Shown here in pieces: positions 1 to 64,000 of a stretch of DNA of 64,000 nt. Origin of the DNA: Clostridia bacterium (GTDB taxonomy: Bacteria > Bacillota > Clostridia > Oscillospirales > Acutalibacteraceae); NCBI GenBank assembly GCA_017618135.1, contig JAFZUV010000002.1, forward strand, positions 62,001 through 126,000. Reading direction: 5' to 3'. The notes under the pieces are model-generated. The model had not been told where the DNA came from. It saw nothing but the letters and a program-made list of their open reading frames with translations, and did not search any database. Every line of letters starts with the position of its first letter. The first letter of the stretch is position 1. A program made the translations under genes and the position numbers.

Positions 1-459
1 GTGTTTATGTATCACGGAGCGGAGCATAAAACTATTTTTTGCTATGAACACGGGCTGGAGCTTACGGTGGAAAATGTACGCAGAGAACGAAGATTTCATC
101 CCCGGTGCGGAACATCGTTCTTAATTCTTATGATACTTGTAAGTATTATCGTATCGACGGTGGTTCAGCTCATTTTCCCGGGCGTTTATTCGATAGTGTG
201 GCTTTGGGTAATAGCTAAGATACTAATGGTGCCGGTAATTTGCGGACTTGGCTTTGAGCTTTTACGGCTTTGCGGCAGATATGATAATTTGTTTACTAAA
301 ATCGTATCGGCACCGGGCCTTTGGCTCCAGAGAATTACAACAAAGGAGCCGCAGGATGAGATGATTGAAATAGCTGTTGCCGCACTCCGCGCGGCTGAGC
401 CGGATGTGCCGGATGTTGACCGCAGTATTGATAAAGGACAGGAGAAAGTTGACGAATAA
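1..459 (+). CDS. YqhQ-like DUF1385 membrane protein, C-terminal part
   Basis: Only the 3' part is present: the frame is open from the first base of the window, so the start lies upstream. The 152 visible residues open with the MYHGAEHK motif that is typical of DUF1385 (YqhQ-type) proteins. Two hydrophobic segments follow at about residues 40-60 and 68-88. Family members are about 300 residues, so roughly half is seen. The biochemical role of DUF1385 is not established; a conserved His/Glu-rich motif next to membrane helices suggests a membrane-bound metalloprotein, which is inference. The gene overlaps the start of prmC by 11 bases, so the two are probably co-transcribed; this order is common in Clostridia. 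Confidence 0.85.
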   Translation: MFMYHGAEHKTIFCYEHGLELTVENVRRERRFHPRCGTSFLILMILVSIIVSTVVQLIFPGVYSIVWLWVIAKILMVPVICGLGFELLRLCGRYDNLFTKIVSAPGLWLQRITTKEPQDEMIEIAVAALRAAEPDVPDVDRSIDKGQEKVDE

Positions 460-1297
460 TACTATCTTTAATATTTACAACAAAACAAAAGAAAAGCTCA
501 GAATTTCGGGTATTGATGACTGCGGATTTGAAGCTCGTGTGATAATGAGACATATAACCGGGTTTGATAATAAAAAAATATTGATGAATTATAACTATGT
601 CTTAAACAGGAGTCAGCTCCTGAAACTTGACAGTATTATTAAAAGGCGGCAGGCGCGGTACCCGCTTCAGTATATTTTAGGTGAATGGTCTTTTTACGGC
701 AGAACCTTTAAGGTGGGCGAGGGCGTTTTAATTCCGAGAAGTGACACGGAGGTTGTTGTTGAGACCGCGTTAAACCTCATAAAAGATAAAGAAAATCCGA
801 GAATTCTCGATTTATGCGCGGGTAGCGGCGCGATAGGAATAACACTGTCGCTTGAGCGGCCGGACAGTAATGTAGTGCTGCTTGAAAAGTATGAAAAGCC
901 GCTTCAATTTGCCGAAAGAAACAGGGAAATAAACAAAGCGCAAAACGCCCAATGCGTACAGGGGGATGTGCTCAAGTCGGATTTGGCTGACAAGGAATTT
1001 GACTTGATTGTTTCGAACCCTCCGTATATAAGCGTAAGTGATATGAAAGCTCTGCAGCCGGAAGTCAGATTTGAGCCGTCGGAGGCGCTTTGCCCCGGTG
1101 AAGATGAATTGCTTTTTTATAAAGAAATAATCAAACGCTACGGTAATTCGGTCAGCTTTGGAGGAAGCATCTGCTTTGAAGTGGGCATAAATGAGGCTGA
1201 GCGTGTGAAAGAGCTGATGTCCGAAGTATTTAATTCGGTAGAAACTGAAAAAGATTACGCCGGAATCGAGAGAGTGGTTTTCGGGACAGCGAAATAG
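449..1297 (+). CDS. prmC: Peptide chain release factor N5-glutamine methyltransferase PrmC
   Basis: PrmC transfers a methyl group from S-adenosylmethionine to the glutamine of the GGQ motif in release factors RF1 and RF2 and so increases termination efficiency in the cytoplasm. The 282-residue product has an N-terminal helical domain (about 1-85), the SAM-binding motif I DLCAGSGAIG at 121-130 and the catalytic NPPY at 190-193. The frame can be extended upstream to 377, but an AGGAG at 440-444 and the family length favour the TTG at 449, inside the end of the YqhQ-like gene. In many Firmicutes prmC sits beside prfA; here the next gene is recA instead. The identification is firm and the start reasonably so. 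Confidence 0.95.
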   Translation: MTNNTIFNIYNKTKEKLRISGIDDCGFEARVIMRHITGFDNKKILMNYNYVLNRSQLLKLDSIIKRRQARYPLQYILGEWSFYGRTFKVGEGVLIPRSDTEVVVETALNLIKDKENPRILDLCAGSGAIGITLSLERPDSNVVLLEKYEKPLQFAERNREINKAQNAQCVQGDVLKSDLADKEFDLIVSNPPYISVSDMKALQPEVRFEPSEALCPGEDELLFYKEIIKRYGNSVSFGGSICFEVGINEAERVKELMSEVFNSVETEKDYAGIERVVFGTAK

Positions 1298-1336
1298 TAT
1301 ACAATCCAGTTAAAATATATTTACGGAGGCAGAAAA

Positions 1337-2479
1337 ATGGCAAGAGAAAAAATTACAAAAACCGTAGGCACGGATAAATCAAGCGAAGGCCGCGAAAAGG
1401 CGTTGGCTACCGCAATGGCACAGATAGAAAAACAGTACGGCAAGGGTGCTGTCATGAAGCTCGGCGAAAACGCTTCCATGAGTGTTGAGCACATAAAAAC
1501 CGGCTCGTTGGCACTTGATATGGCACTCGGTATCGGCGGTATTCCGCGCGGCAGGATAGTGGAGATTTACGGACCTGAGTCGTCCGGTAAAACAACCCTG
1601 GCGCTTCACTGCGTTGCCGAAGCTCAAAAGGCCGGCGGAACTGCGGCGTTTATAGATGTTGAGCATGCGCTTGACCCGGTTTACGCCGAAAATTTGGGTG
1701 TGGATATTGATTCCCTTTTGGTATCTCAACCCGATTCCGGCGAACAGGCGCTTGAAATTGCGGAGGCTCTCGTTCGCTCAGGCGCTATAGATATTATCGT
1801 TATAGACTCGGTCGCCGCGCTTGTTACCCGTGCTGAAATTGAGGGCGAAATGGGAGATAATCATGTAGGACAGCTTGCGCGCCTTATGTCGCAGGCACTA
1901 CGCAAGCTTACCGGCGCGCTTTCAAAGTCAAACTGCTCTGCTATATTTATCAATCAGCTTCGTGAAAAAATCGGTGTAATTTACGGCAATCCCGAGACCA
2001 CGACCGGCGGCAGGGCGCTTAAGTTTTATGCAAGCGTAAGAATTGATGTCAGAAAAATCGAGGCAATAAAGAACGGAAGCGAGATTATCGGCTCACGCAC
2101 ACGAGCTCGAGTTGTTAAAAACAAGGTTGCGCCTCCTTTCCGTGAGGCGGAGTTTGATGTTATGTACGGCAAAGGCATATCCCACACGGGAGAGCTTGTT
2201 GATATGGGCCTTGAGCTTGAGGTTCTTAAACGCTCGGGCGCATGGTTCTATTACGGCGAGACCAGAATAGGTCAGGGAAAGGATAATGTTAAACAGCTGC
2301 TTGAGGAAAACCAACAGTTGGCAAAAGAAATTGAAGATAAGATAATGGACAGATACGATATGCGCCTTTCCGGTAAAAAGGAACCGTCTAAGCAGGATGA
2401 AGAGGTTATTATGCCGATTGAAGCTCAAGAACCCGTCCGGCATAAAAAGGTAAATATTGATATAGCGGTTGAAGACTGA
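1337..2479 (+). CDS. recA: Recombinase RecA
   Basis: RecA forms ATP-dependent filaments on single-stranded DNA, catalyses strand exchange in homologous recombination and stimulates LexA self-cleavage. The 380-residue protein carries the Walker A motif GPESSGKTT at 79-87, the family-typical stretch around [10 protein letters not shown] (reading [10 protein letters not shown] here), and a charged C-terminal tail. A GGAGG lies just before the ATG. There is no distinct LexA-type operator that I can point to in the 39 bases upstream. The stop codon overlaps the ATG of recX by one base, the usual arrangement for a recombinase and its modulator. Confidence 0.98.
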
Positions 2480-3102
2480 TGAAGGTGATCTCCTTAAAGC
2501 GTGAAAAGAGTCATCTTGTCAGCGTTGCGTTTGAAAACGGCGAAAGCGTGCTTCTGGATATTGACTTGTGCGTACAAAAATGTATTCATGAGGGCGATGA
2601 GATTACAGACGAGCAAATAAGCGAATATAAGTCGGAATCTGATTATATGCGTGCAAAATCAAGGGCGCTCTGGCTGCTTGACAGATATATCTACAGTGAG
2701 CGAAACCTTTTTAAAAAGTTAAGGCAGGCGGGATTTGGAGAGATTCCGGCGGCAAGGGCAATATCCCGCCTTAAAGAACTTGGCATTATTGACGATAAAT
2801 CCTTAGCCTACCGTTACGCGCAAGCCCTCGAGCGGCGCGGCGTATCAAAAAGAGAAGCTTACGGAAAGCTGTACGGCAAGGGTTTTAATTCCGATACGAT
2901 AAATGAGGCGCTCGAAGGCGCGGCGTTTGACGAGGATAAACAACTCAGGGAACTGATAGAGCGTAAATACAACGGCAAGCTTCTCTCAGGTGATATTGAT
3001 AAGGTTTATGCCGCGCTTGTGCGTAAAGGGTTTTCATACAGCGCAGTGAGAAACGCACTTAAAGAATTCAGTCGGAAAATCGAATTAAGCGGTGAAGAAT
3101 AA
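2479..3102 (+). CDS. recX: RecA regulatory protein RecX
   Basis: RecX binds RecA filaments and modulates, usually inhibits, their growth. The 207-residue product has the all-helical RecX layout: repeated three-helix units from about residue 55 to the end with the RALWLLDRY-like start of the first unit and a KGFSYSAVRNAL segment near the C-terminus. The first 50 residues form the small N-terminal extension seen in Firmicute RecX. It starts at the ATG embedded in the recA stop and ends immediately before the rimO ATG, so it belongs to the same transcript. Confidence 0.93.
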   Translation: MKVISLKREKSHLVSVAFENGESVLLDIDLCVQKCIHEGDEITDEQISEYKSESDYMRAKSRALWLLDRYIYSERNLFKKLRQAGFGEIPAARAISRLKELGIIDDKSLAYRYAQALERRGVSKREAYGKLYGKGFNSDTINEALEGAAFDEDKQLRELIERKYNGKLLSGDIDKVYAALVRKGFSYSAVRNALKEFSRKIELSGEE

Positions 3103-4440
3103 ATGAGTAAAGTAAGTATGGTAAGCCTCGGTTGTCCTAAAAACCAGGTTGACGCCGAGCAGATGTTATATACTCTTAAATCGGCGGGCTTTGAGATAAC
3201 CTCAAGTGAAGCGGAGGCTGATGCGATAATCGTCAACACCTGCGGCTTCATAGAGGCGGCAAAGGCGGAGGCGATAGAAAACATACTTGAAGCGGCGAAG
3301 TATAAAGCGGAGGGCAAGTGCCGGGCGTTGATAGTCACAGGCTGTTTAGCTGAGCGTTACCGTGACGATGTAACAGAGGAAATCCCTGAAGTGGATGTCT
3401 GCGTAGGTATAGGGCAAAACCGGAATATTGCCGAAATAGTAAAAGAGGCTCTTTCCGGAAACAAGAAAAACCGTTACGGTGAAAAGTACGAGCTTGACCT
3501 TGACAGTCCGCGAATGCTCGGTGGACCTTTTTATACCGCGTACTTAAAAATAGCAGACGGTTGCGATAACTGCTGTACATATTGCGCCATACCCAAAATT
3601 CGCGGCAGGATGCGCAGCCGCAGGATAGAGGACATAGTAAAAGAGGCTTCTTTACTTGCACGCGACGGAGTAAAGGAAATTGTTTTAGTTGCGCAGGACA
3701 CTACGGCTTACGGACAGGATATTTACGGCAAGCCCGTTCTTTGTGACCTTTTAAGAGAATTGGTGAAAATTAAAGAGCTTGTCTGGATAAGAACACTCTA
3801 CACATATCCCGAGAGAATTACAGATGAATTCTTGACTCTTGTGCGGGATGAAGATAAGCTTGTAAAATACATAGACATACCCGTTCAGCACTGTAACGAT
3901 AATATACTTTCCCGTATGAACCGAAAAAGCGACAAGAAAAGTCTTTACGCTCTTATGGAAAAAATACGCAAAACGGTACCGGATATAACGGTAAGAACAA
4001 CGCTTATTGTAGGTTTTCCCGGCGAGAGCGAAGAGGAGTTTGCAGAGCTTGACAAGTTTGTAAAGGATATGGAGTTTGACAGACTCGGTTGTTTCACATA
4101 TTCCGCTGAGGAAGATACAGCCGCCGCCGGCTTTGACGGTCAGATAAGCGAGCAGACCAAGCAGGACCGGTGCGAGGTTATTATGCAGTCGCAAAACACC
4201 ATTACCGAAAAGAAAAACAGCGAAAAAATCGGCAAAACATACAAGGTGCTTATTGAGGGTTATGACGATTATATAAAATGTTACTTCGGAAGAAGTGAGT
4301 CTGACGCGCCGGAGGTTGACGGAAAAGTGTTTTTTACAACTCCCCGCTCACTTAAAATCGGCGAGTTTGCAAATGTTAGAATAAATGATGTTTTGGAATA
4401 CGATCTGTTAGGAGAACTGTGTGATGAATTTACCGAATAA
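3103..4440 (+). CDS. rimO: Ribosomal protein S12 methylthiotransferase RimO
   Basis: RimO is a radical-SAM enzyme that adds a methylthio group to the conserved aspartate of ribosomal protein S12. The 445-residue protein has the N-terminal MTTase domain with cluster cysteines at 11, 47 and 81, the radical-SAM CxxxCxxC at 154, 158 and 161, and a C-terminal TRAM domain from about 375. The N-terminus MSKVSMVSLGCPKNQ is typical of RimO rather than the related MiaB. It begins directly after the recX stop and overlaps the pgsA start region, which supports co-transcription. Confidence 0.96.
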   Translation: MSKVSMVSLGCPKNQVDAEQMLYTLKSAGFEITSSEAEADAIIVNTCGFIEAAKAEAIENILEAAKYKAEGKCRALIVTGCLAERYRDDVTEEIPEVDVCVGIGQNRNIAEIVKEALSGNKKNRYGEKYELDLDSPRMLGGPFYTAYLKIADGCDNCCTYCAIPKIRGRMRSRRIEDIVKEASLLARDGVKEIVLVAQDTTAYGQDIYGKPVLCDLLRELVKIKELVWIRTLYTYPERITDEFLTLVRDEDKLVKYIDIPVQHCNDNILSRMNRKSDKKSLYALMEKIRKTVPDITVRTTLIVGFPGESEEEFAELDKFVKDMEFDRLGCFTYSAEEDTAAAGFDGQISEQTKQDRCEVIMQSQNTITEKKNSEKIGKTYKVLIEGYDDYIKCYFGRSESDAPEVDGKVFFTTPRSLKIGEFANVRINDVLEYDLLGELCDEFTE

Positions 4441-5020
4441 GCTTACTGTGGCTCGAATTATTGCCACGCCGGTTTTTTTGGCGATAATGCTGGCGGATAG
4501 AATTATGTTTAACTCTACTGTTGCTCTTTTCCTTTTTATCGCAGCGTCGCTTACCGATTTGCTTGACGGGAAAATAGCGCGTTCGCGCGGCATGATTACA
4601 AACTTCGGAAAGTTTTTAGACCCTATTGCGGATAAAATGCTTACTACTGCGGCAATGCTCGGGTTTATCGTAATTCTGCCAAGCGAAAATCTTAAAATAC
4701 AAATGGCTATTATTACATTTATCACCCTGTTCAGGGAGTTTACAGTCGCATCGGTGAGGCTTATAGCTGTTTCCTCCGCCTCGCAAAAGGTTATTCCGGC
4801 AAACATTTGGGGAAAGCTTAAAACCGTTGCGCAAATGACGAGTATCATTATAGGGCTGGCGGCATATTCTGTTAATGAAATATTCTGTCTGTCTGCCGCG
4901 TTTTTCGGCGTAACACTTGCGGCGTTTATGGCAGTCAGTTGGGTTTCTGCCGTACTTTGCACCGTATCGGGACTCATTTACTTAAAAGACAGCAAAGAAT
5001 TCATTGATTCGAGAAAATAG
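4424..5020 (+). CDS. pgsA: CDP-diacylglycerol-glycerol-3-phosphate 3-phosphatidyltransferase
   Basis: PgsA makes phosphatidylglycerol phosphate from CDP-diacylglycerol and glycerol 3-phosphate in the membrane. The 198-residue protein has several hydrophobic helices and the CDP-alcohol phosphotransferase signature, beginning DLLDGKIAR at about residue 45 and ending with GKFLDPIADK, so the metal-binding aspartates are all present. Two starts are possible, GTG 4421 and ATG 4424; AGGAG at 4410-4414 fits either and ATG is preferred. The start overlaps the end of rimO. In many Firmicutes pgsA is a neighbour of recA, as here. Confidence 0.95.
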   Translation: MNLPNKLTVARIIATPVFLAIMLADRIMFNSTVALFLFIAASLTDLLDGKIARSRGMITNFGKFLDPIADKMLTTAAMLGFIVILPSENLKIQMAIITFITLFREFTVASVRLIAVSSASQKVIPANIWGKLKTVAQMTSIIIGLAAYSVNEIFCLSAAFFGVTLAAFMAVSWVSAVLCTVSGLIYLKDSKEFIDSRK

Positions 5021-5031
5021 GAGTGTTTGGC

Positions 5032-5661
5032 TTGTTTGATCAAATAAAAGAGGATATTCGCGCGGCAATGGACCGCGATCCGGCGGCGAACAGCGCGCTT
5101 GAAGTGTTTTTTCTATATCCGGGAGTGAAGGCTATCAGAGCGTACAGAAGGGCGCATAAGCAGTATTTGAAGGGGCATAAGTTTCGTGCCCGTATGATTT
5201 CTCAGCGCGCCGCAAAAAAGACCGGCATTGAAATTCATCCGGGCGCCAAGATAGGCAAACGCTTTGTGATAGACCACGGTCACGGTGTGGTTATAGGGGA
5301 AACCGCGGAGATAGGCGATGATGTGCTTATATACCAGGGAGTGACTTTAGGCGGCACCGGTAAGGATACAGGAAAAAGACATCCGACGATCGGCAATAAT
5401 GTTATGATAAGCGCCGGAGCTAAGGTTTTAGGGCCGCTTAAGGTAGGGGATAATTCCCGCATTGCGGCGGGCGCGGTAGTGCTTGAGGAGGTACCGCCTA
5501 ACAGTACGGTGGTGGGCGTACCGGCGCGCATTGTTAAGCAGGACGGTAAAAAGGTCTACTGCAAGCTGCTTGACCAGATTCATGTTCCGGATCCGATAGC
5601 GCAGGAGATAACACGGCTTGAAAAACGCATAAAGGCACTCGAAGGAGAAAGAAAAAAATGA
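5032..5661 (+). CDS. cysE: Serine O-acetyltransferase
   Basis: CysE acetylates L-serine with acetyl-CoA, the first step of cysteine synthesis. The 209-residue product is the short, EpsC/CysE type: a short helical N-terminus followed by a left-handed beta-helix of hexapeptide repeats, with the catalytic region IDHGHGVVIGETAEIG and the acetyl-CoA-binding QGVTLGGTGK stretch. An upstream GTG at 5023 is in frame but is part of the Shine-Dalgarno sequence AGGAG (5019-5023). The TTG at 5032 gives the usual N-terminus MFDQIKEDI. The last bases overlap the cysS start (ATGA), the cysE-cysS pairing common in Firmicutes. Confidence 0.95.
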   Translation: MFDQIKEDIRAAMDRDPAANSALEVFFLYPGVKAIRAYRRAHKQYLKGHKFRARMISQRAAKKTGIEIHPGAKIGKRFVIDHGHGVVIGETAEIGDDVLIYQGVTLGGTGKDTGKRHPTIGNNVMISAGAKVLGPLKVGDNSRIAAGAVVLEEVPPNSTVVGVPARIVKQDGKKVYCKLLDQIHVPDPIAQEITRLEKRIKALEGERKK

Positions 5662-7037
5662 GGATTTTTAATACTCTCACACGCGAAAAGGAAGAGCTTA
5701 AGCCTATAAAAGAAGGCGAGATTAACATCTACGCCTGCGGACCTACGGTTTACAATTATATACATATCGGTAATGCGCGTCCGCTTTGCGTGTTTGATGT
5801 TTTCAGGCGCTATCTTGAGTGGCGAGGATATAAAGTGAATTTCGTTCAGAATTTTACCGACATTGACGATAAGCTCATAAACAAATCCAACGAGGAAGGT
5901 ATTACGGTAAGCGAGGTTGCCGAAAGGTATATAAAGGAATTCTGGGTGGACGCCAAGGGACTTAATGTGAGAGAAGCTACCGTTCACCCGAGAGCGACCG
6001 AGAATATAGATGAAATAATACGGCTTATAACCGTGCTTATGGAAAAGGGATATGCCTACGGCGCAGGCGGAGATGTCTATTACAGAACCAAAAAGTTTGC
6101 CGATTACGGAAAACTTTCTCATCAACCGCTTGAGGATCTGGAGGCGGGCGCCAGAATAAGTACCGGCGACATCAAAGAGGATCCTATGGATTTCTGCTTG
6201 TGGAAGGGCGCAAAGGAAGGCGAGCCTTTCTGGGAGTCGCCTTTCGGGAAAGGCAGACCCGGCTGGCACATAGAATGCTCGGCTATGGCGGGGAAATATC
6301 TCGGCAAGACCATAGACATACACTGCGGCGGCTTTGACCTTATATTTCCTCATCATGAAAACGAGATTGCTCAGTCTGAAGCGGCAAACGGATGTGAGTT
6401 TTCACATTACTGGATGCATAACGGTTTTATAAATGTTGACAACAGGAAAATGTCAAAGTCTTTAGGTAATTTCTTTACAGTGCGTGATGTGGCGGAAAAA
6501 TACGGTTATGAGCCTATAAGGTACCTTATGATTTCCTCTCAGTACAGAGGACCGATAAATTATTCAATCGATATAATAGAGCAAAGCAAAAATGCTTTAG
6601 AACGGCTTTATAATTGCCGCGATAACATTGATTTCGTGCTTAAAAGCGCCCAAGACGGAGATGTTTCCGCGTCGTTTTGCGAGCAAAGAAAACAAGAGTT
6701 TATTGCCGCCATGGAGGATGACCTTAACACCGCCGACGCGCTCGCGGCGCTTTTCGGACTTGTTCGTGATATAAACACAGCGGTATCGCAGGGCGCTTCA
6801 AAACAAACACTCATCAAGTGCGCGGAGGCGTTCGATGAATTATCTTCGGTTTTAGGACTTGTATATAATCGTAAAACACAGGTGCTTGACGGCGAAATAG
6901 AAGAGCTTATAATTAAGCGTACACAGGCGCGAAAAGACCGCGATTTTAAAACGGCTGATGAGATACGCGACAAATTAAAGGCAATGGGTATAATACTTGA
7001 AGATACCAAAGACGGTGTTAAATGGACAAGGCAGTAA
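5658..7037 (+). CDS. cysS: Cysteinyl-tRNA synthetase
   Basis: CysS charges tRNA-Cys with cysteine. The 459-residue class I synthetase shows the HIGN signature at 36-39, the KMSKS loop at 264-268, and the zinc ligands expected for the family: Cys27, Cys207, His232 and Glu236. Length is normal. Its start overlaps the cysE stop by four bases and its end overlaps the next methyltransferase gene by 16 bases, so cysteine synthesis and cysteine charging are translationally coupled. Confidence 0.97.
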   Translation: MRIFNTLTREKEELKPIKEGEINIYACGPTVYNYIHIGNARPLCVFDVFRRYLEWRGYKVNFVQNFTDIDDKLINKSNEEGITVSEVAERYIKEFWVDAKGLNVREATVHPRATENIDEIIRLITVLMEKGYAYGAGGDVYYRTKKFADYGKLSHQPLEDLEAGARISTGDIKEDPMDFCLWKGAKEGEPFWESPFGKGRPGWHIECSAMAGKYLGKTIDIHCGGFDLIFPHHENEIAQSEAANGCEFSHYWMHNGFINVDNRKMSKSLGNFFTVRDVAEKYGYEPIRYLMISSQYRGPINYSIDIIEQSKNALERLYNCRDNIDFVLKSAQDGDVSASFCEQRKQEFIAAMEDDLNTADALAALFGLVRDINTAVSQGASKQTLIKCAEAFDELSSVLGLVYNRKTQVLDGEIEELIIKRTQARKDRDFKTADEIRDKLKAMGIILEDTKDGVKWTRQ

Positions 7038-7759
7038 ATATTAAAAAAGAGCCTATAGGTAGCGGTCGTCATATACTTGTATCAGGCGAGCATACCTTTG
7101 GTACCGACGCGGTTCTGCTTGCCGATTTTGCAAAAGCAAAAAAGAGCGATATAATGGTAGACCTCGGAACAGGCTGCGGTATAATACCCTTTTTAATGCT
7201 AAGGGACGGTAATTTAAAATCGGCTGTGGGCGTCGATATAGCTTCGGCGGCGATAGATATTGCTTTACAGACAGCGAAAGCGGAAGGATTTGACTCATTT
7301 TCGGGTATTGTATCCGATATAAGCAAACTTAAGGGCAAAATTTCTTTCGGCGATAAAACGCTTGTTACCTGCAACCCGCCCTATAAAGCGGCAGGCGCGG
7401 GCATAAAGGCACAAAACGGCGCCCGGTTGACGGCGAGGCAGGAGACCTCCTGCACTCTTGAGGATATAGTAGCCGCAGGAAGCAGGCTTCTTAAAACGGG
7501 CGGCAGACTTTGTATGTGCCAGCGTCCGGAGCGTACAGCTGAGCTTATATGCCTTATGAGTAAATATAAATCGGAACCGAAAAGACTGCGATTTGCAGCA
7601 AAAAATACCGGTGAGGCGCCTTGGCTTGTGCTCATAGAGGGGCGGAAGGACGGCAGGCCGGGACTTACGGTAGAACCCACGCTGAATATTTATAAAGGCG
7701 GCGAATTATCCGACGAAATGAAATCCATATACGGACCTTACAAGGAGGCGTATCTTTAA
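7022..7759 (+). CDS. TrmN6/YabB-like tRNA (adenine-N6) methyltransferase
   Basis: This is a Rossmann-fold SAM-dependent methyltransferase of 245 residues related to E. coli TrmN6 (YfiC), which modifies A37 of tRNA1-Val, and to B. subtilis YabB. It has the SAM motif DLGTGCGIIP near residue 42 and the N6-adenine catalytic motif NPPY near residue 118, plus the family's N-terminal HTFGTDAVLL segment. In Bacillus yabB lies just before rsmI, as it does here. The start codon is inside the end of cysS and has only a weak ribosome-binding site; translational coupling is likely. Substrate assignment rests on family and context. Confidence 0.85.
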   Translation: MDKAVNIKKEPIGSGRHILVSGEHTFGTDAVLLADFAKAKKSDIMVDLGTGCGIIPFLMLRDGNLKSAVGVDIASAAIDIALQTAKAEGFDSFSGIVSDISKLKGKISFGDKTLVTCNPPYKAAGAGIKAQNGARLTARQETSCTLEDIVAAGSRLLKTGGRLCMCQRPERTAELICLMSKYKSEPKRLRFAAKNTGEAPWLVLIEGRKDGRPGLTVEPTLNIYKGGELSDEMKSIYGPYKEAYL

Positions 7760-8583
7760 TGGCAGGTAAAATTTATGTTGTGGGTACGCCGATAGGAAAT
7801 CTTGAGGATTTTTCCCCGCGCGCGGTAAGGGTATTATCCGATGTTGATTTTATTGCCGCGGAGGATACGCGGGTCACGCTTAAACTGTTAAACCATTTCG
7901 GCATAAAAAAAGAAACAGTATCATATTACGAACATAACAAAGCTTCAAAGGGTGAATACTTAATTCGCCGTGTGCTCGGGGGCGAAAATCTCGCGATAGT
8001 AAGCGATGCGGGGATGCCGGCAATATCCGACCCGGGGGAGGATATTGTCCGCGAAGCTCACGAAGCCGGCATCACTGTAGAATCAGTACCGGGGCCGAGC
8101 GCGCTTGTTACGGCGCTGAGCATATCGGGATTTCCGTCCGGCAGATTTTGTTTTGAAGGATTTCTTTCGGTAAACAGGATAAGTCGTAAAGAGCGTTTGG
8201 AGGAAATTAAAAACGAAACGCGCACGCTTATATTCTATGAGGCGCCGCACAAATTACTGAAAACGCTTGCCGATATGAGAGAAGCACTCGGCGAAAGGGA
8301 AATATGTATAGTAAAAGAGCTTACAAAAATTCATGAAACGGTTTACAGAACCGATTTTTCATCTGCGATAGCATTTTTTACCGACAATAAACCGCGCGGT
8401 GAATATGTGGTAATAATAAAGGGTGCGGGCAAAGAGGAATGCAACCCCGAATTTACTTTGGCAGAGGCTCAAAACTTGGCGAGAAAGCTTATGAGCGAAG
8501 GCTGTTCGGCCTCTGCGGCGGCAAAGGAAGCCGCAAGCGTCAGCGGTTATAAAAAAGGTGAAATTTATAAGGCAATCGTGTAA
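7759..8583 (+). CDS. rsmI: 16S rRNA (cytidine1402-2'-O)-methyltransferase RsmI
   Basis: RsmI methylates the 2'-hydroxyl of C1402 in the decoding centre of 16S rRNA. The 274-residue product is a tetrapyrrole-methylase-fold enzyme beginning GKIYVVGTPIGNLED, with the SDAGMPAISDPG loop, VPGPSALVTAL and FEGFL segments that define the family. The C-terminal 50 residues form the small extra domain usual in RsmI. It starts at the stop codon of the preceding methyltransferase gene (one-base overlap). Confidence 0.97.
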   Translation: MAGKIYVVGTPIGNLEDFSPRAVRVLSDVDFIAAEDTRVTLKLLNHFGIKKETVSYYEHNKASKGEYLIRRVLGGENLAIVSDAGMPAISDPGEDIVREAHEAGITVESVPGPSALVTALSISGFPSGRFCFEGFLSVNRISRKERLEEIKNETRTLIFYEAPHKLLKTLADMREALGEREICIVKELTKIHETVYRTDFSSAIAFFTDNKPRGEYVVIIKGAGKEECNPEFTLAEAQNLARKLMSEGCSASAAAKEAASVSGYKKGEIYKAIV

Positions 8584-8632
8584 AATTGCCTTTAAAATAT
8601 TTTTAGTATTCTAAGGTATGGGAAGTTGAATT

Positions 8633-10141
8633 ATGGGAAAAAATGATGAGTTGAATTTTGATTTTAACGAGTTCGATGAATTTGAAGATATAGCGTCGAA
8701 CAGCAGTAGGGCAAAAGCAGAAAACGCAATAAATTTTTCTTCTGTGGGCAACAAGCATTATGCCCGCAAAAAACACGGCTTTAAGGGCTGGTGGGGAAAT
8801 CTTTCACGCGGCAAAAAAGCGTTATCAATCATTCTAAGCGTGGTTGTGCTTTTGACAGCTTTAGTAGTAGTAAATCCTTTTCATATGATAGAACACCTGA
8901 TCTACAACTACAACAATATGACCGAAAATCAGGATGAGCTGGGCTTTGAGGGCAAGATAGATAAAAATGTAATAAATGTAGCGCTTTTCGGTATTGATAC
9001 GAGGAACAAGAATACATTTAAGGGCAATTCCGACAGTATCATGATACTAAGCCTTAATACCGAACTTAAAACCGTTAAAATTATATCCATCCTCAGAGAT
9101 ACGATAGTCCCTATTGAGGAAAACGGAAAGATTAAATACGGAAAAATAAATTCGGCGTATGCGAAAGGCCCTGAAGTCGCCATAAAAACATTGAACACTG
9201 TCTTCAACCTCGACATTTCCGAATATGCGACTGTTAATTTTTACGGGATGACCGAGATTATCGACGCGGTAGGCGGTATAGATGTCACAGTGGTTGAAGA
9301 TGAGCTTAAGTGGAAAGGACACGACCATCCAAACCTTAATAACTGTATGGATGAAATTTGTAAAAACTTAAAGCTTGACCCTAAAAAGTATTATATTAAT
9401 GCGCCGGGCAAGTATCATATGAACGGCGTTCAGGCGGTAGCCTACTCGCGTGTTCGTAATTGCAAAAGTGTTTGGGGCACAAATAACGATTACGGCAGGA
9501 CCGACCGCCAGCGCCATGTTATGGAACAGCTTTTTAACAAAGCCGTAAAGCTCGATAAGAGCAGGTATCCAAAGCTTGCCAAAGCGCTTATCCCTTGTAC
9601 CGAAACATCGCTTTCTTATACGCAGGTGTTAAATCTCGCGTTTAATGTTTTGCTTGATAAGCCGACATTTTATCAGACCCGCTTCCCGCAAGACGATTGG
9701 CTTATGGCCTTTAGATGGAAGGGTTACGGCTCGGTGGTTTATTACGACCTTGATTATGCTTCGAGGGTTCTGCATTCAATAATATATGAGAATAAAACAC
9801 TTGAGCAGTATGTAGAGGAAAACGGTGTTGAGCATAATGATTGGTTTGCCAAGAGAGAAAAGACCGCAAAAAGCTCTTCAGTCTCTTCGTCTGCGTCGCA
9901 GAAGTCCGGCAGTACGGTATCCACCGGATCGTCGCAAGCTCCTCAGCAGAATAATCAAACTGCCGGTTCGTCAAGCGCACAGGTAAACAGCGGCGCAAAT
10001 TTAACTTCGCAGACAACGCCTCCGGCAACCGTTATCGACGATAATAAAGAAGAGCAAAGGCCGGAGGAAGAAAAGTCCGCTGAGGAAAAACCCGTCGATG
10101 AAAAGCCTGCAGAAGAGAATAACGGAGAGAATAACGAATGA
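8633..10141 (+). CDS. LytR-CpsA-Psr (LCP) family cell-wall glycopolymer ligase
   Basis: LCP enzymes transfer anionic glycopolymers from undecaprenyl carriers to peptidoglycan on the outer face of the membrane. The 502-residue protein has an acidic cytoplasmic N-terminus (1-50), a single membrane helix at about 63-81, and the LCP domain from about 115 to 345 with the expected DTR, GNSDSIM and ILRD motifs that bind the lipid pyrophosphate. From about 400 the tail is low complexity, first Ser/Thr/Gln rich and then Glu/Pro/Lys rich, typical of a flexible wall-spanning segment. Forty-nine bases without an obvious terminator separate it from rsmI. The exact polymer cannot be told from sequence. Confidence 0.92.
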   Translation: MGKNDELNFDFNEFDEFEDIASNSSRAKAENAINFSSVGNKHYARKKHGFKGWWGNLSRGKKALSIILSVVVLLTALVVVNPFHMIEHLIYNYNNMTENQDELGFEGKIDKNVINVALFGIDTRNKNTFKGNSDSIMILSLNTELKTVKIISILRDTIVPIEENGKIKYGKINSAYAKGPEVAIKTLNTVFNLDISEYATVNFYGMTEIIDAVGGIDVTVVEDELKWKGHDHPNLNNCMDEICKNLKLDPKKYYINAPGKYHMNGVQAVAYSRVRNCKSVWGTNNDYGRTDRQRHVMEQLFNKAVKLDKSRYPKLAKALIPCTETSLSYTQVLNLAFNVLLDKPTFYQTRFPQDDWLMAFRWKGYGSVVYYDLDYASRVLHSIIYENKTLEQYVEENGVEHNDWFAKREKTAKSSSVSSSASQKSGSTVSTGSSQAPQQNNQTAGSSSAQVNSGANLTSQTTPPATVIDDNKEEQRPEEEKSAEEKPVDEKPAEENNGENNE

Positions 10142-10326
10142 GTCAAAAAAGCTTCTCTGATTGTGAAAACTGCTCGCACTGCGTTCTTGATGTTGAGGCG
10201 GAGGATTATTATTGTAATGCTCCGCTTGATGAGGATGATGTGGCGCGGCTTATAAGTACCAAATCTTATAAATGCCCGTATTTTGATTTTTATGATGAAT
10301 ATAAAATAGTTCGCAAACAAAATTAG
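10138..10326 (+). CDS. Small Cys-rich protein, DUF6472-like
   Basis: A 62-residue acidic protein with four cysteines in its first 45 residues spaced as CxxCxxC...C, a further CPYF near residue 47, and a conserved-looking ending DEYKIVRKQ. I recognise this pattern from small uncharacterised Clostridia proteins annotated as DUF6472, but from memory only. The cysteines could bind zinc. The start overlaps the stop of the LCP gene (ATGA) and plsC follows after 9 bases, so it is clearly part of the operon. Function is unknown. Confidence 0.75.
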   Translation: MSQKSFSDCENCSHCVLDVEAEDYYCNAPLDEDDVARLISTKSYKCPYFDFYDEYKIVRKQN

Positions 10327-10335
10327 GAGAAAGAA

Positions 10336-11175
10336 ATGCTTTATGTGTATATTGTTGCCGCGGCGGCGGCGGTACCTCTTCTTAACAACTTTTTTCCGAT
10401 CTTAAGGCAAAACTACTCAGTCTGGCTTGTACCCTGCGTTTTTGCAGGTGTTTTGCTGAGCCTTTTGATTATTCATCTTTTGATTTTTGTTATTTGCGGA
10501 TATATTGTAGACCTTAAAAAACCTCAGGAAAAACAGTCGCGCTTCTACAGGGGCTTAGTAAAAATCACCTTGCCTATGCTGTTTAGCTTGCTTCGTGTAA
10601 AGGTGGAAAGCACCGGCACTGAGAATACCGACGATGTATATCCCGCTATGCTTGTTTGCAATCACCTTGATAATATCGACCCCGCCGTAATTCTTAATGA
10701 ACTGCCTGAGCTGAAGCTTGGCTTTATAGGTAAAAAGGAAATATATACCGACATGCCGTTTGTGGCCCGGTATATGCATAAGCTTAATTGTTTGCCTATA
10801 GATAGGGAAAACAACCGAGAAGCGGCAAAAACCATTATAGAGGCTATAAGGCTTATAAAAAATAAAACCGCAAGCGTGGGTATTTTCCCGGAAGGATATA
10901 CCAGTCTTGACGGAAAGCTTCACGATTTCAGAAACGGCGCGTTTAAAATCGCAACAAAATCCGGTTGCCCGGTAGTTGTTTGCACTGTTGTCGGTACTCA
11001 CGAGGCGGTAAAAAACTTGTTTAAGAGGAAGAACACGATATATTTCGATGTGCTTGAAGTAATATCCGGTGAAGAGATTCTATCCATGACAACTTCTGAA
11101 ATTTCAGACAGGATACATAAAGAAATGCGGGAGAACATAGAAAAAAGGGAGGCGCAGTTATGTTTAAGGAAATAA
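10336..11175 (+). CDS. plsC: 1-acyl-sn-glycerol-3-phosphate acyltransferase (PlsC family)
   Basis: PlsC-type enzymes acylate lysophosphatidic acid at the membrane to give phosphatidic acid. The 279-residue protein has two hydrophobic segments within residues 1-60, then the acyltransferase domain with the HX4D motif (NHLDNID), the INREN-like substrate loop (PIDREN) and the FPEG motif (FPEGYTS). Length and motif order fit. The operon also holds the membrane-related LCP and MscS genes. A ribosome-binding site GGAGAAAG precedes the ATG. The 3' end overlaps the flavin reductase gene by 16 bases. Confidence 0.92.
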   Translation: MLYVYIVAAAAAVPLLNNFFPILRQNYSVWLVPCVFAGVLLSLLIIHLLIFVICGYIVDLKKPQEKQSRFYRGLVKITLPMLFSLLRVKVESTGTENTDDVYPAMLVCNHLDNIDPAVILNELPELKLGFIGKKEIYTDMPFVARYMHKLNCLPIDRENNREAAKTIIEAIRLIKNKTASVGIFPEGYTSLDGKLHDFRNGAFKIATKSGCPVVVCTVVGTHEAVKNLFKRKNTIYFDVLEVISGEEILSMTTSEISDRIHKEMRENIEKREAQLCLRK

Positions 11176-11657
11176 AAGCTACCGAGATAAAAGAAAACAT
11201 TATAGATATGATAAGCCGTGAATGGATGCTGATTGCCGCCGGTGACAAATCCGGGTATAACATGATGACCGCTTCCTGGGGCTTTATGGGCGAAATGTGG
11301 GGTAATCACAGCGTATCCGTAATGGTAAGACCGCAGAGATATACAATGGAGTTCATCAATAAGAACGATTATTTCACCTTAAGCTTTTACGGTGATAATA
11401 GGGCTATACATAAGATTTGCGGCAGTCTTTCGGGCCGTGATGTTAACAAAACAGAAATGGCGGGGTTGACTCCAATTTTTTGTGAAAAGGCGCCTTTTTT
11501 CTGCGAAGCGAGGCTTGTTCTGATTTGTAAAAAACAATATGCGGCTCGGCTTGAAGAAGGTGGTTTTACCGATAAGACACCCCTTAAAAAATGGTATAAG
11601 GACGATCTGCACTACAATATAATAGGCAAAATAGAGAAAGTATTGGTGGCAAAATGA
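11160..11657 (+). CDS. Flavin reductase family (FMN-binding split-barrel) protein
   Basis: This 165-residue protein resembles the flavoredoxin/flavin-reductase-like family: small FMN-binding split beta-barrels that use NAD(P)H or pass electrons between proteins. Visible family features are MLIAAGDKSGYNMMTASWG near residue 22-40, the VRPQRYT segment, and the NDYFTLSFYG strand. The start is inside the end of plsC, with GGGAGG seven bases before the ATG; the end overlaps the MscS gene by four bases. The physiological substrate cannot be told; a role in managing free flavin or protecting against oxygen is only a guess. Confidence 0.85.
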   Translation: MFKEIKATEIKENIIDMISREWMLIAAGDKSGYNMMTASWGFMGEMWGNHSVSVMVRPQRYTMEFINKNDYFTLSFYGDNRAIHKICGSLSGRDVNKTEMAGLTPIFCEKAPFFCEARLVLICKKQYAARLEEGGFTDKTPLKKWYKDDLHYNIIGKIEKVLVAK

Positions 11658-12457
11658 GATTTAAGGAAATACTTGGTGCGCTTTCAAAAATACTTTCAAA
11701 CAGCATAGTAAAATCAGTTGTTATAATAATAGCCGCGCTTGCTGTTTATAAAATTGTATCCTATATTCTTTCTGCAAGAGGCAGGCGGCTTAAAAAGCTC
11801 GAAAAAAAGAGCAGAGAAACATATTTAAGACTGGTAAACAGTATTTTTAAATACACTCTCTTTGTTATCTGCTTTTTTGCGCTGCTTCAGGTCAACAATG
11901 TAAATATAACCTCTATGGTAGCGGGTCTCGGTATTGCGGGTATAATTTTAGGCGTCGCGGTGCAGGATGCACTTAAGGATATTATTCGTGGTTTCGATAT
12001 AATTTCCGATAACTATTTTAAAGTGGGAGATTTGGTAGAGTATAACGGAATAGAAGGAAAAGTGTTGGAGCTTGGGCTGAAAACAACCAAAATAAGGGAT
12101 ATTAAAAATGATAATATAATTTCCATACCCAACCGGAATATTGACGCGATAGGTATTGTTTCAAATCTGATTTACATAGATATTCCCATGCCTTATGAAA
12201 CACCGCTTTCGGAGGCGGAAAAAGCGGTCGATGAAATTTGTGCCGCCGCCTGTAAGACGGATAATATAAAAAAATGTGTTTATATCGGCGTTACTGAGCT
12301 TGGTGATTCAGCAATCAAGTATTATATAAAAGTCGTGCTGACAGACAACGCCAAAAAGCTGCAGTCAAGCCGCGATGTGCGCCGGGTGATACTTGATGTT
12401 ATGGCGGCAAATAAAATACCTGTTCCGTACACTCAAATTGATGTACATACTAAATAA
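11654..12457 (+). CDS. MscS family mechanosensitive ion channel
   Basis: MscS proteins are homoheptameric channels that release solutes when membrane tension rises. The 267-residue protein has three hydrophobic segments (about 12-35, 60-80 and 88-110); the last, rich in Gly and Ala with the sequence VAGLGIAGIILGVAVQDAL, is the pore-lining TM3. The cytoplasmic beta domain follows with GDLVEYNGIEGKV and SIPNRNID, and then the alpha/beta domain. It is the last gene of the run and is followed by a strong terminator. Confidence 0.93.
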   Translation: MRFKEILGALSKILSNSIVKSVVIIIAALAVYKIVSYILSARGRRLKKLEKKSRETYLRLVNSIFKYTLFVICFFALLQVNNVNITSMVAGLGIAGIILGVAVQDALKDIIRGFDIISDNYFKVGDLVEYNGIEGKVLELGLKTTKIRDIKNDNIISIPNRNIDAIGIVSNLIYIDIPMPYETPLSEAEKAVDEICAAACKTDNIKKCVYIGVTELGDSAIKYYIKVVLTDNAKKLQSSRDVRRVILDVMAANKIPVPYTQIDVHTK

Positions 12458-12470
12458 AGAGAACCAAAAA

Positions 12471-12501
12471 CATTCCCGGAGGAAGTTTTCCTCCGGGAAT
12501 G
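12471..12501. terminator. Bidirectional intrinsic terminator
   Basis: A perfect 14-bp stem (12471-12484 with 12488-12501) closes a 3-base loop. CTTTTTATTT follows on the plus strand, and on the minus strand the run TTTTTGG follows. It sits between two convergent genes, the MscS channel (+) and the hydrolase (-), and probably stops both. Confidence 0.9.
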
Positions 12502-12505
12502 CTTT

Positions 12506-13417
12506 TTATTTCATAATAAATTTCAAAATATCTTTCGCCGATTGTTGTTTGCAACTGTCGTTGTGTATCTCGTGTCTGCAGTTTTCGTAAAGATTAAGAG
12601 TAACATCGTACCCGTATTTTTTAAGCCTACTGTAAACTGTCCGTACGCCTTTTCCGTAATTGCCTACAGGGTCATCTTCGCCGGAAATCAGCAATATCGG
12701 CATATCTTTTCTTAAGGATTTAAACCAACCCGGTCTGTTGCAAAGGGAATTAAGCTTAACAAGGTCTTTAAGGGCGGAAAGAGTAAACCTAAAGGTGCAA
12801 AGCGGATCCGCGGCGTATGCCGACTGTACCGCTTCGTCCTTGGTAAGCCATGAGTATTTACCACCCGTAAAGCGCTTATTATAACTCCCGAACGCCATGT
12901 TTTCCACAAAATCAGAATAACCGTGTTTACCCTTAAACAGCATCAGTATATTTATCAGCGCGAGCCCTGCGCCGGACGCGGGATTTGGACCGCCCGTACC
13001 GCAGATTATCAGTCGGTCAATACTATTTTTATACTTTTCGGCGGTAAGGCGTACAATAAACGAGCCCATGCTGTGACCCATAAGATAATACGGAATACCG
13101 GGGTAGTCTTTTTTGACTGAATTTCCGAAAAGCATTACATCATCAATAAGATATTTATATCCTTTTTTCGACGCAATAAAGCCGCGCTCACCTTCACTCG
13201 CCGTTTTTCCGTGACCTAAGTTGTCAAAGCCGCAGGCGATAAACCCGGCTGAGGCAACAAGCGATAAAAGCGCGTCATAGCGCCCGATGTACTCGGTCAT
13301 ACCGTGTACCAAATGAAATATACCCAGCGGTTCGCCTGCGGGCATATATACTACGCCCTTAAGCTTATGAAGGCTGTCGCTTGATAAAACTTCTTTTTCG
13401 ATTATATGTGCGCTCAA
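12506..13417 (-). CDS. Alpha/beta hydrolase, monoacylglycerol lipase/lysophospholipase-like
   Basis: The 303-residue protein belongs to the serine-aminopeptidase S33/monoglyceride-lipase branch of alpha/beta hydrolases. It shows the oxyanion-region HGMTEY motif at 38-43, the FDNLGHG segment at 64-70, the nucleophile elbow GHSMGS with Ser116, an acid in SGEDDPVG, and the catalytic His in CRHEIHND near the C-terminus. The likely start is the TTG at 13417, seven bases after an AGGAG that is formed by the last codons of glpK; an upstream TTG at 13441 is less well placed. It starts four bases after glpK, so release of glycerol from lipids followed by glycerol phosphorylation is a sensible shared role (inference). 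Confidence 0.88.
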   Translation of the reverse strand: MSAHIIEKEVLSSDSLHKLKGVVYMPAGEPLGIFHLVHGMTEYIGRYDALLSLVASAGFIACGFDNLGHGKTASEGERGFIASKKGYKYLIDDVMLFGNSVKKDYPGIPYYLMGHSMGSFIVRLTAEKYKNSIDRLIICGTGGPNPASGAGLALINILMLFKGKHGYSDFVENMAFGSYNKRFTGGKYSWLTKDEAVQSAYAADPLCTFRFTLSALKDLVKLNSLCNRPGWFKSLRKDMPILLISGEDDPVGNYGKGVRTVYSRLKKYGYDVTLNLYENCRHEIHNDSCKQQSAKDILKFIMK

Positions 13418-13421
13418 AAAA

Positions 13422-14912
13422 TCACTCCTTGTGAAAAGCAACAGTGCTTCTTATCGCCTGTTTCCATCCGTGCAGAAGCTTTGTTCTTTTTGTCTCGTCC
13501 GCGGCGGGGGAAAACTTATCCGCGTCGCCGCCAAGTCGTTTAAGCTCTTCGCGGCTTTCAAAAAAACCGCATTTCAGTCCCGCAATCAGCGCTGCGCCGA
13601 GCGCCGTTGCCTCCGCGTTTTTCGGTCTGCAAACCGTAATATCTGATATGTCCGCCTGGAACTGCATAAGGAAATTATTTTTTGAAGCGCCGCCGTCAAC
13701 CTTCAGGCTTTTAATGGGATTACCATAATCTTCAACCATTGCTCGAAGCAGGTCGTTAGTCTGAAAAGCAATCGACTCAAGGCAGGCGCGTACAATATGA
13801 TTTCTGTTTGTACCGCGCGTGATACCGCAAATGGTTCCTCTCGCGTACATATCCCAGTGTGGGGTGCCGAGTCCGGAAAACGCGGGTACAACATACACGC
13901 CGCCGCTGTTTTCAACCTTTTTTGCCATATTTTCACTCTCGGCGGCATTAGATAACAGCTTAAGCTCATCTCTTACCCACTGGATTACCGCGCCGCCTAT
14001 AAAAACACTGCCCTCAAGGGCATATTGCACGTTTTCTCCGTCGAGCGTCGCCGCAACAGTTGTAATAAGACCGTTTCGGCTTTTAACCGGCTTTTCGCCG
14101 GTGTTCATAAGTAAAAAACAACCGGTGCCGTATGTATTTTTAACATCGCCGGCACAAAAGCAGTGCTGACCGAACAGAGCCGCCTGCTGGTCGCCGGCTA
14201 TGCCGCATACCGGTATTTTTTCGCCTAAAATATCAACATCTCCGAAATTACTTCCGCTCGGCATAACTTCGGGCAGCATTGAGCGCGGAATATCGAATAT
14301 ATCAAGCAGCTTATCATCCCAGGAAAGGGTGTGAATATTAAAAAGCATTGTGCGCGAGGCATTAGTGGTATCGGTAGCAAATATTTTTCCGCCTGAAAGC
14401 TTATATAAAAGGTAAGTGTCAATAGTACCGAAAAGCAGATCTCCATTTTCCGCCTTAACTCTTGCACCTTCGACATTATCGAGTATCCACTTGATTTTGG
14501 TGGCGCTGAAATACGCGTCTATTTTAAGACCGGTGGTATCTAAGATATAGTCATCCATACCCATAGCCTTTATTTCTTCGCACATTTCAGCCGTTCTTCT
14601 GCACTGCCATACAATAGCGTTGTATACGGGCTCTCCGGTGTTTTTATCCCAAACGATAGTTGTTTCCCTCTGGTTGGTAATACCTATCGCCGCGATGTCT
14701 GCGGAGGTGGCGCTTGCGGCGGTTAAAGCCTCAATTATCGAAGAATATTGAGCGGTAAAAATCTCTATGGGGTTATGTTCCACAAACGAGGGATTCGGGT
14801 ATATCTGCGTAAATTCGTGCTGCGCCACACTTACGGCGCGGCAATTTTTATCAAAAAGAATAGCTCTTGCGCTGGTAGTCCCCTCGTCAAGGGTCAGAAT
14901 ATATTTTTTCAT
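13422..14912 (-). CDS. glpK: Glycerol kinase
   Basis: GlpK phosphorylates glycerol to glycerol 3-phosphate with ATP. The 496-residue FGGY-family protein begins [16 protein letters not shown] (phosphate-binding loop), has the substrate-binding stretch GITNQRETT near residue 78, and the FGGY C-terminal nucleotide site with [14 protein letters not shown]. Length is standard. The Shine-Dalgarno AGAGG just before the start is shared with the last codons of a broken methyltransferase gene, which means the original upstream sequence of glpK has been replaced or the operon joined by deletion. No glycerol facilitator gene is in the window. Confidence 0.97.
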
Positions 14913-14915
14913 ATA

Positions 14916-15185
14916 TTACCTCTTTCTGAAAACAAACAGGTATTCATGTGCTATGAGTAAAAAATTATATTTTATACTATTTGTTTTCCAATAACCCGTT
15001 GCTTTGCAGTTGTGTTGCTCCTTAATTATAGTCTCTTTTAATTTAAAACCGGAGTTTTCAAATATACGCATAACTTCAAATGATAACGGTATCATATGAC
15101 CGTTTTTGCGGGTATCACCCATAAGTATTGCGCAGAATTTATCCCTTTTAAGAACGCGATGGCTTTCTTTAGCAACCTTTTTCAT
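14916..15185 (-). pseudogene. DNA methyltransferase remnant, C-terminal fragment
   Basis: The 89 codons match only the last part of a DNA N4/N6 methyltransferase of the class that ends with a GDTRKxG motif, an LKETIIKEQHNC motif and NFLLIAHEYLFVF. The SAM-binding FxGxG and catalytic (D/N)PPY parts are missing, so no active enzyme can be made. In the same frame, a TGA lies four codons before the first ATG, and the preceding codons still look like family sequence (TEMKKVAKES). It runs into the 3' end of a second, different methyltransferase fragment, which points to a deletion. The stop codon lies within the glpK ribosome-binding site. Confidence 0.8.
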
Positions 15186-15555
15186 TTCCGTTAACTTTCA
15201 AATCATTAAAACGGTCACGCTTTTTTGCGTAATACGCTTTACGCTTATCTGTGCTTAACGGTACAAATTCGTTATGCAATGCGTAAAGCATTTCAATAAG
15301 TACATCAACATCATCGCGAATAATACGGTATGCATTTATGAGTTCTGCATTTATATCGCTTATATAAACTGATTGCAAATCATATTTGTTGAGAATATCA
15401 AATAAAACGGCGCCACCACCAACAAACGGCTCCGCATGTTTGCTGATATTTTTTTGGCTGAATGGATAGTAATGCTGAAGTTCTCCGAGAAGTTGACCTT
15501 TACCACCGGCCCATTTCAAAAAGGGTTTAGCTGTTTTTTGCTGCTTTTCATATCT
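15169..15555 (-). pseudogene. Dam/D12-class DNA adenine methyltransferase remnant, N-terminal fragment
   Basis: This fragment carries the N-terminal quarter to third of a Dam/M.DpnII-type adenine methyltransferase: PFLKWAGGKGQLL at the start, the SAM motif FVGGGAVLFD, ISDINAELINAY, and the beginning of the target-recognition region ending at RFNDLKVNGNE. It then breaks off with a stop at 15169. The full protein would be about 270-290 residues with a DPPY motif, which is absent. The 5' end is also damaged or lost: the frame has no ATG and is open only to 15555, after which comes a TAA; a TTG at 15519 lies inside the conserved motif. Together with the adjoining fragment this is the relic of a restriction-modification locus. 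Confidence 0.82.
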
Positions 15556-15652
15556 TTATGCTCCATAATCTGGCGAGAGTTGAACTCACCGCGGTTCGGC
15601 TCCCGTCACCTTAACCATAACTTTCAAGAAGATTTGATAATCATAAACGAGC

Positions 15653-16774
15653 TTATTTAATGATTACCCGCGGTACACGCGGCGCTATTCCGCATACGAT
15701 TTCATAGTTTATTGTGCCGCAAGCTTCCGCGATTCCATCTACAGACAGACCGTTTCCGAAAAGCGTTACTTCATCGCCCATTGAAACGCCGTCAATATCG
15801 GTAACATCTATCATAAACTGGTCCATACAAATTCTGCCGACTATTTTTGCCCGTTTACCGCGAACGATTACCTCGCCTTTGTTTGAGAGAGCTCTCGGAT
15901 ACCCGTCGGCATAGCCCGCCGCAACGGTGGCAATCCGCATATTTTTTTGCGCCGTGTAAGTAAGACCGTAACTTATACGCTCGCCGGTTTTAATCCTTTT
16001 TACAAAAGAAACGACCGATTTGACCGTCATAACAGGTGAAAGCTTTAGCTTAGGGTCAAACATTCTGTCCGGAGTGAGTCCGTACAGGGCGATGCCCGGT
16101 CTTACAAAATCACAGGTGTACTTGTCCCGACAAACAGCCGCCGAGTTATCGCAATGAATAAATTGCGGATTTATTCCGGCGGTTTTCAATTCTTTTACAC
16201 CGGCGAGCAGGTGTTCGTATTGAGATTTTGTAAATTCAACATCCGTCGCTTTGTCAGAATCCGCCGCCGCAAAATGGGTAAAAATGCCCTCTATGTTAAA
16301 ACAAGGGAGATTTGCCGCCTTTATTGCGTCTTTTATGCCTCGTGTATCTTTTCTGCAATCAAAGCCTAAGCGCGACATTCCGGTATCTAATTTCAGGTGT
16401 ATGTTTAAGTTAACATCAGCGGCGAGGGCATAGTCGGATAGAATACGAGCATATTTAAGCGAATAAACGCACTGCGAAATATCGTTTTGCGCCAGGGTTT
16501 CAACATAATTCTCAGGCGTATAACCGAGTATTAAAATCGGTTTTTTTATGCCGCATATACGGAGTGACAATGCCTCTTCAATGTTTGAAACGGCAAATCC
16601 GTCAACACCTTGTTTTTGGAGTATGGGTGCAACGATTTCTGCACTGTGACCGTATGCGTCCGCCTTTACAACCGCCATAATTTTCGCGTTGCCGGCGTGC
16701 TTTTTAATCTCATTTAAATTGCACAGTATGGCGCTTTCGCTGATTTCCGCCCATGTTCTGCGTAAAAAGTTCAA
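15653..16774 (-). CDS. alr: Alanine racemase
   Basis: Alr interconverts L- and D-alanine with pyridoxal phosphate and supplies D-alanine for peptidoglycan. The 373-residue product has the PLP lysine in VVKADAYGHS (Lys38), the second catalytic residue Tyr269 in ISYGLTYTA, and the MDQFMIDV motif of the C-terminal barrel. The frame is open further upstream, but the TTG at 16774 gives the normal N-terminus MNFLRRTWAEI and is preceded by GAGGGTGAT. That ribosome-binding site overlaps the ychF stop codon (16785-16787), so the two genes are translationally coupled. Confidence 0.96.
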   Translation of the reverse strand: MNFLRRTWAEISESAILCNLNEIKKHAGNAKIMAVVKADAYGHSAEIVAPILQKQGVDGFAVSNIEEALSLRICGIKKPILILGYTPENYVETLAQNDISQCVYSLKYARILSDYALAADVNLNIHLKLDTGMSRLGFDCRKDTRGIKDAIKAANLPCFNIEGIFTHFAAADSDKATDVEFTKSQYEHLLAGVKELKTAGINPQFIHCDNSAAVCRDKYTCDFVRPGIALYGLTPDRMFDPKLKLSPVMTVKSVVSFVKRIKTGERISYGLTYTAQKNMRIATVAAGYADGYPRALSNKGEVIVRGKRAKIVGRICMDQFMIDVTDIDGVSMGDEVTLFGNGLSVDGIAEACGTINYEIVCGIAPRVPRVIIK

Positions 16775-16784
16775 AACATCACCC

Positions 16785-17885
16785 TCAAACATTAAAACGG
16801 AACAAAACAATATCTCCGTCTTTCATTATGTATTCTTTTCCTTCGCTTCGTACAAGACCTTTTTCCTTTGCCGCTGTCATATTGCCGCCACACGCCATAA
16901 AGTCGTCAAACGACACAACCTCCGCGCGTATAAATCCGCGCTCAAAGTCGCTGTGAATTTTGCCTGCCGCCTGCGGAGCTTTTGTACCCTTTTCAATAGT
17001 CCACGCCCTTACTTCCGGCTTTCCGGCTGTAAGGTAGGAAATGAGACCTAAAAGAGAGTAGCACTTTTGTATCATGCGGTCAAGCCCGGAGCGATCAAGG
17101 CCTAATTCTTCTAAGAACAATAACTTTTCTTCATCATCAAGCGTTGCTATTTCAGCTTCAAGCGCGGCGCATATCGGCAAAATTTCGGCGCCTTCACCGT
17201 CAGCGATTTCCTTAACCTTAAGAAAATAAGCGTTTTCGCTTATTCCCCCTTTAAAATCCTCCTCGCCCATATTGCAGGCATAAATTACGGGTTTGTAGGA
17301 TAAAAGGCTTGTTGTTTTGAGAATTTCCTTTTCGTAGTCCTCCTCAGCCCTAATACTGCGCGCGTTTTTACCGCTTTCAAGATGAGCTGTAAGTCTTTTT
17401 AAGAAATCAACCTCAGACTGCATACTTTTGTCGCCTTTGAGCACCTTCTGGGCTTTATCAAGCCTTCGACCCACTATTTCAAGGTCGGAAAGAATAAGCT
17501 CTAAATTTATGGTTTCAATATCTCTCACCGGATCTACCGAACCTTCAACATGGATAATATCCGCGCTGTCAAAACAGCGAACAACATGAACTATCGCGTC
17601 AACCTCACGGATATTTGATAAAAACTTATTGCCGAGTCCCTCTCCTGAGGCTGCGCCCTTTACAAGACCGGCAATATCAACAAATTCTATGACCGCCGGT
17701 GTGAATTTATCGGGGTTATATATTTCCTTCAGCTTTTCAAGTCTGCTATCCGGTACACTTACCATTCCCACATTGGGCTCTATGGTGCAAAACGGATAGT
17801 TTGCCGAAGCGGCGCCCGCGTTTGTTATAGCGTTAAACAGGGTTGATTTGCCCACATTCGGCAGTCCTACGATTCCTAATTTCAT
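16785..17885 (-). CDS. ychF: Redox-regulated ATPase/GTPase YchF (OLA1 family)
   Basis: YchF is an Obg-related P-loop NTPase that binds ribosomes, hydrolyses ATP preferentially, and affects stress responses. The 366-residue product has the P-loop GLPNVGKST at 7-15, the switch segment FVDIAGLVKGA, a coiled-coil insertion at about 130-200, the NMGEED variant of the base-recognition motif (typical NxxE rather than NKxD), and a C-terminal TGS domain ending in the FNV tail. The ATG at 17885 with GGAGG upstream gives the family N-terminus MKLGIVGLPN; the frame itself extends 12 codons further. Confidence 0.96.
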   Translation of the reverse strand: MKLGIVGLPNVGKSTLFNAITNAGAASANYPFCTIEPNVGMVSVPDSRLEKLKEIYNPDKFTPAVIEFVDIAGLVKGAASGEGLGNKFLSNIREVDAIVHVVRCFDSADIIHVEGSVDPVRDIETINLELILSDLEIVGRRLDKAQKVLKGDKSMQSEVDFLKRLTAHLESGKNARSIRAEEDYEKEILKTTSLLSYKPVIYACNMGEEDFKGGISENAYFLKVKEIADGEGAEILPICAALEAEIATLDDEEKLLFLEELGLDRSGLDRMIQKCYSLLGLISYLTAGKPEVRAWTIEKGTKAPQAAGKIHSDFERGFIRAEVVSFDDFMACGGNMTAAKEKGLVRSEGKEYIMKDGDIVLFRFNV

Positions 17886-18030
17886 TAAAATTTGCCTCCG
17901 AACGGTATGAGTATAGTACAATTATATTATATCGCCGCGAAAAAAGCAAATTTTTTAAAAAAAACATTTTATTTTCGAGATGTTTATAGTATAATAAATT
18001 ATATACTAAAATTATTGTGGAGGAATGCTC
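17886..18030. promoter_or_regulatory. Divergent promoter region of ychF and hprK
   Basis: This AT-rich gap separates ychF (-) and hprK (+). A TATAAT at 17991-17996 is a plausible -10 for hprK, but no good TTGACA lies 17 bases before it. On the minus strand, TATAAT-like runs near 17925-17935 could serve ychF. GGAGG for hprK is at 18019-18023. Confidence 0.45.
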
Positions 18031-18975
18031 TTGAAAACCGGTTATAAAATCTCTCTCGATAAAATAATAAAAGAGTTTTCACTTGAACCGCTTTATATGC
18101 CCGAAAGCGGAGATAAACTGTTCGTATCAAGCCCTGAAATTAACCGTCCGGGGCTGCAGTTTGCAGGGTATTTCGAATACTTTGCGCCGGAGCGTATTCA
18201 GATACTCGGAATCAGTGAGATTGAGTTTTTGCGCCGTTTTACGGAAGAAAAAGCCCGCGAACGGTTAGAAAAATTCTTTTCGGGCTCCCCGTCGGCGGTG
18301 ATAATTGCAAGAGATTTACAGGTTGAGGATTACTACAAGGAAATCGCACAAAAGCATTCGGTTCCTCTTTTACGCTCCAATGTTACAACATCGGAATTTA
18401 CCGCGGCGTTAATAGCGTTTTTAAATCTTCATTTGGCGCCGCGCATTACCCGTCACGGTGTTTTCGTTGAGGTTTACGGTGAGGGTATTCTGATTTTAGG
18501 CGAGAGCGGAATAGGCAAGAGTGAAACCGCTATTGAGCTTGTAAAGCGCGGTCACCGGCTTATTGCGGATGATGCGGTTGAAATAAAAAAGGTTTCAAGC
18601 AAATCGCTTGTTGGTTCCGCACCTGAAAATATAAAGCACTTTATTGAGCTTCGAGGCATAGGTATAATAAATGCCAGCCGTATATTCGGTATCGGCGCAG
18701 TAAAGCCTACCGAGAAGGTGGATATGGTTATAAATCTCGAGCTATGGGATGTTAATAAGGTTTACGACCGAATTGGCATGGAAAACCAGACTACCGAAAT
18801 ACTGGGGCTTGACATACCTTCAATGACTATTCCGGTAAAGCCGGGACGCAATTTGGCGGTTATAATCGAGGTTGCGGCGATGAACAGCAGGCAGAAGAAG
18901 CTGGGCTATAACGCGGCACAGGATTTGCTTAAGCGCCTTGGTATTGAGGACGATATAACAAATCAGGAAGGATAG
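18031..18975 (+). CDS. hprK: HPr kinase/phosphorylase
   Basis: HprK phosphorylates Ser46 of HPr with ATP or pyrophosphate and removes it again, controlling CcpA-dependent catabolite repression in Gram-positive bacteria. The 314-residue product has an N-terminal MurF-like domain (1-125), His142, the P-loop GESGIGKS at 157-164 followed by RLIADDAV, and the family signature LRGIGIINA. The TTG at 18031 is seven bases after GGAGG; the in-frame ATG at 18025 is only one base from it and is unlikely. Its place at the head of an operon with sugar kinases and pfkA fits a role in carbon control. Confidence 0.96.
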   Translation: MKTGYKISLDKIIKEFSLEPLYMPESGDKLFVSSPEINRPGLQFAGYFEYFAPERIQILGISEIEFLRRFTEEKARERLEKFFSGSPSAVIIARDLQVEDYYKEIAQKHSVPLLRSNVTTSEFTAALIAFLNLHLAPRITRHGVFVEVYGEGILILGESGIGKSETAIELVKRGHRLIADDAVEIKKVSSKSLVGSAPENIKHFIELRGIGIINASRIFGIGAVKPTEKVDMVINLELWDVNKVYDRIGMENQTTEILGLDIPSMTIPVKPGRNLAVIIEVAAMNSRQKKLGYNAAQDLLKRLGIEDDITNQEG

Positions 18976-18984
18976 CGAAAAGAA

Positions 18985-20655
18985 ATGAGAGAAACGCTCA
19001 AATCAAAGTTTATTTCGGCTTTGGAAAAATGCCGGGAAAAAGAGGACTTCAATTCAAAGGCGGAAATAAAGAAGCTGTCTTTATTTAAAAACGAACACCA
19101 GTCGGTCCAGCTTCTTATATTTGAGCAGGATGGTTCAATAGGCACGAGGATTATATCAAAAATCGAGGTCGAAAGCGAACTTAAAGAGTGTGTGAACATA
19201 AGAAATGTTGAGCAGGTTTATGTGGCTATGCCGGTGGCGAACGGGTGCGGAGATGATGATTATATCTCAAAAGAACCGGGCGCATTCCCCGATTTGCTCA
19301 CGCCTTTGCGTTACGGTAATTCGGCGATTATTCCGCCAAAGCGTCTAATATGCCTTTGGATAGATATTAAACCGGACGGGAAGTACAACGGCGGCGAGTA
19401 CCCGCTCACGGTTAAGCTTTATTCCGAAAGCGGTGACGAGCTTTATACAGAGAGTACAATGGAGATAGAGATAATAGACGCTTTATTACCGGAAACCGAC
19501 CGTCTTTATACTCAGTGGTTTTATGTTGACTGTCTGGCTGATTATTATAATGTGCCTATATGGTCTGAGCGCCATTGGGAGATAATAGAAAACTATGTAA
19601 CTGCGGCGGTAGCCGGCGGAATAAATATGATACTCACTCCCGTTTTTACCGTACCGCTTGATACAAAGGTCGGCGGCGAACGCCCTACGGCACAGCTTGT
19701 GGATGTAAAGCTTCAAAACGGTGAATACGCTTTCGGTTTTTCCAGACTTGACCGTTATATAGATATGCTTCTGAGGCACAATGTAAAGAAAATCGAGATG
19801 AGCCATCTTTTTACACAGTGGGGAGCCGCTCACGCGCCTAAGATAGTGGCAACGGTTGATGGGAAAGAGAAAAAAATATTCGGTTGGGAAACAAATTCTT
19901 CCGGTGAAGAGTACATAAAGTTTTTAAGGGAGTTTCTCCCTGCGCTCTTTAGTTATCTTGATAAAAAAGGCGTTAAAGATATGTGTGTGTTCCATATATC
20001 AGATGAGCCGCACATAAGCCACCTTGAAACCTATATGAAAGCTAAGGCGGGTATAGAAGATTTGCTCCGGGGCGTAACGGTTATTGACGCGCTGTCTGAC
20101 TACGATTTCTATAAAACAGGCGCTGTTGCCACCCCGGTCCCGGCTTGTGACTTTATAGAGCCGTTTGTAAAGAATGGAGTAAAACCTCTTTGGACATATT
20201 ACTGCTGTGTGCAGACCAAGGAAGTGCCCAACAGGTTTGTCGCTATGCCGAGCGCCAGAAACAGGATTTCAGGGGTGCTTGAATATATTTATGATATAAA
20301 AGGCTTTTTACACTGGGGATTTAATTTTTACTACAACAGGTTTTCGGACGCGCTTCTTAATCCGTATGCAGACTGTTGCGGTGATTATTTTGTTCCGGCG
20401 GGAGACGCGTTCAGCGTATACCCGAAGGCCGACGGAACCGCGCTTGACACGATACATTTTCTTGTGTTTAAACACTCAAGAGAGGATATCAGGGCAATGG
20501 AGCTGCTTGAGAGTCTGACCTCCAAAAAACACGTCATGAGTCTTGTGAACGAAGGCATAGATTATGAGATGTCCTTTAAAAAATATCCAAAGGGCGAAGA
20601 TTATATACTCACATTAAGGGAAAAAATCAACGCCGAAATAAAGAAAAGAATATAA
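18985..20655 (+). CDS. GH123-like glycosidase (DUF4091 domain), probable intracellular beta-N-acetylgalactosaminidase
   Basis: The 556-residue protein looks like a DUF4091/glycoside-hydrolase 123 family member: an N-terminal beta-sandwich-like part (about 1-165), then a barrel domain with TQWFYVDCLADYYNVP at 176-191 and the acidic pair HISDEPH with Asp340-Glu341, which matches the Asp-Glu pair used in the substrate-assisted mechanism of GH123. The C-terminal part contains the DUF4091-type segment with HWGFNFYYNRF. There is no signal peptide, so it should act in the cytoplasm on imported oligosaccharides. The next gene encodes an N-acetylhexosamine kinase, which supports an N-acetylhexosaminidase function. 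Exact specificity is inferred. Confidence 0.8.
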   Translation: MRETLKSKFISALEKCREKEDFNSKAEIKKLSLFKNEHQSVQLLIFEQDGSIGTRIISKIEVESELKECVNIRNVEQVYVAMPVANGCGDDDYISKEPGAFPDLLTPLRYGNSAIIPPKRLICLWIDIKPDGKYNGGEYPLTVKLYSESGDELYTESTMEIEIIDALLPETDRLYTQWFYVDCLADYYNVPIWSERHWEIIENYVTAAVAGGINMILTPVFTVPLDTKVGGERPTAQLVDVKLQNGEYAFGFSRLDRYIDMLLRHNVKKIEMSHLFTQWGAAHAPKIVATVDGKEKKIFGWETNSSGEEYIKFLREFLPALFSYLDKKGVKDMCVFHISDEPHISHLETYMKAKAGIEDLLRGVTVIDALSDYDFYKTGAVATPVPACDFIEPFVKNGVKPLWTYYCCVQTKEVPNRFVAMPSARNRISGVLEYIYDIKGFLHWGFNFYYNRFSDALLNPYADCCGDYFVPAGDAFSVYPKADGTALDTIHFLVFKHSREDIRAMELLESLTSKKHVMSLVNEGIDYEMSFKKYPKGEDYILTLREKINAEIKKRI

Positions 20656-20671
20656 AAGCAAGGGGATAAAA

Positions 20672-21763
20672 ATGAGCGCTAATAAAGAATTATTGGAAAA
20701 GTGCGTAAGTCAATTTGACATATCCGGAGAAATAAAGTCTGCAAATACATACGGAAACGGTCATATAAACGATACTGTTCTCGTGCTCACAAATAACGGT
20801 GGTATTGAGAAGAAGTACATTCTTCAAAGGGTAAACAGCAATGTTTTTAAGAAACCCGAGCAGGTGATTTTAAATATTGAAAAGGTGACGGCGTTTTTAA
20901 AGGTGCGGGCAGGCAGTGAGCGCGAAGTGTTATCGCTGATACCCACAAAGGACGGCTCCACATTTTTTAAGGACGAAAACGACGATGTCTGGCGAATGTA
21001 TAATTTTATTGAAAATTCTATTTGCCTTGATATTGTTGAAAACGAGCAGGATTTTTATGAATGTGCGTACGCTTTCGGTAAATTTCAAAGAGATCTGCGT
21101 CATTTTCCTGCGGATACGCTTTATGAGACTATCCCGAACTTCCATAACACTCCGATTCGCTTCGGTGCGTTTTTAAGCGCGGTAAACGCCGATAAGTGCG
21201 GCAGAGCAGCGGGAATTAAAGAAGAAATAAACTTTATAAAAGAAAGGCAGGATTTTTATTCTTGTCTTATCGACGCCGAGGCAAGAGGAGAACTGCCGCT
21301 TCGGGTAACGCACAACGATACCAAATCAAACAATGTTATGCTTGACAAGACCACCAGAAAGGCGCTGTGCGTTATAGACCTTGATACGATAATGCCGGGT
21401 TATTCGGTAACCGATTTCGGCGACGCGATAAGATTTGGAGCCTCCACCGCGGCGGAAGATGAAAAAGATTTAAGTAAGGTCCATTTCAGTATGGAGCTGT
21501 TTGACGCATACACAAAAGGATATATGGCGGGCTGCGGCGGTAAACTCAAGCCTACTGAGATAATGCTTATGCCGGAAGGCGCTAAAATGATGACTATTGA
21601 GTGCGGCATGAGATTTCTGACCGATTATCTTGAGGGTGACACCTATTTCAAAACCTCTTACCCGGAGCATAATCTCATAAGAGCGAGGACTCAGCTTAAG
21701 CTTGTAGAGGAAATGGAGGAAAACTGGGATAAGATGAAGGAAACGGTAGCAAAATACCGCTGA
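20672..21763 (+). CDS. nahK: N-acetylhexosamine 1-kinase (NahK/LnpB-like)
   Basis: This 363-residue protein is of the aminoglycoside-phosphotransferase fold and closely resembles bifidobacterial NahK, which phosphorylates GlcNAc and GalNAc at C1. Shared segments include GNGHINDT near residue 28, the catalytic loop RVTHNDTKSNN with Asp216, IDLDTIMPG, DFGDAIRFGAS, DEKDLSKVHFS and FLTDYLEGDTYF. In bifidobacteria the gene is part of the galacto/lacto-N-biose pathway; here it follows a GH123-like glycosidase instead of a GNB phosphorylase. No nucleotidyltransferase is in the window to take the 1-phosphate further. Ribosome-binding site AGGGGAT precedes the ATG. Confidence 0.88.
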   Translation: MSANKELLEKCVSQFDISGEIKSANTYGNGHINDTVLVLTNNGGIEKKYILQRVNSNVFKKPEQVILNIEKVTAFLKVRAGSEREVLSLIPTKDGSTFFKDENDDVWRMYNFIENSICLDIVENEQDFYECAYAFGKFQRDLRHFPADTLYETIPNFHNTPIRFGAFLSAVNADKCGRAAGIKEEINFIKERQDFYSCLIDAEARGELPLRVTHNDTKSNNVMLDKTTRKALCVIDLDTIMPGYSVTDFGDAIRFGASTAAEDEKDLSKVHFSMELFDAYTKGYMAGCGGKLKPTEIMLMPEGAKMMTIECGMRFLTDYLEGDTYFKTSYPEHNLIRARTQLKLVEEMEENWDKMKETVAKYR

Positions 21764-21802
21764 CAGAAAAGAGTGCAATTTTAATTTTAAGGTGGAAATG
21801 AT

Positions 21803-22756
21803 ATGTATAGACTCGGAATTGATTTAGGTGGTACGAATATTGTTGCCGGAGTAGTGGATGAAAACTACAGTGTAGTGGCAAAATCTAACATTAAAACGCT
21901 GGCACCCCGTCCCGCGCAGGAGATAGCGGACGATATGGCGAAGGTGGCGTTTGAGGCTATAAAGCGGTCAGGAGTTACGATAGATGACATTTCCGGTTTC
22001 GGTATAGGCACACCCGGCTCGGTTGAGGCAAAAACCGGCAAGGTGATATACGCAAATAATTTAGGATTTAATAATGTTCCGTTGGCAGATATGATGGAAG
22101 AACGCACAGGAAAAAAATTCTTTGTCGCAAACGATGCTGACAGTGCGGCTTACGGCGAATATATAGCCGGTGCGGGCAAAGGTGCTAAGGACTTTATAAT
22201 GATAACGCTCGGTACGGGTGTGGGCGGCGGAATTATATTAGACGGTAAAATACGCGCAGGCTACAACGGTGCGGGCGGCGAGCTCGGACATACCGTAATA
22301 CAAATGAACGGGGAAGCGTGTACTTGCGGCAGAAACGGATGCTTTGAGGCGTATGCTTCAGCAACGGCGCTTATTCGTCAGACCAAGCAGGCGATGATAA
22401 AGAATTCAAGCAGTATTATGTGGGAGATATGCGACGGAGATCTATTAAAAGTGAACGGCCTCACCGCGTTTGACGCAATGCGAGCCGGCGATGAGACCGG
22501 CAAGCAGGTGGTTGATATGTATATCAACTATTTAAGCGTTGGCATTACCAACTTTATAAATATTTTTCAGCCCGGTATTTTATGTATCGGCGGCGGTATT
22601 TCCAAAGAGGGCGATACGATAATAAAACCGCTTACACGAATTGTCGGCAGTGATAACTATGCGAGAACCATTGAAAAGAAAACAGTTATAAAGGCGGCGC
22701 AGCTTGGTAATGACGCGGGAATTATCGGCGCGGCATATATAGGCGAGCAGAAATAA
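21803..22756 (+). CDS. glcK: ROK family glucokinase
   Basis: A 317-residue ROK kinase that probably phosphorylates glucose to glucose 6-phosphate. It has the ATP phosphate-binding start GIDLGGTNI at residues 5-13, the catalytic Asp in NDADSAAYGEY, and the ROK zinc motif CTCGRNGCFE near 174-183. ROK kinases can also use N-acetylhexosamines, and the neighbouring hexosamine genes leave this open, but Firmicute proteins of this type in the hprK-murB-rapZ neighbourhood are normally glucokinases. It is placed to feed pfkA at the end of the same operon. Confidence 0.9.
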   Translation: MYRLGIDLGGTNIVAGVVDENYSVVAKSNIKTLAPRPAQEIADDMAKVAFEAIKRSGVTIDDISGFGIGTPGSVEAKTGKVIYANNLGFNNVPLADMMEERTGKKFFVANDADSAAYGEYIAGAGKGAKDFIMITLGTGVGGGIILDGKIRAGYNGAGGELGHTVIQMNGEACTCGRNGCFEAYASATALIRQTKQAMIKNSSSIMWEICDGDLLKVNGLTAFDAMRAGDETGKQVVDMYINYLSVGITNFINIFQPGILCIGGGISKEGDTIIKPLTRIVGSDNYARTIEKKTVIKAAQLGNDAGIIGAAYIGEQK

Positions 22757-22773
22757 TTTTTACAGGAGTATTT

Positions 22774-23682
22774 ATGGGCAAGCCGGAGTTTATAAAGGAT
22801 ATAAAAAATCACGGTATTGTTTTTTTATGCGATGAGGCTATGAAAAAACATACTACCTTTAAAATCGGCGGTAACGCCGATGTGTTCGTGTTGCCTGCAA
22901 GCGAGGAAGAACTGGTTTTTTCGGTAAAAGCGGCAAAGAAACGGGCGGTGCCCTATTTTATACTCGGCAAGGGTTCTAATATACTTGCGTCTGACAACGG
23001 CGTGGAAGGCGCGGTTATTTGCCTTGATAAAATGAGGGGAATTAAGATTTTCGGAAACACCGCTGAAGCGGCGGCGGGGAATAGTCTGCAGTCGCTTTGC
23101 ATAAAGCTTCAAAAGGCCGGTCTTTCGGGACTTGAATTTGCTTACGGAATACCGGGTACTGTGGGTGGCGCCGTATATATGAACGCCGGAGCTTACGGCG
23201 GTGAAATAAAAGACCGTATTATTTCGGCACGGTATCTTGATAAATCGGGCGATATTAAGAAAATCGCGGCGGAGGATATGTGCCTCGCTTATAGAAAAAG
23301 TATTTTTCAGGCAAATGGCGGTGTCATACTTTCGGCAAGCTTTGAATTGGATTATAAAAAGCCGTCTGAAATCCTCGAAAAAATGGAGGATTTCCTTTCA
23401 AGAAGAAAGCAGAAACAGCCTTTGAATATGCCGAGCGCCGGCAGTGTGTTTCGTCGCCCGGAAGGTAATTTTGCCGGTATGCTCATAGAGAAAAGCGGAC
23501 TTAAGGGTATAAGCGCAGGCGGTGCGGCGGTCAGTCAAAAGCATGCGGGTTTTATAGTAAACACCGGTAATGCCAAAAGCTCCGATGTTAAAAAACTTAT
23601 TAAAATCATAAAAGAAAAGGTTTTTAAAGACAGTAACATTATGCTGCAAACCGAAGTTGTTTATATGGGCAGGGATGAATAA
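22774..23682 (+). CDS. murB: UDP-N-acetylenolpyruvoylglucosamine reductase MurB
   Basis: MurB reduces UDP-GlcNAc-enolpyruvate to UDP-MurNAc with NADPH and FAD. The 302-residue, type II-length protein shows HTTFKIGGNADVFV near residue 28, the FAD-binding YFILGKGSNIL, GIPGTVGGAVYMNAGAYGG, YRKSIFQ and the catalytic region PSAGSVFRRPEG with its serine. It overlaps rapZ by one base. The murB-rapZ-whiA order is widespread in Firmicutes. Confidence 0.96.
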   Translation: MGKPEFIKDIKNHGIVFLCDEAMKKHTTFKIGGNADVFVLPASEEELVFSVKAAKKRAVPYFILGKGSNILASDNGVEGAVICLDKMRGIKIFGNTAEAAAGNSLQSLCIKLQKAGLSGLEFAYGIPGTVGGAVYMNAGAYGGEIKDRIISARYLDKSGDIKKIAAEDMCLAYRKSIFQANGGVILSASFELDYKKPSEILEKMEDFLSRRKQKQPLNMPSAGSVFRRPEGNFAGMLIEKSGLKGISAGGAAVSQKHAGFIVNTGNAKSSDVKKLIKIIKEKVFKDSNIMLQTEVVYMGRDE

Positions 23683-24542
23683 TGGATTTAGTGATAGTGA
23701 CCGGTCTTTCAGGGGCGGGAAAATCTCAGGCGGTAAACGCACTTGAGGATATGGGGTACTATTGCGTTGATAATATTCCGCCTGCTATCATACCGGCGTT
23801 TGTTGATTTGTCAAAGAGGGAAAGCGAGGGCTTTTCAAAACTCGCTGTTGTGACCGATATACGCGGCGGAAGTATGTTTGAGGAGATACTAAAGGTGTTA
23901 GGAGACCTCAAAGAAAAAGGCATTAAGTACAAAATACTGTTTCTTGACGCCTCAAACGATGTCCTTATCCGCAGATATAAAGAAAACCGCCGTAAGCATC
24001 CGCTTTGCGATACGCGGGATGTGTCATTGTCCGATGCGGTAAGTCTTGAGCGTAAAAAGCTCTCCCGCATTCGCTCAGACGCGGATTTTTATATTGATAC
24101 CAGCCTTATTTCAAGTGCACAGCTTAAAGCAATACTTACCGAAATGTTTTTAAAGAAGGCGGAAGAGGGACTCAGAATACTTTGCAAATCCTTTGGTTTT
24201 AAGTATGGAATTGATGTTGATGCCGATAATGTTTTTGATGTTCGCTGTCTTCCAAATCCTTTTTACATTGAAGAGTTCAAGCATAAAACCGGGCTTGAAA
24301 AACAGGTGAGCGATTATGTGATGAACAGTCAAGAAAGTGAGCGTTTCCGCAATATGGTGTTTGCTTTTGCCGACGTTGCCATACCGCTTTATATTAAAGA
24401 GGGCAAGAGTCAGCTGGTAATATCTTTCGGCTGTACCGGCGGTAAGCACCGCTCCGTAGCATTTGCCGAGCTTCTTTGCGATTACCTTAAAAGGAAAGGG
24501 TATAATGCCAGTGCCATACATAGGGATATAATTAAGAGTTAG
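23682..24542 (+). CDS. rapZ: RNase adapter protein RapZ (YvcJ type)
   Basis: RapZ/YvcJ proteins bind nucleotides and, in E. coli, guide RNase E to the GlmZ small RNA. In Firmicutes the YvcJ relative affects competence and cell-envelope metabolism. The 286-residue protein has the P-loop GLSGAGKS at 8-15, the family marker DNIPPAIIP, and the C-terminal domain with the SFGCTGGKHRSV motif. It lies between murB and whiA as usual for the family. Confidence 0.95.
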   Translation: MDLVIVTGLSGAGKSQAVNALEDMGYYCVDNIPPAIIPAFVDLSKRESEGFSKLAVVTDIRGGSMFEEILKVLGDLKEKGIKYKILFLDASNDVLIRRYKENRRKHPLCDTRDVSLSDAVSLERKKLSRIRSDADFYIDTSLISSAQLKAILTEMFLKKAEEGLRILCKSFGFKYGIDVDADNVFDVRCLPNPFYIEEFKHKTGLEKQVSDYVMNSQESERFRNMVFAFADVAIPLYIKEGKSQLVISFGCTGGKHRSVAFAELLCDYLKRKGYNASAIHRDIIKS

Positions 24543-24550
24543 GTGATAAA

Positions 24551-25447
24551 ATGTCGTTTTCATCCGATATAAAAACCGAACTGTGCGAGTTGAGACTGCC
24601 TGAATATGCCAAAATGCCGCTTATATACGGCTTTCTGCTTTTCAGTCGGTCTTTTTCAGTAAGCAATATAAAAATGCAAACCGAAACTAAAGCGGTAGCC
24701 GAGCTGTTTTGCGAGTTGTTAAACGAAGTTTATTCGGTAAAGGCGCAAATAGAAACGGGCGGGGGTAAAAAAACGGTTTACAGGATTGAGGTCATAAGCG
24801 AAGCGGACAGGCTGAAACTGTTAGCTTCTGTCGATTTCGGAATATATGAAGGGAAAATCAATCTTGATGAGCTTAAGGGCGATAGTCAGATAGCCTGCTT
24901 TGTAAGGGGAGCGTTTTTGGCGTGCGGTCAGATAAGCGACCCGAAAAAGACAAGTCGGGTAGACTTTTTAGTGCGTGACAAAAAGCGTGCCGAGGAGTTC
25001 AGAAGTGTTTTGAAAGACCATTATATCGAGACAAATCTCGCGGTCAGGCAGAACGCATATGTAGTTTATATAAAACGCAACGAAATGGTAACAAACCTGT
25101 TGGCATTAATAGGCGCTTCCTCAAGAAGCCTTGAGCTTATAGAAATGAGCATACTAAGCAGTGTAAGAAACAATATGAACAGGGCGGCAAATTGCGATAA
25201 CGCTAATCTTGACCGTATGGTGGAGGCTTCTATAAAACAGCGCAAGGCAATAGATTTTTTAAGAAAAAAAGGAATACTGCAAACACTTGACGGTAAACTT
25301 ATTTATGCCGCAAAGCTAAGGGTTGATAATCCGGAAATGTCAATAAAGGAATTATGCGCATTAAGTGACGAAAAAATAAGTCCGTCGGGGCTTAATCACA
25401 GATTAAAACGGTTAGTGGAATTATATCAGGAAAGAAATAAGAATTAA
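24551..25447 (+). CDS. whiA: DNA-binding protein WhiA
   Basis: WhiA is a conserved Gram-positive regulator with a degenerate LAGLIDADG homing-endonuclease-like domain and a C-terminal helix-turn-helix; in Streptomyces it controls sporulation septation, and in Bacillus it affects cell division. The 298-residue protein starts MSFSSDIKTEL, has RGAFLACGQISDPKK near residue 118, and the C-terminal helix-turn-helix PEMSIKELCALSDEKISPSG. It follows rapZ after 8 bases. Confidence 0.95.
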   Translation: MSFSSDIKTELCELRLPEYAKMPLIYGFLLFSRSFSVSNIKMQTETKAVAELFCELLNEVYSVKAQIETGGGKKTVYRIEVISEADRLKLLASVDFGIYEGKINLDELKGDSQIACFVRGAFLACGQISDPKKTSRVDFLVRDKKRAEEFRSVLKDHYIETNLAVRQNAYVVYIKRNEMVTNLLALIGASSRSLELIEMSILSSVRNNMNRAANCDNANLDRMVEASIKQRKAIDFLRKKGILQTLDGKLIYAAKLRVDNPEMSIKELCALSDEKISPSGLNHRLKRLVELYQERNKN

Positions 25448-25465
25448 AAGAGGGAGTGATGCGGT

Positions 25466-28400
25466 GTGTCCTTTGCACATCTTCACCTTCATACGCAATA
25501 TAGCTTGCTCGACGGATGCTGCCGTATCGAGAGTCTTCTTGATAGGACGCAAGCTCTTGGGCAGACCGCAGTAGCCATTACCGACCACGGTGTTATGTAC
25601 GGCGCCATAGAGTTTTACAAAGCGGCTAAAAAGCGCGGGATAAAGCCTGTCATCGGTTGTGAAGTATATGTAGCTCCGAGAAAGCGAACCGATAAGCAAA
25701 AAGGCCCGGATAGCCAGTACAGTCATTTAGTGCTTCTTTGTGAGAATAACAGGGGATATGAAAATCTTATAAAGCTTGTATCGCTTGCGTTTACAGAGGG
25801 CTTTTACTCAAAGCCGCGGGTAGATAAGGAGTTGCTTGAAGCTTATCATGAAGGCATTATCGCTCTTTCCGCCTGTTTGGCGGGCGAAATACCTCAGGCG
25901 TTGCTTGCCGGAGATTATCAGCGCGCAAAGGATACTGCAATTTGGTATAAATCTGTGTTCGGAGAAAACAATTTTTTTCTTGAATTGCAAAACCACAACC
26001 TGCCCGAACAAGCGCGTATAAATCCCTATCTCATGAAGCTTTCGCGCGAAACGGGCATAAAAACTGTTGCAACCAACGATGTGCATTACATTGAGAAAGA
26101 AGACTCCTTTATGCACAAGGTGCTCTTGTGCGTTCAGACCGGAAGTAAAATCAACGAAAAAAACGCTCTTGAGTTTAAAACGGATGAGTTTTATCTCAAA
26201 AGCGAAGAAGAAATGCGAGCCGCATTCCCCGATTGTCCCGAAGCAATAGATAATACCGGGAATATTGCCGAAAGATGTAATGTTGCTTTTGAATTCGGAA
26301 AAATCAAACTCCCATATTTTGACACCGGCGGCGAGGACCATTTCGAGTATTTTAAGCGATTATGTTTTGACGGGCTCCACAGAATTTACGGTGAAAACCC
26401 CGGAAAGCAGGCTACCGAGCGTTTAAATTACGAGCTTTCCGTAATTAACGATATGGGGTATGTGGATTATTATCTTATAGTGGGCGACTTTGTAAATTAC
26501 GCAAAGACGCATGATATATCGGTAGGCCCCGGGCGCGGCTCGGGAGCCGGAAGTCTTGCGGCTTACTGTATGGGAATTACAGGTATAGACCCGCTTAAAT
26601 ACAATCTGATTTTTGAACGCTTTTTAAATCCCGAGAGGGTGTCAATGCCCGATTTCGATATAGATTTTTGCTATGTAAAAAGACAAAAGGTAATAGATTA
26701 TGTCATTCAGAAGTACGGTGAAGATCATGTGGCGCAGATAGTTACCTTCGGTACGCTTGCCGCGCGTGCGGCGGTAAGGGATGTGGGCAGAGCCTTGGAT
26801 ATCCCGTATGCATTTTGTGACAGGCTTGCTAAGCTGGTGCCTCATAAAATTGGGGTTACATTAAAGAGTGCGATAGAAGGCTCGAAGGACTTGAAAGCAC
26901 TGTATGAATCGGATGAGCGCGCAAAGCAAGTGCTTGATATGGCAATGAGGGTGGAGGGAATGCCGCGCCATGCCTCAACTCATGCGGCGGGAGTGGTTAT
27001 ATCAGATAGACCGGTCAGCGATTATGTGCCTCTGTCACTAAATGATAACGCTGTTGTAACCCAGTATACAATGACGGCGCTTGACGAGTTGGGACTTCTT
27101 AAAATGGACTTTTTGGGACTGCGCAATCTTACGGTGATTTCTGATTGCGCCTTTGCAGTCAGAGCTGAAAATCCCGGTTTTTCGGTTGACAAGATACCTA
27201 TGGACGATGTTGCCACGCTTAAAATGATGGGCAGGGGAGATACCGACGGAGTATTTCAGTTTGAGTCTGACGGAATGAAAAATGTACTTGTCCGTTTCGG
27301 ACCTGCAGGTATAGAAGATTTAATCGCGATAATCTCGCTTTACCGGCCGGGACCTATGGATTCAATACCCACATACATTCACAACCGTCATCATCCGGAG
27401 GATGTAAAATACGATACTCCGCTTTTAGAACCGATTTTGAGCGTTACTTACGGCTGCATAGTTTACCAGGAACAGGTTATGCAGATATTCAGAAGTCTCG
27501 CCGGTTATTCGCTCGGCCGCGCGGATATTGTAAGGCGCGCTATGGCAAAGAAAAAACACGATGTTATGGCGCGTGAGCGAGAAGCGTTTATTTACGGCGA
27601 GAAGGACGCAAACGGAAATGTATTGTGTGAAGGTGCTGTAAACCGCGGAGTTCCTGAAAAAACAGCAAAAAAAATATTTGACGAAATGTCGGCGTTCAGT
27701 TCATACGCCTTTAACAAGTCGCATGCGGCGGCATACGCGGTGCTGGCATATATTACCGCATATCTTAAATGTCATCACAGGAAAGAATACTTTGCGGCAC
27801 TGCTTACGAGCGTGCTCGATTCATCGGATAAGGTATCGCTCTATACCGCCGAATGTAAAAACTCAAAAATAGATATATTACCGCCGTCGGTAAACGAAAG
27901 CCGTGAAGGATTTACCGCAACTAAAGAGGGTATCCGTTTCGGACTTTTAGCTGTTAAAAATCTCGGTAGAACGCTTATTGAAAAACTCATAGCCGAGAGA
28001 GAAACCGGCGGCAAATATAAAGATATGTACGATTTTTGTTCTCGTAACTATGGCAGAGAACTTAATCGCCGCGCGCTTGACGGGCTTATTAAAAGCGGCG
28101 CGCTTGACGGGCTTGGCCCAAATCGCCGCAGTATGTTATTTTCGGTTGACAAGATATTGTCGGTCATAGGTGAGGAAAACCGTTTTTCCGGCAAAGGACA
28201 AATCGGATTTTTTGATGAATCGGACAAGGGTGTTGTAGAGGTAGCAGCGGTTGAAGAAATGCCGCAAAGTGAGCTTTTAAGCCTTGAAAAACAGTCTACC
28301 GGAATGTATCTTTCAGGTCATCCTATGGCTGAATATGCTTCTGCCGCAAAAAGAGCGGGGTGTACTCCGGTAATAAATATTATAAGCGGCAAGGTGCCGG

Positions 28401-28900
28401 ATGGGGCGCGTATAAAGATAATGGTGATAATAGGGAATATAAGTGTGAGAACGCTTAAAAGCGGAGCAGTTCTCGCGGCGGCTGTGGGAGAGGACACAAC
28501 CGCCGCGGCTGATATAACCGTTTTCTCTGCCGCGTATGAGGCGTACAGACATCTTTTGACAGAGGGCGCCGTAGTTATAATAACCGGTAAGGTAAGCGAG
28601 CGCGAGGATAGAAACACCGAAATAATATGTGAGAGTGTTGCTGCTGTGGACGAAACACTTTTAAATGAAGCGGCAACACCTAAGCAGCTTAAAATCCGTG
28701 TAAGTGGAATAAAAAGCCCTGATTTTTTAGCGGCTCAAAATATACTTCGCCGCTTTAGCGGAAATATTCAGGTGGTAGTTTTTTGTCGGGATACTGAAAA
28801 AAGATTTCTGGCACCTGAGAGACTGTTTGTACAGAATGATGAAAAAATGATAGCAGAGCTTAAGAACCTTTTGGGTGATAAAAATGTTAAAATGGAATGA
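25466..28900 (+). CDS. dnaE: DNA polymerase III subunit alpha (DnaE)
   Basis: This is a replicative DNA polymerase alpha subunit of the DnaE class, 1144 residues. Order of domains: PHP domain from the N-terminus (FAHLHLHTQYSLLDG), polymerase palm with GRGSGAG and the catalytic aspartates 396 and 398 of PDFDIDF, fingers with AMAKKKHDVM, helix-hairpin-helix with DGLGPNRRSM, and a C-terminal OB-fold. In Firmicutes that also have PolC, DnaE extends the RNA primer before handing over; PolC is not in this window. The GTG start at 25466 is 9 bases after AGGGAG. Confidence 0.97.
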   Translation: MSFAHLHLHTQYSLLDGCCRIESLLDRTQALGQTAVAITDHGVMYGAIEFYKAAKKRGIKPVIGCEVYVAPRKRTDKQKGPDSQYSHLVLLCENNRGYENLIKLVSLAFTEGFYSKPRVDKELLEAYHEGIIALSACLAGEIPQALLAGDYQRAKDTAIWYKSVFGENNFFLELQNHNLPEQARINPYLMKLSRETGIKTVATNDVHYIEKEDSFMHKVLLCVQTGSKINEKNALEFKTDEFYLKSEEEMRAAFPDCPEAIDNTGNIAERCNVAFEFGKIKLPYFDTGGEDHFEYFKRLCFDGLHRIYGENPGKQATERLNYELSVINDMGYVDYYLIVGDFVNYAKTHDISVGPGRGSGAGSLAAYCMGITGIDPLKYNLIFERFLNPERVSMPDFDIDFCYVKRQKVIDYVIQKYGEDHVAQIVTFGTLAARAAVRDVGRALDIPYAFCDRLAKLVPHKIGVTLKSAIEGSKDLKALYESDERAKQVLDMAMRVEGMPRHASTHAAGVVISDRPVSDYVPLSLNDNAVVTQYTMTALDELGLLKMDFLGLRNLTVISDCAFAVRAENPGFSVDKIPMDDVATLKMMGRGDTDGVFQFESDGMKNVLVRFGPAGIEDLIAIISLYRPGPMDSIPTYIHNRHHPEDVKYDTPLLEPILSVTYGCIVYQEQVMQIFRSLAGYSLGRADIVRRAMAKKKHDVMAREREAFIYGEKDANGNVLCEGAVNRGVPEKTAKKIFDEMSAFSSYAFNKSHAAAYAVLAYITAYLKCHHRKEYFAALLTSVLDSSDKVSLYTAECKNSKIDILPPSVNESREGFTATKEGIRFGLLAVKNLGRTLIEKLIAERETGGKYKDMYDFCSRNYGRELNRRALDGLIKSGALDGLGPNRRSMLFSVDKILSVIGEENRFSGKGQIGFFDESDKGVVEVAAVEEMPQSELLSLEKQSTGMYLSGHPMAEYASAAKRAGCTPVINIISGKVPDGARIKIMVIIGNISVRTLKSGAVLAAAVGEDTTAAADITVFSAAYEAYRHLLTEGAVVIITGKVSEREDRNTEIICESVAAVDETLLNEAATPKQLKIRVSGIKSPDFLAAQNILRRFSGNIQVVVFCRDTEKRFLAPERLFVQNDEKMIAELKNLLGDKNVKME

Positions 28901-28955
28901 TTTTGCTTGAATTTTTCTTAAGTGTGTTGTATATTTAGTGTCGGAGATGATTTAT

Positions 28956-29915
28956 ATGAAAACAATAGGAGTATTAACTTCCGGCGGCGACGCGCCGGGG
29001 ATGAATGCCGCTATTCGCGCGGTGGTGAGAACTGCAGTATCGCTCGGTATGAATGTTAAGGGGATTAAAAGCGGATACAGCGGTCTTATACACGATGAGG
29101 TAGTAGATCTTGACGCAAGATCCGTATCCGATATAATAAGCCGGGGCGGCACAATGCTTTATACCGCGAGAAGTAAGCGGTTTATGACAGAGGAGGGTGT
29201 ACTCGAGGCGGTAGACACCTGTAAGAAGCACTCAATAGAGGGTGTCGTCGTAATCGGAGGAGACGGTTCTTTCAGAGGCGCCAGAGATTTATCAAACCAC
29301 GGCATACCCTGCGTAGGTGTTCCGGGTACCATTGATAACGATATAGCTTCTACTGAGTACACTATCGGTTTTGATACCGCGATGAATACCGCCGTAGATA
29401 TGATTGATAAAATAAGAGATACGGCTCAGTCACATCATCGTTGCTCGGTAATCGAGGTTATGGGCAGGCATGCCGGATATATAGCTCTTCAGGTGGGTAT
29501 AGCTACGGGCGCTACCGGAATATTAGTGCCTGAAATTCCCGTGGACCTTGATATGCTCGTAAAGAAAATAGACAATGTGAAAAAAACAGGCAAAAAGCAT
29601 TTTATTATTGTTGTTGCAGAGGGCGTTGGCGGAGTTGAAAAAATTGCCCGGTATATTCAGGAAAATACCGGTATTGATTCGCGCGCCACAATACTCGGCC
29701 ATGTTCAACGCGGCGGCAGTCCCACGGTGCGGGACAGGGTACGAGCGACCCAGATGGGTAACGCGGCGGTTCATCTGCTTTATAAGGGCATCGGAAACAG
29801 AGTTGTGGCTTATAAGCGCGGTGAAATAGTTGATTTTGATATTTTTGAGGCGCTTAATATGACCAAGACATTTGATGCTGGAATGATTGATGTCGCACAC
29901 GAAACGGCTATATAA
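28956..29915 (+). CDS. pfkA: ATP-dependent 6-phosphofructokinase
   Basis: PfkA phosphorylates fructose 6-phosphate to fructose 1,6-bisphosphate. The 319-residue product matches the bacterial allosteric ATP-PFK: GVLTSGGDAPGMNAAIR at the start, GGDGSFRGA with the Gly that favours ATP over pyrophosphate, the catalytic GTIDNDI, and GHVQRGGSPTVRDR. The ATG at 28956, after GGAGATGA, gives the normal length; the frame extends six codons upstream. It closes the hprK operon and is followed by a strong terminator. Confidence 0.97.
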   Translation: MKTIGVLTSGGDAPGMNAAIRAVVRTAVSLGMNVKGIKSGYSGLIHDEVVDLDARSVSDIISRGGTMLYTARSKRFMTEEGVLEAVDTCKKHSIEGVVVIGGDGSFRGARDLSNHGIPCVGVPGTIDNDIASTEYTIGFDTAMNTAVDMIDKIRDTAQSHHRCSVIEVMGRHAGYIALQVGIATGATGILVPEIPVDLDMLVKKIDNVKKTGKKHFIIVVAEGVGGVEKIARYIQENTGIDSRATILGHVQRGGSPTVRDRVRATQMGNAAVHLLYKGIGNRVVAYKRGEIVDFDIFEALNMTKTFDAGMIDVAHETAI

Positions 29916-29940
29916 TACATTTTATCAAACAAAAGAAGAA

Positions 29941-29972
29941 AACCGGCGAGGTATTCCTCGCCGGTTTGTTTT
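29941..29972. terminator. Bidirectional intrinsic terminator after pfkA
   Basis: An 11-bp GC-rich stem (29941-29951 with 29956-29966) closes a TATT loop and is followed by TGTTTTTT on the plus strand. An A-rich flank (29931-29942) gives a T-rich run on the minus strand, so it can also end the uracil-permease transcript, whose stop codon is at 29988. Confidence 0.9.
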
Positions 29973-29987
29973 TTGCTAAGATATTTA

Positions 29988-31358
29988 TTATTCAGCTGTA
30001 TTAGTTTCTACAACCTCAACTCTTTCATCCTTTTTGCCTGAAACAATGAGATTTACGATGATGCCGAGGATGAGTGCGCAGGCAACCTCTGTAAGTGTAA
30101 CCTTGCCGAAAGTAAGAGTAAATCCGCCTATGCCCGCTATAAGAATGACAGCTGCAACGAAAAGGTTTTTATTCTCGTTGAGGTCAACCGGCTGAAGCAT
30201 CTTAAGACCGGATACCGCGATAAATCCGTAGAGGGTCATGCAAACGCCGCCCATTACACAGTTGGGTATAGTAGAAAGGAAGGTTACGAACGGTCCGAAG
30301 AAAGAGATTACCACAGCCATAATTGCGGTTGTAAGTATTGTAACGATTGAAGCGTTACCGGTTATGGCGACACAGCCTACCGACTCGCCGTAAGTTGTGT
30401 TCGGACAACCGCCGAAGAAAGCGCCTGCCATTGAACCTATGCCGTCACCGAGAAGTGTTCTGTGGAGGCCGGGCTCTTCGAGGAGATCGCTCTCTATTAC
30501 TGTTGAGAGGTTCTTGTGGTCCGCAATGTGCTCAGCGAATACAACGAATGCAACCGGTACATAAGCTACCGCTACGGTTGCTATGTATTTTCCGGTAATT
30601 GCTTTGATTCCGTCAAGTGCTGTTATAAATGTGAAATCAGGGATAGCAAACCATTTCATATTCTCAAATACGCTGAAGTCGATTATCTTAAGTGAATCAT
30701 TGCCGGTGTTGATACCGATTATCGTAATTATTGCCGCTACCGCGTAGCCTGCAAGAATACCTATGATAAAGGGTATGAGCTTGAGCATTTTCTTACCGTA
30801 AACCGAGCAGATGATAACTGTAATAAGAGTTACGATACCGCAGATTATGCAAAGATAAGGATTTGCTACCGAAGCACCTTCTTTATCGAGAACTTTTCCA
30901 AGTGAAAGGTCGCCTATTGCATTGCCTGCAAGGGATAAACCGATTATTGCAACTGTAGGTCCTATAACAACCGCAGGCATGAGCTTGTTTATCCATTTAA
31001 CGCCGGCGATTTTAACGATCAGTGCAATAACCACATAAACGAGGCCCGCAAAGATAGCGCCGAGGATAATACCGGCGTATCCGGCTTCCGCGCTCGCGGC
31101 GCCTGCGAAGGCTGCAAACATAGAGCCTAAAAACGCAAAGGATGAGCCTAAGAACACGGGGCTTTTGAATTTGGTGAACAGAAGGTACACAAGAGTACCT
31201 ACGCCGGCGCCGAACAGAGCCGCCGATTGCGACATACCGTTTCCTACGATAGCAGGTACGGCGATTGTTGCCGCGAGGATCGCCAGAAGCTGCTGGAAGG
31301 CAAAAATAAGTAATTGCCCGAACTTCGGCTTGTCTTGAACATTGTAAGCGAGTTTCAT
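29988..31358 (-). CDS. pyrP: Uracil/xanthine permease (NCS2 family, UraA/PyrP)
   Basis: A 456-residue polytopic transporter of the nucleobase-cation symporter 2 family with about 14 hydrophobic segments. The N-terminus with PKFGQLLIFAFQQLLAI and the substrate-site segments GDGIGSMAGAFFGG and PNTTYGESVG match uracil permeases. Position directly downstream of pyrR, behind a PyrR attenuator, supports uracil as the substrate. Its own ribosome-binding site AAAGGAG is strong; the 66-base gap after pyrR has no second attenuator that I can see. Confidence 0.93.
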   Translation of the reverse strand: MKLAYNVQDKPKFGQLLIFAFQQLLAILAATIAVPAIVGNGMSQSAALFGAGVGTLVYLLFTKFKSPVFLGSSFAFLGSMFAAFAGAASAEAGYAGIILGAIFAGLVYVVIALIVKIAGVKWINKLMPAVVIGPTVAIIGLSLAGNAIGDLSLGKVLDKEGASVANPYLCIICGIVTLITVIICSVYGKKMLKLIPFIIGILAGYAVAAIITIIGINTGNDSLKIIDFSVFENMKWFAIPDFTFITALDGIKAITGKYIATVAVAYVPVAFVVFAEHIADHKNLSTVIESDLLEEPGLHRTLLGDGIGSMAGAFFGGCPNTTYGESVGCVAITGNASIVTILTTAIMAVVISFFGPFVTFLSTIPNCVMGGVCMTLYGFIAVSGLKMLQPVDLNENKNLFVAAVILIAGIGGFTLTFGKVTLTEVACALILGIIVNLIVSGKKDERVEVVETNTAE

Positions 31359-31424
31359 ATTTTTTTCTCCTTTATATTCCGCACACTCGGTACGGTTTAA
31401 TATATTAAATCAGGTTTCCCTGCT

Positions 31425-31961
31425 TTAACCGTATAATTCTACCGCCGTTATATCGTCTATAGGCGGTATTTTTACCGATATCCGTTCGGATTTTGATGTT
31501 GGTACATTTTTGCCCACGAAATCGCCTCTGATGGGAAGCTCTCTATGCCCTCTATCAATCAGTATCGCAAGCCTGATTGCGGCGGCGCGACCGACTTTCA
31601 TTATGGCCTCCATAGCCGCCCTTGCTGTACGACCGGTGTAGAGCACATCGTCTACTAAAATCACCGTTTTACCCGTTACATCAAAGCCCAGCTCGGTATC
31701 TCCGAGAACAGGTTCGGCAGATATGTGCTTCAAATCATCTCTGTAAAATGTGATATCTACTGTACCGGTAGGAACGCTTTTGCCCTCAATTTCAGCAATG
31801 TTTTCGGATATTATTTTTGCCAGAGGTACTCCGCGCCGCTTGATACCTACTATACAAAGACTGTCAGTGCCGTGGTTTTTTTCAACAATTTCATGAGATA
31901 TTCTTTTAAGAACACGGTAAATCGCCGCTTCATCCATAAGCATTGCCTTGAATTCCGACAT
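31425..31961 (-). CDS. pyrR: Pyrimidine operon regulator/uracil phosphoribosyltransferase PyrR
   Basis: PyrR binds pyr-leader RNA when UMP is plentiful and causes early termination; it also has weak uracil phosphoribosyltransferase activity. The 178-residue product has the VDITFYRDDL segment and the PRPP-binding VILVDDVLYTGRTAR. It is the first gene of a pyrR-pyrP pair and is preceded by its own target: binding hairpin (32070-32101) and terminator (31985-32021). The biosynthetic pyr genes are not in this window except pyrG at 49908, which has no such leader. Confidence 0.96.
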   Translation of the reverse strand: MSEFKAMLMDEAAIYRVLKRISHEIVEKNHGTDSLCIVGIKRRGVPLAKIISENIAEIEGKSVPTGTVDITFYRDDLKHISAEPVLGDTELGFDVTGKTVILVDDVLYTGRTARAAMEAIMKVGRAAAIRLAILIDRGHRELPIRGDFVGKNVPTSKSERISVKIPPIDDITAVELYG

Positions 31962-31984
31962 AACGAACGCGCCTCTCTAAAAGG

Positions 31985-32021
31985 AAATTTAAAACGCCGC
32001 CGCGCATCAAAGCGCGGCGGC
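31985..32021 (-). terminator. PyrR-controlled attenuator terminator
   Basis: On the minus strand a perfect 10-bp all-GC stem (32012-32021 with 31996-32005) closes a six-base loop and is followed by GTTTTAAATTT. It lies in the pyrR leader between the PyrR-binding hairpin and the pyrR start codon, the normal position of the terminator in pyr attenuation. Confidence 0.88.
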
Positions 32022-32069
32022 ATAAAAATACACTACAACACATATATAATATATATGTCAACTGTAACA

Positions 32070-32101
32070 CCTTTCCGGTCTCTCTGTACCGCGCTTAAAG
32101 G
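32070..32101 (-). promoter_or_regulatory. PyrR-binding anti-antiterminator hairpin
   Basis: The minus-strand leader has CCTTT (32101-32097) pairing with AAAGG (32074-32070) around an upper hairpin GGT/ACC with CAGAGA in its loop. This is the CNGNGA loop consensus recognised by PyrR, here with an A-G mismatch closing the loop. Binding would favour the downstream terminator. The known PyrR mechanism plus position directly upstream of pyrR make the call secure. Confidence 0.82.
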
Positions 32102-32120
32102 AAGTTTTTAACCATATGAT

Positions 32121-32149
32121 ATATTACCATAGTTTATGCCGTTTGTAAA
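32121..32149 (-). promoter_or_regulatory. pyrR promoter
   Basis: Minus-strand -35 TTTACA (32149-32144) and -10 TAATAT (32126-32121) are separated by 17 bases. Transcription would begin near 32114, just before the PyrR-binding hairpin. Confidence 0.75.
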
Positions 32150-32212
32150 GGCTTTTTTTAACGGTATTTTTATCATTTTTTTTACTGAAACTACTATAAT
32201 ATATGTATAATA

Positions 32213-32300
32213 TGCCAATTTCGTAACTTTGCACAACTAAATTGGCAAAAACTGTCAATAACCCTTTTAAAACAAATGGTTACATTTTTGTAACTATTTT
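32213..32300. repeat. Two inverted repeats in the pyrR / YabE-like intergenic region
   Basis: The first is a perfect 9-bp repeat, TGCCAATTT at 32213-32221 and its complement at 32239-32247, with a 17-base loop. The second, centred at 32286-32287, has GTTACA/TGTAAC arms that extend to about 11 pairs with one G-T pair (32274-32299). They lie in an AT-rich gap between divergent promoters; a TATAAT-like run at 32195-32210 precedes the first. They could be operators or part of a small transcript. Nothing else recognisable lies between 32150 and 32353. Confidence 0.6.
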
Positions 32301-32353
32301 AAATGGCGTGAGTTTTTGTGCAATGTGCATAAAAATCAGGGCTTTTAGCTGTC

Positions 32354-32382
32354 TTGACATTATAAAAAAGGATGAATATAAT
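32354..32382 (+). promoter_or_regulatory. Consensus sigma-A promoter of the YabE-like gene
   Basis: TTGACA at 32354-32359 and TATAAT at 32377-32382 match the consensus exactly with 17-base spacing. The expected start is about 32389, giving a short leader with GGAGA before the ATG at 32422. Confidence 0.88.
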
Positions 32383-32421
32383 GTTGCACGCATGGAGATA
32401 CCATGAAAAAGGAGACATTGA

Positions 32422-33495
32422 ATGTTGAAATTTTCCAGGGATACATTTAAATATCTTTTTGATTTTGTAAAGCCAAGGGCATTGTTTTGTCTGGCGCTAT
32501 CAGCGGCGCTTGTACTCTCTGCTTTTATGTTTTTCGGGCAGGTAAACACCTTCGAAATAAACTACGGTTCAAATACTAAGGTTGTTCGCAGTCTTTCCGC
32601 AAGCGTGAATAATGCTATAAGATGTGCCGGTATTAACACGGATGATTATAAGATAGAGAGTACCGATAGTATTGGCGGTAAAACGGTTATATCGCTTCTT
32701 AAAACTTTTCCGGTGTACATCACTTCGGGAGATAAGACTCACAAGATTACAGCGATAGAAAACGATACGGTTCAAAAGGTGCTTTCGTATGCCGGATTTG
32801 TTGTTGATGAATACGATATGATTGAGCCTGCGCTCGACTGTGTGGTTTCAAAGGACACATATATAGACTATGTAAATGTTGATTATGTTAGCGGAAGCTA
32901 TACCCAGGCCGTGCCGCATTCAATAGATACGGTCTACTCTGATAACCTTGAGGAGGGCAAGCAGATTACTTCGCCGGGTAAAGACGGATTAGAGCAAATA
33001 ATATATACTCAAAAAATCGTAAACGGTGAAGTGGTTGACACCTCGGTTGATAACAGAATAACGCTTTTGGCGGTGCAGAATTCCATAAAAACATTGGGTA
33101 CTCGCCGAGTTGCGGTTAAGACAAGTGCCGAAGTAAGCTCTGTATCACAGCTTACGCCGGATATACCAATTGAGCTTGATGAAGCGGGAAATCCCGTGAA
33201 CTATACGAAGCATGTAACCGTTCAGGCAACCGCCTACACCTATACCGGGCATAACTGCGCTACCGGCGTATCTCCGAAACCCGGATATATTGCGGTAAAT
33301 CCGAGAGTCATACCGTACGGAACAAGGATGTATATAAAAACGAGCGACGGTAAGTATGTTTACGGTTACGCCGTAGCGGCGGACACAGGCGGATTTATAA
33401 AGAAGCGCCCTACAAACGTGGATTTATTTTTCCCGACGGCGGCGTCCACCAAAAATTTCGGACGAAGAAATGTTGAAATATATATTTTAGGATAA
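32422..33495 (+). CDS. YabE-like cell-wall protein: DUF348, G5 and 3D domains
   Basis: The 357-residue protein resembles Bacillus YabE and related resuscitation-promoting-factor-like proteins. After a membrane anchor or uncleaved signal (about 19-40) come DUF348-like segments (about 45-150), a G5 domain (about 160-235) and the C-terminal 3D domain (about 265-355) named for its three aspartates, visible in AADTGGFIK and NVDLFFP. The 3D domain has a double-psi barrel like that of MltA lytic transglycosylases, so cleavage of peptidoglycan outside the cell is the likely role. It is a single-gene unit between its own promoter and a terminator. Confidence 0.9.
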   Translation: MLKFSRDTFKYLFDFVKPRALFCLALSAALVLSAFMFFGQVNTFEINYGSNTKVVRSLSASVNNAIRCAGINTDDYKIESTDSIGGKTVISLLKTFPVYITSGDKTHKITAIENDTVQKVLSYAGFVVDEYDMIEPALDCVVSKDTYIDYVNVDYVSGSYTQAVPHSIDTVYSDNLEEGKQITSPGKDGLEQIIYTQKIVNGEVVDTSVDNRITLLAVQNSIKTLGTRRVAVKTSAEVSSVSQLTPDIPIELDEAGNPVNYTKHVTVQATAYTYTGHNCATGVSPKPGYIAVNPRVIPYGTRMYIKTSDGKYVYGYAVAADTGGFIKKRPTNVDLFFPTAASTKNFGRRNVEIYILG

Positions 33496-33501
33496 AAAAA
33501 G

Positions 33502-33537
33502 ACCTCTCGCAGTCAACTAACTGTGAGAGGTTTTTTA
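33502..33537. terminator. Bidirectional intrinsic terminator
   Basis: A 12-bp stem (33502-33513 with 33520-33531, one G-T pair) closes a six-base loop and is followed by TTTTTT on the plus strand; the minus strand gets GGTCTTTTTTTATCC. It separates the YabE-like gene (+) from the convergent trpB2-type gene (-). Confidence 0.9.
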
Positions 33538-33542
33538 AGATA

Positions 33543-34916
33543 TCAGTCCATGTTTGGAAGCTTTGCTCTGGCAACAGCCAGGTCTTCATCTGTGGGAATG
33601 GTATCGCTCATTTCTCCGTCGTGGAACTTTTCATAAGCTACCATATCAAAGTAACCTGTACCGGTAAGACCGAATACAATGGTTTTTTCTTCGCCTGTCG
33701 CTTTGCACTTAAGCGCTTCGTCTATCGCCACGCGAATAGCGTGAGAGCTTTCGGGGGCCGGGAGGATGCCCTCAACGCGAGCGAAGTATTCAGCCGCTTC
33801 AAAAACATCTGTTTGTTTAACGCTCACTGCTTCCATAAGCTTTTGGTCATACAGCTCGGAGAGCGTGCTACTCATACCGTGATAGCGTAGGCCGCCGGCG
33901 TGATTGGCGGAAGGTATGAAGTCGGAACCCAATGTATACATTTTAGCGAGGGGGCATACCATACCGGTATCACAGAAATCGTAAGCATAAATGCCTCGGG
34001 TAAAGCTCGGGCAGGAGGCCGGCTCAACGGCAATTATGCGGTAATCTGCCTCGCCGCGCAGTTTTTCGCCCATAAACGGAGCTATAAGACCGCCCAAGTT
34101 GGAACCGCCCCCGGCACAACCGATTATCATATCCGGCTTTATGCCGTATTTATCGAGTGCGGTTTTGGTTTCAAGCCCTATGACCGATTGATGTAAAAGC
34201 ACCTGATTGAGTACGCTGCCTAACACATAGCGGTAGCCTTCGCTTCCTACCGCAACCTCAACCGCCTCGGAAATTGCACAACCGAGGCTTCCCGTAGTAC
34301 CGGGATGTTCAGCTAAAATCTTTTTGCCGATATTTGTGGTCTCGCTCGGGGAGGGTGTAACCGTAGCGCCGTAGGTGCGCATAACCTCACGCCTGAACGG
34401 CTTTTGTTCATAAGAACATTTTACCATAAACACTTTACAGTCAAGCCCGAAATACGAACAAGCCATTGAGAGCGCGGTACCCCACTGACCGGCGCCTGTT
34501 TCGGTGGTAACACCTTTAAGCCCCTGTTTTTTAGCGTAATAGGCCTGAGCTATTGCGGAATTGAGCTTGTGACTGCCGGAGGTATTGTTTCCTTCAAATT
34601 TGTAATAGATTTTAGCCGGTGTACCAAGCTTTTCTTCAAGGCAGTAAGCCCGTACAAGCGGTGACGGACGGTACATCTTGTAAAATCCTCTGATTTCTTC
34701 GGGTATTTCGATGTAAGGGGTGGTGTCGTCAAGCTCCTGCGCTACTAATTCGTCACAGAAAACGGCGCTGAGCTCTTCGGCTTTCATCGGCTCTTTTGTT
34801 CCGGGGTTTAAAAGCGGCGCCGGCTTCTTTTTCATATCGGCGCGCATATTGTACCAGCTTTTGGGCATCTCACTTTCCTGCAAATATATTTTATAAGGTA
34901 TTTTTTCATTTTTCAT
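33543..34916 (-). CDS. TrpB2-type tryptophan synthase beta chain-like protein
   Basis: The 457-residue PLP enzyme belongs to the longer TrpB2 branch of tryptophan synthase beta chains: extra N-terminal segment with ESEMPKSWYNM, the PLP lysine in NNTSGSHKLNSA, the ETGAGQWGTA substrate loop, and the GCAGGGSNLGG phosphate-binding loop. TrpB2 proteins make tryptophan from indole and serine, usually without TrpA. No other trp gene is near, so salvage of indole is more likely than de novo synthesis (inference). It stands alone behind a T-box whose specifier reads UGG, so expression should rise when tRNA-Trp is uncharged. Confidence 0.93.
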   Translation of the reverse strand: MKNEKIPYKIYLQESEMPKSWYNMRADMKKKPAPLLNPGTKEPMKAEELSAVFCDELVAQELDDTTPYIEIPEEIRGFYKMYRPSPLVRAYCLEEKLGTPAKIYYKFEGNNTSGSHKLNSAIAQAYYAKKQGLKGVTTETGAGQWGTALSMACSYFGLDCKVFMVKCSYEQKPFRREVMRTYGATVTPSPSETTNIGKKILAEHPGTTGSLGCAISEAVEVAVGSEGYRYVLGSVLNQVLLHQSVIGLETKTALDKYGIKPDMIIGCAGGGSNLGGLIAPFMGEKLRGEADYRIIAVEPASCPSFTRGIYAYDFCDTGMVCPLAKMYTLGSDFIPSANHAGGLRYHGMSSTLSELYDQKLMEAVSVKQTDVFEAAEYFARVEGILPAPESSHAIRVAIDEALKCKATGEEKTIVFGLTGTGYFDMVAYEKFHDGEMSDTIPTDEDLAVARAKLPNMD

Positions 34917-34983
34917 TATAATTCTCCTTTAATTTTGATTGGTATTTTTGTGTCGGATTTTTATTTTGTTTCTTTGGCATTAC

Positions 34984-35019
34984 GCCATCGCTTCACAAGT
35001 ATAAACATATGCCATCGCT
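34984..35019. repeat. Short direct repeat between T-box and trpB2-type gene
   Basis: GCCATCGCT occurs at 34984-34992 and again at 35011-35019. It lies downstream of the T-box terminator and upstream of the trpB2-type ribosome-binding site. No function is apparent. Confidence 0.5.
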
Positions 35020-35023
35020 CCTA

Positions 35024-35307
35024 TAAAAAACTAAAAAACAGTCTCATCCCCTGATAGGGACAAGACTGTAAACACACATCCTGCGGTACCACCCTGATTG
35101 ATGATAAAATCATCCGCTCTGCCGCGTACTCAATATACGCGCTGTACTTTAACGGGTACAAACCGTCAACTACTACTAAACCGTAAGGTTTTTCGGTTGC
35201 CCTCATAAGTCCATTCACCCGGTACCTTGCCGCAGCCTTTTCACCGCCGACCGCTCTCTTAAGACTTAAATACCAAGCTACTACTCTTAATCGCAGGTTT
35301 GCTTTAT
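35024..35307 (-). promoter_or_regulatory. T-box leader, tryptophan specifier (UGG)
   Basis: The minus strand carries the T-box sequence GGTGGTACCGCAG (within 35081-35094), the AGAGAGC element of the stem I distal part, and a strong terminator (7-bp outer stem 35038-35044 with 35063-35069, inner pairs, then TTTTTTAGTTTTTT). In stem I the strands UUGGUA and UACCGG pair above a specifier loop with the usual AGUA and GUGAA sides; the triplet after GUGAA is UGG (35213-35211), followed by A and CUUA that closes the lower stem. Uncharged tRNA-Trp should prevent termination and switch on the trpB2-type gene. Confidence 0.93.
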
Positions 35308-35313
35308 ATCGGC

Positions 35314-35342
35314 ATAATACACCCAAAAAATGCATATGTCAA
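35314..35342 (-). promoter_or_regulatory. Promoter of the T-box/trpB2-type transcript
   Basis: Minus-strand -35 TTGACA (35342-35337) and -10 TATTAT (35319-35314) with 17-base spacing. Start would be near 35307. Confidence 0.82.
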
Positions 35343-35393
35343 GCAAAATCTTTAAAAATTTTTATTTTTTTTTACGATAGCGGCACATAACTC

Positions 35394-35422
35394 TTGAAAA
35401 GTATCCGCAAATATATTATATT
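35394..35422 (+). promoter_or_regulatory. Promoter of the aspartate aminotransferase gene
   Basis: TTGAAA at 35394-35399 and TATATT at 35417-35422, 17 bases apart. It is divergent from the T-box promoter, with about 50 bases between the two -35 elements. Confidence 0.65.
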
Positions 35423-35462
35423 ATATGAGTTACACCCGTTATCAGTTAGGAGATTTTTTAAA

Positions 35463-36734
35463 ATGCTAAAGTATACTGAAATGAACACCGAACAATTAAA
35501 AAGGGAATTCAGTAAAATAAAAGAGCAATACGAGGCGATAAAGTTAAGGCATTTATCGCTTGATATGTCGCGCGGCAAGCCGGGCAAGGATAATATGGAT
35601 TTAAGCGAAAAAATGTTTGACTTGGTCGGTAACGATACCGGCTTTGAAAATGTTGACGGAATTGATTGCCGGAATTACGGCGGGCTTGACGGGCTTACAG
35701 AGCTTAAAAACCTTTTTGCCGCAATTCTCGAAATGCCGCCCGAGCAAATAATCGTTGGGGGCAACTCCTCTTTGAATATGATGTTTGATACCATTTCTCA
35801 GGGAATGACGCACGGCCTTGGCGATAAGCCGTGGGCAGGGCAGGAAGGACTTAAGTTTTTATGTCCGGCTCCGGGGTATGACCGCCATTTTGCCATAACC
35901 GAATACTTCGGATTTGAAATGATAACCGTGCCGATAAACAGCGACGGTCCGGATATGGATATGGTTGAAGAACTGGTTAAGGACGAAAAGGTCAAGGGTA
36001 TCTGGTGTGTGCCTAAGTATTCAAATCCCGAGGGTATAACCTATTCGGATGATACGGTGCGCCGTTTTGCGCGGCTTCAACCTGCGGCAAAGGACTTTCA
36101 CATTTTCTGGGATAACGCCTATGCTGTACATGATCTTGTTGATAACGGTGATAAGCTTCTCAACTTATATGATGAGTGTGTAAAGGAAGGAAATCCCGAT
36201 TTACCGATAATATTTGCGTCTACTTCTAAAATCACCTTTCCGGGTGCGGGAGTAGCTGCTCAAACCGGAAGCCCGAAGATTGTCGATAGTTTGAAATCCC
36301 GTATGAGATTTCAAACTATAGGTCCTGATAAGCTTAATCAGCTTAGACATGCGCGTCTTTTGCATTCGCTTGACGATTTGAAGGCGCATATGCGTCGCCA
36401 TGCCGGGATATTAAGACCCAAGTTTAAAAATGTTCTTGATTCATTTGATAAAAATCTTTCAGGGCTTGGTATTGCGCGGTGGAACAAACCGAAAGGCGGA
36501 TATTTTATAAGTCTTTATGTGTTGCCCGGGTGCGCTAAAAGGGTAGATGAGCTTTGCAGTCAAGCGGGTCTTATATTGACCCCCGCGGGAGCCGCGTTTC
36601 CTTACGGCATTGACCCGGAGGATTCCAATTTGCGCATAGCTCCTACATATCCGAGCGCGGATGAGGTCAAGGAAGCGGCGGACTTGCTTACCGTGGCTGT
36701 CAGGTACGCGGCGCTTGAAAAGTTGATAAACTGA
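35463..36734 (+). CDS. Aspartate aminotransferase, subgroup Ic (PF12897 type)
   Basis: A 423-residue PLP-dependent aminotransferase of the Aminotran_MocR/subgroup Ic family, whose best studied member is mycobacterial Rv3722c, an aspartate aminotransferase. Features are LSLDMSRGKPG near residue 36, NYGGLDGL, GNSSLNMMFDTI, the NAYAVHDL segment with its PLP-ring aspartate nearby, and the PLP lysine in FASTSKITFPGAG. The ATG at 35463 follows GGAG by 11 bases. It makes or uses aspartate and glutamate, which ties in with the nitrogen genes further along. No operon partner. Confidence 0.88.
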   Translation: MLKYTEMNTEQLKREFSKIKEQYEAIKLRHLSLDMSRGKPGKDNMDLSEKMFDLVGNDTGFENVDGIDCRNYGGLDGLTELKNLFAAILEMPPEQIIVGGNSSLNMMFDTISQGMTHGLGDKPWAGQEGLKFLCPAPGYDRHFAITEYFGFEMITVPINSDGPDMDMVEELVKDEKVKGIWCVPKYSNPEGITYSDDTVRRFARLQPAAKDFHIFWDNAYAVHDLVDNGDKLLNLYDECVKEGNPDLPIIFASTSKITFPGAGVAAQTGSPKIVDSLKSRMRFQTIGPDKLNQLRHARLLHSLDDLKAHMRRHAGILRPKFKNVLDSFDKNLSGLGIARWNKPKGGYFISLYVLPGCAKRVDELCSQAGLILTPAGAAFPYGIDPEDSNLRIAPTYPSADEVKEAADLLTVAVRYAALEKLIN

Positions 36735-36763
36735 TTGACTTTATTGTAAAAATTTAGTATAAT
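36735..36763 (+). promoter_or_regulatory. secD-secF promoter
   Basis: TTGACT at 36735-36740 and TATAAT at 36758-36763 with 17-base spacing. The -35 begins directly after the stop codon of the aminotransferase gene. Confidence 0.82.
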
Positions 36764-36801
36764 CTTATATAACTTCAGACTTTGAAATCGGAGGAACCTT
36801 G

Positions 36802-38178
36802 ATGAAAACCAAAAGAACAGGGAGGTTGGCGTTTTTTGTAGTGTTCATTCTGATTCTGGCGCTTACTTATACCGCCTTTTTCGGAATAGAAGATTACTAC
36901 GGCGACACCCGAAAAATTTATGTAAAGGGAGCAAGCGACATTCGTTGGGGTATTGATATATCCGGCGGTGTTGAAGCGGTATTTTCTCCCGACAAGGAGG
37001 ATGTCGATATCAGCGAAGATGATATGGCGTCCGCTAAAACTATAATTGAAACAAGATTGGTTGATAAGAATATAACAGATTATGAGGTTTATGCGGATAA
37101 TGTTAACAATCAGGTTATCGTGCGTTTCCCCTGGGCGGCGGACGAGAGCGATTTTAACGCGCAGGAAGCCGTTCAGGAATTGGGCGAGACCGCGCTTCTC
37201 ACTTTCTGCAAAAACGAGGATAAAGACGATGTTATACTAAGCGGTTCTACCGATGTCAAGAAGGCAACCGCCGGTTTTGACGATAAGGGCGAGCATGTGG
37301 TATATCTTGACCTTACAAATGAGGGAAGCTCTAAATTTGCAACCGCAACCACCGAGCTTGTAGGTCAGAAGATTTCAATATGGATGGATGAAACCGAGAT
37401 TTCCGCGCCTACCGTTAATACCGCTATAACCAACGGTACGGCGGTCATTACCGGTATGGGCACGGCGGATGCGGCAAGTGACCTTGCAAATAAAATCAAT
37501 GCCGGTTCTCTTCCGTTTGCGCTTACGGTTGATGAGAGCAAGCTGCAGATAATCTCCCCGTCTCTCGGCTCTGACGCGCTTGATGTTATGCTTAAAGCGG
37601 GCGCGATAGCCTTTGGGCTTGTTTGTCTTCTTATGATATTGCGTTACAGACTGCACGGTGTTATAGCCTCAATTTCGCTGCTCGGTCAGCTTGCCGGCAC
37701 TATTGCCTGCATTTCGGGCTTTTTCCCGAATACCGAGAGCTTCACTCTTACGGTTCCCGGTATCGCGGGTATCATTCTTTCGATCGGCGTGGGTGTTGAC
37801 TGTAATGTTATCGCGGCTGAGCGTATAAGAGACGAGTTTAAAAAGGGTAAAACGATTGACGGAGCCATTGATTCCGGCTTTAAGAATAGTCTTTCCGCGA
37901 TTATTGACGGTAATGTTACCATCGTTATCGTATCGCTTGTGCTTATGGGTGCTTTCGGAACCAGTGAAAACTTTATAGCCAAGATACTTTCTCCGGTAAT
38001 GGCGTTGTTCGGCGGCTCTATCACAGGTTCTATTTATTCGTTCGGATATACCCTCCTTATAGGCGTTATATTCAATCTAATAATGGGCGTTCTTGCTTCC
38101 AAGACTATGTTGAGGAGCATTTCAAAGCTTTCTGTTTTCAGGCGCCCCGCCCTTTACGGAGGTAAGAAAAATGGCTAA
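36802..38178 (+). CDS. secD: Protein translocase subunit SecD
   Basis: SecD works with SecF and SecYEG in the membrane and uses the proton gradient to complete protein export. The 458-residue protein has TM1 at about 10-28, the extracytoplasmic P1 domain (DIRWGIDISGG at its start, FEDKxD-like regions after), and five further membrane helices from about 265 on, including the conserved GVDCNVIAAERIRDE in TM4. Start could be ATG 36802 or the TTG before it; GGAGG is 7-11 bases upstream. secD overlaps secF by 8 bases. In this lineage SecD and SecF are separate proteins. Confidence 0.95.
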   Translation: MKTKRTGRLAFFVVFILILALTYTAFFGIEDYYGDTRKIYVKGASDIRWGIDISGGVEAVFSPDKEDVDISEDDMASAKTIIETRLVDKNITDYEVYADNVNNQVIVRFPWAADESDFNAQEAVQELGETALLTFCKNEDKDDVILSGSTDVKKATAGFDDKGEHVVYLDLTNEGSSKFATATTELVGQKISIWMDETEISAPTVNTAITNGTAVITGMGTADAASDLANKINAGSLPFALTVDESKLQIISPSLGSDALDVMLKAGAIAFGLVCLLMILRYRLHGVIASISLLGQLAGTIACISGFFPNTESFTLTVPGIAGIILSIGVGVDCNVIAAERIRDEFKKGKTIDGAIDSGFKNSLSAIIDGNVTIVIVSLVLMGAFGTSENFIAKILSPVMALFGGSITGSIYSFGYTLLIGVIFNLIMGVLASKTMLRSISKLSVFRRPALYGGKKNG

Positions 38179-39127
38179 GAGCATAAAAGATTTAAAAATA
38201 AACTCCAAAAAGGTTTTCAAAATATCACTGATAGTTTACGCCGCTATCCTGCTTGCAGGTATCGTTATGGGCATAATTTTCGGCGTATCGCTTGATATTA
38301 ACTTTAAGGGCGGTACAAGAATTACCTATTCATTTACCGGCGAAATAAAGGATAAAGATTTCACATCCGCCGTAGGTGAGGTTATTAAGAATAAGTTTAC
38401 CGTATCGAGAAATACTTCTATTGCAGGGGATACAGATACTTTTTCGATTTCTCTTGTGGGTAAAAAATCTCTTTCGGCGAAAACTCAGGAGGAGCTTACA
38501 GAGAAGCTTACCGAAAAATTCCCCGATAATAATATCGAGCTTTATGATTCAAACTCGGTTAGTCCTACCGTTGCAGGAACATTTTTTCTTAAAAGCCTTG
38601 TTGCCGTGCTTATAGCGGCGGCGCTCGTTGTGGTTTATGTTGGTATCCGCTTTAAGAAAATCGGCGGTATCACTGCGGCGCTTACGGCTCTTTGCGCGTT
38701 GGTGCTTGACCTTATGGTGACCTTTGTTACCTGTATAATTTTCAGGCTGCAGATCGATTCAAACTATATCGCGGTAGTGCTCACTATCCTCGGATATTCG
38801 CTTAACGATACCATTGTTTGTTATGACCGCGTTCGTGAAAACAAAAAGCTCTTCCCCGAGCTTACCACCGAAGAAAATATGAACCTCAGTATAGACGGTA
38901 TTTTAACCCGCAATATTGTAACTTCGGTTACTACTTCGCTCGCTGTTCTAACAATAGTTGTTGTATCTGAGCTTTACGGTCTGTCTTCACTCCGCACCTT
39001 TGCAATTCCGATGACCTTCGGTCTGCTTTCGGGTTGTGTGTCCTCGCTCTTTATAGCAGGTCCGTTGTGGGTTGTATGGCGTGGCAAGCTTGATGCAAAA
39101 AAAGCCAAGAAAAAAGCAAAAAAATAA
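38171..39127 (+). CDS. secF: Protein translocase subunit SecF
   Basis: The partner of SecD, 318 residues. It shows TM1 at about 18-38, DINFKGGTRITY that starts the periplasmic-side domain, and the C-terminal bundle with YSLNDTIVCYDRVRE, the family's conserved TM4 motif, and a basic C-terminal tail of Lys and Ala. Length matches the family. Last gene of its transcript, followed by a long hairpin. Confidence 0.96.
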   Translation: MAKSIKDLKINSKKVFKISLIVYAAILLAGIVMGIIFGVSLDINFKGGTRITYSFTGEIKDKDFTSAVGEVIKNKFTVSRNTSIAGDTDTFSISLVGKKSLSAKTQEELTEKLTEKFPDNNIELYDSNSVSPTVAGTFFLKSLVAVLIAAALVVVYVGIRFKKIGGITAALTALCALVLDLMVTFVTCIIFRLQIDSNYIAVVLTILGYSLNDTIVCYDRVRENKKLFPELTTEENMNLSIDGILTRNIVTSVTTSLAVLTIVVVSELYGLSSLRTFAIPMTFGLLSGCVSSLFIAGPLWVVWRGKLDAKKAKKKAKK

Positions 39128-39135
39128 CATATTAA

Positions 39136-39177
39136 AGTATAACAGCCGCCTTGCTTTTGCAGGGCGGCTGTTATACT
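39136..39177. terminator. Long hairpin between secF and the RHH gene
   Basis: A stem of about 19 pairs (39136-39154 with 39159-39177, one T-G pair) closes a TTTT loop. The plus-strand side has no T-run after it, so it is not a standard terminator for secF, and it includes the last codons of the minus-strand RHH gene. It may work through transcript stabilisation or a Rho-dependent stop, which is speculation. Confidence 0.55.
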
Positions 39178-39362
39178 ATCTCGGAATTGTTAATTCCATA
39201 CCTCAAAATTAAATTTATAAGCTCGTTTCTTGAATAGTTGCTTTCCTTTGCTATTTTGTTAAGGTCGGCTAAAATATCATCCTTTATTCTCACCGAAATA
39301 ATGGTATTTCCGTCATCTCCACGCCGCTTAATCTTCAGCGGCTCATTTTTCATCTGTATCAT
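39171..39362 (-). CDS. Ribbon-helix-helix transcriptional regulator (CopG/Arc type)
   Basis: A 63-residue protein whose core VRIKDDILADLNKIAKESNY followed by RNELINLIL is the ribbon-helix-helix pattern: one beta strand and two helices that dimerise and put the strand in the DNA major groove. AGAGGTGAT precedes the ATG. It is divergent from the secreted LRR-cohesin-dockerin gene, and a near-palindrome covers that gene's -10, so repression of the neighbour is the best guess. A plasmid-type antitoxin is the other possibility, but no toxin gene lies next to it. Confidence 0.8.
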   Translation of the reverse strand: MIQMKNEPLKIKRRGDDGNTIISVRIKDDILADLNKIAKESNYSRNELINLILRYGINNSEIV

Positions 39363-39392
39363 TTTCGTATCACCTCTACATATATATTATTG

Positions 39393-39421
39393 TTGACAAT
39401 TCCTTATTTATATATTACAAT
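39393..39421 (+). promoter_or_regulatory. Promoter of the LRR-cohesin-dockerin gene
   Basis: TTGACA at 39393-39398 and TACAAT at 39416-39421 with 17-base spacing. The -10 lies inside the left arm of a near-palindrome (39413-39440). Confidence 0.8.
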
Positions 39422-39440
39422 ACGATATGTATTTGTAATA
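39413..39440. promoter_or_regulatory. Near-palindromic candidate operator
   Basis: TATTACAATAC (39413-39423) is mirrored by GTATTTGTAATA (39429-39440); the arms match except for one extra base. It covers the -10 and the likely transcription start, where a bound protein would block RNA polymerase. The divergent RHH regulator is the natural candidate to bind it. Confidence 0.65.
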
Positions 39441-39464
39441 CAATAATATTTTCGGGGTGGAAAT

Positions 39465-40946
39465 ATGAAAAAACAATTACAAAAACTTTTAGCGGTAGTA
39501 TTATTAATAATTATGATTTTGTCGGTATTATCCGTCATACCATTTACGGCATTTGCTGATTCTTTTAGTTACAATACTGAAATATTTTCCATAGAACCAT
39601 CCTCGTTACCAAATTGCTTATCAATTAATTGCTATCTAAATTTTTCAGTTGTTAACTATGATAGCGTAGGATTGGAAATAGTAAAAAACGGGGTAACGGT
39701 TTTATTTGATACCGACGCTCTTTTAGATTGTCTGTGCACAACGACCATTGATTTTGATTGGACAAATTTAATGGGATATGGAGACGGAGAATTTGTATTC
39801 TATATTTGCTCATGTAAAAAATTGCAAAATGGCGATGTTTCATGCTCCAGATTATCTGCGGGTTTTAAGTATTCAGTTAAGGTAGACGATCTGGTTAAAA
39901 CATCCTACTCAGGCAAGTGCGGAGCTAATCTTCAATGGAATATTGACACTAAAGGAACACTGAGAATTTTCGGTGAAGGTGACATGGAAGATTATCTCAA
40001 TAACAGTGCGATTGGTACCGCTCCATGGCTTAAATATTATAGTCTGATAAAAAAGATTATTGTTGAAGAAGGGGTTACCGGCATAGGAGATTATTCGTTT
40101 TATTGTTGTCTTGGCTGGAATGTGACAGAAGTATCATTGCCAAACTCGTTAGAGAGAATAGGCAAAATTGCATTTTATGGCTGTCTGAAATCAGGGGAAA
40201 TAGTAATACCGAAAAATGTCAAGCAGATAGGCGAAAGGGCATTTAAGTTCTGCAAAGGAACTATCTATGCTCCATATGGTATAGGTTATGATTTTAGCGA
40301 CGATTCATCTGAAAATTTATCATTGGTGTATTATTATCCCGAGCCCGAAGAAGATACACCTCAAATAGTAGTAGAAAGCAAAAAAGCAAGAGCCGGCAAA
40401 ACGGTTGATGTAAATATCAGTCTTAAGAACAACCCCGGAATTACATCGGCTAAAATTAAAGTTTATTTTCCGGCAGGACTTACCCTTGAGGATGTAAACT
40501 TCGGTGATATCGGCGGTCAGACAATGATGTCGGAATCGTGGAACAGTCCGGTAACGCTTAACTGGTTTATCGGCAACAAAGATTTAAAGGATACCGATAT
40601 AACTTTTGCCACGCTTACCTTTAAGTTAGCTGATGATATAGAAACAGGCGCAAAGGAGATAGGTATTGAGTTTGACCCGGACGATATCTTTGATATTGCA
40701 AACAATGTAATAGATTTTGTGGCTGTCGGAGGAGAAATAGAAGTAATAGGATACGAGCCGGGTGATATAAGCGACGACGGCAAGGTTAATAACCAAGACC
40801 TTGTACTTCTGTTCCAATACCTTTCAGGTTGGGATGTTACGGTAAACCAAGCGGCGGTTGATGTAAACGGCGACGGTTCGGTGGATAACATAGATTTAAT
40901 AAGACTGTTCCAGTATCTGTGCGGTTGGGCTGTAGACATATTTTGA
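39465..40946 (+). CDS. Secreted BspA-type LRR protein with cohesin-like and dockerin domains
   Basis: The 493-residue protein has a Sec signal peptide (1-31, cleavage after AFA), a Cys-containing N-terminal region (32-145), a short BspA-type leucine-rich region (about 146-270, with LYKLIKKIIVEEGVT-like and VSLPNSLERIGKIAF-like repeats), a cohesin-like beta domain (about 298-428) and a C-terminal type I dockerin (433-488) with two calcium-binding loops, DISDDGKVNNQD and DVNGDGSVDNID, each followed by LFQYL. A dockerin anchors proteins to cohesins of scaffoldins on the cell surface; having both partners in one chain suggests an adaptor. No catalytic domain. It is more AT-rich in the first two thirds than its neighbours, which may reflect transfer. 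Confidence 0.87.
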   Translation: MKKQLQKLLAVVLLIIMILSVLSVIPFTAFADSFSYNTEIFSIEPSSLPNCLSINCYLNFSVVNYDSVGLEIVKNGVTVLFDTDALLDCLCTTTIDFDWTNLMGYGDGEFVFYICSCKKLQNGDVSCSRLSAGFKYSVKVDDLVKTSYSGKCGANLQWNIDTKGTLRIFGEGDMEDYLNNSAIGTAPWLKYYSLIKKIIVEEGVTGIGDYSFYCCLGWNVTEVSLPNSLERIGKIAFYGCLKSGEIVIPKNVKQIGERAFKFCKGTIYAPYGIGYDFSDDSSENLSLVYYYPEPEEDTPQIVVESKKARAGKTVDVNISLKNNPGITSAKIKVYFPAGLTLEDVNFGDIGGQTMMSESWNSPVTLNWFIGNKDLKDTDITFATLTFKLADDIETGAKEIGIEFDPDDIFDIANNVIDFVAVGGEIEVIGYEPGDISDDGKVNNQDLVLLFQYLSGWDVTVNQAAVDVNGDGSVDNIDLIRLFQYLCGWAVDIF

Positions 40947-40985
40947 TAAAAAAACTCACCCGGCAAGGGCAACCTTGCCGGGTGA
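40946..40985 (-). terminator. Intrinsic terminator of the phosphorelay operon
   Basis: A perfect 13-bp stem (40956-40968 with 40973-40985) closes a four-base loop. On the minus strand it is followed by GTTTTTTTATC, the end of the HPt-gene transcript. The plus-strand side has only TATTATGTTT, so it is weaker for the dockerin gene. Confidence 0.88.
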
Positions 40986-41016
40986 TATTATGTTTACTGT
41001 CTGAAATCTAAAATCT

Positions 41017-41358
41017 CTACTTACAAAGCTCTTTAAGCTTGTTACCGTTTTTGATTATACTGCCGAGTAATTCGGTATAATCGGTATCTGTATCTGCGCG
41101 GAGCAATTCCGTTATTTGAGCTGTCGGCTCATAAATCGGGGTTACGGACAGGTTGCCGAACACTCCTTTTATTGAATGCGCCGTCTCAAAAGCGGTTTTA
41201 TAATCCTTTTGCTCAACGGCGGTTTTAAGGAGGTCAAAATCGGTAGAGTCCGCCGCTTTTTTTACAAGCTTTAAATAAAAATCCTCATCATTAAGGCAAC
41301 GCGCCAGCCCCTCTTCAACATTTGCACCGAATTCCTTTAATGCGTTTATTGAAAGCAT
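41017..41358 (-). CDS. Histidine phosphotransfer (HPt) protein
   Basis: A 113-residue all-helical HPt domain with the phospho-accepting His61 in the motif AHSIKGVFGNL. Such proteins carry phosphate between the receiver domain of a hybrid kinase and a response regulator. It follows the hybrid kinase gene after two bases, and an AAGGAG sequence (inside the kinase's last codons) precedes it on neither side; the ATG is preceded instead by its own GGAGA region upstream of the kinase stop or is reached by coupling. Gene order on the transcript is REC-EAL protein, permease-kinase, HPt. Confidence 0.92.
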   Translation of the reverse strand: MLSINALKEFGANVEEGLARCLNDEDFYLKLVKKAADSTDFDLLKTAVEQKDYKTAFETAHSIKGVFGNLSVTPIYEPTAQITELLRADTDTDYTELLGSIIKNGNKLKELCK

Positions 41359-41360
41359 TT

Positions 41361-44267
41361 CTATTCTCCTTTTTTAAGATTTCGTTTTAGCGTCGCGGTC
41401 ATTTCCTTTATTTCTATCGGTTTGGCAATGTAATCGTCCATACCGGCTTCCTTTGTTCTTTTAATGTCCTCCGCAAAAACATTGGCTGTCATTGCGATTA
41501 TCGGAAGTTTTCCTTTGATTCCTTGTAAACTGCGGATTGTTTTAGTCGCGTCAAGCCCGTTCATAACCGGCATCTGCACATCCATAAGTACGGCGCCAAA
41601 CTCGTCGTCCTCAGCATTGGCAATAATATCGACCGCCATTTGACCGTTTTCCGCGGTCACCACATTAAAGCCCATATTTGTAAGTAGCATTTGAGCGATT
41701 TCTATATTTATGGGGTTGTCGTCAACAAGCAGAACCGTCATACCGCTGTAATCAACATTATCGGATGCGTCATCTTCCGCTGTCGCCGACTCAACTTCAT
41801 CCGCTATCGGCAATAAGAGGGTAATTTCAAACCGGGTGCCTTTGCCCTTTTCGGAGGTTACAGAAATTTCGCCGCCCATAAGGTCAACAAGATCCTTAGT
41901 AATCGACATACCGAGTCCGGTACCCTGAATTTCGTTTACTTCGCGCGTTTTTTCGCGTTCAAAAGCCTCAAAAATATGCTTGCGGAATTCTTCACTCATT
42001 CCGATACCGGTATCCGAAACGGTGATCATATAAACGCCTGAGTTGTCCCTGCGCGAGTTTTCGGTCAAATTGACCGTTACACTGCCGCCGGATTTTGTAA
42101 ATTTTATAGAGTTTGAAATGAGATTTAAAAGTATACGGTTAATGCGTTTCTCATCACAAACGGCAAATGGGTCATCAACATCTGTATTTACAACAAAGTC
42201 TATGCCTTTCTGCTCTGCCTGATTCAGGAAAATATCATAAACTCCGCGCATCATATTTTTAAGGTCGCAGGGCGCGGTTTGCAGTTCAACCTTTCCGCTT
42301 TCAATGCGGCTCATATCAAGTATATCGTTTATAAGCGCAAGTAAATGCTTGCTTGAATAATCTATCTTGCTTAAATAATCATGTGCATCGTCAGGCAGAT
42401 TTTTGCTTTCAAGAGCTAAGGCCGTATAGCCGGTTATGGCGTTCATCGGCGTTCTGATGTCGTGACTCATACTTGAAAGAAAGGTGCTTTTTGCCGCGCT
42501 TATTTCTTCCGCGCGCAATCGCTCGGTTTCAAGTTGTTTTTCCCGCTTTTTGATAATCGAAAAAATGCTGAACACCATAAGCACCGAAGCCGTTACCATA
42601 GCCATCTGTATTATGATATTTCTTGTTACCATTGAGCCAAACTCATAAATACGACCGTCAATATACTCTTCGGTTTCGGTCGCAAAAGAGTCGGAAGTCA
42701 TATCAATTCCCGCTTCGGATAACTGCTCTGAGTAAACGCCGTTTACATCGTTTGCTATATCTTCCGCCTCGTTTACGGTGAGCTTATATATCCACACAAC
42801 CGAAATAGTCACAATAATCAGCAGTAAAGCTATCCAAACGACCTCGCTTTTTCCAAAACGGCGGCTTTTATCCTTCTGTATTATTATGCGGAAAATCGCA
42901 ATACCCAGTATGCTCCAGACAACGAGAGCAAGATAAGATTCCGTTGCAAATGAACTACTGCCCAGAAAGTCCGGTATAATATACATAAACACGAACAGCA
43001 TCGAGATTACGGTACCGACAGAGCCGAAAATTTTTAAGGAAGTCTTTTTTTCACGCCGGCCGGTAACAAACGCCGATATGGAAACATAAGCGTAAACTAT
43101 TGAAGCACCGATGGTGGTAACATCAACAATCCAGCCTATTGCTGTTCTGCCGAGCGTGGGCACCAAGGCGGATATGGCGGCTGTGACAGTAAGGGCGAAA
43201 ACGGGTGTGCCGCGCGCCGACAGTGTGCAGAATTTTTTGGGCAATATACCGTCTTGCGACATAGCAAAAACAAGGCGGCTTATAGCCACAAGATTTGCTG
43301 TTATTCCGGTTATGATGCCGCTGAACGCCGATATTGCAAGCACGGTAAGTCCGGTGTTTCCGAGAACCCGCTTTGCTTCAAAGAATGTCGGTATAGACCG
43401 TATACCGGAATTGTTTGATAAATCCTTTATGTATTCGTACCAACTGCCATAACCGTCCGGCAAGGCGTTCGCCGCGATAAGGGTGAGCATTGTATATGCA
43501 ACCACGCCGGCAAGCAAAGCCAGTGTAATAATCGGCAACAGTTTTTTAGTATTGAATTTCATTTCAGCGGTTGAGTGCGAAATAGATTCAAAGCCTATAA
43601 ACGCCCAAGGCGCCAATATGACAAGCGAAACCACCTGAACCGCCGGATCACCGCTTGCAAACAAGGGGGCTTTAAATACGACGCCGCCCTTTAAAAGCAC
43701 GGAAATAAACACCGTAATAATGCCGACAATCAAAAATAACGCCATAACCGTTTGAACAATTTTGAGTACTGCGCCGCCGAGAACACATACAAGCCAACCG
43801 AGAACAATTACGGCGGTCGATAACAGCAATTCGCCGGAATAAACGGTATATCCCGCCAAGGTGTAGCTCATGCCAACGCAAAAAACATTGCCGAAAATAC
43901 AGCGTATTATTATGGAAAGCGCGGTAGCGTTTGCCCAAATAATAGCGGCGTAAGTGAGAAGAAGCAGCCAGGCGCACAAAAAGCCGTGGTCGCGCCCGAG
44001 TGCCGCGCCGGCATAGGTGTAAGCACCGCCGGGGGAGGTATGGCGTTTCATAAGCAAATAATAGTTAACACCGATTATAAGCATTACCACTGCGCCTAAA
44101 AAAATGCCGATAGCAGTGCCCAAGGGTCCGGCTAACGGTAAAAATGTTGTTCCGGGCATAACAAACGCGCCCCAGCCGACACTGCAACCAAAGGCTAACG
44201 CCCAAACAGAGAGCGGAGAAAGATATTTTTTAAGTACAATATGATTTCGACAGTTGTCTGTTCTCAC
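41361..44267 (-). CDS. Amino-acid permease fused to hybrid sensor histidine kinase
   Basis: One uninterrupted 968-residue frame. Residues 15-465 form an APC-superfamily amino-acid/polyamine permease with about 12 hydrophobic segments, including the TM1 motif [13 protein letters not shown] and a TM6-like [17 protein letters not shown]. Then come a helix (about 475-493), an extracytoplasmic loop (494-550), another helix (551-571) and a coiled region. The kinase follows: HisKA with His602 in [12 protein letters not shown] box with Asn715, DTGIG at 752-756, GTGLGMSI at 782-789, and a receiver domain (about 843-960) with Asp849-Asp850 and phospho-acceptor Asp896. GTG start with AAAGGATG upstream. 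Transporter-linked kinases such as CbrA are known with sodium-solute-symporter domains; an APC version is much less familiar. Ligand unknown. Confidence 0.93.
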
Positions 44268-44286
44268 TGAAATAACATCCTTTACT

Positions 44287-45993
44287 TTAAAGGTTATTTA
44301 AATACCTTTTAATATGTTCTTCAAACTCTTCGGCAGGCAGGGGCTTTGAAAAATAGTAACCTTGAATAATATCACAGCCTATCGCTTTAAGAGCCAGATA
44401 TTGTTCCCCGGTTTCAACGCCCTCCGCCACGGTGGGAACATGCAGATATTTAGCAATGTCTATCATAATTTCAAGGAGTCGCAGATCTTTTTTATCCTTA
44501 AAAGCCGAGCGTATAAACGCCATATCAAGTTTGAGCACATCTATCGGTAACGAGGAAATCATATTAAGAGACGAATATCCGCTGCCGAAATCATCCATTT
44601 CTATACGGAAGCCATACTCACGCAGTCTGTCAAGTGTTTCAATTATACTTTTAGAGTCCTCACTGTAAGCCGATTCGGTTATTTCAAGAAATAAATCCTT
44701 TGCCTTTAACCCGTTTGAATTACAGATTGCCACCAATTCGTCAACCAGAGAAGGATTATAAAAATCTATTCTTGAAATATTTACAGATACGGGTACTATG
44801 ACGCCGTATTTCTTTTCCCATTCCGCAATCAAATGTGCCGTTTGATTCCATACATATTTATCAAGCTGTTCAATAAGACCGTTACTTTCAAAAAGCGGTA
44901 TGAACACACCGGGTGATACCATACCGTACTTGGGATGGGACCAACGAACAAGGGCTTCGGCACTCGAAAGAACCGGATTTTCACCTTTTATATTGTACTT
45001 AGGTTGAAAAAACACCTTAAACTGATTGTCTTTAAGAGCAGTCGGGAAATCGTCAATCAGTTGTTCCTCGAAAAGCTCTTTCTCGTAAAGCGATACATCA
45101 TAAAAGCCTATATTGTTTGAAAAACTGCCGCGCAGTTTGTTGGCGGCGGTACGAGCGCGGTCAAATCTCGCCGCGACATCCAGATTTCGGTCAACATTTT
45201 CATATATGCCTATGCGAAGGCGTATTTTGTTATCTCTGAACACTTCACCCGATAATGAGTCCTCAGCCGTCTTCAGAATCGATTTATAATCGTCCTGATG
45301 AGGCAAGTACATTAAAAATGTGTCCGCACCGCTTCTGCATACCATACCGCCTTTCTCGGTGACTATTGCCTTAAGGCAGGCGGCCACGGTTTTCAGCACC
45401 TCATTTCCGTATGCGGCGCCGAAGCGTTCATTTATCATATGGAAATGATAAATATCTATAAGTGCGGCATCCATTTCGGTATCTTTATGAAAATGGTCAA
45501 GCTGTACAGCATAACGGTTAAAATAATGGATATTATAAAGACCTGTAAGCCGGTCACGCTCAGTTGCGCTTATAATCCGGCGATCTTCGTTCAGCTCTAT
45601 TGTTTTTCTTACACGGGCGAGCACTATTTCTGCGTCCGGATAGGGCTTTGAAATAAAATCGCTGGCGCCCATGTGCAGGCTTCTCGCCTCGCTCTCTCGG
45701 TCGGAGGTTGCGACGATTACCGGAATATGAGCAAGCTCGGGTGAGGTGCGGATGAATTTAAGCACTTCAAATCCGTCCATAACAGGCATTACAATATCGA
45801 GCAAAACAAGAGACAAAGTATCTTTGTTTTCCTCTATTTTGTTTATTGCCTGTTTTCCGTCTTCCGCAAATATAAGGTCATATTTATCCTCAAAAAGATT
45901 GCCGAGTATTTCTCGGTTGATGAATTCATCATCCGCTATCAGTATCTGTCTTTTTCCGTTTACCGAAAAAAATCCCTTACTGTCTTTTTGCAT
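44287..45993 (-). CDS. Response regulator with REC, degenerate GGDEF and EAL domains
   Basis: The 568-residue protein has a receiver domain (about 15-130, Asp66 as phospho-acceptor), a GGDEF-fold domain (about 145-305) whose catalytic motif is RSGAD at 220-224 and so is very unlikely to make c-di-GMP, and an EAL domain (about 315-560) that keeps Glu346 of EAL, EITES, DDFGSG at 467-472, KLD and EGVET. It is therefore a probable c-di-GMP phosphodiesterase switched by phosphorylation. The ATG at 45993 after AGAGGTAA is the start; the longer frame to 46110 runs through the promoter. First gene of the phosphorelay operon. Confidence 0.92.
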
Positions 45994-46030
45994 AAAGATT
46001 ACCTCTGATAATAGAATTATGATTATATTT

Positions 46031-46059
46031 ATTATAACTAAGGACAGTAAGCTTTTCAA
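46031..46059 (-). promoter_or_regulatory. Promoter of the phosphorelay operon
   Basis: Minus-strand -35 TTGAAA (46059-46054) and -10 TATAAT (46036-46031) with 17-base spacing, about 40 bases before the start codon at 45993. Confidence 0.78.
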
Positions 46060-46076
46060 TAGGTTTTTTGACAGAC

Positions 46077-46109
46077 TGATGCGGGGCGGACACAATCCGC
46101 CCCGCATCA
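46077..46109. terminator. Strong hairpin after proS without a T-run
   Basis: A perfect 14-bp GC-rich stem (46077-46090 with 46096-46109) closes a five-base loop, 20 bases after the proS stop codon on the minus strand. Neither side has a clear T-run, so its efficiency as a terminator is uncertain, though the position fits the end of proS. Confidence 0.6.
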
Positions 46110-46128
46110 AATATTTACCGTCTAAAGT

Positions 46129-47565
46129 CTAATATGCTTTTCCCCAATAAAGCATATGCTTTGCTTTTTTACCGCAGCAAACGCAGGTGTCGGAAATGTT
46201 TTCCTGCTCAAACGGTATGCAGCGCGAGGTAACGCCCGCCTCTTCCTTAAGCCTGTCCTCGCATTCGCGGTCACCGCACCACATGGCTTTTATAAAGCCC
46301 GGTTTTGTTTCGGCAATTCTTTTCAATTCATCGAGCGTTTTAGCCGTAAATGTCATTTTTTCCCGGCGTTCTGACGCACGATTATACATAACACTGTGCG
46401 CTTCGGCTAAGTGCTTCGGTAGTTCATTTTCTATATCGTCAATGCTTACGGTAAACTTTTCACCGTCAACCCTTCGGGCTATCACACACCGGTTATTTTC
46501 AATATCGCGCGGACCTATTTCTATGCGAAGCGGCACACCTTTCATCTCATACTCAGAGAATTTCCAACCGGGTGATTGTTCACCCTCGTCAAGTTTTATA
46601 CGACAAACGGAGTCAAGCCTGTTTTTTATTTCACGCGCTTTATCAAGCACACCTGCTTTATGGGAAGCGATGGGTATAATTACCGCTTGTATCGGTGCTA
46701 TTTGAGGGGGGAGAACTAAGCCGTTATTATCTCCGTGAGTCATAATAACAGCGCCTATAAGGCGGGTTGTTGTACCCCAAGAGGTCTGATAGGGATATAC
46801 AAGCTTGTTTTCTTTATCGGTATACTGAACGCCAAATGCACGGGAAAAGCCGTCCCCAAAATAATGTGAGGTTCCGCTTTGAAGCGCCTTTCCGTCGTGC
46901 ATAAGCGCCTCTATTGTGTATGTCGCTTCGGCGCCGGCAAAACGCTCTTTTTCGGTTTTTTGACCTTTAACAACCGGCATTGCAAGCACTTCTTCGGCAA
47001 AACGCGCATAAACATTCAACATCTGCTCGGTTTCCGCTTTTGCTTCTTCGGGTGTTGCGTGCAGGGTATGGCCTTCCTGCCATAAAAACTCGCGTGAGCG
47101 CAAGAAAGGACGGGTGGTTTTCTCCCATCTTACAACACTGCACCATTGGTTATAAAGCTTTGGCAGATCACGCCATGAGTGTACAACATTTTTAAAATGA
47201 TCACAAAACAGAGTTTCGCTCGTAGGACGAACGCAAAGACGCTCTTCGAGCTTTTCTTCTCCGCCGTGGGTTACCCAAGCAACCTCAGGCGCAAAGCCCT
47301 CTACATGGTCTTTCTCCTTCTGTAGTAGGCTTTCGGGAATGAAAAGCGGCATATAAACATTTTCGTGCCCCGTCTCTTTGAACATACCATCCATTATGCG
47401 CTGGATGTTTTCCCAAATCGCGTATCCGTAGGGACGAATGATCATACATCCCTTAACAGAGGAATAATCAATAAGCTCCGCTTTAAGGCATACATCGGTA
47501 TACCATTTTGCAAAGTCATCATCCATAGATGTAATCTCTTTTACCAATTTTTTGTCATTTGCCAT
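46129..47565 (-). CDS. proS: Prolyl-tRNA synthetase, archaeal/eukaryote-like type (ProS type 3)
   Basis: The 478-residue class II synthetase is of the type without the bacterial editing insertion. It shows motif 2 around [20 protein letters not shown], the VRPTSET segment, motif 3-like [19 protein letters not shown], the anticodon-binding domain (about 290-390), and the C-terminal zinc-binding domain with CGDRECE and [18 protein letters not shown]. This type occurs in many Clostridia. The gene has its own promoter and no T-box. Confidence 0.96.
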
Positions 47566-47581
47566 AATATCACCAAGTTGT

Positions 47582-47610
47582 ATTATAATTTAATACGAGG
47601 CAGTTTGCAA
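47582..47610 (-). promoter_or_regulatory. proS promoter
   Basis: Minus-strand -35 TTGCAA (47610-47605) and -10 TATAAT (47587-47582) with 17-base spacing, a few bases before the ribosome-binding site GGTGAT. The leader is very short. Confidence 0.72.
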
Positions 47611-47648
47611 CTGTTTTGTTTCCAAATAAATATAAAGGCTTAAATTTC

Positions 47649-47677
47649 TTGACTTTGTATTATGTTTGTTATATAAT
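47649..47677 (+). promoter_or_regulatory. tRNA-Leu promoter
   Basis: TTGACT at 47649-47654 and TATAAT at 47672-47677 with 17-base spacing, about 28 bases before the tRNA. Confidence 0.85.
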
Positions 47678-47705
47678 TAAGCTCACTGAGAATGCAGATA
47701 TCAAT

Positions 47706-47792
47706 GCACCTGTGGCGGAATAGGCAGACGCGCTAGATTCAGGTTCTAGTCGGGGCAACTCGGTGCAGGTTCAACTCCTGTCAGGTGCACCA
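47706..47792 (+). tRNA. tRNA-Leu (anticodon CAG)
   Basis: The 87 bases fold as a class II tRNA: acceptor stem GCACCTG/CAGGTGC, anticodon stem CTAGA/TCTAG around loop TTCAGGT (anticodon CAG, reads CUG), a long variable arm (CGGGGCAACTCG-like), T arm with GTTCAACTC, and discriminator A with an encoded CCA end. A consensus promoter lies upstream and a hairpin terminator downstream. Confidence 0.97.
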
Positions 47793-47797
47793 AACTT

Positions 47798-47846
47798 AAC
47801 AAATCCGAACCCTAAGCCGGTGGGCGCTGGGTTCGGATTTGTTTAA
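47798..47846 (+). terminator. Terminator of the tRNA-Leu gene
   Basis: About 15 pairs (47798-47812 with 47829-47843) around a 16-base loop, followed by TTTGTTTAATA. It starts six bases after the tRNA CCA. Confidence 0.78.
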
Positions 47847-47930
47847 TATAACAAACAGGACAGATGGTGGTAATATCAGTTATACAGCAAGCTTTTTTGT
47901 AAATTCAATTTTTCCGGACACATATATTTT

Positions 47931-49118
47931 TCACCGGGAGAACAGTTTTTTCAACCGCTCTGCGGCTAACGCGGTATCTTCCGGATTTCCAAATGACGAA
48001 AAGCGGAAATATCCCTCACCGCATTTTCCAAAACCGGCTCCCGGTGTGCCTATTATTCCGGCTTCGCTTAGCAGATAATCAAAGAAAGACCAACTGTCAA
48101 ATCCGTCCGGTACTTTCATCCACACATAGGGCGCGTTTTTACCGCCGCAGTACCAAATTTCCGGTTTGTCAAGCGCGTTTGTTAGTATTTTTGCATTTTT
48201 CTTATAAACATTTATATTCTTTTTAATCTGTGCTTGACCTGCATCAGTAAAAACGGCGGCGGCACCCTTTTGGATGATATATGAAACGCCGTTGGTTTTA
48301 GTTGTGCGGTTGCGCACCCACATACTGTTAAGATTCATTCCTCCGCGCGAAAGTTCTTTTGGAATTATCGTATATCCAAGCCTTGTTCCGGTAAATCCGG
48401 CGGTTTTTGAAAGCGAGCATATTTCTATCGCACACTCTTTTGCACCCTCAATTTCAAAAATACTGTGCGGGAGCAAAATATCTTCAATAAACGCCTCATA
48501 TGCGGCGTCGAAAATGATAACCGAACCGTGTCTGTTTGCAAAGTCTACCCAGCTTTTCAGTTGCTCACGATTGAAAACCGCGCCGGTAGGATTGTTTGGT
48601 GAACAAATATAAATAATATCGGCTTTTGCCGTTTTTGGTGGAGACGGTAAAAATCCGTCCTCTTTCCCGGCAGGCAAATGAATGATTTTTCTGCCTGCCA
48701 TAATATTAGCGTCAACATAAGCGGGATACGCCGGCTCCATAATAAGCGCAGTACTTGATTTGTCAAATAAATCAAGTATATCTCCGAGTTCGTCGCTTGC
48801 TCCGCTTGATACAAATACTTCGTCATTGCTTATTTTAACGCCGCGACTATTATAGTGCGCGGCTATCGTTTTTCTGAGAAAAGGCGCGCCGCATTCGGGC
48901 ATATATCCGTGAAAAGTATTTTTTTTTGCCTGATCGTCCACCGCTTCATGAAGTGCTTTTATCACAGCGTCGGGGAGCGGTAGAGAAACATCACCAATGC
49001 CGAGTCGAAGTAAATGTGTGTTTGGGTGCTCTTTAAGATACGCATTTACTTTCTGCGAAATATTATAAAAAAGATAAGAGTTTTTAAGATTGTCGTAATT
49101 GGTATTTGGCTTTAACAT
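47931..49118 (-). CDS. dapL: LL-diaminopimelate aminotransferase
   Basis: DapL converts tetrahydrodipicolinate directly to LL-diaminopimelate, bypassing the succinyl or acetyl routes. The 395-residue PLP enzyme has RLGIGDVSLPLP near the start, YMPECGAPFLR, the CSPNNPTGAVF loop, DAAYEAFI and the PLP lysine in CSLSKTAGFTGTRLGYT, all typical of DapL. It overlaps the upstream dapF by seven bases, so aminotransferase and epimerase, consecutive steps to lysine and peptidoglycan, are coupled. Confidence 0.95.
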   Translation of the reverse strand: MLKPNTNYDNLKNSYLFYNISQKVNAYLKEHPNTHLLRLGIGDVSLPLPDAVIKALHEAVDDQAKKNTFHGYMPECGAPFLRKTIAAHYNSRGVKISNDEVFVSSGASDELGDILDLFDKSSTALIMEPAYPAYVDANIMAGRKIIHLPAGKEDGFLPSPPKTAKADIIYICSPNNPTGAVFNREQLKSWVDFANRHGSVIIFDAAYEAFIEDILLPHSIFEIEGAKECAIEICSLSKTAGFTGTRLGYTIIPKELSRGGMNLNSMWVRNRTTKTNGVSYIIQKGAAAVFTDAGQAQIKKNINVYKKNAKILTNALDKPEIWYCGGKNAPYVWMKVPDGFDSWSFFDYLLSEAGIIGTPGAGFGKCGEGYFRFSSFGNPEDTALAAERLKKLFSR

Positions 49119-49903
49119 ACAGCATCACCCTCGTATACCGTCTCGGCAGGACCGGTCATTGTAACTTTATATTCTGCACTCACCGTAATTTCAAGTATTC
49201 CACCGTCAAGCGTTATTGTAATGGGTTTATCGTATTCGCACAGTCCTTTACTCACCGCCGCCGCGGCTGTGGCGCAAGCACCGGTTCCGCAGGATAAGGT
49301 TACACCGCTTCCCCTTTCCCAAACGCGCATACGGATCGCGTTTTCACCTATAATCTCGGCAAATTCCGCATTTACGCCGTCGGGGAAAAGCTCGCTTTTT
49401 TCAATTTGCGGACCGAGGGTAGCAACAGCGGCGTTTTCCGCATTGTTTACAAATATAACAGCGTGAGGATTACCGACAGATACCGGAGTGCAGACAATCT
49501 CTTCATTTTCAAGCGCAACGGTTATATCCTTTGATACTTCCGCTTTTCCCATGTCCACCGATACCTGTTTTACCTTGCCGGCAATAAGGCGTAAGCTGAG
49601 CGTTTTAATGCCGGACAGTGTTTCTACGCGCAAACGGGTTTTGTCGGTATATCCCTTTTCGTAGACATATTTGCCCACACATCTTATTCCGTTGCCGCAC
49701 ATTTTTGCCTCGCTGCCGTCGGCATTAAAAATTCGCATCTTGAAATCCGCCACCGGAGACGGTGATATAAAAATCATACCGTCCGAGCCGGCGCCAAAGT
49801 GACGGTCGGAAAGTCGTGTGCAAACATCAGCGATTTTCTCGGGAACATTTCCGTAAACATATAAATAGTCGTTTCCGAGTCCTTGCATTTTTGTAAAGTG
49901 CAT
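49112..49903 (-). CDS. dapF: Diaminopimelate epimerase
   Basis: DapF converts LL- to meso-diaminopimelate. The 263-residue protein has both active-site cysteines in their motifs, AKMCGNGIRC and SCGTGACA, and the N-terminal FTKMQGLGNDY. It lies four bases after pyrG and overlaps dapL, so it is part of a long minus-strand run. Confidence 0.97.
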   Translation of the reverse strand: MHFTKMQGLGNDYLYVYGNVPEKIADVCTRLSDRHFGAGSDGMIFISPSPVADFKMRIFNADGSEAKMCGNGIRCVGKYVYEKGYTDKTRLRVETLSGIKTLSLRLIAGKVKQVSVDMGKAEVSKDITVALENEEIVCTPVSVGNPHAVIFVNNAENAAVATLGPQIEKSELFPDGVNAEFAEIIGENAIRMRVWERGSGVTLSCGTGACATAAAAVSKGLCEYDKPITITLDGGILEITVSAEYKVTMTGPAETVYEGDAVC

Positions 49904-49907
49904 AAAA

Positions 49908-51527
<1,620 letters not shown>

Positions 51528-53054
51528 TTATTCCCACTCCACCGTTGCCGGAGGTTTTGATGTTATGTCGTAAACCACTCTTGTTATGCCTTTAATTTTA
51601 TTTGTAATGCGGCTGCTTACCCTTTCAAGCACATCATAATCAAGTTGCGACCAACCGGCGGTCATAAAATCATGGGTATCCACCGCGCGAAGCGCCACGG
51701 TGTAACCATATGTCCTGCCATCTCCCATAACGCCTACGCTTTTAGTATCAAGCAAAACGGCAAAGTATTGGCTTGGCCTTTTTTGTGAGTTTTCAAGCTC
51801 TTCCCTGAATACAGCGTCTGCCTTTTTCAGCAGTTCAAGCTTTTCTTTCGTGATTTCCCCGATAACACGCACTGCGAGTCCCGGTCCGGGGAACGGTTGG
51901 CGCCATACCAACTCTTTCGGTATGCCAAGCCTCTCTCCGACTTCTCTCACTTCATCCTTAAACAAGTCGCGCAGAGGTTCTATAATGCTTTCAAAGGACA
52001 TCACATCAGGAAGCCCGCCCACATTGTGGTGACTCTTGATAACCGCCGAGTCCCCTTTGCCGCTTTCTATCACATCGGGATAAATCGTGCCCTGCGCGAG
52101 GATGTCGATTTTTCCCAGCTTTTTGGCTTCGCTCTCAAATACGCGGATAAATTCTTCGCCTATAATCTTGCGTTTTTGTTCCGGTGAGGTAACGCCTGAA
52201 AGCTTGCCTAAAAACTTTTCTTCAGCGTTTACCCTTATAACATTGACTCCAAGTTTACCACCCAAAGTTTTTTCAACATAGTCGCCTTCGTGCAGCCTTA
52301 ATAGTCCGTGGTCAACGAAAACGCAATAAAGGTTATTACCTATAGCTTTATGTAAAAGAACGGCGGCAACCGACGAATCAACGCCGCCCGAGAGTGCCAG
52401 TAAAACTTTTTTGCCGGCGAGTTCTTTTTTGTATTTTTCGGTTGTCCGTGTGATAAAATCACTCATTTTCCAGTCAGGTTTGCAACCGCAAACGCCAAAC
52501 ACAAAGTTTTTTAGTATCTGACTACCGTATTCGGTGTGGGTAACTTCCGGATGAAATTGTACACCGTAAAGTCTGTTTTTATCGTTTGCCATAGCGGCAC
52601 AGAGGCAATTATCGGTGTGCGCTATAATCTTAAAACCGTCCGGTAGTTCGCTCACATAATCAGTATGGCTCATATAGCAAGTGCTGTTTTGCGGCACACC
52701 GTCAAACAAAATGTTTTTATCGGCAAACAATTCTGTTTTGCCGTATTCGCTTCCGCTCCTTGCAGGCTCTATTTTGCCGCCGGATATGTATGCTAACAGC
52801 TGATGCCCATAGCAAATGCCTAAAATCGGGATGCCGAGCGAGAGTATGTCTTTACTGTAATGCGGCGATTTCTTATCATATACGCTGTTAGGTCCTCCGG
52901 TAAAAATCACGCCTTTATATCCGGCAGAGGCTATTTCTTCCGGAGATATTTTGTTGTAAGGCTTAATTTCCGCAAATACATTAAACGCCCGAACTCTTCG
53001 GGCTATCAGCTGGTTATACTGACCGCCGAAATCTAAAACAAGAATTTTATCCAT
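51528..53054 (-). CDS. guaA: GMP synthase (glutamine-hydrolysing)
   Basis: GuaA converts XMP to GMP using ATP and glutamine. The 508-residue protein has the N-terminal class I amidotransferase domain (Cys in GICYGHQ, His-Glu in FHPEVTHTE), the PP-loop LSGGVDSSV in the ATP-pyrophosphatase domain, and the C-terminal dimerisation domain ending KPPATVEWE. It starts four bases after asnB. No guanine riboswitch is seen upstream because the gene lies inside an operon. Confidence 0.97.
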
Positions 53055-53058
53055 AGCA

Positions 53059-54642
53059 TTATTCTCCGCTTTGACCGTAATTAGAGAGCACTCTCGCTGA
53101 CGGGTCGTTTACATTACAACCGTCCCACGCTTTGTTAGGCATCCAGAAATCTATTACCATTTCCGACTGACCGGGATAATATTTTTCAAAAATCTCTCTG
53201 TATAGAAGTGATTCCTTTGTAAAAGGCACCGCGTGTTTATATTTGATTCTGCGCGTTTTATACTGTTCATCTGTGTAAACACTCTCGGCGTATTCTTTCA
53301 GGTAATCTACCATCGAGTGTCCCACCGCATCCGAAAATGCCGCTTTTTCACGCCACAAAATGCTGTCAGGCAAGTAGCCAAGTCCTTCAAATGCGTGTCG
53401 TAAAAGGTATTTACCCTTGCCGTATTTATTTACCTTCATTTCGGGGTCAAGGTTTATTACATACTTTGCAAAATCAAGGTCGCCAAACGGCACTCGCGCT
53501 TCAAGCGAGTTTACCGAAATACAACGGTCAGCACGAAGCACATCGTACATATGAAGCTCTCTGACCCGCTTTTCGGACTCTTTTTGGAACTCCTCGGCAC
53601 TCGGTGCAAAATCAGTATATTTATAACCGAATAATTCATCTGATATTTCGCCTGTAAGAAGCACCCTGATGTCAGTGCTTTCGTGTATAGCCTTGCAGAT
53701 AAGATACATACCCATACTAGCTCTGATAGTGGTAATATCATAAGTTCCAAGCAGTTGTATTACTTCTTCGAGCGACGAAATAACTTCGTCGGGGGTTATA
53801 TAAACTTCTGTATGTTCAGCGCCTATGAAATCTGCCACCTGACGGGCGTATTTAAGGTCAATAGCATCTTCGCTCATACCTATCGCAAAGGTCTTTATAG
53901 GCTTTTTGCTTTCTCTTGCGGCAACAGCGCAGACAAGAGAGGAATCAAGTCCGCCCGAAAGCAGGAAGCCCACTTTTGCGTCTGCTACAAGTCTTTTTTT
54001 AACTCCCGTTATCAGCTTTTTTCTGATGTTTTTGCAGGCGGTTTCCAAATCATCGCTGCAAACGCTGTCCGCTTTCGATATATCGTTATAGCAAATAAAC
54101 TTGCCGCCTTTATAATAATGACCGGGCGGAAACGGCATTATTTTTTTGCAAATATCCACAAGGTTTTTAGGCTCGCTTGCGAAGATTATGGCGCCGTTTT
54201 TGTCGTATCCGAAATATAGCGGTCTGATACCGATAGGGTCGCGCGCGGCTATCCATTCATTACTTCTTCCGTCATATATTATGCAGGCAAATTCGGCGTC
54301 AAGCATATTAAACATATCTGTTCCGTATTCAAAATAAAGAGGAAGAAGTATCTCACAATCGCTGTCGCTATTAAACTCGTAGCCCTTTTTTATAAGCTCT
54401 TTCCTTTGCTCGGCAAAGCCGTACAACTCCCCGTTACATACGGCTACGCAACCGTTTAAAATAAACGGTTGCATACCTTCTTCGTGGAGCCCCATAATTG
54501 AAAGTCTGTGAAAGCCTAAAACTCCGGATTTTACTTCTATAATTCTGCTGTCGTCGGGCCCGCGAGATTTTGTCTGAGCGAATCCTTTTTTGAATGCGGC
54601 TTCGTCTGAGATTTCGCCGCAATATCCTATAACTGAACACAT
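53059..54642 (-). CDS. asnB: Asparagine synthase (glutamine-hydrolysing)
   Basis: AsnB makes asparagine from aspartate, ATP and glutamine. The 527-residue protein has Cys2 as the N-terminal class II amidotransferase nucleophile (after Met removal), the CNGELYG substrate motif, and the synthetase PP-loop LSGGLDSSL. It is close to the E. coli AsnB length. It lies 15 bases after the ammonium-transporter/PII gene, so it is regulated with nitrogen assimilation. Confidence 0.95.
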
Positions 54643-54657
54643 AAAACCACCCTTGTA

Positions 54658-56412
54658 TTACTCCACATCCTGAAGCGCATCGTAACCCTCTTCGCCCGTG
54701 CGCACCTTTACGGCGTTTTCAACATCGTAAACAAATATCTTGCCGTCTCCGATATGTCCGGTATAGAGCACCTTTTTGGCTGTTTCTATAACGCTTCTCA
54801 CCGGCACTTTGCTTACAACTATATCGACCTGAATTTTAGGCAATAGATTTGCCTCTACCTGAACGCCTCTGTAATATTCGGGCTGACCTTTTTGCGCTCC
54901 GCAGCCTAATACATGAGATACCGTCATACCGGTAATACCTATATTCATCATTGCGTTTTTAAGTGCCTCAAAGCGCGGTTCTTTGCAAACTATTTCTATT
55001 TTTGTGAGCTTCGGAGTGCCGTCGTCAAAGGTCGGCACTTTTTTAACCGGTATTGCTTCCGACACAGGTGTTTCACCTGTTACCGCAACAGCATTTTCAT
55101 ATCCGTAATCAATGCTTTCAACGGCAGGGACAAAATCGGCATACGCGCTCGGAAGACCGTGTTCTGTTTTATCAAGACCTTTTATTTCTTCCTCCACAGT
55201 AACGCGAAGCCCTATCGTCTTTTTGATTATTAAGAATGTTGCGGTCATCATAACCGCCGTCCAACCGAGAATTGCGGTAATACCTAAGAGTTGAACGCCC
55301 AAAAGCCGGAAACTGCCGGTGTAAAAGAGACCGTTTAATCCTGCCGGGGCAGATGGATTTGCAAGCAGCCCTACCGCAATCGTTCCCCAAACGCCGTTTG
55401 CCAAATGAACACCTACGGCACCTACGGGATCGTCAACATGAAGCTTTATATCTAAAAGCTCTACGACAAATACTACAAGGAAGCCTGAAACAACACCGAC
55501 AACCGTTGAGCCAATCGCGTCAAGAGCGTCACAACCGGCGGTTATACCCACAAGACCGGCAAGAGAAGCGTTTATACACATAGAAACATCGGGTTTGCCG
55601 TTTTTTAACCAGGTGAAAATCATAGTTATACAGGTGGCAACCGCAGGTGCTATTGTTGTAGTTACAAAAATTGAGGCGAGAGAATTGTTATCCCAAGCGG
55701 CGGCGCCGTTAAAACCGTACCAACCAAACCAAAGAATAAAGCAGCCAAGCGCGCCGAGTGTTATCGAGTGACCGGGAATGGCGTTTACCTTTTTAACCTT
55801 TTTATCTTCACCTTTTATGTATTTGCCGAGTCGGGGACCTACCATTACAGCACCGATAAGAGCTGTAATCCCGCCTACCGAATGTATAGCGGCACTGCCG
55901 GCAAAATCGTGAAAGCCGAGACCGATAAGCCAACCTTTACTGTTCCAAACCCAACCTGCCTCTATGGGGTAAACAAAGAGAGAAATAACACCTGAATAAA
56001 TGCAGTAGGAAATAAACTTTGTTCTTTCCGCCATAGCGCCGGAAACTATCGTTGCCGCTGTTGCGCAGAAAACAAGGTTAAACACGAAGGAAGGCGCCGC
56101 TCCGCTTTTAAGAAAGCCGCCGAAATCGGTCAGTATTTTGAAATTGGGAACACCTATAAACCCGAAAGCATAATCCTCCGCCATCATAAGCGAAAAACCA
56201 ATTAGTACAAACACAACTGTACCGATACAGAAGTCCATAAGATTTTTCATAATAATATTTCCGGCGTTTTTAGCTCGTGTAAATCCGGTTTCCACCATAG
56301 CAAATCCTGCCTGCATAAAGAACACAAGCGCCGCGCCGATGAGAAACCACACTCCGAAAACTTCGCTCGTAGCGGTTTCTTTTATGAGTTTTACAATTTC
56401 TTCTGTCAACAT
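54658..56412 (-). CDS. Ammonium transporter fused to a C-terminal PII domain
   Basis: One 584-residue frame: an Amt channel (about 15-400, 11 membrane helices) with the pore histidines His177 (AAIHSVGG) and His336 (GVHLANG), a linker (about 405-465) and a complete PII/GlnK-like domain (about 468-584). The PII part has the T-loop (GAQKGQPEYYRGVQVE), but position 51, the usual uridylylated tyrosine, is Val, so control by uridylylation is unlikely; the VLYTGHIGDGKIFV segment of the nucleotide site is present. In other bacteria PII blocks Amt when nitrogen is plentiful; here the plug is covalently attached. ATG at 56412 after AAGGGTGAT. Lies 13 bases after glnN. Confidence 0.93.
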   Translation of the reverse strand: MLTEEIVKLIKETATSEVFGVWFLIGAALVFFMQAGFAMVETGFTRAKNAGNIIMKNLMDFCIGTVVFVLIGFSLMMAEDYAFGFIGVPNFKILTDFGGFLKSGAAPSFVFNLVFCATAATIVSGAMAERTKFISYCIYSGVISLFVYPIEAGWVWNSKGWLIGLGFHDFAGSAAIHSVGGITALIGAVMVGPRLGKYIKGEDKKVKKVNAIPGHSITLGALGCFILWFGWYGFNGAAAWDNNSLASIFVTTTIAPAVATCITMIFTWLKNGKPDVSMCINASLAGLVGITAGCDALDAIGSTVVGVVSGFLVVFVVELLDIKLHVDDPVGAVGVHLANGVWGTIAVGLLANPSAPAGLNGLFYTGSFRLLGVQLLGITAILGWTAVMMTATFLIIKKTIGLRVTVEEEIKGLDKTEHGLPSAYADFVPAVESIDYGYENAVAVTGETPVSEAIPVKKVPTFDDGTPKLTKIEIVCKEPRFEALKNAMMNIGITGMTVSHVLGCGAQKGQPEYYRGVQVEANLLPKIQVDIVVSKVPVRSVIETAKKVLYTGHIGDGKIFVYDVENAVKVRTGEEGYDALQDVE

Positions 56413-56425
56413 ATATATCACCCTT

Positions 56426-58522
56426 TTATTTTACGCTGAAGAGTATATCTGCATAGGAGGGATACGGCCAGTAAGACTTAGATGTAAGCGTTTCTGCGGT
56501 ATCGACGGCAAGCCGCAGCTCGCACATCTTAGGCAAAACGCTGTCTCTTATCATTGCTGATTCTTCTATAATATCCCTTGCGCCGCAAAGTGCGACAATG
56601 GCGTTTTTAAGCTCATCGGCGCCCTTTGCGATTTTATCCGTAAGGTCTGAAAGCTTTGAAATAAGACCTGTTTCATATTCGCAGGCTATGTTTGCACGGA
56701 CCGCTTTTTTAGCTGCGGTATTTTTTGCAACATCTGCTGTGAACAGTTCTACTGCCGGCGCTATCTCGGTTTTCGCCATATCGACCATCGTGTTAGCCTC
56801 AATAGTTACCGACTTGCAGTAGTTTTCGAGCATTATTTCACAACGGGAATTAAGCTCGGCTAACGAGAACACCTTGTGAGCCGTCAGCATATCCACATTC
56901 TTTTTATCAAGCAGGTGCGGCATACAGTCAGCAGTAGTGCGGTAATTTAATAGTCCGCGCTTTTCGGTTGCCTCTTTTATCCATGCGTCGTCATAGCCGT
57001 TGCCGTTAAAGATAATGCGCTTGTGATCTTTGATTGTTTTCTTTATCATATCGTGAAGCGCCGTTTCAAAATCCTTAGCGCCCTCAAGACGGTCGGCATA
57101 GATTTTAAGACTTTCCGCCACAGCACTGTTTAACATAATATTAGCACAAGCTATACTGTTTGACGAGCCGAGCATACGGAACTCAAACTTGTTGCCTGTA
57201 AAGGCAAAGGGCGAAGTGCGGTTACGGTCTGTTGTATCACGGTTAAATTTAGGCAGGACATCAACGCCTAATTTCATCTGTGTTTTTTCTGCTCCCTTAT
57301 AAGGGGTATCATTTTCGATTGCTTCCAAAACCGCGTTTAATTCGTCGCCTAAGAATATTGAAATCACTGCCGGCGGCGCTTCGTTTGCACCGAGCCTGTG
57401 GTCGTTTCCGGCGGTGGCTACCGAAATACGCAACAAATCCTGATAATCGTCAACCGCTTTTATGACCGCACACAGAAACAGTAAAAACTGTGCGTTTTCA
57501 TACGGTGTATCTCCCGGAGATAAGAGGTTCTGACCTTTGTCGGTAGATATAGACCAGTTGTTGTGTTTGCCAGAGCCGTTAACCCCTGCGAACGGCTTTT
57601 CGTGAAGTAAGCATACAAGGCCGTGCTTGGCTGCAATTTTCTGCATAATTTCCATTGTAAGTTGGTTGTGGTCGGTTGCCACATTGGTAGTGGTATAAAT
57701 AGGCGCTAATTCGTGTTGTGCAGGCGCCACTTCGTTATGCTCGGTTTTTGCAAGAATTCCGAGTTTCCATAATTCCTCGTTTAATTCTTCCATATATGCG
57801 GCAACTCGCGGTTTAATAACGCCAAAGTAGTGGTCGTCCATCTCCTGACCTTTCGGCGGCTTTGCTCCGAAAAGCGTTCTGCCGGTAAAGCGAAGATCAG
57901 GGCGTGCGTCATACATTTCTTTGGTGATAAGAAAATACTCCTGCTCAGGACCCACAGAGGACACTATGCGCTTCACGCTATCGTTTCCGAAAAGGTGTAA
58001 AACACGAATGGCCTGTTTACTGAGTGCCTCCATTGAACGAAGAAGCGGCGTTTTCTTATCAAGCGCGTGACCGCTGTATGAGCAGAAGGCGGTAGGAATA
58101 CATAAAGTCTTTCCTTTAATAAACGCATAAGAAGTCGGGTCCCACGCGGTATAACCTCTCGCTTCGAAGGTAGCGCGGAGTCCGCCTGACGGAAAACTCG
58201 ACGCGTCCGGTTCACCTTTTATAAGTTCTTTCCCTGAAAACTCCATAATAACGCCGCCGTCAGGCGAGGGAGCAATAAAACTATCGTGTTTTTCCGCCGT
58301 GATGCCGGTAAGTGGCTGGAACCAGTGCGTAAAATGAGTTGCGCCCTTTTCAATCGCCCAATCTTTCATAGCGGCGGCAACCGCATTTGCAACTCCGATA
58401 TCAAGCGCGGCGCCTTCTTCAATGGTCTTTTTAAGTGAAGCGTAAACCTTTGCGCTGAGAGTAGCCTTCATAATTCTGTCGTCAAATACTAAGCTTCCGA
58501 AATAGTCTTTTACCGTTTTCAT
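56426..58522 (-). CDS. glnN: Glutamine synthetase, type III
   Basis: GlnN condenses ammonium and glutamate to glutamine with ATP. The 698-residue protein is of the large GSIII class, found in Bacteroides and many Clostridia and unrelated in length to GSI. Visible are the metal-ligand regions [23 protein letters not shown] and [10 protein letters not shown], and [16 protein letters not shown] of the active site. It is the first gene of the minus-strand nitrogen operon, with a consensus promoter and an attenuator-like leader. Confidence 0.97.
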
Positions 58523-58660
58523 AATTTAAATCTCCTTTGCCGAAAAAAGAAAAAGCGTCCTTCGTAAAACTACGAAAGACGCCTTTGCCTTTTTTCCATA
58601 TTAAAATGAGATAACGGCACCGTTAAGCTAAAAAACTTAAAGACGCCGTTGCCTTTTATG
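58523..58660 (-). promoter_or_regulatory. glnN leader RNA with tandem GGCAAxGGCGTC boxes
   Basis: The 138-base leader contains GGCAACGGCGTC (58653-58642) and GGCAAAGGCGTC (58589-58578) on the minus strand. The first lies in a hairpin with AACGGC/GCCGTT outer pairs and an inner TTAAG/CTTAA stem; the second begins the terminator-like hairpin at 58582-58555. Two repeated units before a terminator suggest an attenuation switch. The regulator is unknown. This is the content of the left part of the 322-base gap between glnN and the glutamate synthase genes. Confidence 0.65.
58543..58582 (-). terminator. Attenuator-like terminator in the glnN leader
   Basis: On the minus strand a continuous 12-bp stem (58582-58571 with 58566-58555, one G-T pair) closes a GTTT loop and is followed by TTTTTCTTTTTT. 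It lies about 30-60 bases before the glnN start codon and downstream of its promoter, so glnN can only be expressed by read-through or antitermination. Confidence 0.85.
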
Positions 58661-58666
58661 TGGCGT

Positions 58667-58695
58667 ATTATACAACCGTTTTTTTTACTTGTCAA
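58667..58695 (-). promoter_or_regulatory. glnN promoter
   Basis: Minus-strand -35 TTGACA (58695-58690) and -10 TATAAT (58672-58667), both exact consensus, 17-base spacing. No TGTNA-N7-TNACA (GlnR/TnrA) site is visible near it. Confidence 0.88.
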
Positions 58696-58724
58696 GCCCT
58701 TTTTTGAAATTTTTTTATTTTTCC

Positions 58725-58753
58725 TTGACAAACCGGCATTCCGCGCGTATAAT
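58725..58753 (+). promoter_or_regulatory. Promoter of the split glutamate synthase operon
   Basis: TTGACA at 58725-58730 and TATAAT at 58748-58753, both exact consensus, 17-base spacing. Divergent from the glnN promoter, with 29 bases between the two -35 elements. Confidence 0.88.
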
Positions 58754-58763
58754 ATGAGCCAAT

Positions 58764-58825
58764 GAGCAAAGGCGTTCATTTTTACGCGGAATTATCCGCG
58801 TAAAAACGGGCGCTCTTTTTTTATT
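58764..58825 (+). promoter_or_regulatory. Attenuator-like leader hairpin of the glutamate synthase operon
   Basis: The leader holds GCAAAGGCGT (58766-58775), the same box as in the glnN leader. A 12-bp inner stem TTTTTACGCGGA/TCCGCGTAAAAA (58779-58790 and 58795-58806 approximately) and outer GAGC/GCTC pairs end in a run of T (58816-58822). It lies between promoter and first gene, as an attenuator would. Confidence 0.7.
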
Positions 58826-58844
58826 TGTTTTAGAGGGTGAAAAG

Positions 58845-59939
58845 ATGAAAAAAGAGGGCGAAACAAGAATACCGTCCGGCTGCGCTATTGCGGCGGTAAT
58901 ATCCAAAACCGGTAAATTGATGACGGGTCAAAGAATTGTAAAGGCTATGGAGCCTATGCACGATCGCTCAAACGGTCTCGGCGGCGGCTTTGCGGCCTAC
59001 GGCATTTATCCGGAGCATCGCGACTTTTACGCATTCCATATGTTTTTTGATTGCCGCGATACAAGAAAAAAGTGCGAGGCTTTCTTAAAAGAGCATTTCG
59101 AGGTTGTAAAGGGTGAAATCATACCCACGCGAAAAATACCCGAAATTACCGACGAGCCGATTATATGGCGTTATTTCGTGACGCCGCTTAAATCCGTACT
59201 TGCCGATTTACAGCTTGACGAAAAGGAATTTGTCGCCCGGACGGTTGTAAAAATCAATAATGAATTAAACGGTGCCTATGTCTTTTCAAGCGGCAAAAAT
59301 ATGGGAACATTCAAGGCTGTGGGCTTCCCCGAGGATGTCGGAAGATTTTATAGGCTTGACGAATACGAGGGCTACAGTTGGACCGCGCACGGCAGATATC
59401 CCACAAACACGCCGGGCTGGTGGGGCGGCGCTCATCCGTTTACTCTGCTTGATTTTTCGGTGGTTCATAACGGAGAAATATCGTCATATGACGCAAACCG
59501 CCGTTTTATTGAAATGTTTGGGTATAAATGTAATTTGCAGACCGATACGGAGGTTATTACATATATACTTGATTATCTTATCCGCCGACAGGGGTTGACA
59601 TTAGGCGAGGCAGCAAGCGTAATAGCGGCACCGTTCTGGAGTACGATTGACGGCAAAACCGATGAATACGATAAAGAAAAACACAACTATCTGCGAACGG
59701 TTTTTCCAAGTTTGCTTGTAACCGGACCTTTTTCAATAGTTTTAGGCTTTGACGGCGGACTTATGGCGCTTAATGACCGATTAAAGCTTCGCTCAATGGT
59801 AGTAGGCGAAAAAGATGACAAGGTATTTATAGCAAGTGAAGAGGCGGCAATAAGGGTAATGGAGCCGGAAGCTGAAAATATCTGGTCGCCCGCCGGCGGA
59901 GAACCGGTGATAGTTAAGATAAAAGAGGGGGATTTTTAA
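58845..59939 (+). CDS. Split glutamate synthase, class II glutamine amidotransferase subunit
   Basis: This 364-residue protein corresponds to the N-terminal amidotransferase domain of GltB, encoded separately as in archaeal-type glutamate synthases. The nucleophile would be Cys13 in IPSGCAIA, so a 12-residue propeptide must be removed. Further motifs are the ARG-like AHGRYPTNT segment (about 183-191), the HNGEISSYD substrate loop and QTDTEVITY. It releases ammonia from glutamine for the FMN subunit encoded next, whose start overlaps this stop codon by one base. Confidence 0.92.
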   Translation: MKKEGETRIPSGCAIAAVISKTGKLMTGQRIVKAMEPMHDRSNGLGGGFAAYGIYPEHRDFYAFHMFFDCRDTRKKCEAFLKEHFEVVKGEIIPTRKIPEITDEPIIWRYFVTPLKSVLADLQLDEKEFVARTVVKINNELNGAYVFSSGKNMGTFKAVGFPEDVGRFYRLDEYEGYSWTAHGRYPTNTPGWWGGAHPFTLLDFSVVHNGEISSYDANRRFIEMFGYKCNLQTDTEVITYILDYLIRRQGLTLGEAASVIAAPFWSTIDGKTDEYDKEKHNYLRTVFPSLLVTGPFSIVLGFDGGLMALNDRLKLRSMVVGEKDDKVFIASEEAAIRVMEPEAENIWSPAGGEPVIVKIKEGDF

Positions 59940-61444
59940 TGTCTGTAAATTTTATATATCCCGAATTTGAAGTTATAAGAAATATGGACCGTTGCATCGC
60001 CTGCCGCGTATGTGAGCGGCAGTGTGCTAACGAGGTACATATGTTCAGCACCGAACGCGGCATAATGATAAGCGATGAAAGCAAGTGCGTAAACTGCCAG
60101 CGGTGCGTGTCGCTTTGCCCGACAAGGGCGCTAAAAATAGTAAAAAGCGATTGTAGGATCCGCGAAAACGCCAACTGGCAGAACGATACCATAAACGAAA
60201 TATACAAGCAGGCGGCAAGCGGCGGAGTACTGCTTTCCTCTATGGGAAATCCAAAGCCTTTGCCGGTTTACTGGGATAAGATTTTACTCAACGCCTCACA
60301 GGTAACAAACCCACCTATAGACCCGCTTCGTGAGCCTATGGAAACTAAGGTGTTTTTAGGAAAAAAGCCCAATACGATTACAAGGGACAAAAACGGTAAA
60401 ATTGACTGTACGCTCTCTCCTCAAATAGTTCTTTCAATGCCCTTAATGTTTTCCGCTATGAGTTACGGTTCTATAAGCTATAACGCCCACGCGTCGCTTG
60501 CCCGCGCCGCAAGCGCGCTCGGTATTCTATATAACACCGGCGAGGGCGGTCTGCACGAAGATTTTTATAAATACGGTGCTAACACGATTGTTCAGGTGGC
60601 TTCGGGGCGCTTCGGCGTTCACGAGGACTATTTAAGTACCGGTGCCGCTATTGAGATAAAAATGGGACAAGGCGCAAAGCCGGGTATCGGCGGTCATCTG
60701 CCGGGAGCAAAAATCGTGGGTGATGTATCGAGAACAAGAATGATACCCGAAGGATCGGACGCTATTTCTCCGGCGCCTCACCACGATATTTATTCAATAG
60801 AGGATTTACGGCAGTTGGTATTTTCGCTTAAAGAGGCAACTCAGTATAAAAAGCCGGTAATAGTTAAGGTTGCCGCTGTGCATAACATTGCCGCCATTGC
60901 AAGCGGAATTGCGCGAAGCGGCGCGGATATAATCGCCATAGACGGCTTTCGAGGCGGCACCGGCGCCGCGCCTACAAGAATACGGGATAATGTTGGAATA
61001 CCTATTGAACTGGCGCTTGCCGCTGTTGACAGCAGACTCAGAGAAGAAGGAATAAGAAATAATGTATCACTGGTAGTGGGCGGTTCCATTCGCAGTGCTG
61101 CGGATGTGGTAAAGGCGGTGGCGCTGGGCGCAGACGCTTGTTATATAGCCACAGCGGCTTTAATTGCTCTCGGCTGTCACCTTTGCAGAACATGCCAGTC
61201 AGGCAAATGCAACTGGGGTATTGCAACACAGCACCCGGATCTTGTAAAACGGCTTAATCCCGATATGGGCGCTGAGCGCCTTATAAATCTTATGACTGCG
61301 TGGCAACACGAAATCAAAGAAATAATGGGCGGTATGGGTATAAATTCTATTGAGGCGCTTCGCGGTAATCGACTTATGCTTCGCGGCGTAGGACTAAACT
61401 CAAAAGAACTCGAAATACTCGGTATTTCTCATGCGGGAGAGTGA
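59939..61444 (+). CDS. Split glutamate synthase, FMN domain subunit with N-terminal ferredoxin module
   Basis: The 501-residue protein carries the glutamate synthase catalytic barrel that reduces 2-oxoglutarate plus ammonia to glutamate. Its first 75 residues hold two 4Fe-4S motifs (CIACRVCERQC and CVNCQRCVSLCP). The barrel (about 115-490) has FSAMSYGSIS, NTGEGG, the KPGIGGHLPG loop, DGFRGGTGAAP, and the cluster cysteines CHLCRTC plus Cys of GKCNWG. The fused ferredoxin part is typical of archaeal-type GltB and suggests reduced ferredoxin or the polyferredoxin next door as electron donor. Confidence 0.94.
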   Translation: MSVNFIYPEFEVIRNMDRCIACRVCERQCANEVHMFSTERGIMISDESKCVNCQRCVSLCPTRALKIVKSDCRIRENANWQNDTINEIYKQAASGGVLLSSMGNPKPLPVYWDKILLNASQVTNPPIDPLREPMETKVFLGKKPNTITRDKNGKIDCTLSPQIVLSMPLMFSAMSYGSISYNAHASLARAASALGILYNTGEGGLHEDFYKYGANTIVQVASGRFGVHEDYLSTGAAIEIKMGQGAKPGIGGHLPGAKIVGDVSRTRMIPEGSDAISPAPHHDIYSIEDLRQLVFSLKEATQYKKPVIVKVAAVHNIAAIASGIARSGADIIAIDGFRGGTGAAPTRIRDNVGIPIELALAAVDSRLREEGIRNNVSLVVGGSIRSAADVVKAVALGADACYIATAALIALGCHLCRTCQSGKCNWGIATQHPDLVKRLNPDMGAERLINLMTAWQHEIKEIMGGMGINSIEALRGNRLMLRGVGLNSKELEILGISHAGE

Positions 61445-61448
61445 TAAT

Positions 61449-61889
61449 ATGAAGCGTGTATATGTAAATGAAGAATGGTGTCTCGGTTGTCATTTATGCG
61501 AATATAATTGTGCTTTTGCCAATTCGGGACTGAATGATATGGCTTTTGCGCTTAAAGATAAAAAGATTTATCCGCGCATTCATATTGAAGACGGAGACAA
61601 GATATGCTTTGCCGTATCCTGCCGTCATTGCGCCGACCCGATTTGCGTGAAAAGCTGTATTGCCGGCGCCATTTCAAAGGTGGACGGCGTTGTAAAAATA
61701 GACCGCGGCAAATGCGTAGGGTGTCTTACCTGCGTGCTTGTGTGTCCTTACGGTGCGCTGGCTCCGGGTGAAAACGGAACTATGCAGAAATGCGAGTTGT
61801 GCCTTGAAAACGCATGCGGCGCGCCCGCGTGCGTTACAGGTTGCCCTAATAAAGCAATAGTCTATGAGGAAAGGGGCGAGGAAAAGTGA
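61449..61889 (+). CDS. Polyferredoxin-like 4Fe-4S electron-transfer subunit
   Basis: A 146-residue protein with 16 cysteines in four CxxC-based groups (CLGCHLCEYNC, then a CRHCADPICVKSC region, CVGCLTCVLVCP and CELCLENACGAPAC...CP), the arrangement of HycB/DmsB-type electron carriers with four 4Fe-4S clusters. The ATG at 61449 follows GGGAGAGTG; an in-frame ATG at 61431 inside the previous gene lacks a site. It lies between the FMN subunit and an FAD oxidoreductase and most likely passes electrons from the latter to the former. Confidence 0.9.
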   Translation: MKRVYVNEEWCLGCHLCEYNCAFANSGLNDMAFALKDKKIYPRIHIEDGDKICFAVSCRHCADPICVKSCIAGAISKVDGVVKIDRGKCVGCLTCVLVCPYGALAPGENGTMQKCELCLENACGAPACVTGCPNKAIVYEERGEEK

Positions 61890-63118
61890 AAAGTTATGTA
61901 ATTATCGGCAACGGTACTGCCGCCGTCGGCTGTATTGAAGGGATACGCTGTGTTGATAAAGGCGGTGAAATAACCGTTATATCAAAAGAAAAACATCCGG
62001 TTTACAGTCGCCCGCTTATTTCTTATTATCTTGAGGGTAAGACCGATTGTGAACGAATGAAATACAGAGGCGACTCGTTTTATAAAGACAATAAATGCAA
62101 GGTGCTTTACGGCGCCGTCGCCGATATGATAGATAAAGATGATAAATCGGTGCGGTTAAACAGCGGAAATAAGCTTTCGTATGACGCGCTTTGTGTCGCC
62201 GCAGGCTCGGAACCTTTTGTGCCGCCGTTTGAAGGACTCAATACAGTAGACAGCAAGTTTTCTTTTATGACTCTTGACGACGCATTATCCCTTGAAGACA
62301 CACTTAAAAGTGAATCGCGTGTGCTGATTGTCGGCGCCGGACTTATCGGTCTTAAGTGCGCCGAGGGCATACATAGCAGAGTTAAAAGCATAACGGTTTG
62401 CGATTTGGCGGACAGGGTGCTTTCAAGTATCCTTGACGCCGACTGTGCCTATGCTGTGCAAAAGCATTTAGAAAAAAACGGCATTAAGTTTATGTTGTCG
62501 GATACCGCTGTCGGCTTTAATAAGAACATGGCATATATGAAAAGCGGCAAAAATGTGGAGTTTGATATTTTAGTATTGGCGGTCGGTGTCAGGGCAAACA
62601 CCTCGCTTGTAAAAAACGCTGGAGGAAGTGTAAAACGGGGTATTATAGTAAACGAAAGAATGGAAACCGATATTAAAGACGTTTTTGCGGCAGGCGACTG
62701 TGCTGAGGGGTTCGACTTATCAATTGGCGCAAATCGAGTACTTGCAATCTTGCCAAACGCCTATACGGGCGGCTATACGGCAGGTGTAAATATGGCTGGC
62801 GGCAAGGAGGTTTTCAATAACGCAATACCAATGAACTCCATTGGCTTTTTTGGTTATCACATTATGACCGCCGGAAGTTATGACGGCGAAATGATAGAGG
62901 AAAAAGATTCCGCTTCAGTCAAACGCTTTTTTATAAAGGATAATAATTTAATCGGTTTTATCCTCTTAGGCGGTACAGATCGGGCCGGTATTTACACTTC
63001 GCTTATTCGGGAAAAAACACCACTTGACACTATTGATTTCGAGCTCACAAAAAAAGCCGCTTCAAATTTGATTTTTAATAAAGAAATTCGTAGAAAAAAG
63101 TTTGGAGGTGTGGTATAA
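61886..63118 (+). CDS. NAD(P)H-dependent FAD oxidoreductase (rubredoxin/nitrite-reductase-type)
   Basis: A 410-residue pyridine nucleotide-disulfide oxidoreductase family protein. It has the FAD site IIGNGTAAVGC at the N-terminus, the HPVYSRPLISYYL segment of the NirB/rubredoxin-reductase group, the NAD(P)H site VLIVGAGLIGLKCAEG near 148, and the second FAD motif FAAGDCAEG near 270. GTG start, four-base overlap with the ferredoxin gene. In context it is the electron-input subunit of the split glutamate synthase, in place of GltD. Whether it takes NADH or NADPH is not clear from sequence. Confidence 0.88.
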   Translation: MKSYVIIGNGTAAVGCIEGIRCVDKGGEITVISKEKHPVYSRPLISYYLEGKTDCERMKYRGDSFYKDNKCKVLYGAVADMIDKDDKSVRLNSGNKLSYDALCVAAGSEPFVPPFEGLNTVDSKFSFMTLDDALSLEDTLKSESRVLIVGAGLIGLKCAEGIHSRVKSITVCDLADRVLSSILDADCAYAVQKHLEKNGIKFMLSDTAVGFNKNMAYMKSGKNVEFDILVLAVGVRANTSLVKNAGGSVKRGIIVNERMETDIKDVFAAGDCAEGFDLSIGANRVLAILPNAYTGGYTAGVNMAGGKEVFNNAIPMNSIGFFGYHIMTAGSYDGEMIEEKDSASVKRFFIKDNNLIGFILLGGTDRAGIYTSLIREKTPLDTIDFELTKKAASNLIFNKEIRRKKFGGVV

Positions 63119-63119
63119 T

Positions 63120-63839
63120 ATGACGACAGACACAAAACTGATGGAATTTCCGGCAATAAATGAGTCTATAAGAAAAGCCGGAAAAAGCGTTACATTATCC
63201 GGCGTTATCGGCCAGCGGTTTATCGGAGCCGGAATGTCGGATAAAATCGTTACCGTAAACGGCGTTCCCGGCAATGCTCTCGGCGCTTATTTAAACGGCG
63301 GAAAAATTGTTGTTTGCGGCAATGCGCAGGACGCCGTAGGCGATACAATGAACGATGGGAAAATCATTGTCCATGGCAATATAGGCGATGCCGCCGGTTA
63401 CGCTATGCGCGGTGGAAGTATTTATGTAAAAGGCAACGCCGGATACCGCGCAGGGATACATATGAAAGCGTATAAGGAAAAAGTGCCGGTTATGGTAATA
63501 GGCGGCACCGCAGGAAGCTTTTTAGGCGAATATCAGGCCGGCGGCGTAATAGTAGTTTTGGGACTTAAAAGCAAAGATGAAAGAATAGTCGGCAATTTTC
63601 CTTGTACAGGTATGCATGGGGGAAGAATGATTTTGCGCTCTGATTGCAGGGATATTGTTTTTCCGGCTCAGGTATCAAAAAAACCCGCCACACAAAAAGA
63701 CCTTAAGGAAATAAAAAAATATGTTACGGAATACTGCCGTTTGTTCGGCGATACTGTCGAGGGTATTATGAACTCACCATTTATGATTGTTACACCTAAC
63801 AGTAAAAATCCATATAAGCAGCTATATGTTGCAAATTAA
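63120..63839 (+). CDS. Split glutamate synthase, GXGXG (alpha-helix/beta-roll) subunit
   Basis: The 239-residue protein corresponds to the C-terminal GXGXG domain of GltB, a right-handed beta-helix with a structural role. Repeats of about 20 residues such as GNAQDAVGDTMNDG, GNIGDAAGYAMRGG and GNAGYRAGIHM are plain. The ATG at 63120 follows GGAGGTG, six codons after an in-frame upstream ATG that lies inside the previous gene. It completes the three-part GltB of this operon. Confidence 0.93.
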   Translation: MTTDTKLMEFPAINESIRKAGKSVTLSGVIGQRFIGAGMSDKIVTVNGVPGNALGAYLNGGKIVVCGNAQDAVGDTMNDGKIIVHGNIGDAAGYAMRGGSIYVKGNAGYRAGIHMKAYKEKVPVMVIGGTAGSFLGEYQAGGVIVVLGLKSKDERIVGNFPCTGMHGGRMILRSDCRDIVFPAQVSKKPATQKDLKEIKKYVTEYCRLFGDTVEGIMNSPFMIVTPNSKNPYKQLYVAN

Positions 63840-63853
63840 AAACGGAGGGTACT

Positions 63854-64000
63854 ATGAATTACTCAAAAGAAGAGGTTATGCAGTATGTTGCGGAGGAGGA
63901 TGTAAAATTTATCCGCCTTGCCTTCTCGGATGTGTTCGGCAAACAGAAAAATGTCTCTATTATGCCGGATGAATTGCCGCGCGCTTTTAAATACGGTATC
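63854..64000 (+). CDS. glnA: Glutamine synthetase type I, N-terminal part (runs off the window)
   Basis: The 49 codons from the ATG at 63854 (after GGAGG) to the end of the window have no stop and read as the N-terminus of a GSI: VKFIRLAFSDVFGKQKNVSI then PDELPRAFKYGI, the beta-grasp start of GlnA. A different frame over the same region (63787-63972) has a stop and is not a gene. The window therefore encodes two unrelated glutamine synthetases, GSIII at 56426 and this GSI, in divergent operons. Confidence 0.9.
   Translation, partial: MNYSKEEVMQYVAEEDVKFIRLAFSDVFGKQKNVSIMPDELPRAFKYGI

Follow-up and report, generated by a model that had tools for sequence, protein, structure and literature searches.

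A permease fold as the probable sensor in a recurrent class of signalling fusions linked to cyclic-di-GMP

One polypeptide encoded in the window, the whole 64,000-nucleotide stretch of Clostridia DNA that was analysed, joins an APC-type permease fold to a hybrid histidine kinase. It represents a real and recurrent class of APC-fold receptors that has apparently not been described and that carries several enzymatic outputs. It is likely that the protein acts as a receptor with an APC fold and drives cyclic-di-GMP (c-di-GMP) turnover through a His-Asp-His-Asp relay.

In the proposed mechanism, the permease fold would be the ligand sensor of a one-piece receptor. Its ligand, a small solute with an amine group such as an amino acid or a relative, would bind between the broken TM1 and TM6 and shift the conformation of the domain, and TM13 and TM14 would pass this shift through one continuous helix to the HisKA dimerisation helices. 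His602 would then be phosphorylated, and the phosphate would travel to Asp896, to His61 of the adjacent HPt protein and finally to the REC-GGDEF-EAL protein encoded next door, where the receiver would accept it and the EAL domain would hydrolyse c-di-GMP. The APC domain itself would have been recruited once from a permease and altered in its pocket before it was joined to a range of kinases and c-di-GMP enzymes. Of this picture, the architecture, its conservation, the single APC clade, the variety of outputs, the gene neighbourhood and the intact catalytic motifs are computed results, and the ligand class, the direction of signalling, the phosphotransfer partners and the effect on c-di-GMP are proposals.

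If true, this would couple c-di-GMP to the sensing of nutrients in bacteria of the rumen and comparable environments. A large APC-fold class would also mean that one of the main amino-acid transporter folds takes part directly in signalling, and the natural swaps between kinase, cyclase and phosphodiesterase make the question of transport versus sensing testable within one family. A further possible use is as a portable sensor for engineering.

The fused gene and its neighbours

The first-pass annotation described a single frame of 968 codons, and this holds: on the minus strand the frame runs uninterrupted from a GTG at 44267 to a stop at 41361, while the plus strand in the same register contains many stops (Table 1). 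Its reading of the protein as an APC permease followed by HisKA with His602, an ATPase and a receiver with Asp896 is borne out by Pfam matches and invariant residues. The permease part matches AA_permease_2 at residues 16-431 (1e-24, 87.7 bits against a curated cut-off of 27) and AA_permease at 27-451 (6.4e-11, 42 bits against 24.6), and matches above the curated cut-offs were also obtained for HisKA (9.5e-20), HATPase_c (1.8e-28) and Response_reg (2.2e-25). In an alignment of 15 rows, the window included, His602 and Asp896 are invariant, as are N719, D752, G782 and G784 of the HATPase and D850, D896 and K949 of the receiver. The protein is thus a hybrid histidine kinase in which HisKA, HATPase and REC all carry their catalytic residues.

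Membership of the APC superfamily rests on the family match and on a LeuT fold with broken TM1 and TM6. An AlphaFold2 model of less than the full length (pLDDT 86.2, pTM 0.85) predicts a 12-helix, AdiC-like permease followed by two helices, the second of which (526-594) extends without a break from the membrane to where HisKA begins. The glycine-rich TM1 motif reported by the annotation is indeed retained, as G31-W32-G33. No PAS or other cytoplasmic sensor domain was found among the Pfam matches of the APC kinase.

Table 1. Positions in the window of the fused gene, its parts and the adjoining elements
Feature	Position	Strand	Details
APC-connector-HisKA-HATPase-REC gene, whole	41361..44267	-	968 aa, GTG start
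APC permease-fold domain, residues 16-465, 12 TM, LeuT fold; probable sensor	42873..44222	-	
Two-helix connector, residues 470-594	42486..42860	-	AlphaFold2 helices 476-518 and 526-594
HisKA dimerisation/phosphoacceptor domain, His602	42294..42494	-	Pfam PF00512, residues 592-658
HATPase_c catalytic domain	41811..42155	-	Pfam PF02518, residues 705-819
Receiver domain, Asp896	41388..41735	-	Pfam PF00072, residues 845-960
HPt phosphotransfer protein, 113 aa, 2 bases downstream	41017..41358	-	Pfam Hpt 1.2e-7, above cut-off
REC-GGDEF-EAL response regulator, 19 bases upstream	44287..45993	-	Pfam EAL 5e-64, REC 6e-22, GGDEF 1e-17
Sigma-70-like promoter TTGAAA-17-TATAAT, ahead of the three genes	46031..46059	-	11 of 12, consensus match
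Intrinsic terminator past the HPt gene, with a stem of 13 pairs and a T run	40956..40985	-	sequence

The kinase gene adjoins one gene for an HPt protein and another for a terminal response regulator. The annotation of the fused gene mentions neither of these neighbours, nor a link to c-di-GMP. The candidate phosphoacceptor of the HPt protein, His61 in AHSIKG, is kept in 8 aligned rows including the window. The frame of the response regulator is open to 46110, and the ATG at 45993 was chosen as its likely start. Its GGDEF motif is degenerate, as it is in loci L036, L037, L038 and L045, and what we take to be the EAL motifs are intact in all five as well as in the EAL stretch of L013. Together, this anatomy and context support a putative kinase-relay-c-di-GMP pathway in the window. 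Elsewhere in the same genome c-di-GMP enzymes are also predicted, with seven GGDEF matches in all, six of them above cut-off including the one in the window; no match to a PilZ receptor was found in the genome.

Terminator-like sites in the region exceed those in shuffled sequence (18 against a mean of 6.4), and promoter-like sites show no such enrichment (13 against a mean of 11.5). The terminator stem sits between the signalling genes and a convergent gene (39465-40946, plus strand) for a 493-aa chain with BspA-type leucine-rich repeats, a cohesin and a dockerin.

Association with c-di-GMP genes extends beyond the window. Among the matches listed, an EAL gene lies within 3 kb at 5 of 14 APC-kinase loci (13 from a genome scan plus the window) and at 1 of 67 other kinase loci from that scan (Fisher p 4e-4, in a test that ignores kinship, four of the five positive loci, namely the window and L036-L038, being kin). 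HPt genes are weakly enriched among these matches (5/14 versus 7/67, p 0.03), GGDEF matches occur at 3/14 versus 5/67, and HD-GYP genes are about equally common in the controls (2/14 versus 7/67). When only the listed loci with both flanks full are counted, the figures are 4/12 versus 1/42 for EAL and 4/12 versus 4/42 for HPt. For these comparisons, most queries were genes of the window itself, and short flanks are frequent among the control loci.

The pairing is not universal. For nine of the 14 APC loci scored, no EAL gene lies inside the 3-kb limit, and one branch of the APC family is paired with CheB rather than EAL. Outside the scored set, further branches of the APC tree do carry REC-GGDEF-EAL genes, at L186 (kin of L045), L187 and L191, and the Butyrivibrio partner at L039 is a REC-GGDEF protein with an intact motif. 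At L191, an APC-GGDEF gene stands together with HPt, REC-GGDEF-EAL and HK-REC-REC genes. The L191 module would make c-di-GMP itself, in contrast to the system in the window, which appears to signal by way of a relay.

Relatives and descent of the APC module

Homologues with the APC-HisKA-REC architecture and a tree of them, which the annotation had proposed as a check, yielded many fusions whose APC parts form one clade. At least 40 distinct proteins joining an APC domain to a signalling output were found among the loci fetched (41 groups, less one made up of locus-edge fragments of proteins already counted). Their outputs are HK-REC in 25, HK-REC-REC in five, HK without a visible REC in five (one cut off by a contig end), GGDEF in four and HD-GYP in one, the last a fragment of an APC domain fused to HD-GYP in genome G014. 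Pfam confirms both the GGDEF and the HD-GYP fusions, and RVGGDEF is retained in three of the four APC-GGDEF proteins. In the fourth (L192, 5088-7334) the motif is lost through an apparent frame break, which may be real or an assembly error.

Full-length fusions occur in 6 of 99 genomes chosen as relatives, the window's own included. In samples drawn across the phylum and the order, with at most three candidates scored per genome, the lower bounds are at least 4 of 398 and at least 14 of 394 genomes respectively, again with the own genome included. In the genome scan, 13 of the 80 loci among the matches listed (L036-L048) align over nearly the whole protein, and the remaining 67 match the kinase and receiver part, a few including some connector. 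The records are labelled as Ruminococcus, Butyrivibrio, Selenomonadaceae, Quinella, Erysipelotrichaceae and, for one bin, Verrucomicrobia, among others.

This spread bears on the possibility that assembly had fused a permease gene to a kinase gene, the artefact that would have undone the annotation's claim. Such an error is extremely improbable and in effect ruled out by at least 40 distinct fusions in many assemblies, including that of Butyrivibrio sp. MB2005 (L039), whose record bears no MAG label. The parts also share a connector, and the frame is uninterrupted. Because this architecture recurs on many separate contigs, chance and the joining of two genes are both excluded as its source.

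Some arrangements depart from the single hybrid kinase. Two full APC-HK-REC genes with overlapping ends stand in tandem at L048 (4054-13050), preceded by a hybrid kinase with SBP_bac_3. Four HK-only fusions with partly degenerate kinase boxes form tandem pairs in two genomes (L206, 393-5382; L207, 6504-11406), beside a gene with a CheB methylesterase domain. From this layout, each pair is possibly a split sensor acting on a CheB-type regulator.

The descent of the APC part differs from that of the kinases. In an IQ-TREE analysis of 56 APC domains (39 fused and 17 of 37 free), a 100/100 branch separates all 39 fused forms from the free-standing permeases, and the four APC-GGDEF forms make up a 100/100 clade nested among the APC kinases. 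The HD-GYP form was excluded because the contig start cuts its APC part. In contrast, a quick kinase tree of 33 of the 35 APC-fused kinases with 110 others has 7 label changes, 4 of them forced by starred branches. After removal of 9 control rows with a possibly cut-off 5' end, the tree with 101 others again has 7 label changes, 5 of them forced.

In this second tree, the five HK-REC-REC kinases share a starred group with hybrid kinases encoded beside APC genes, for example those at L045, L179, L184, L188 and L191, and the L048 kinase pair places near a neighbouring kinase from its own locus. Some kinase parts have apparently been exchanged locally with neighbouring hybrid-kinase genes. Since the APC domains form one clade whereas the kinases are not united in one, the APC unit appears to be a sensory module that was recruited once and then joined to different outputs. 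Within the limits of quick trees, one APC stock with several kinases would be the signature of a portable sensor.

The APC dN/dS is 0.10-0.21 in the 8 of 9 fused pairs where it was computable and close to that of the kinase, although many dS values are high or uncomputable and the ratios are rough. In the tandem-type pair L117/L118, APC identity (0.70) exceeds kinase identity (0.56).

Receptors already known to use transporter folds

Kinase-fused receptors with a transporter fold are described as rare, and those discussed in the available texts use SLC5-STAC, Amt and S-component folds. The accessible text of PMC11109136 likewise describes transceptors as rare, names examples from eukaryotes and treats CbrA separately, and the CbrA preprint, in the part available, calls CbrA a rare example. 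Neither source, as far as its accessible text goes, mentions an APC kinase. Across the open-access literature, represented in part by excerpts, no description of APC-HK, APC-GGDEF or APC-HD-GYP fusions was found, an absence that carries little weight given that coverage. The annotation's suggestion of a distinct class of transceptor kinase is supported.

One close likeness is to the SLC5/STAC kinases CbrA, CrbS and RpuS, which, according to the partial texts, also place an N-terminal LeuT-fold transporter domain before a histidine kinase and bring nutrient input to a two-component system. Here, however, the transporter is APC (SLC7-like) rather than SLC5, and no PAS was found. For the SLC5 (SSS) family, no Pfam match was obtained up to E 0.001 in the APC kinase, where the APC families match instead, and the protein does not belong to the CbrA type. 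The join also differs: in the model it is a membrane hairpin followed by one long helix, whereas CbrA is described, in excerpt, with a four-helix STAC bundle. No Pfam STAC match was seen, though Pfam may hold no STAC model. APC outputs, moreover, also include GGDEF and HD-GYP. The comparison with CbrA made in the annotation therefore survives as an analogy and fails as a relationship, with no SLC5 family or PAS among the Pfam matches.

Other fused receptors share the principle and differ in the fold. The Amt-histidine kinase KsAmt5 carries its histidine kinase domain C-terminal to a transporter fold (PMC10433425, in its available part), but that fold is an ammonium transporter. Likewise, kinases with the 5TMR or S-component fold combine a transporter-related membrane receptor with modular HK, GGDEF and EAL outputs (PMC11109136, in excerpt), but theirs is the ECF S-component fold rather than the AdiC-like LeuT/APC fold found here. 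Neither an ammonium transporter domain nor a 5TMR domain was found among the Pfam matches up to E 0.001.

Amino acid permeases acting as sensors are also known. Yeast Ssy1 is a permease homologue that senses without transport (PMC6423903), and the permease LysP senses amino acids and interacts with CadC (PMC12764776), both as given in the partial texts. Unlike the APC fusions, these signal through separate proteins, with no fused kinase or cyclase. The SLC7-type transporters AdiC, GkApcT and CAT have no signalling domain, and pocket residues differ at the equivalents of GkApcT 40, 43, 119 and 321. As far as can be inferred, the APC receptor would work like CbrA or Ssy1, yet belongs to neither family.

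Pocket, connector and candidate ligands

Pocket positions were mapped through an alignment with GkApcT, with residue roles from the available part of PMC5803215, and 39 fused rows were compared with the 21 nearest of 37 free rows. Both forms commonly share G33, N113, R331 (34/39 fused), R374 and D382. They also share W32 at the position of GkApcT Thr43 (36/39 fused, 18/21 free) and W221 at that of Phe231 (39/39 and 18/21). We take W221, E227 and N113 to correspond to W202, E208 and N101 of AdiC. Only W202 among these is named in the accessible text of PMC5803215.

Around this core the fused clade has changed. Position 29 is I in 18/21 free rows and A or S in 33/39 fused rows, and the other changes are P111W (P in 18/21, W in 34/39), D227E (D in 17/21; E in 37/39 and D in 2/39), P230S (P in 21/21, S in 33/39) and Q231H (Q in 21/21, H in 27/39). 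F325N falls at the specificity position of GkApcT Met321 (F in 21/21, N in 28/39). Two prolines, in TM3 and TM6b, are thus gone from the fused side. The pocket appears to have been kept but retuned, and these differences may reflect a new ligand and perhaps also altered transport dynamics.

It is possible, though less likely than not, that the APC domain is a working transporter, proton-driven or an exchanger, whose cycling rather than occupancy alone sets kinase activity, an idea originally put forward for CbrA. The unwound TM1 motif, W221 and R331 are all retained, as is an acidic residue at the position of GkApcT Asp237, where Asp237Ala abolishes transport according to the partial text of PMC5803215. 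CbrA, moreover, both transports L-histidine and signals (PMC7096432, in excerpt). Yet the fused clade lacks P230 and P111 of its near free relatives and is altered at specificity position 325. The positions of GkApcT Glu115 and Lys191, which have no acid and no lysine among their commonest residues in fused and free forms alike, do not discriminate on transport.

A bolder account, which we put forward tentatively and place just short of likely, is that the receptor module was converted once from an amino-acid or amine permease by a rebuilt pocket and gate, with loss of the TM3 and TM6b prolines, and is no longer a net transporter. It would serve as a plug-in for kinases, diguanylate cyclases and HD-GYP phosphodiesterases across several Bacillota classes, often drawing its kinases from hybrid-kinase genes beside it, and c-di-GMP would recur as an output. 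Such a module would be a prokaryotic counterpart of yeast Ssy1.

The two-helix segment between permease and kinase, which the annotation called sensor-like, is real in the AlphaFold2 model but resembles a sensor in shape only. Its identity is below that of both the APC and the kinase parts in 6 of 6 pairs compared, and in five of these no part of the protein is less identical, the exception being L010/L011, where the receiver is lower. Its outer loop is missing from the aligned members L026 and L047. The fused members have the segment in common, and the seven free-standing permeases aligned with them lack it. Low conservation and the missing loop make it look like a connector and weaken its candidacy as the sensor.

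The same evidence weighs on the idea that the permease is a passenger or anchor, importing an unrelated substrate while the connector loop or cytoplasmic kinase region senses. The precedent for this is CbrA, whose kinase is reported, in the available text of PMC7096432, to be independent of the SLC5 domain and to respond more likely to an intracellular signal. In the APC kinase, however, the connector varies more than the APC and kinase parts, no cytoplasmic sensor domain was found among the Pfam matches, and the APC domain is the element common to kinase, GGDEF and HD-GYP outputs, so that we regard a passenger role as improbable. The annotation's view of the APC part as the sensory module is probably correct: the domain is shared by all three kinds of fusion, is conserved about as well as the kinase and forms its own clade.

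Hints to the ligand come from free-standing relatives. At L200 (2256-9209), two free permeases related to the fused receptors lie between the sulfoacetaldehyde acetyltransferase gene xsc (TIGR03457, 772 bits, cut-off 676) and an aminotransferase gene. Given these flanks, some free relatives, such as this pair, probably carry taurine; the taurine-cluster group among the free rows has seven members, and the rows from G189 adjoin xsc. Taurine is not carried over as the ligand of the fused clade, which differs at positions 29, 111, 227, 230, 231 and 325. From the permease neighbourhoods we infer the class alone, that of amine-bearing small solutes.

Sensor domains of 11 hybrid kinases adjacent to APC genes were also scanned, giving SBP_bac_3 in two (L191, L048), PAS in three (L184, L037, L176) and none in six; with no shared sensor, they offer no hint to the ligand. 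Other free permeases stand near amino-acid genes. At L202, three lie near aminotransferase and alanine dehydrogenase genes. In the window's own genome, a free APC permease (L198, 2458-6723, contig C4) lies near a gene of the ornithine-cyclodeaminase family and an Asp/Glu-racemase-like gene, the latter just below the Pfam cut-off, which is a possible hint to the substrate of this paralogue.
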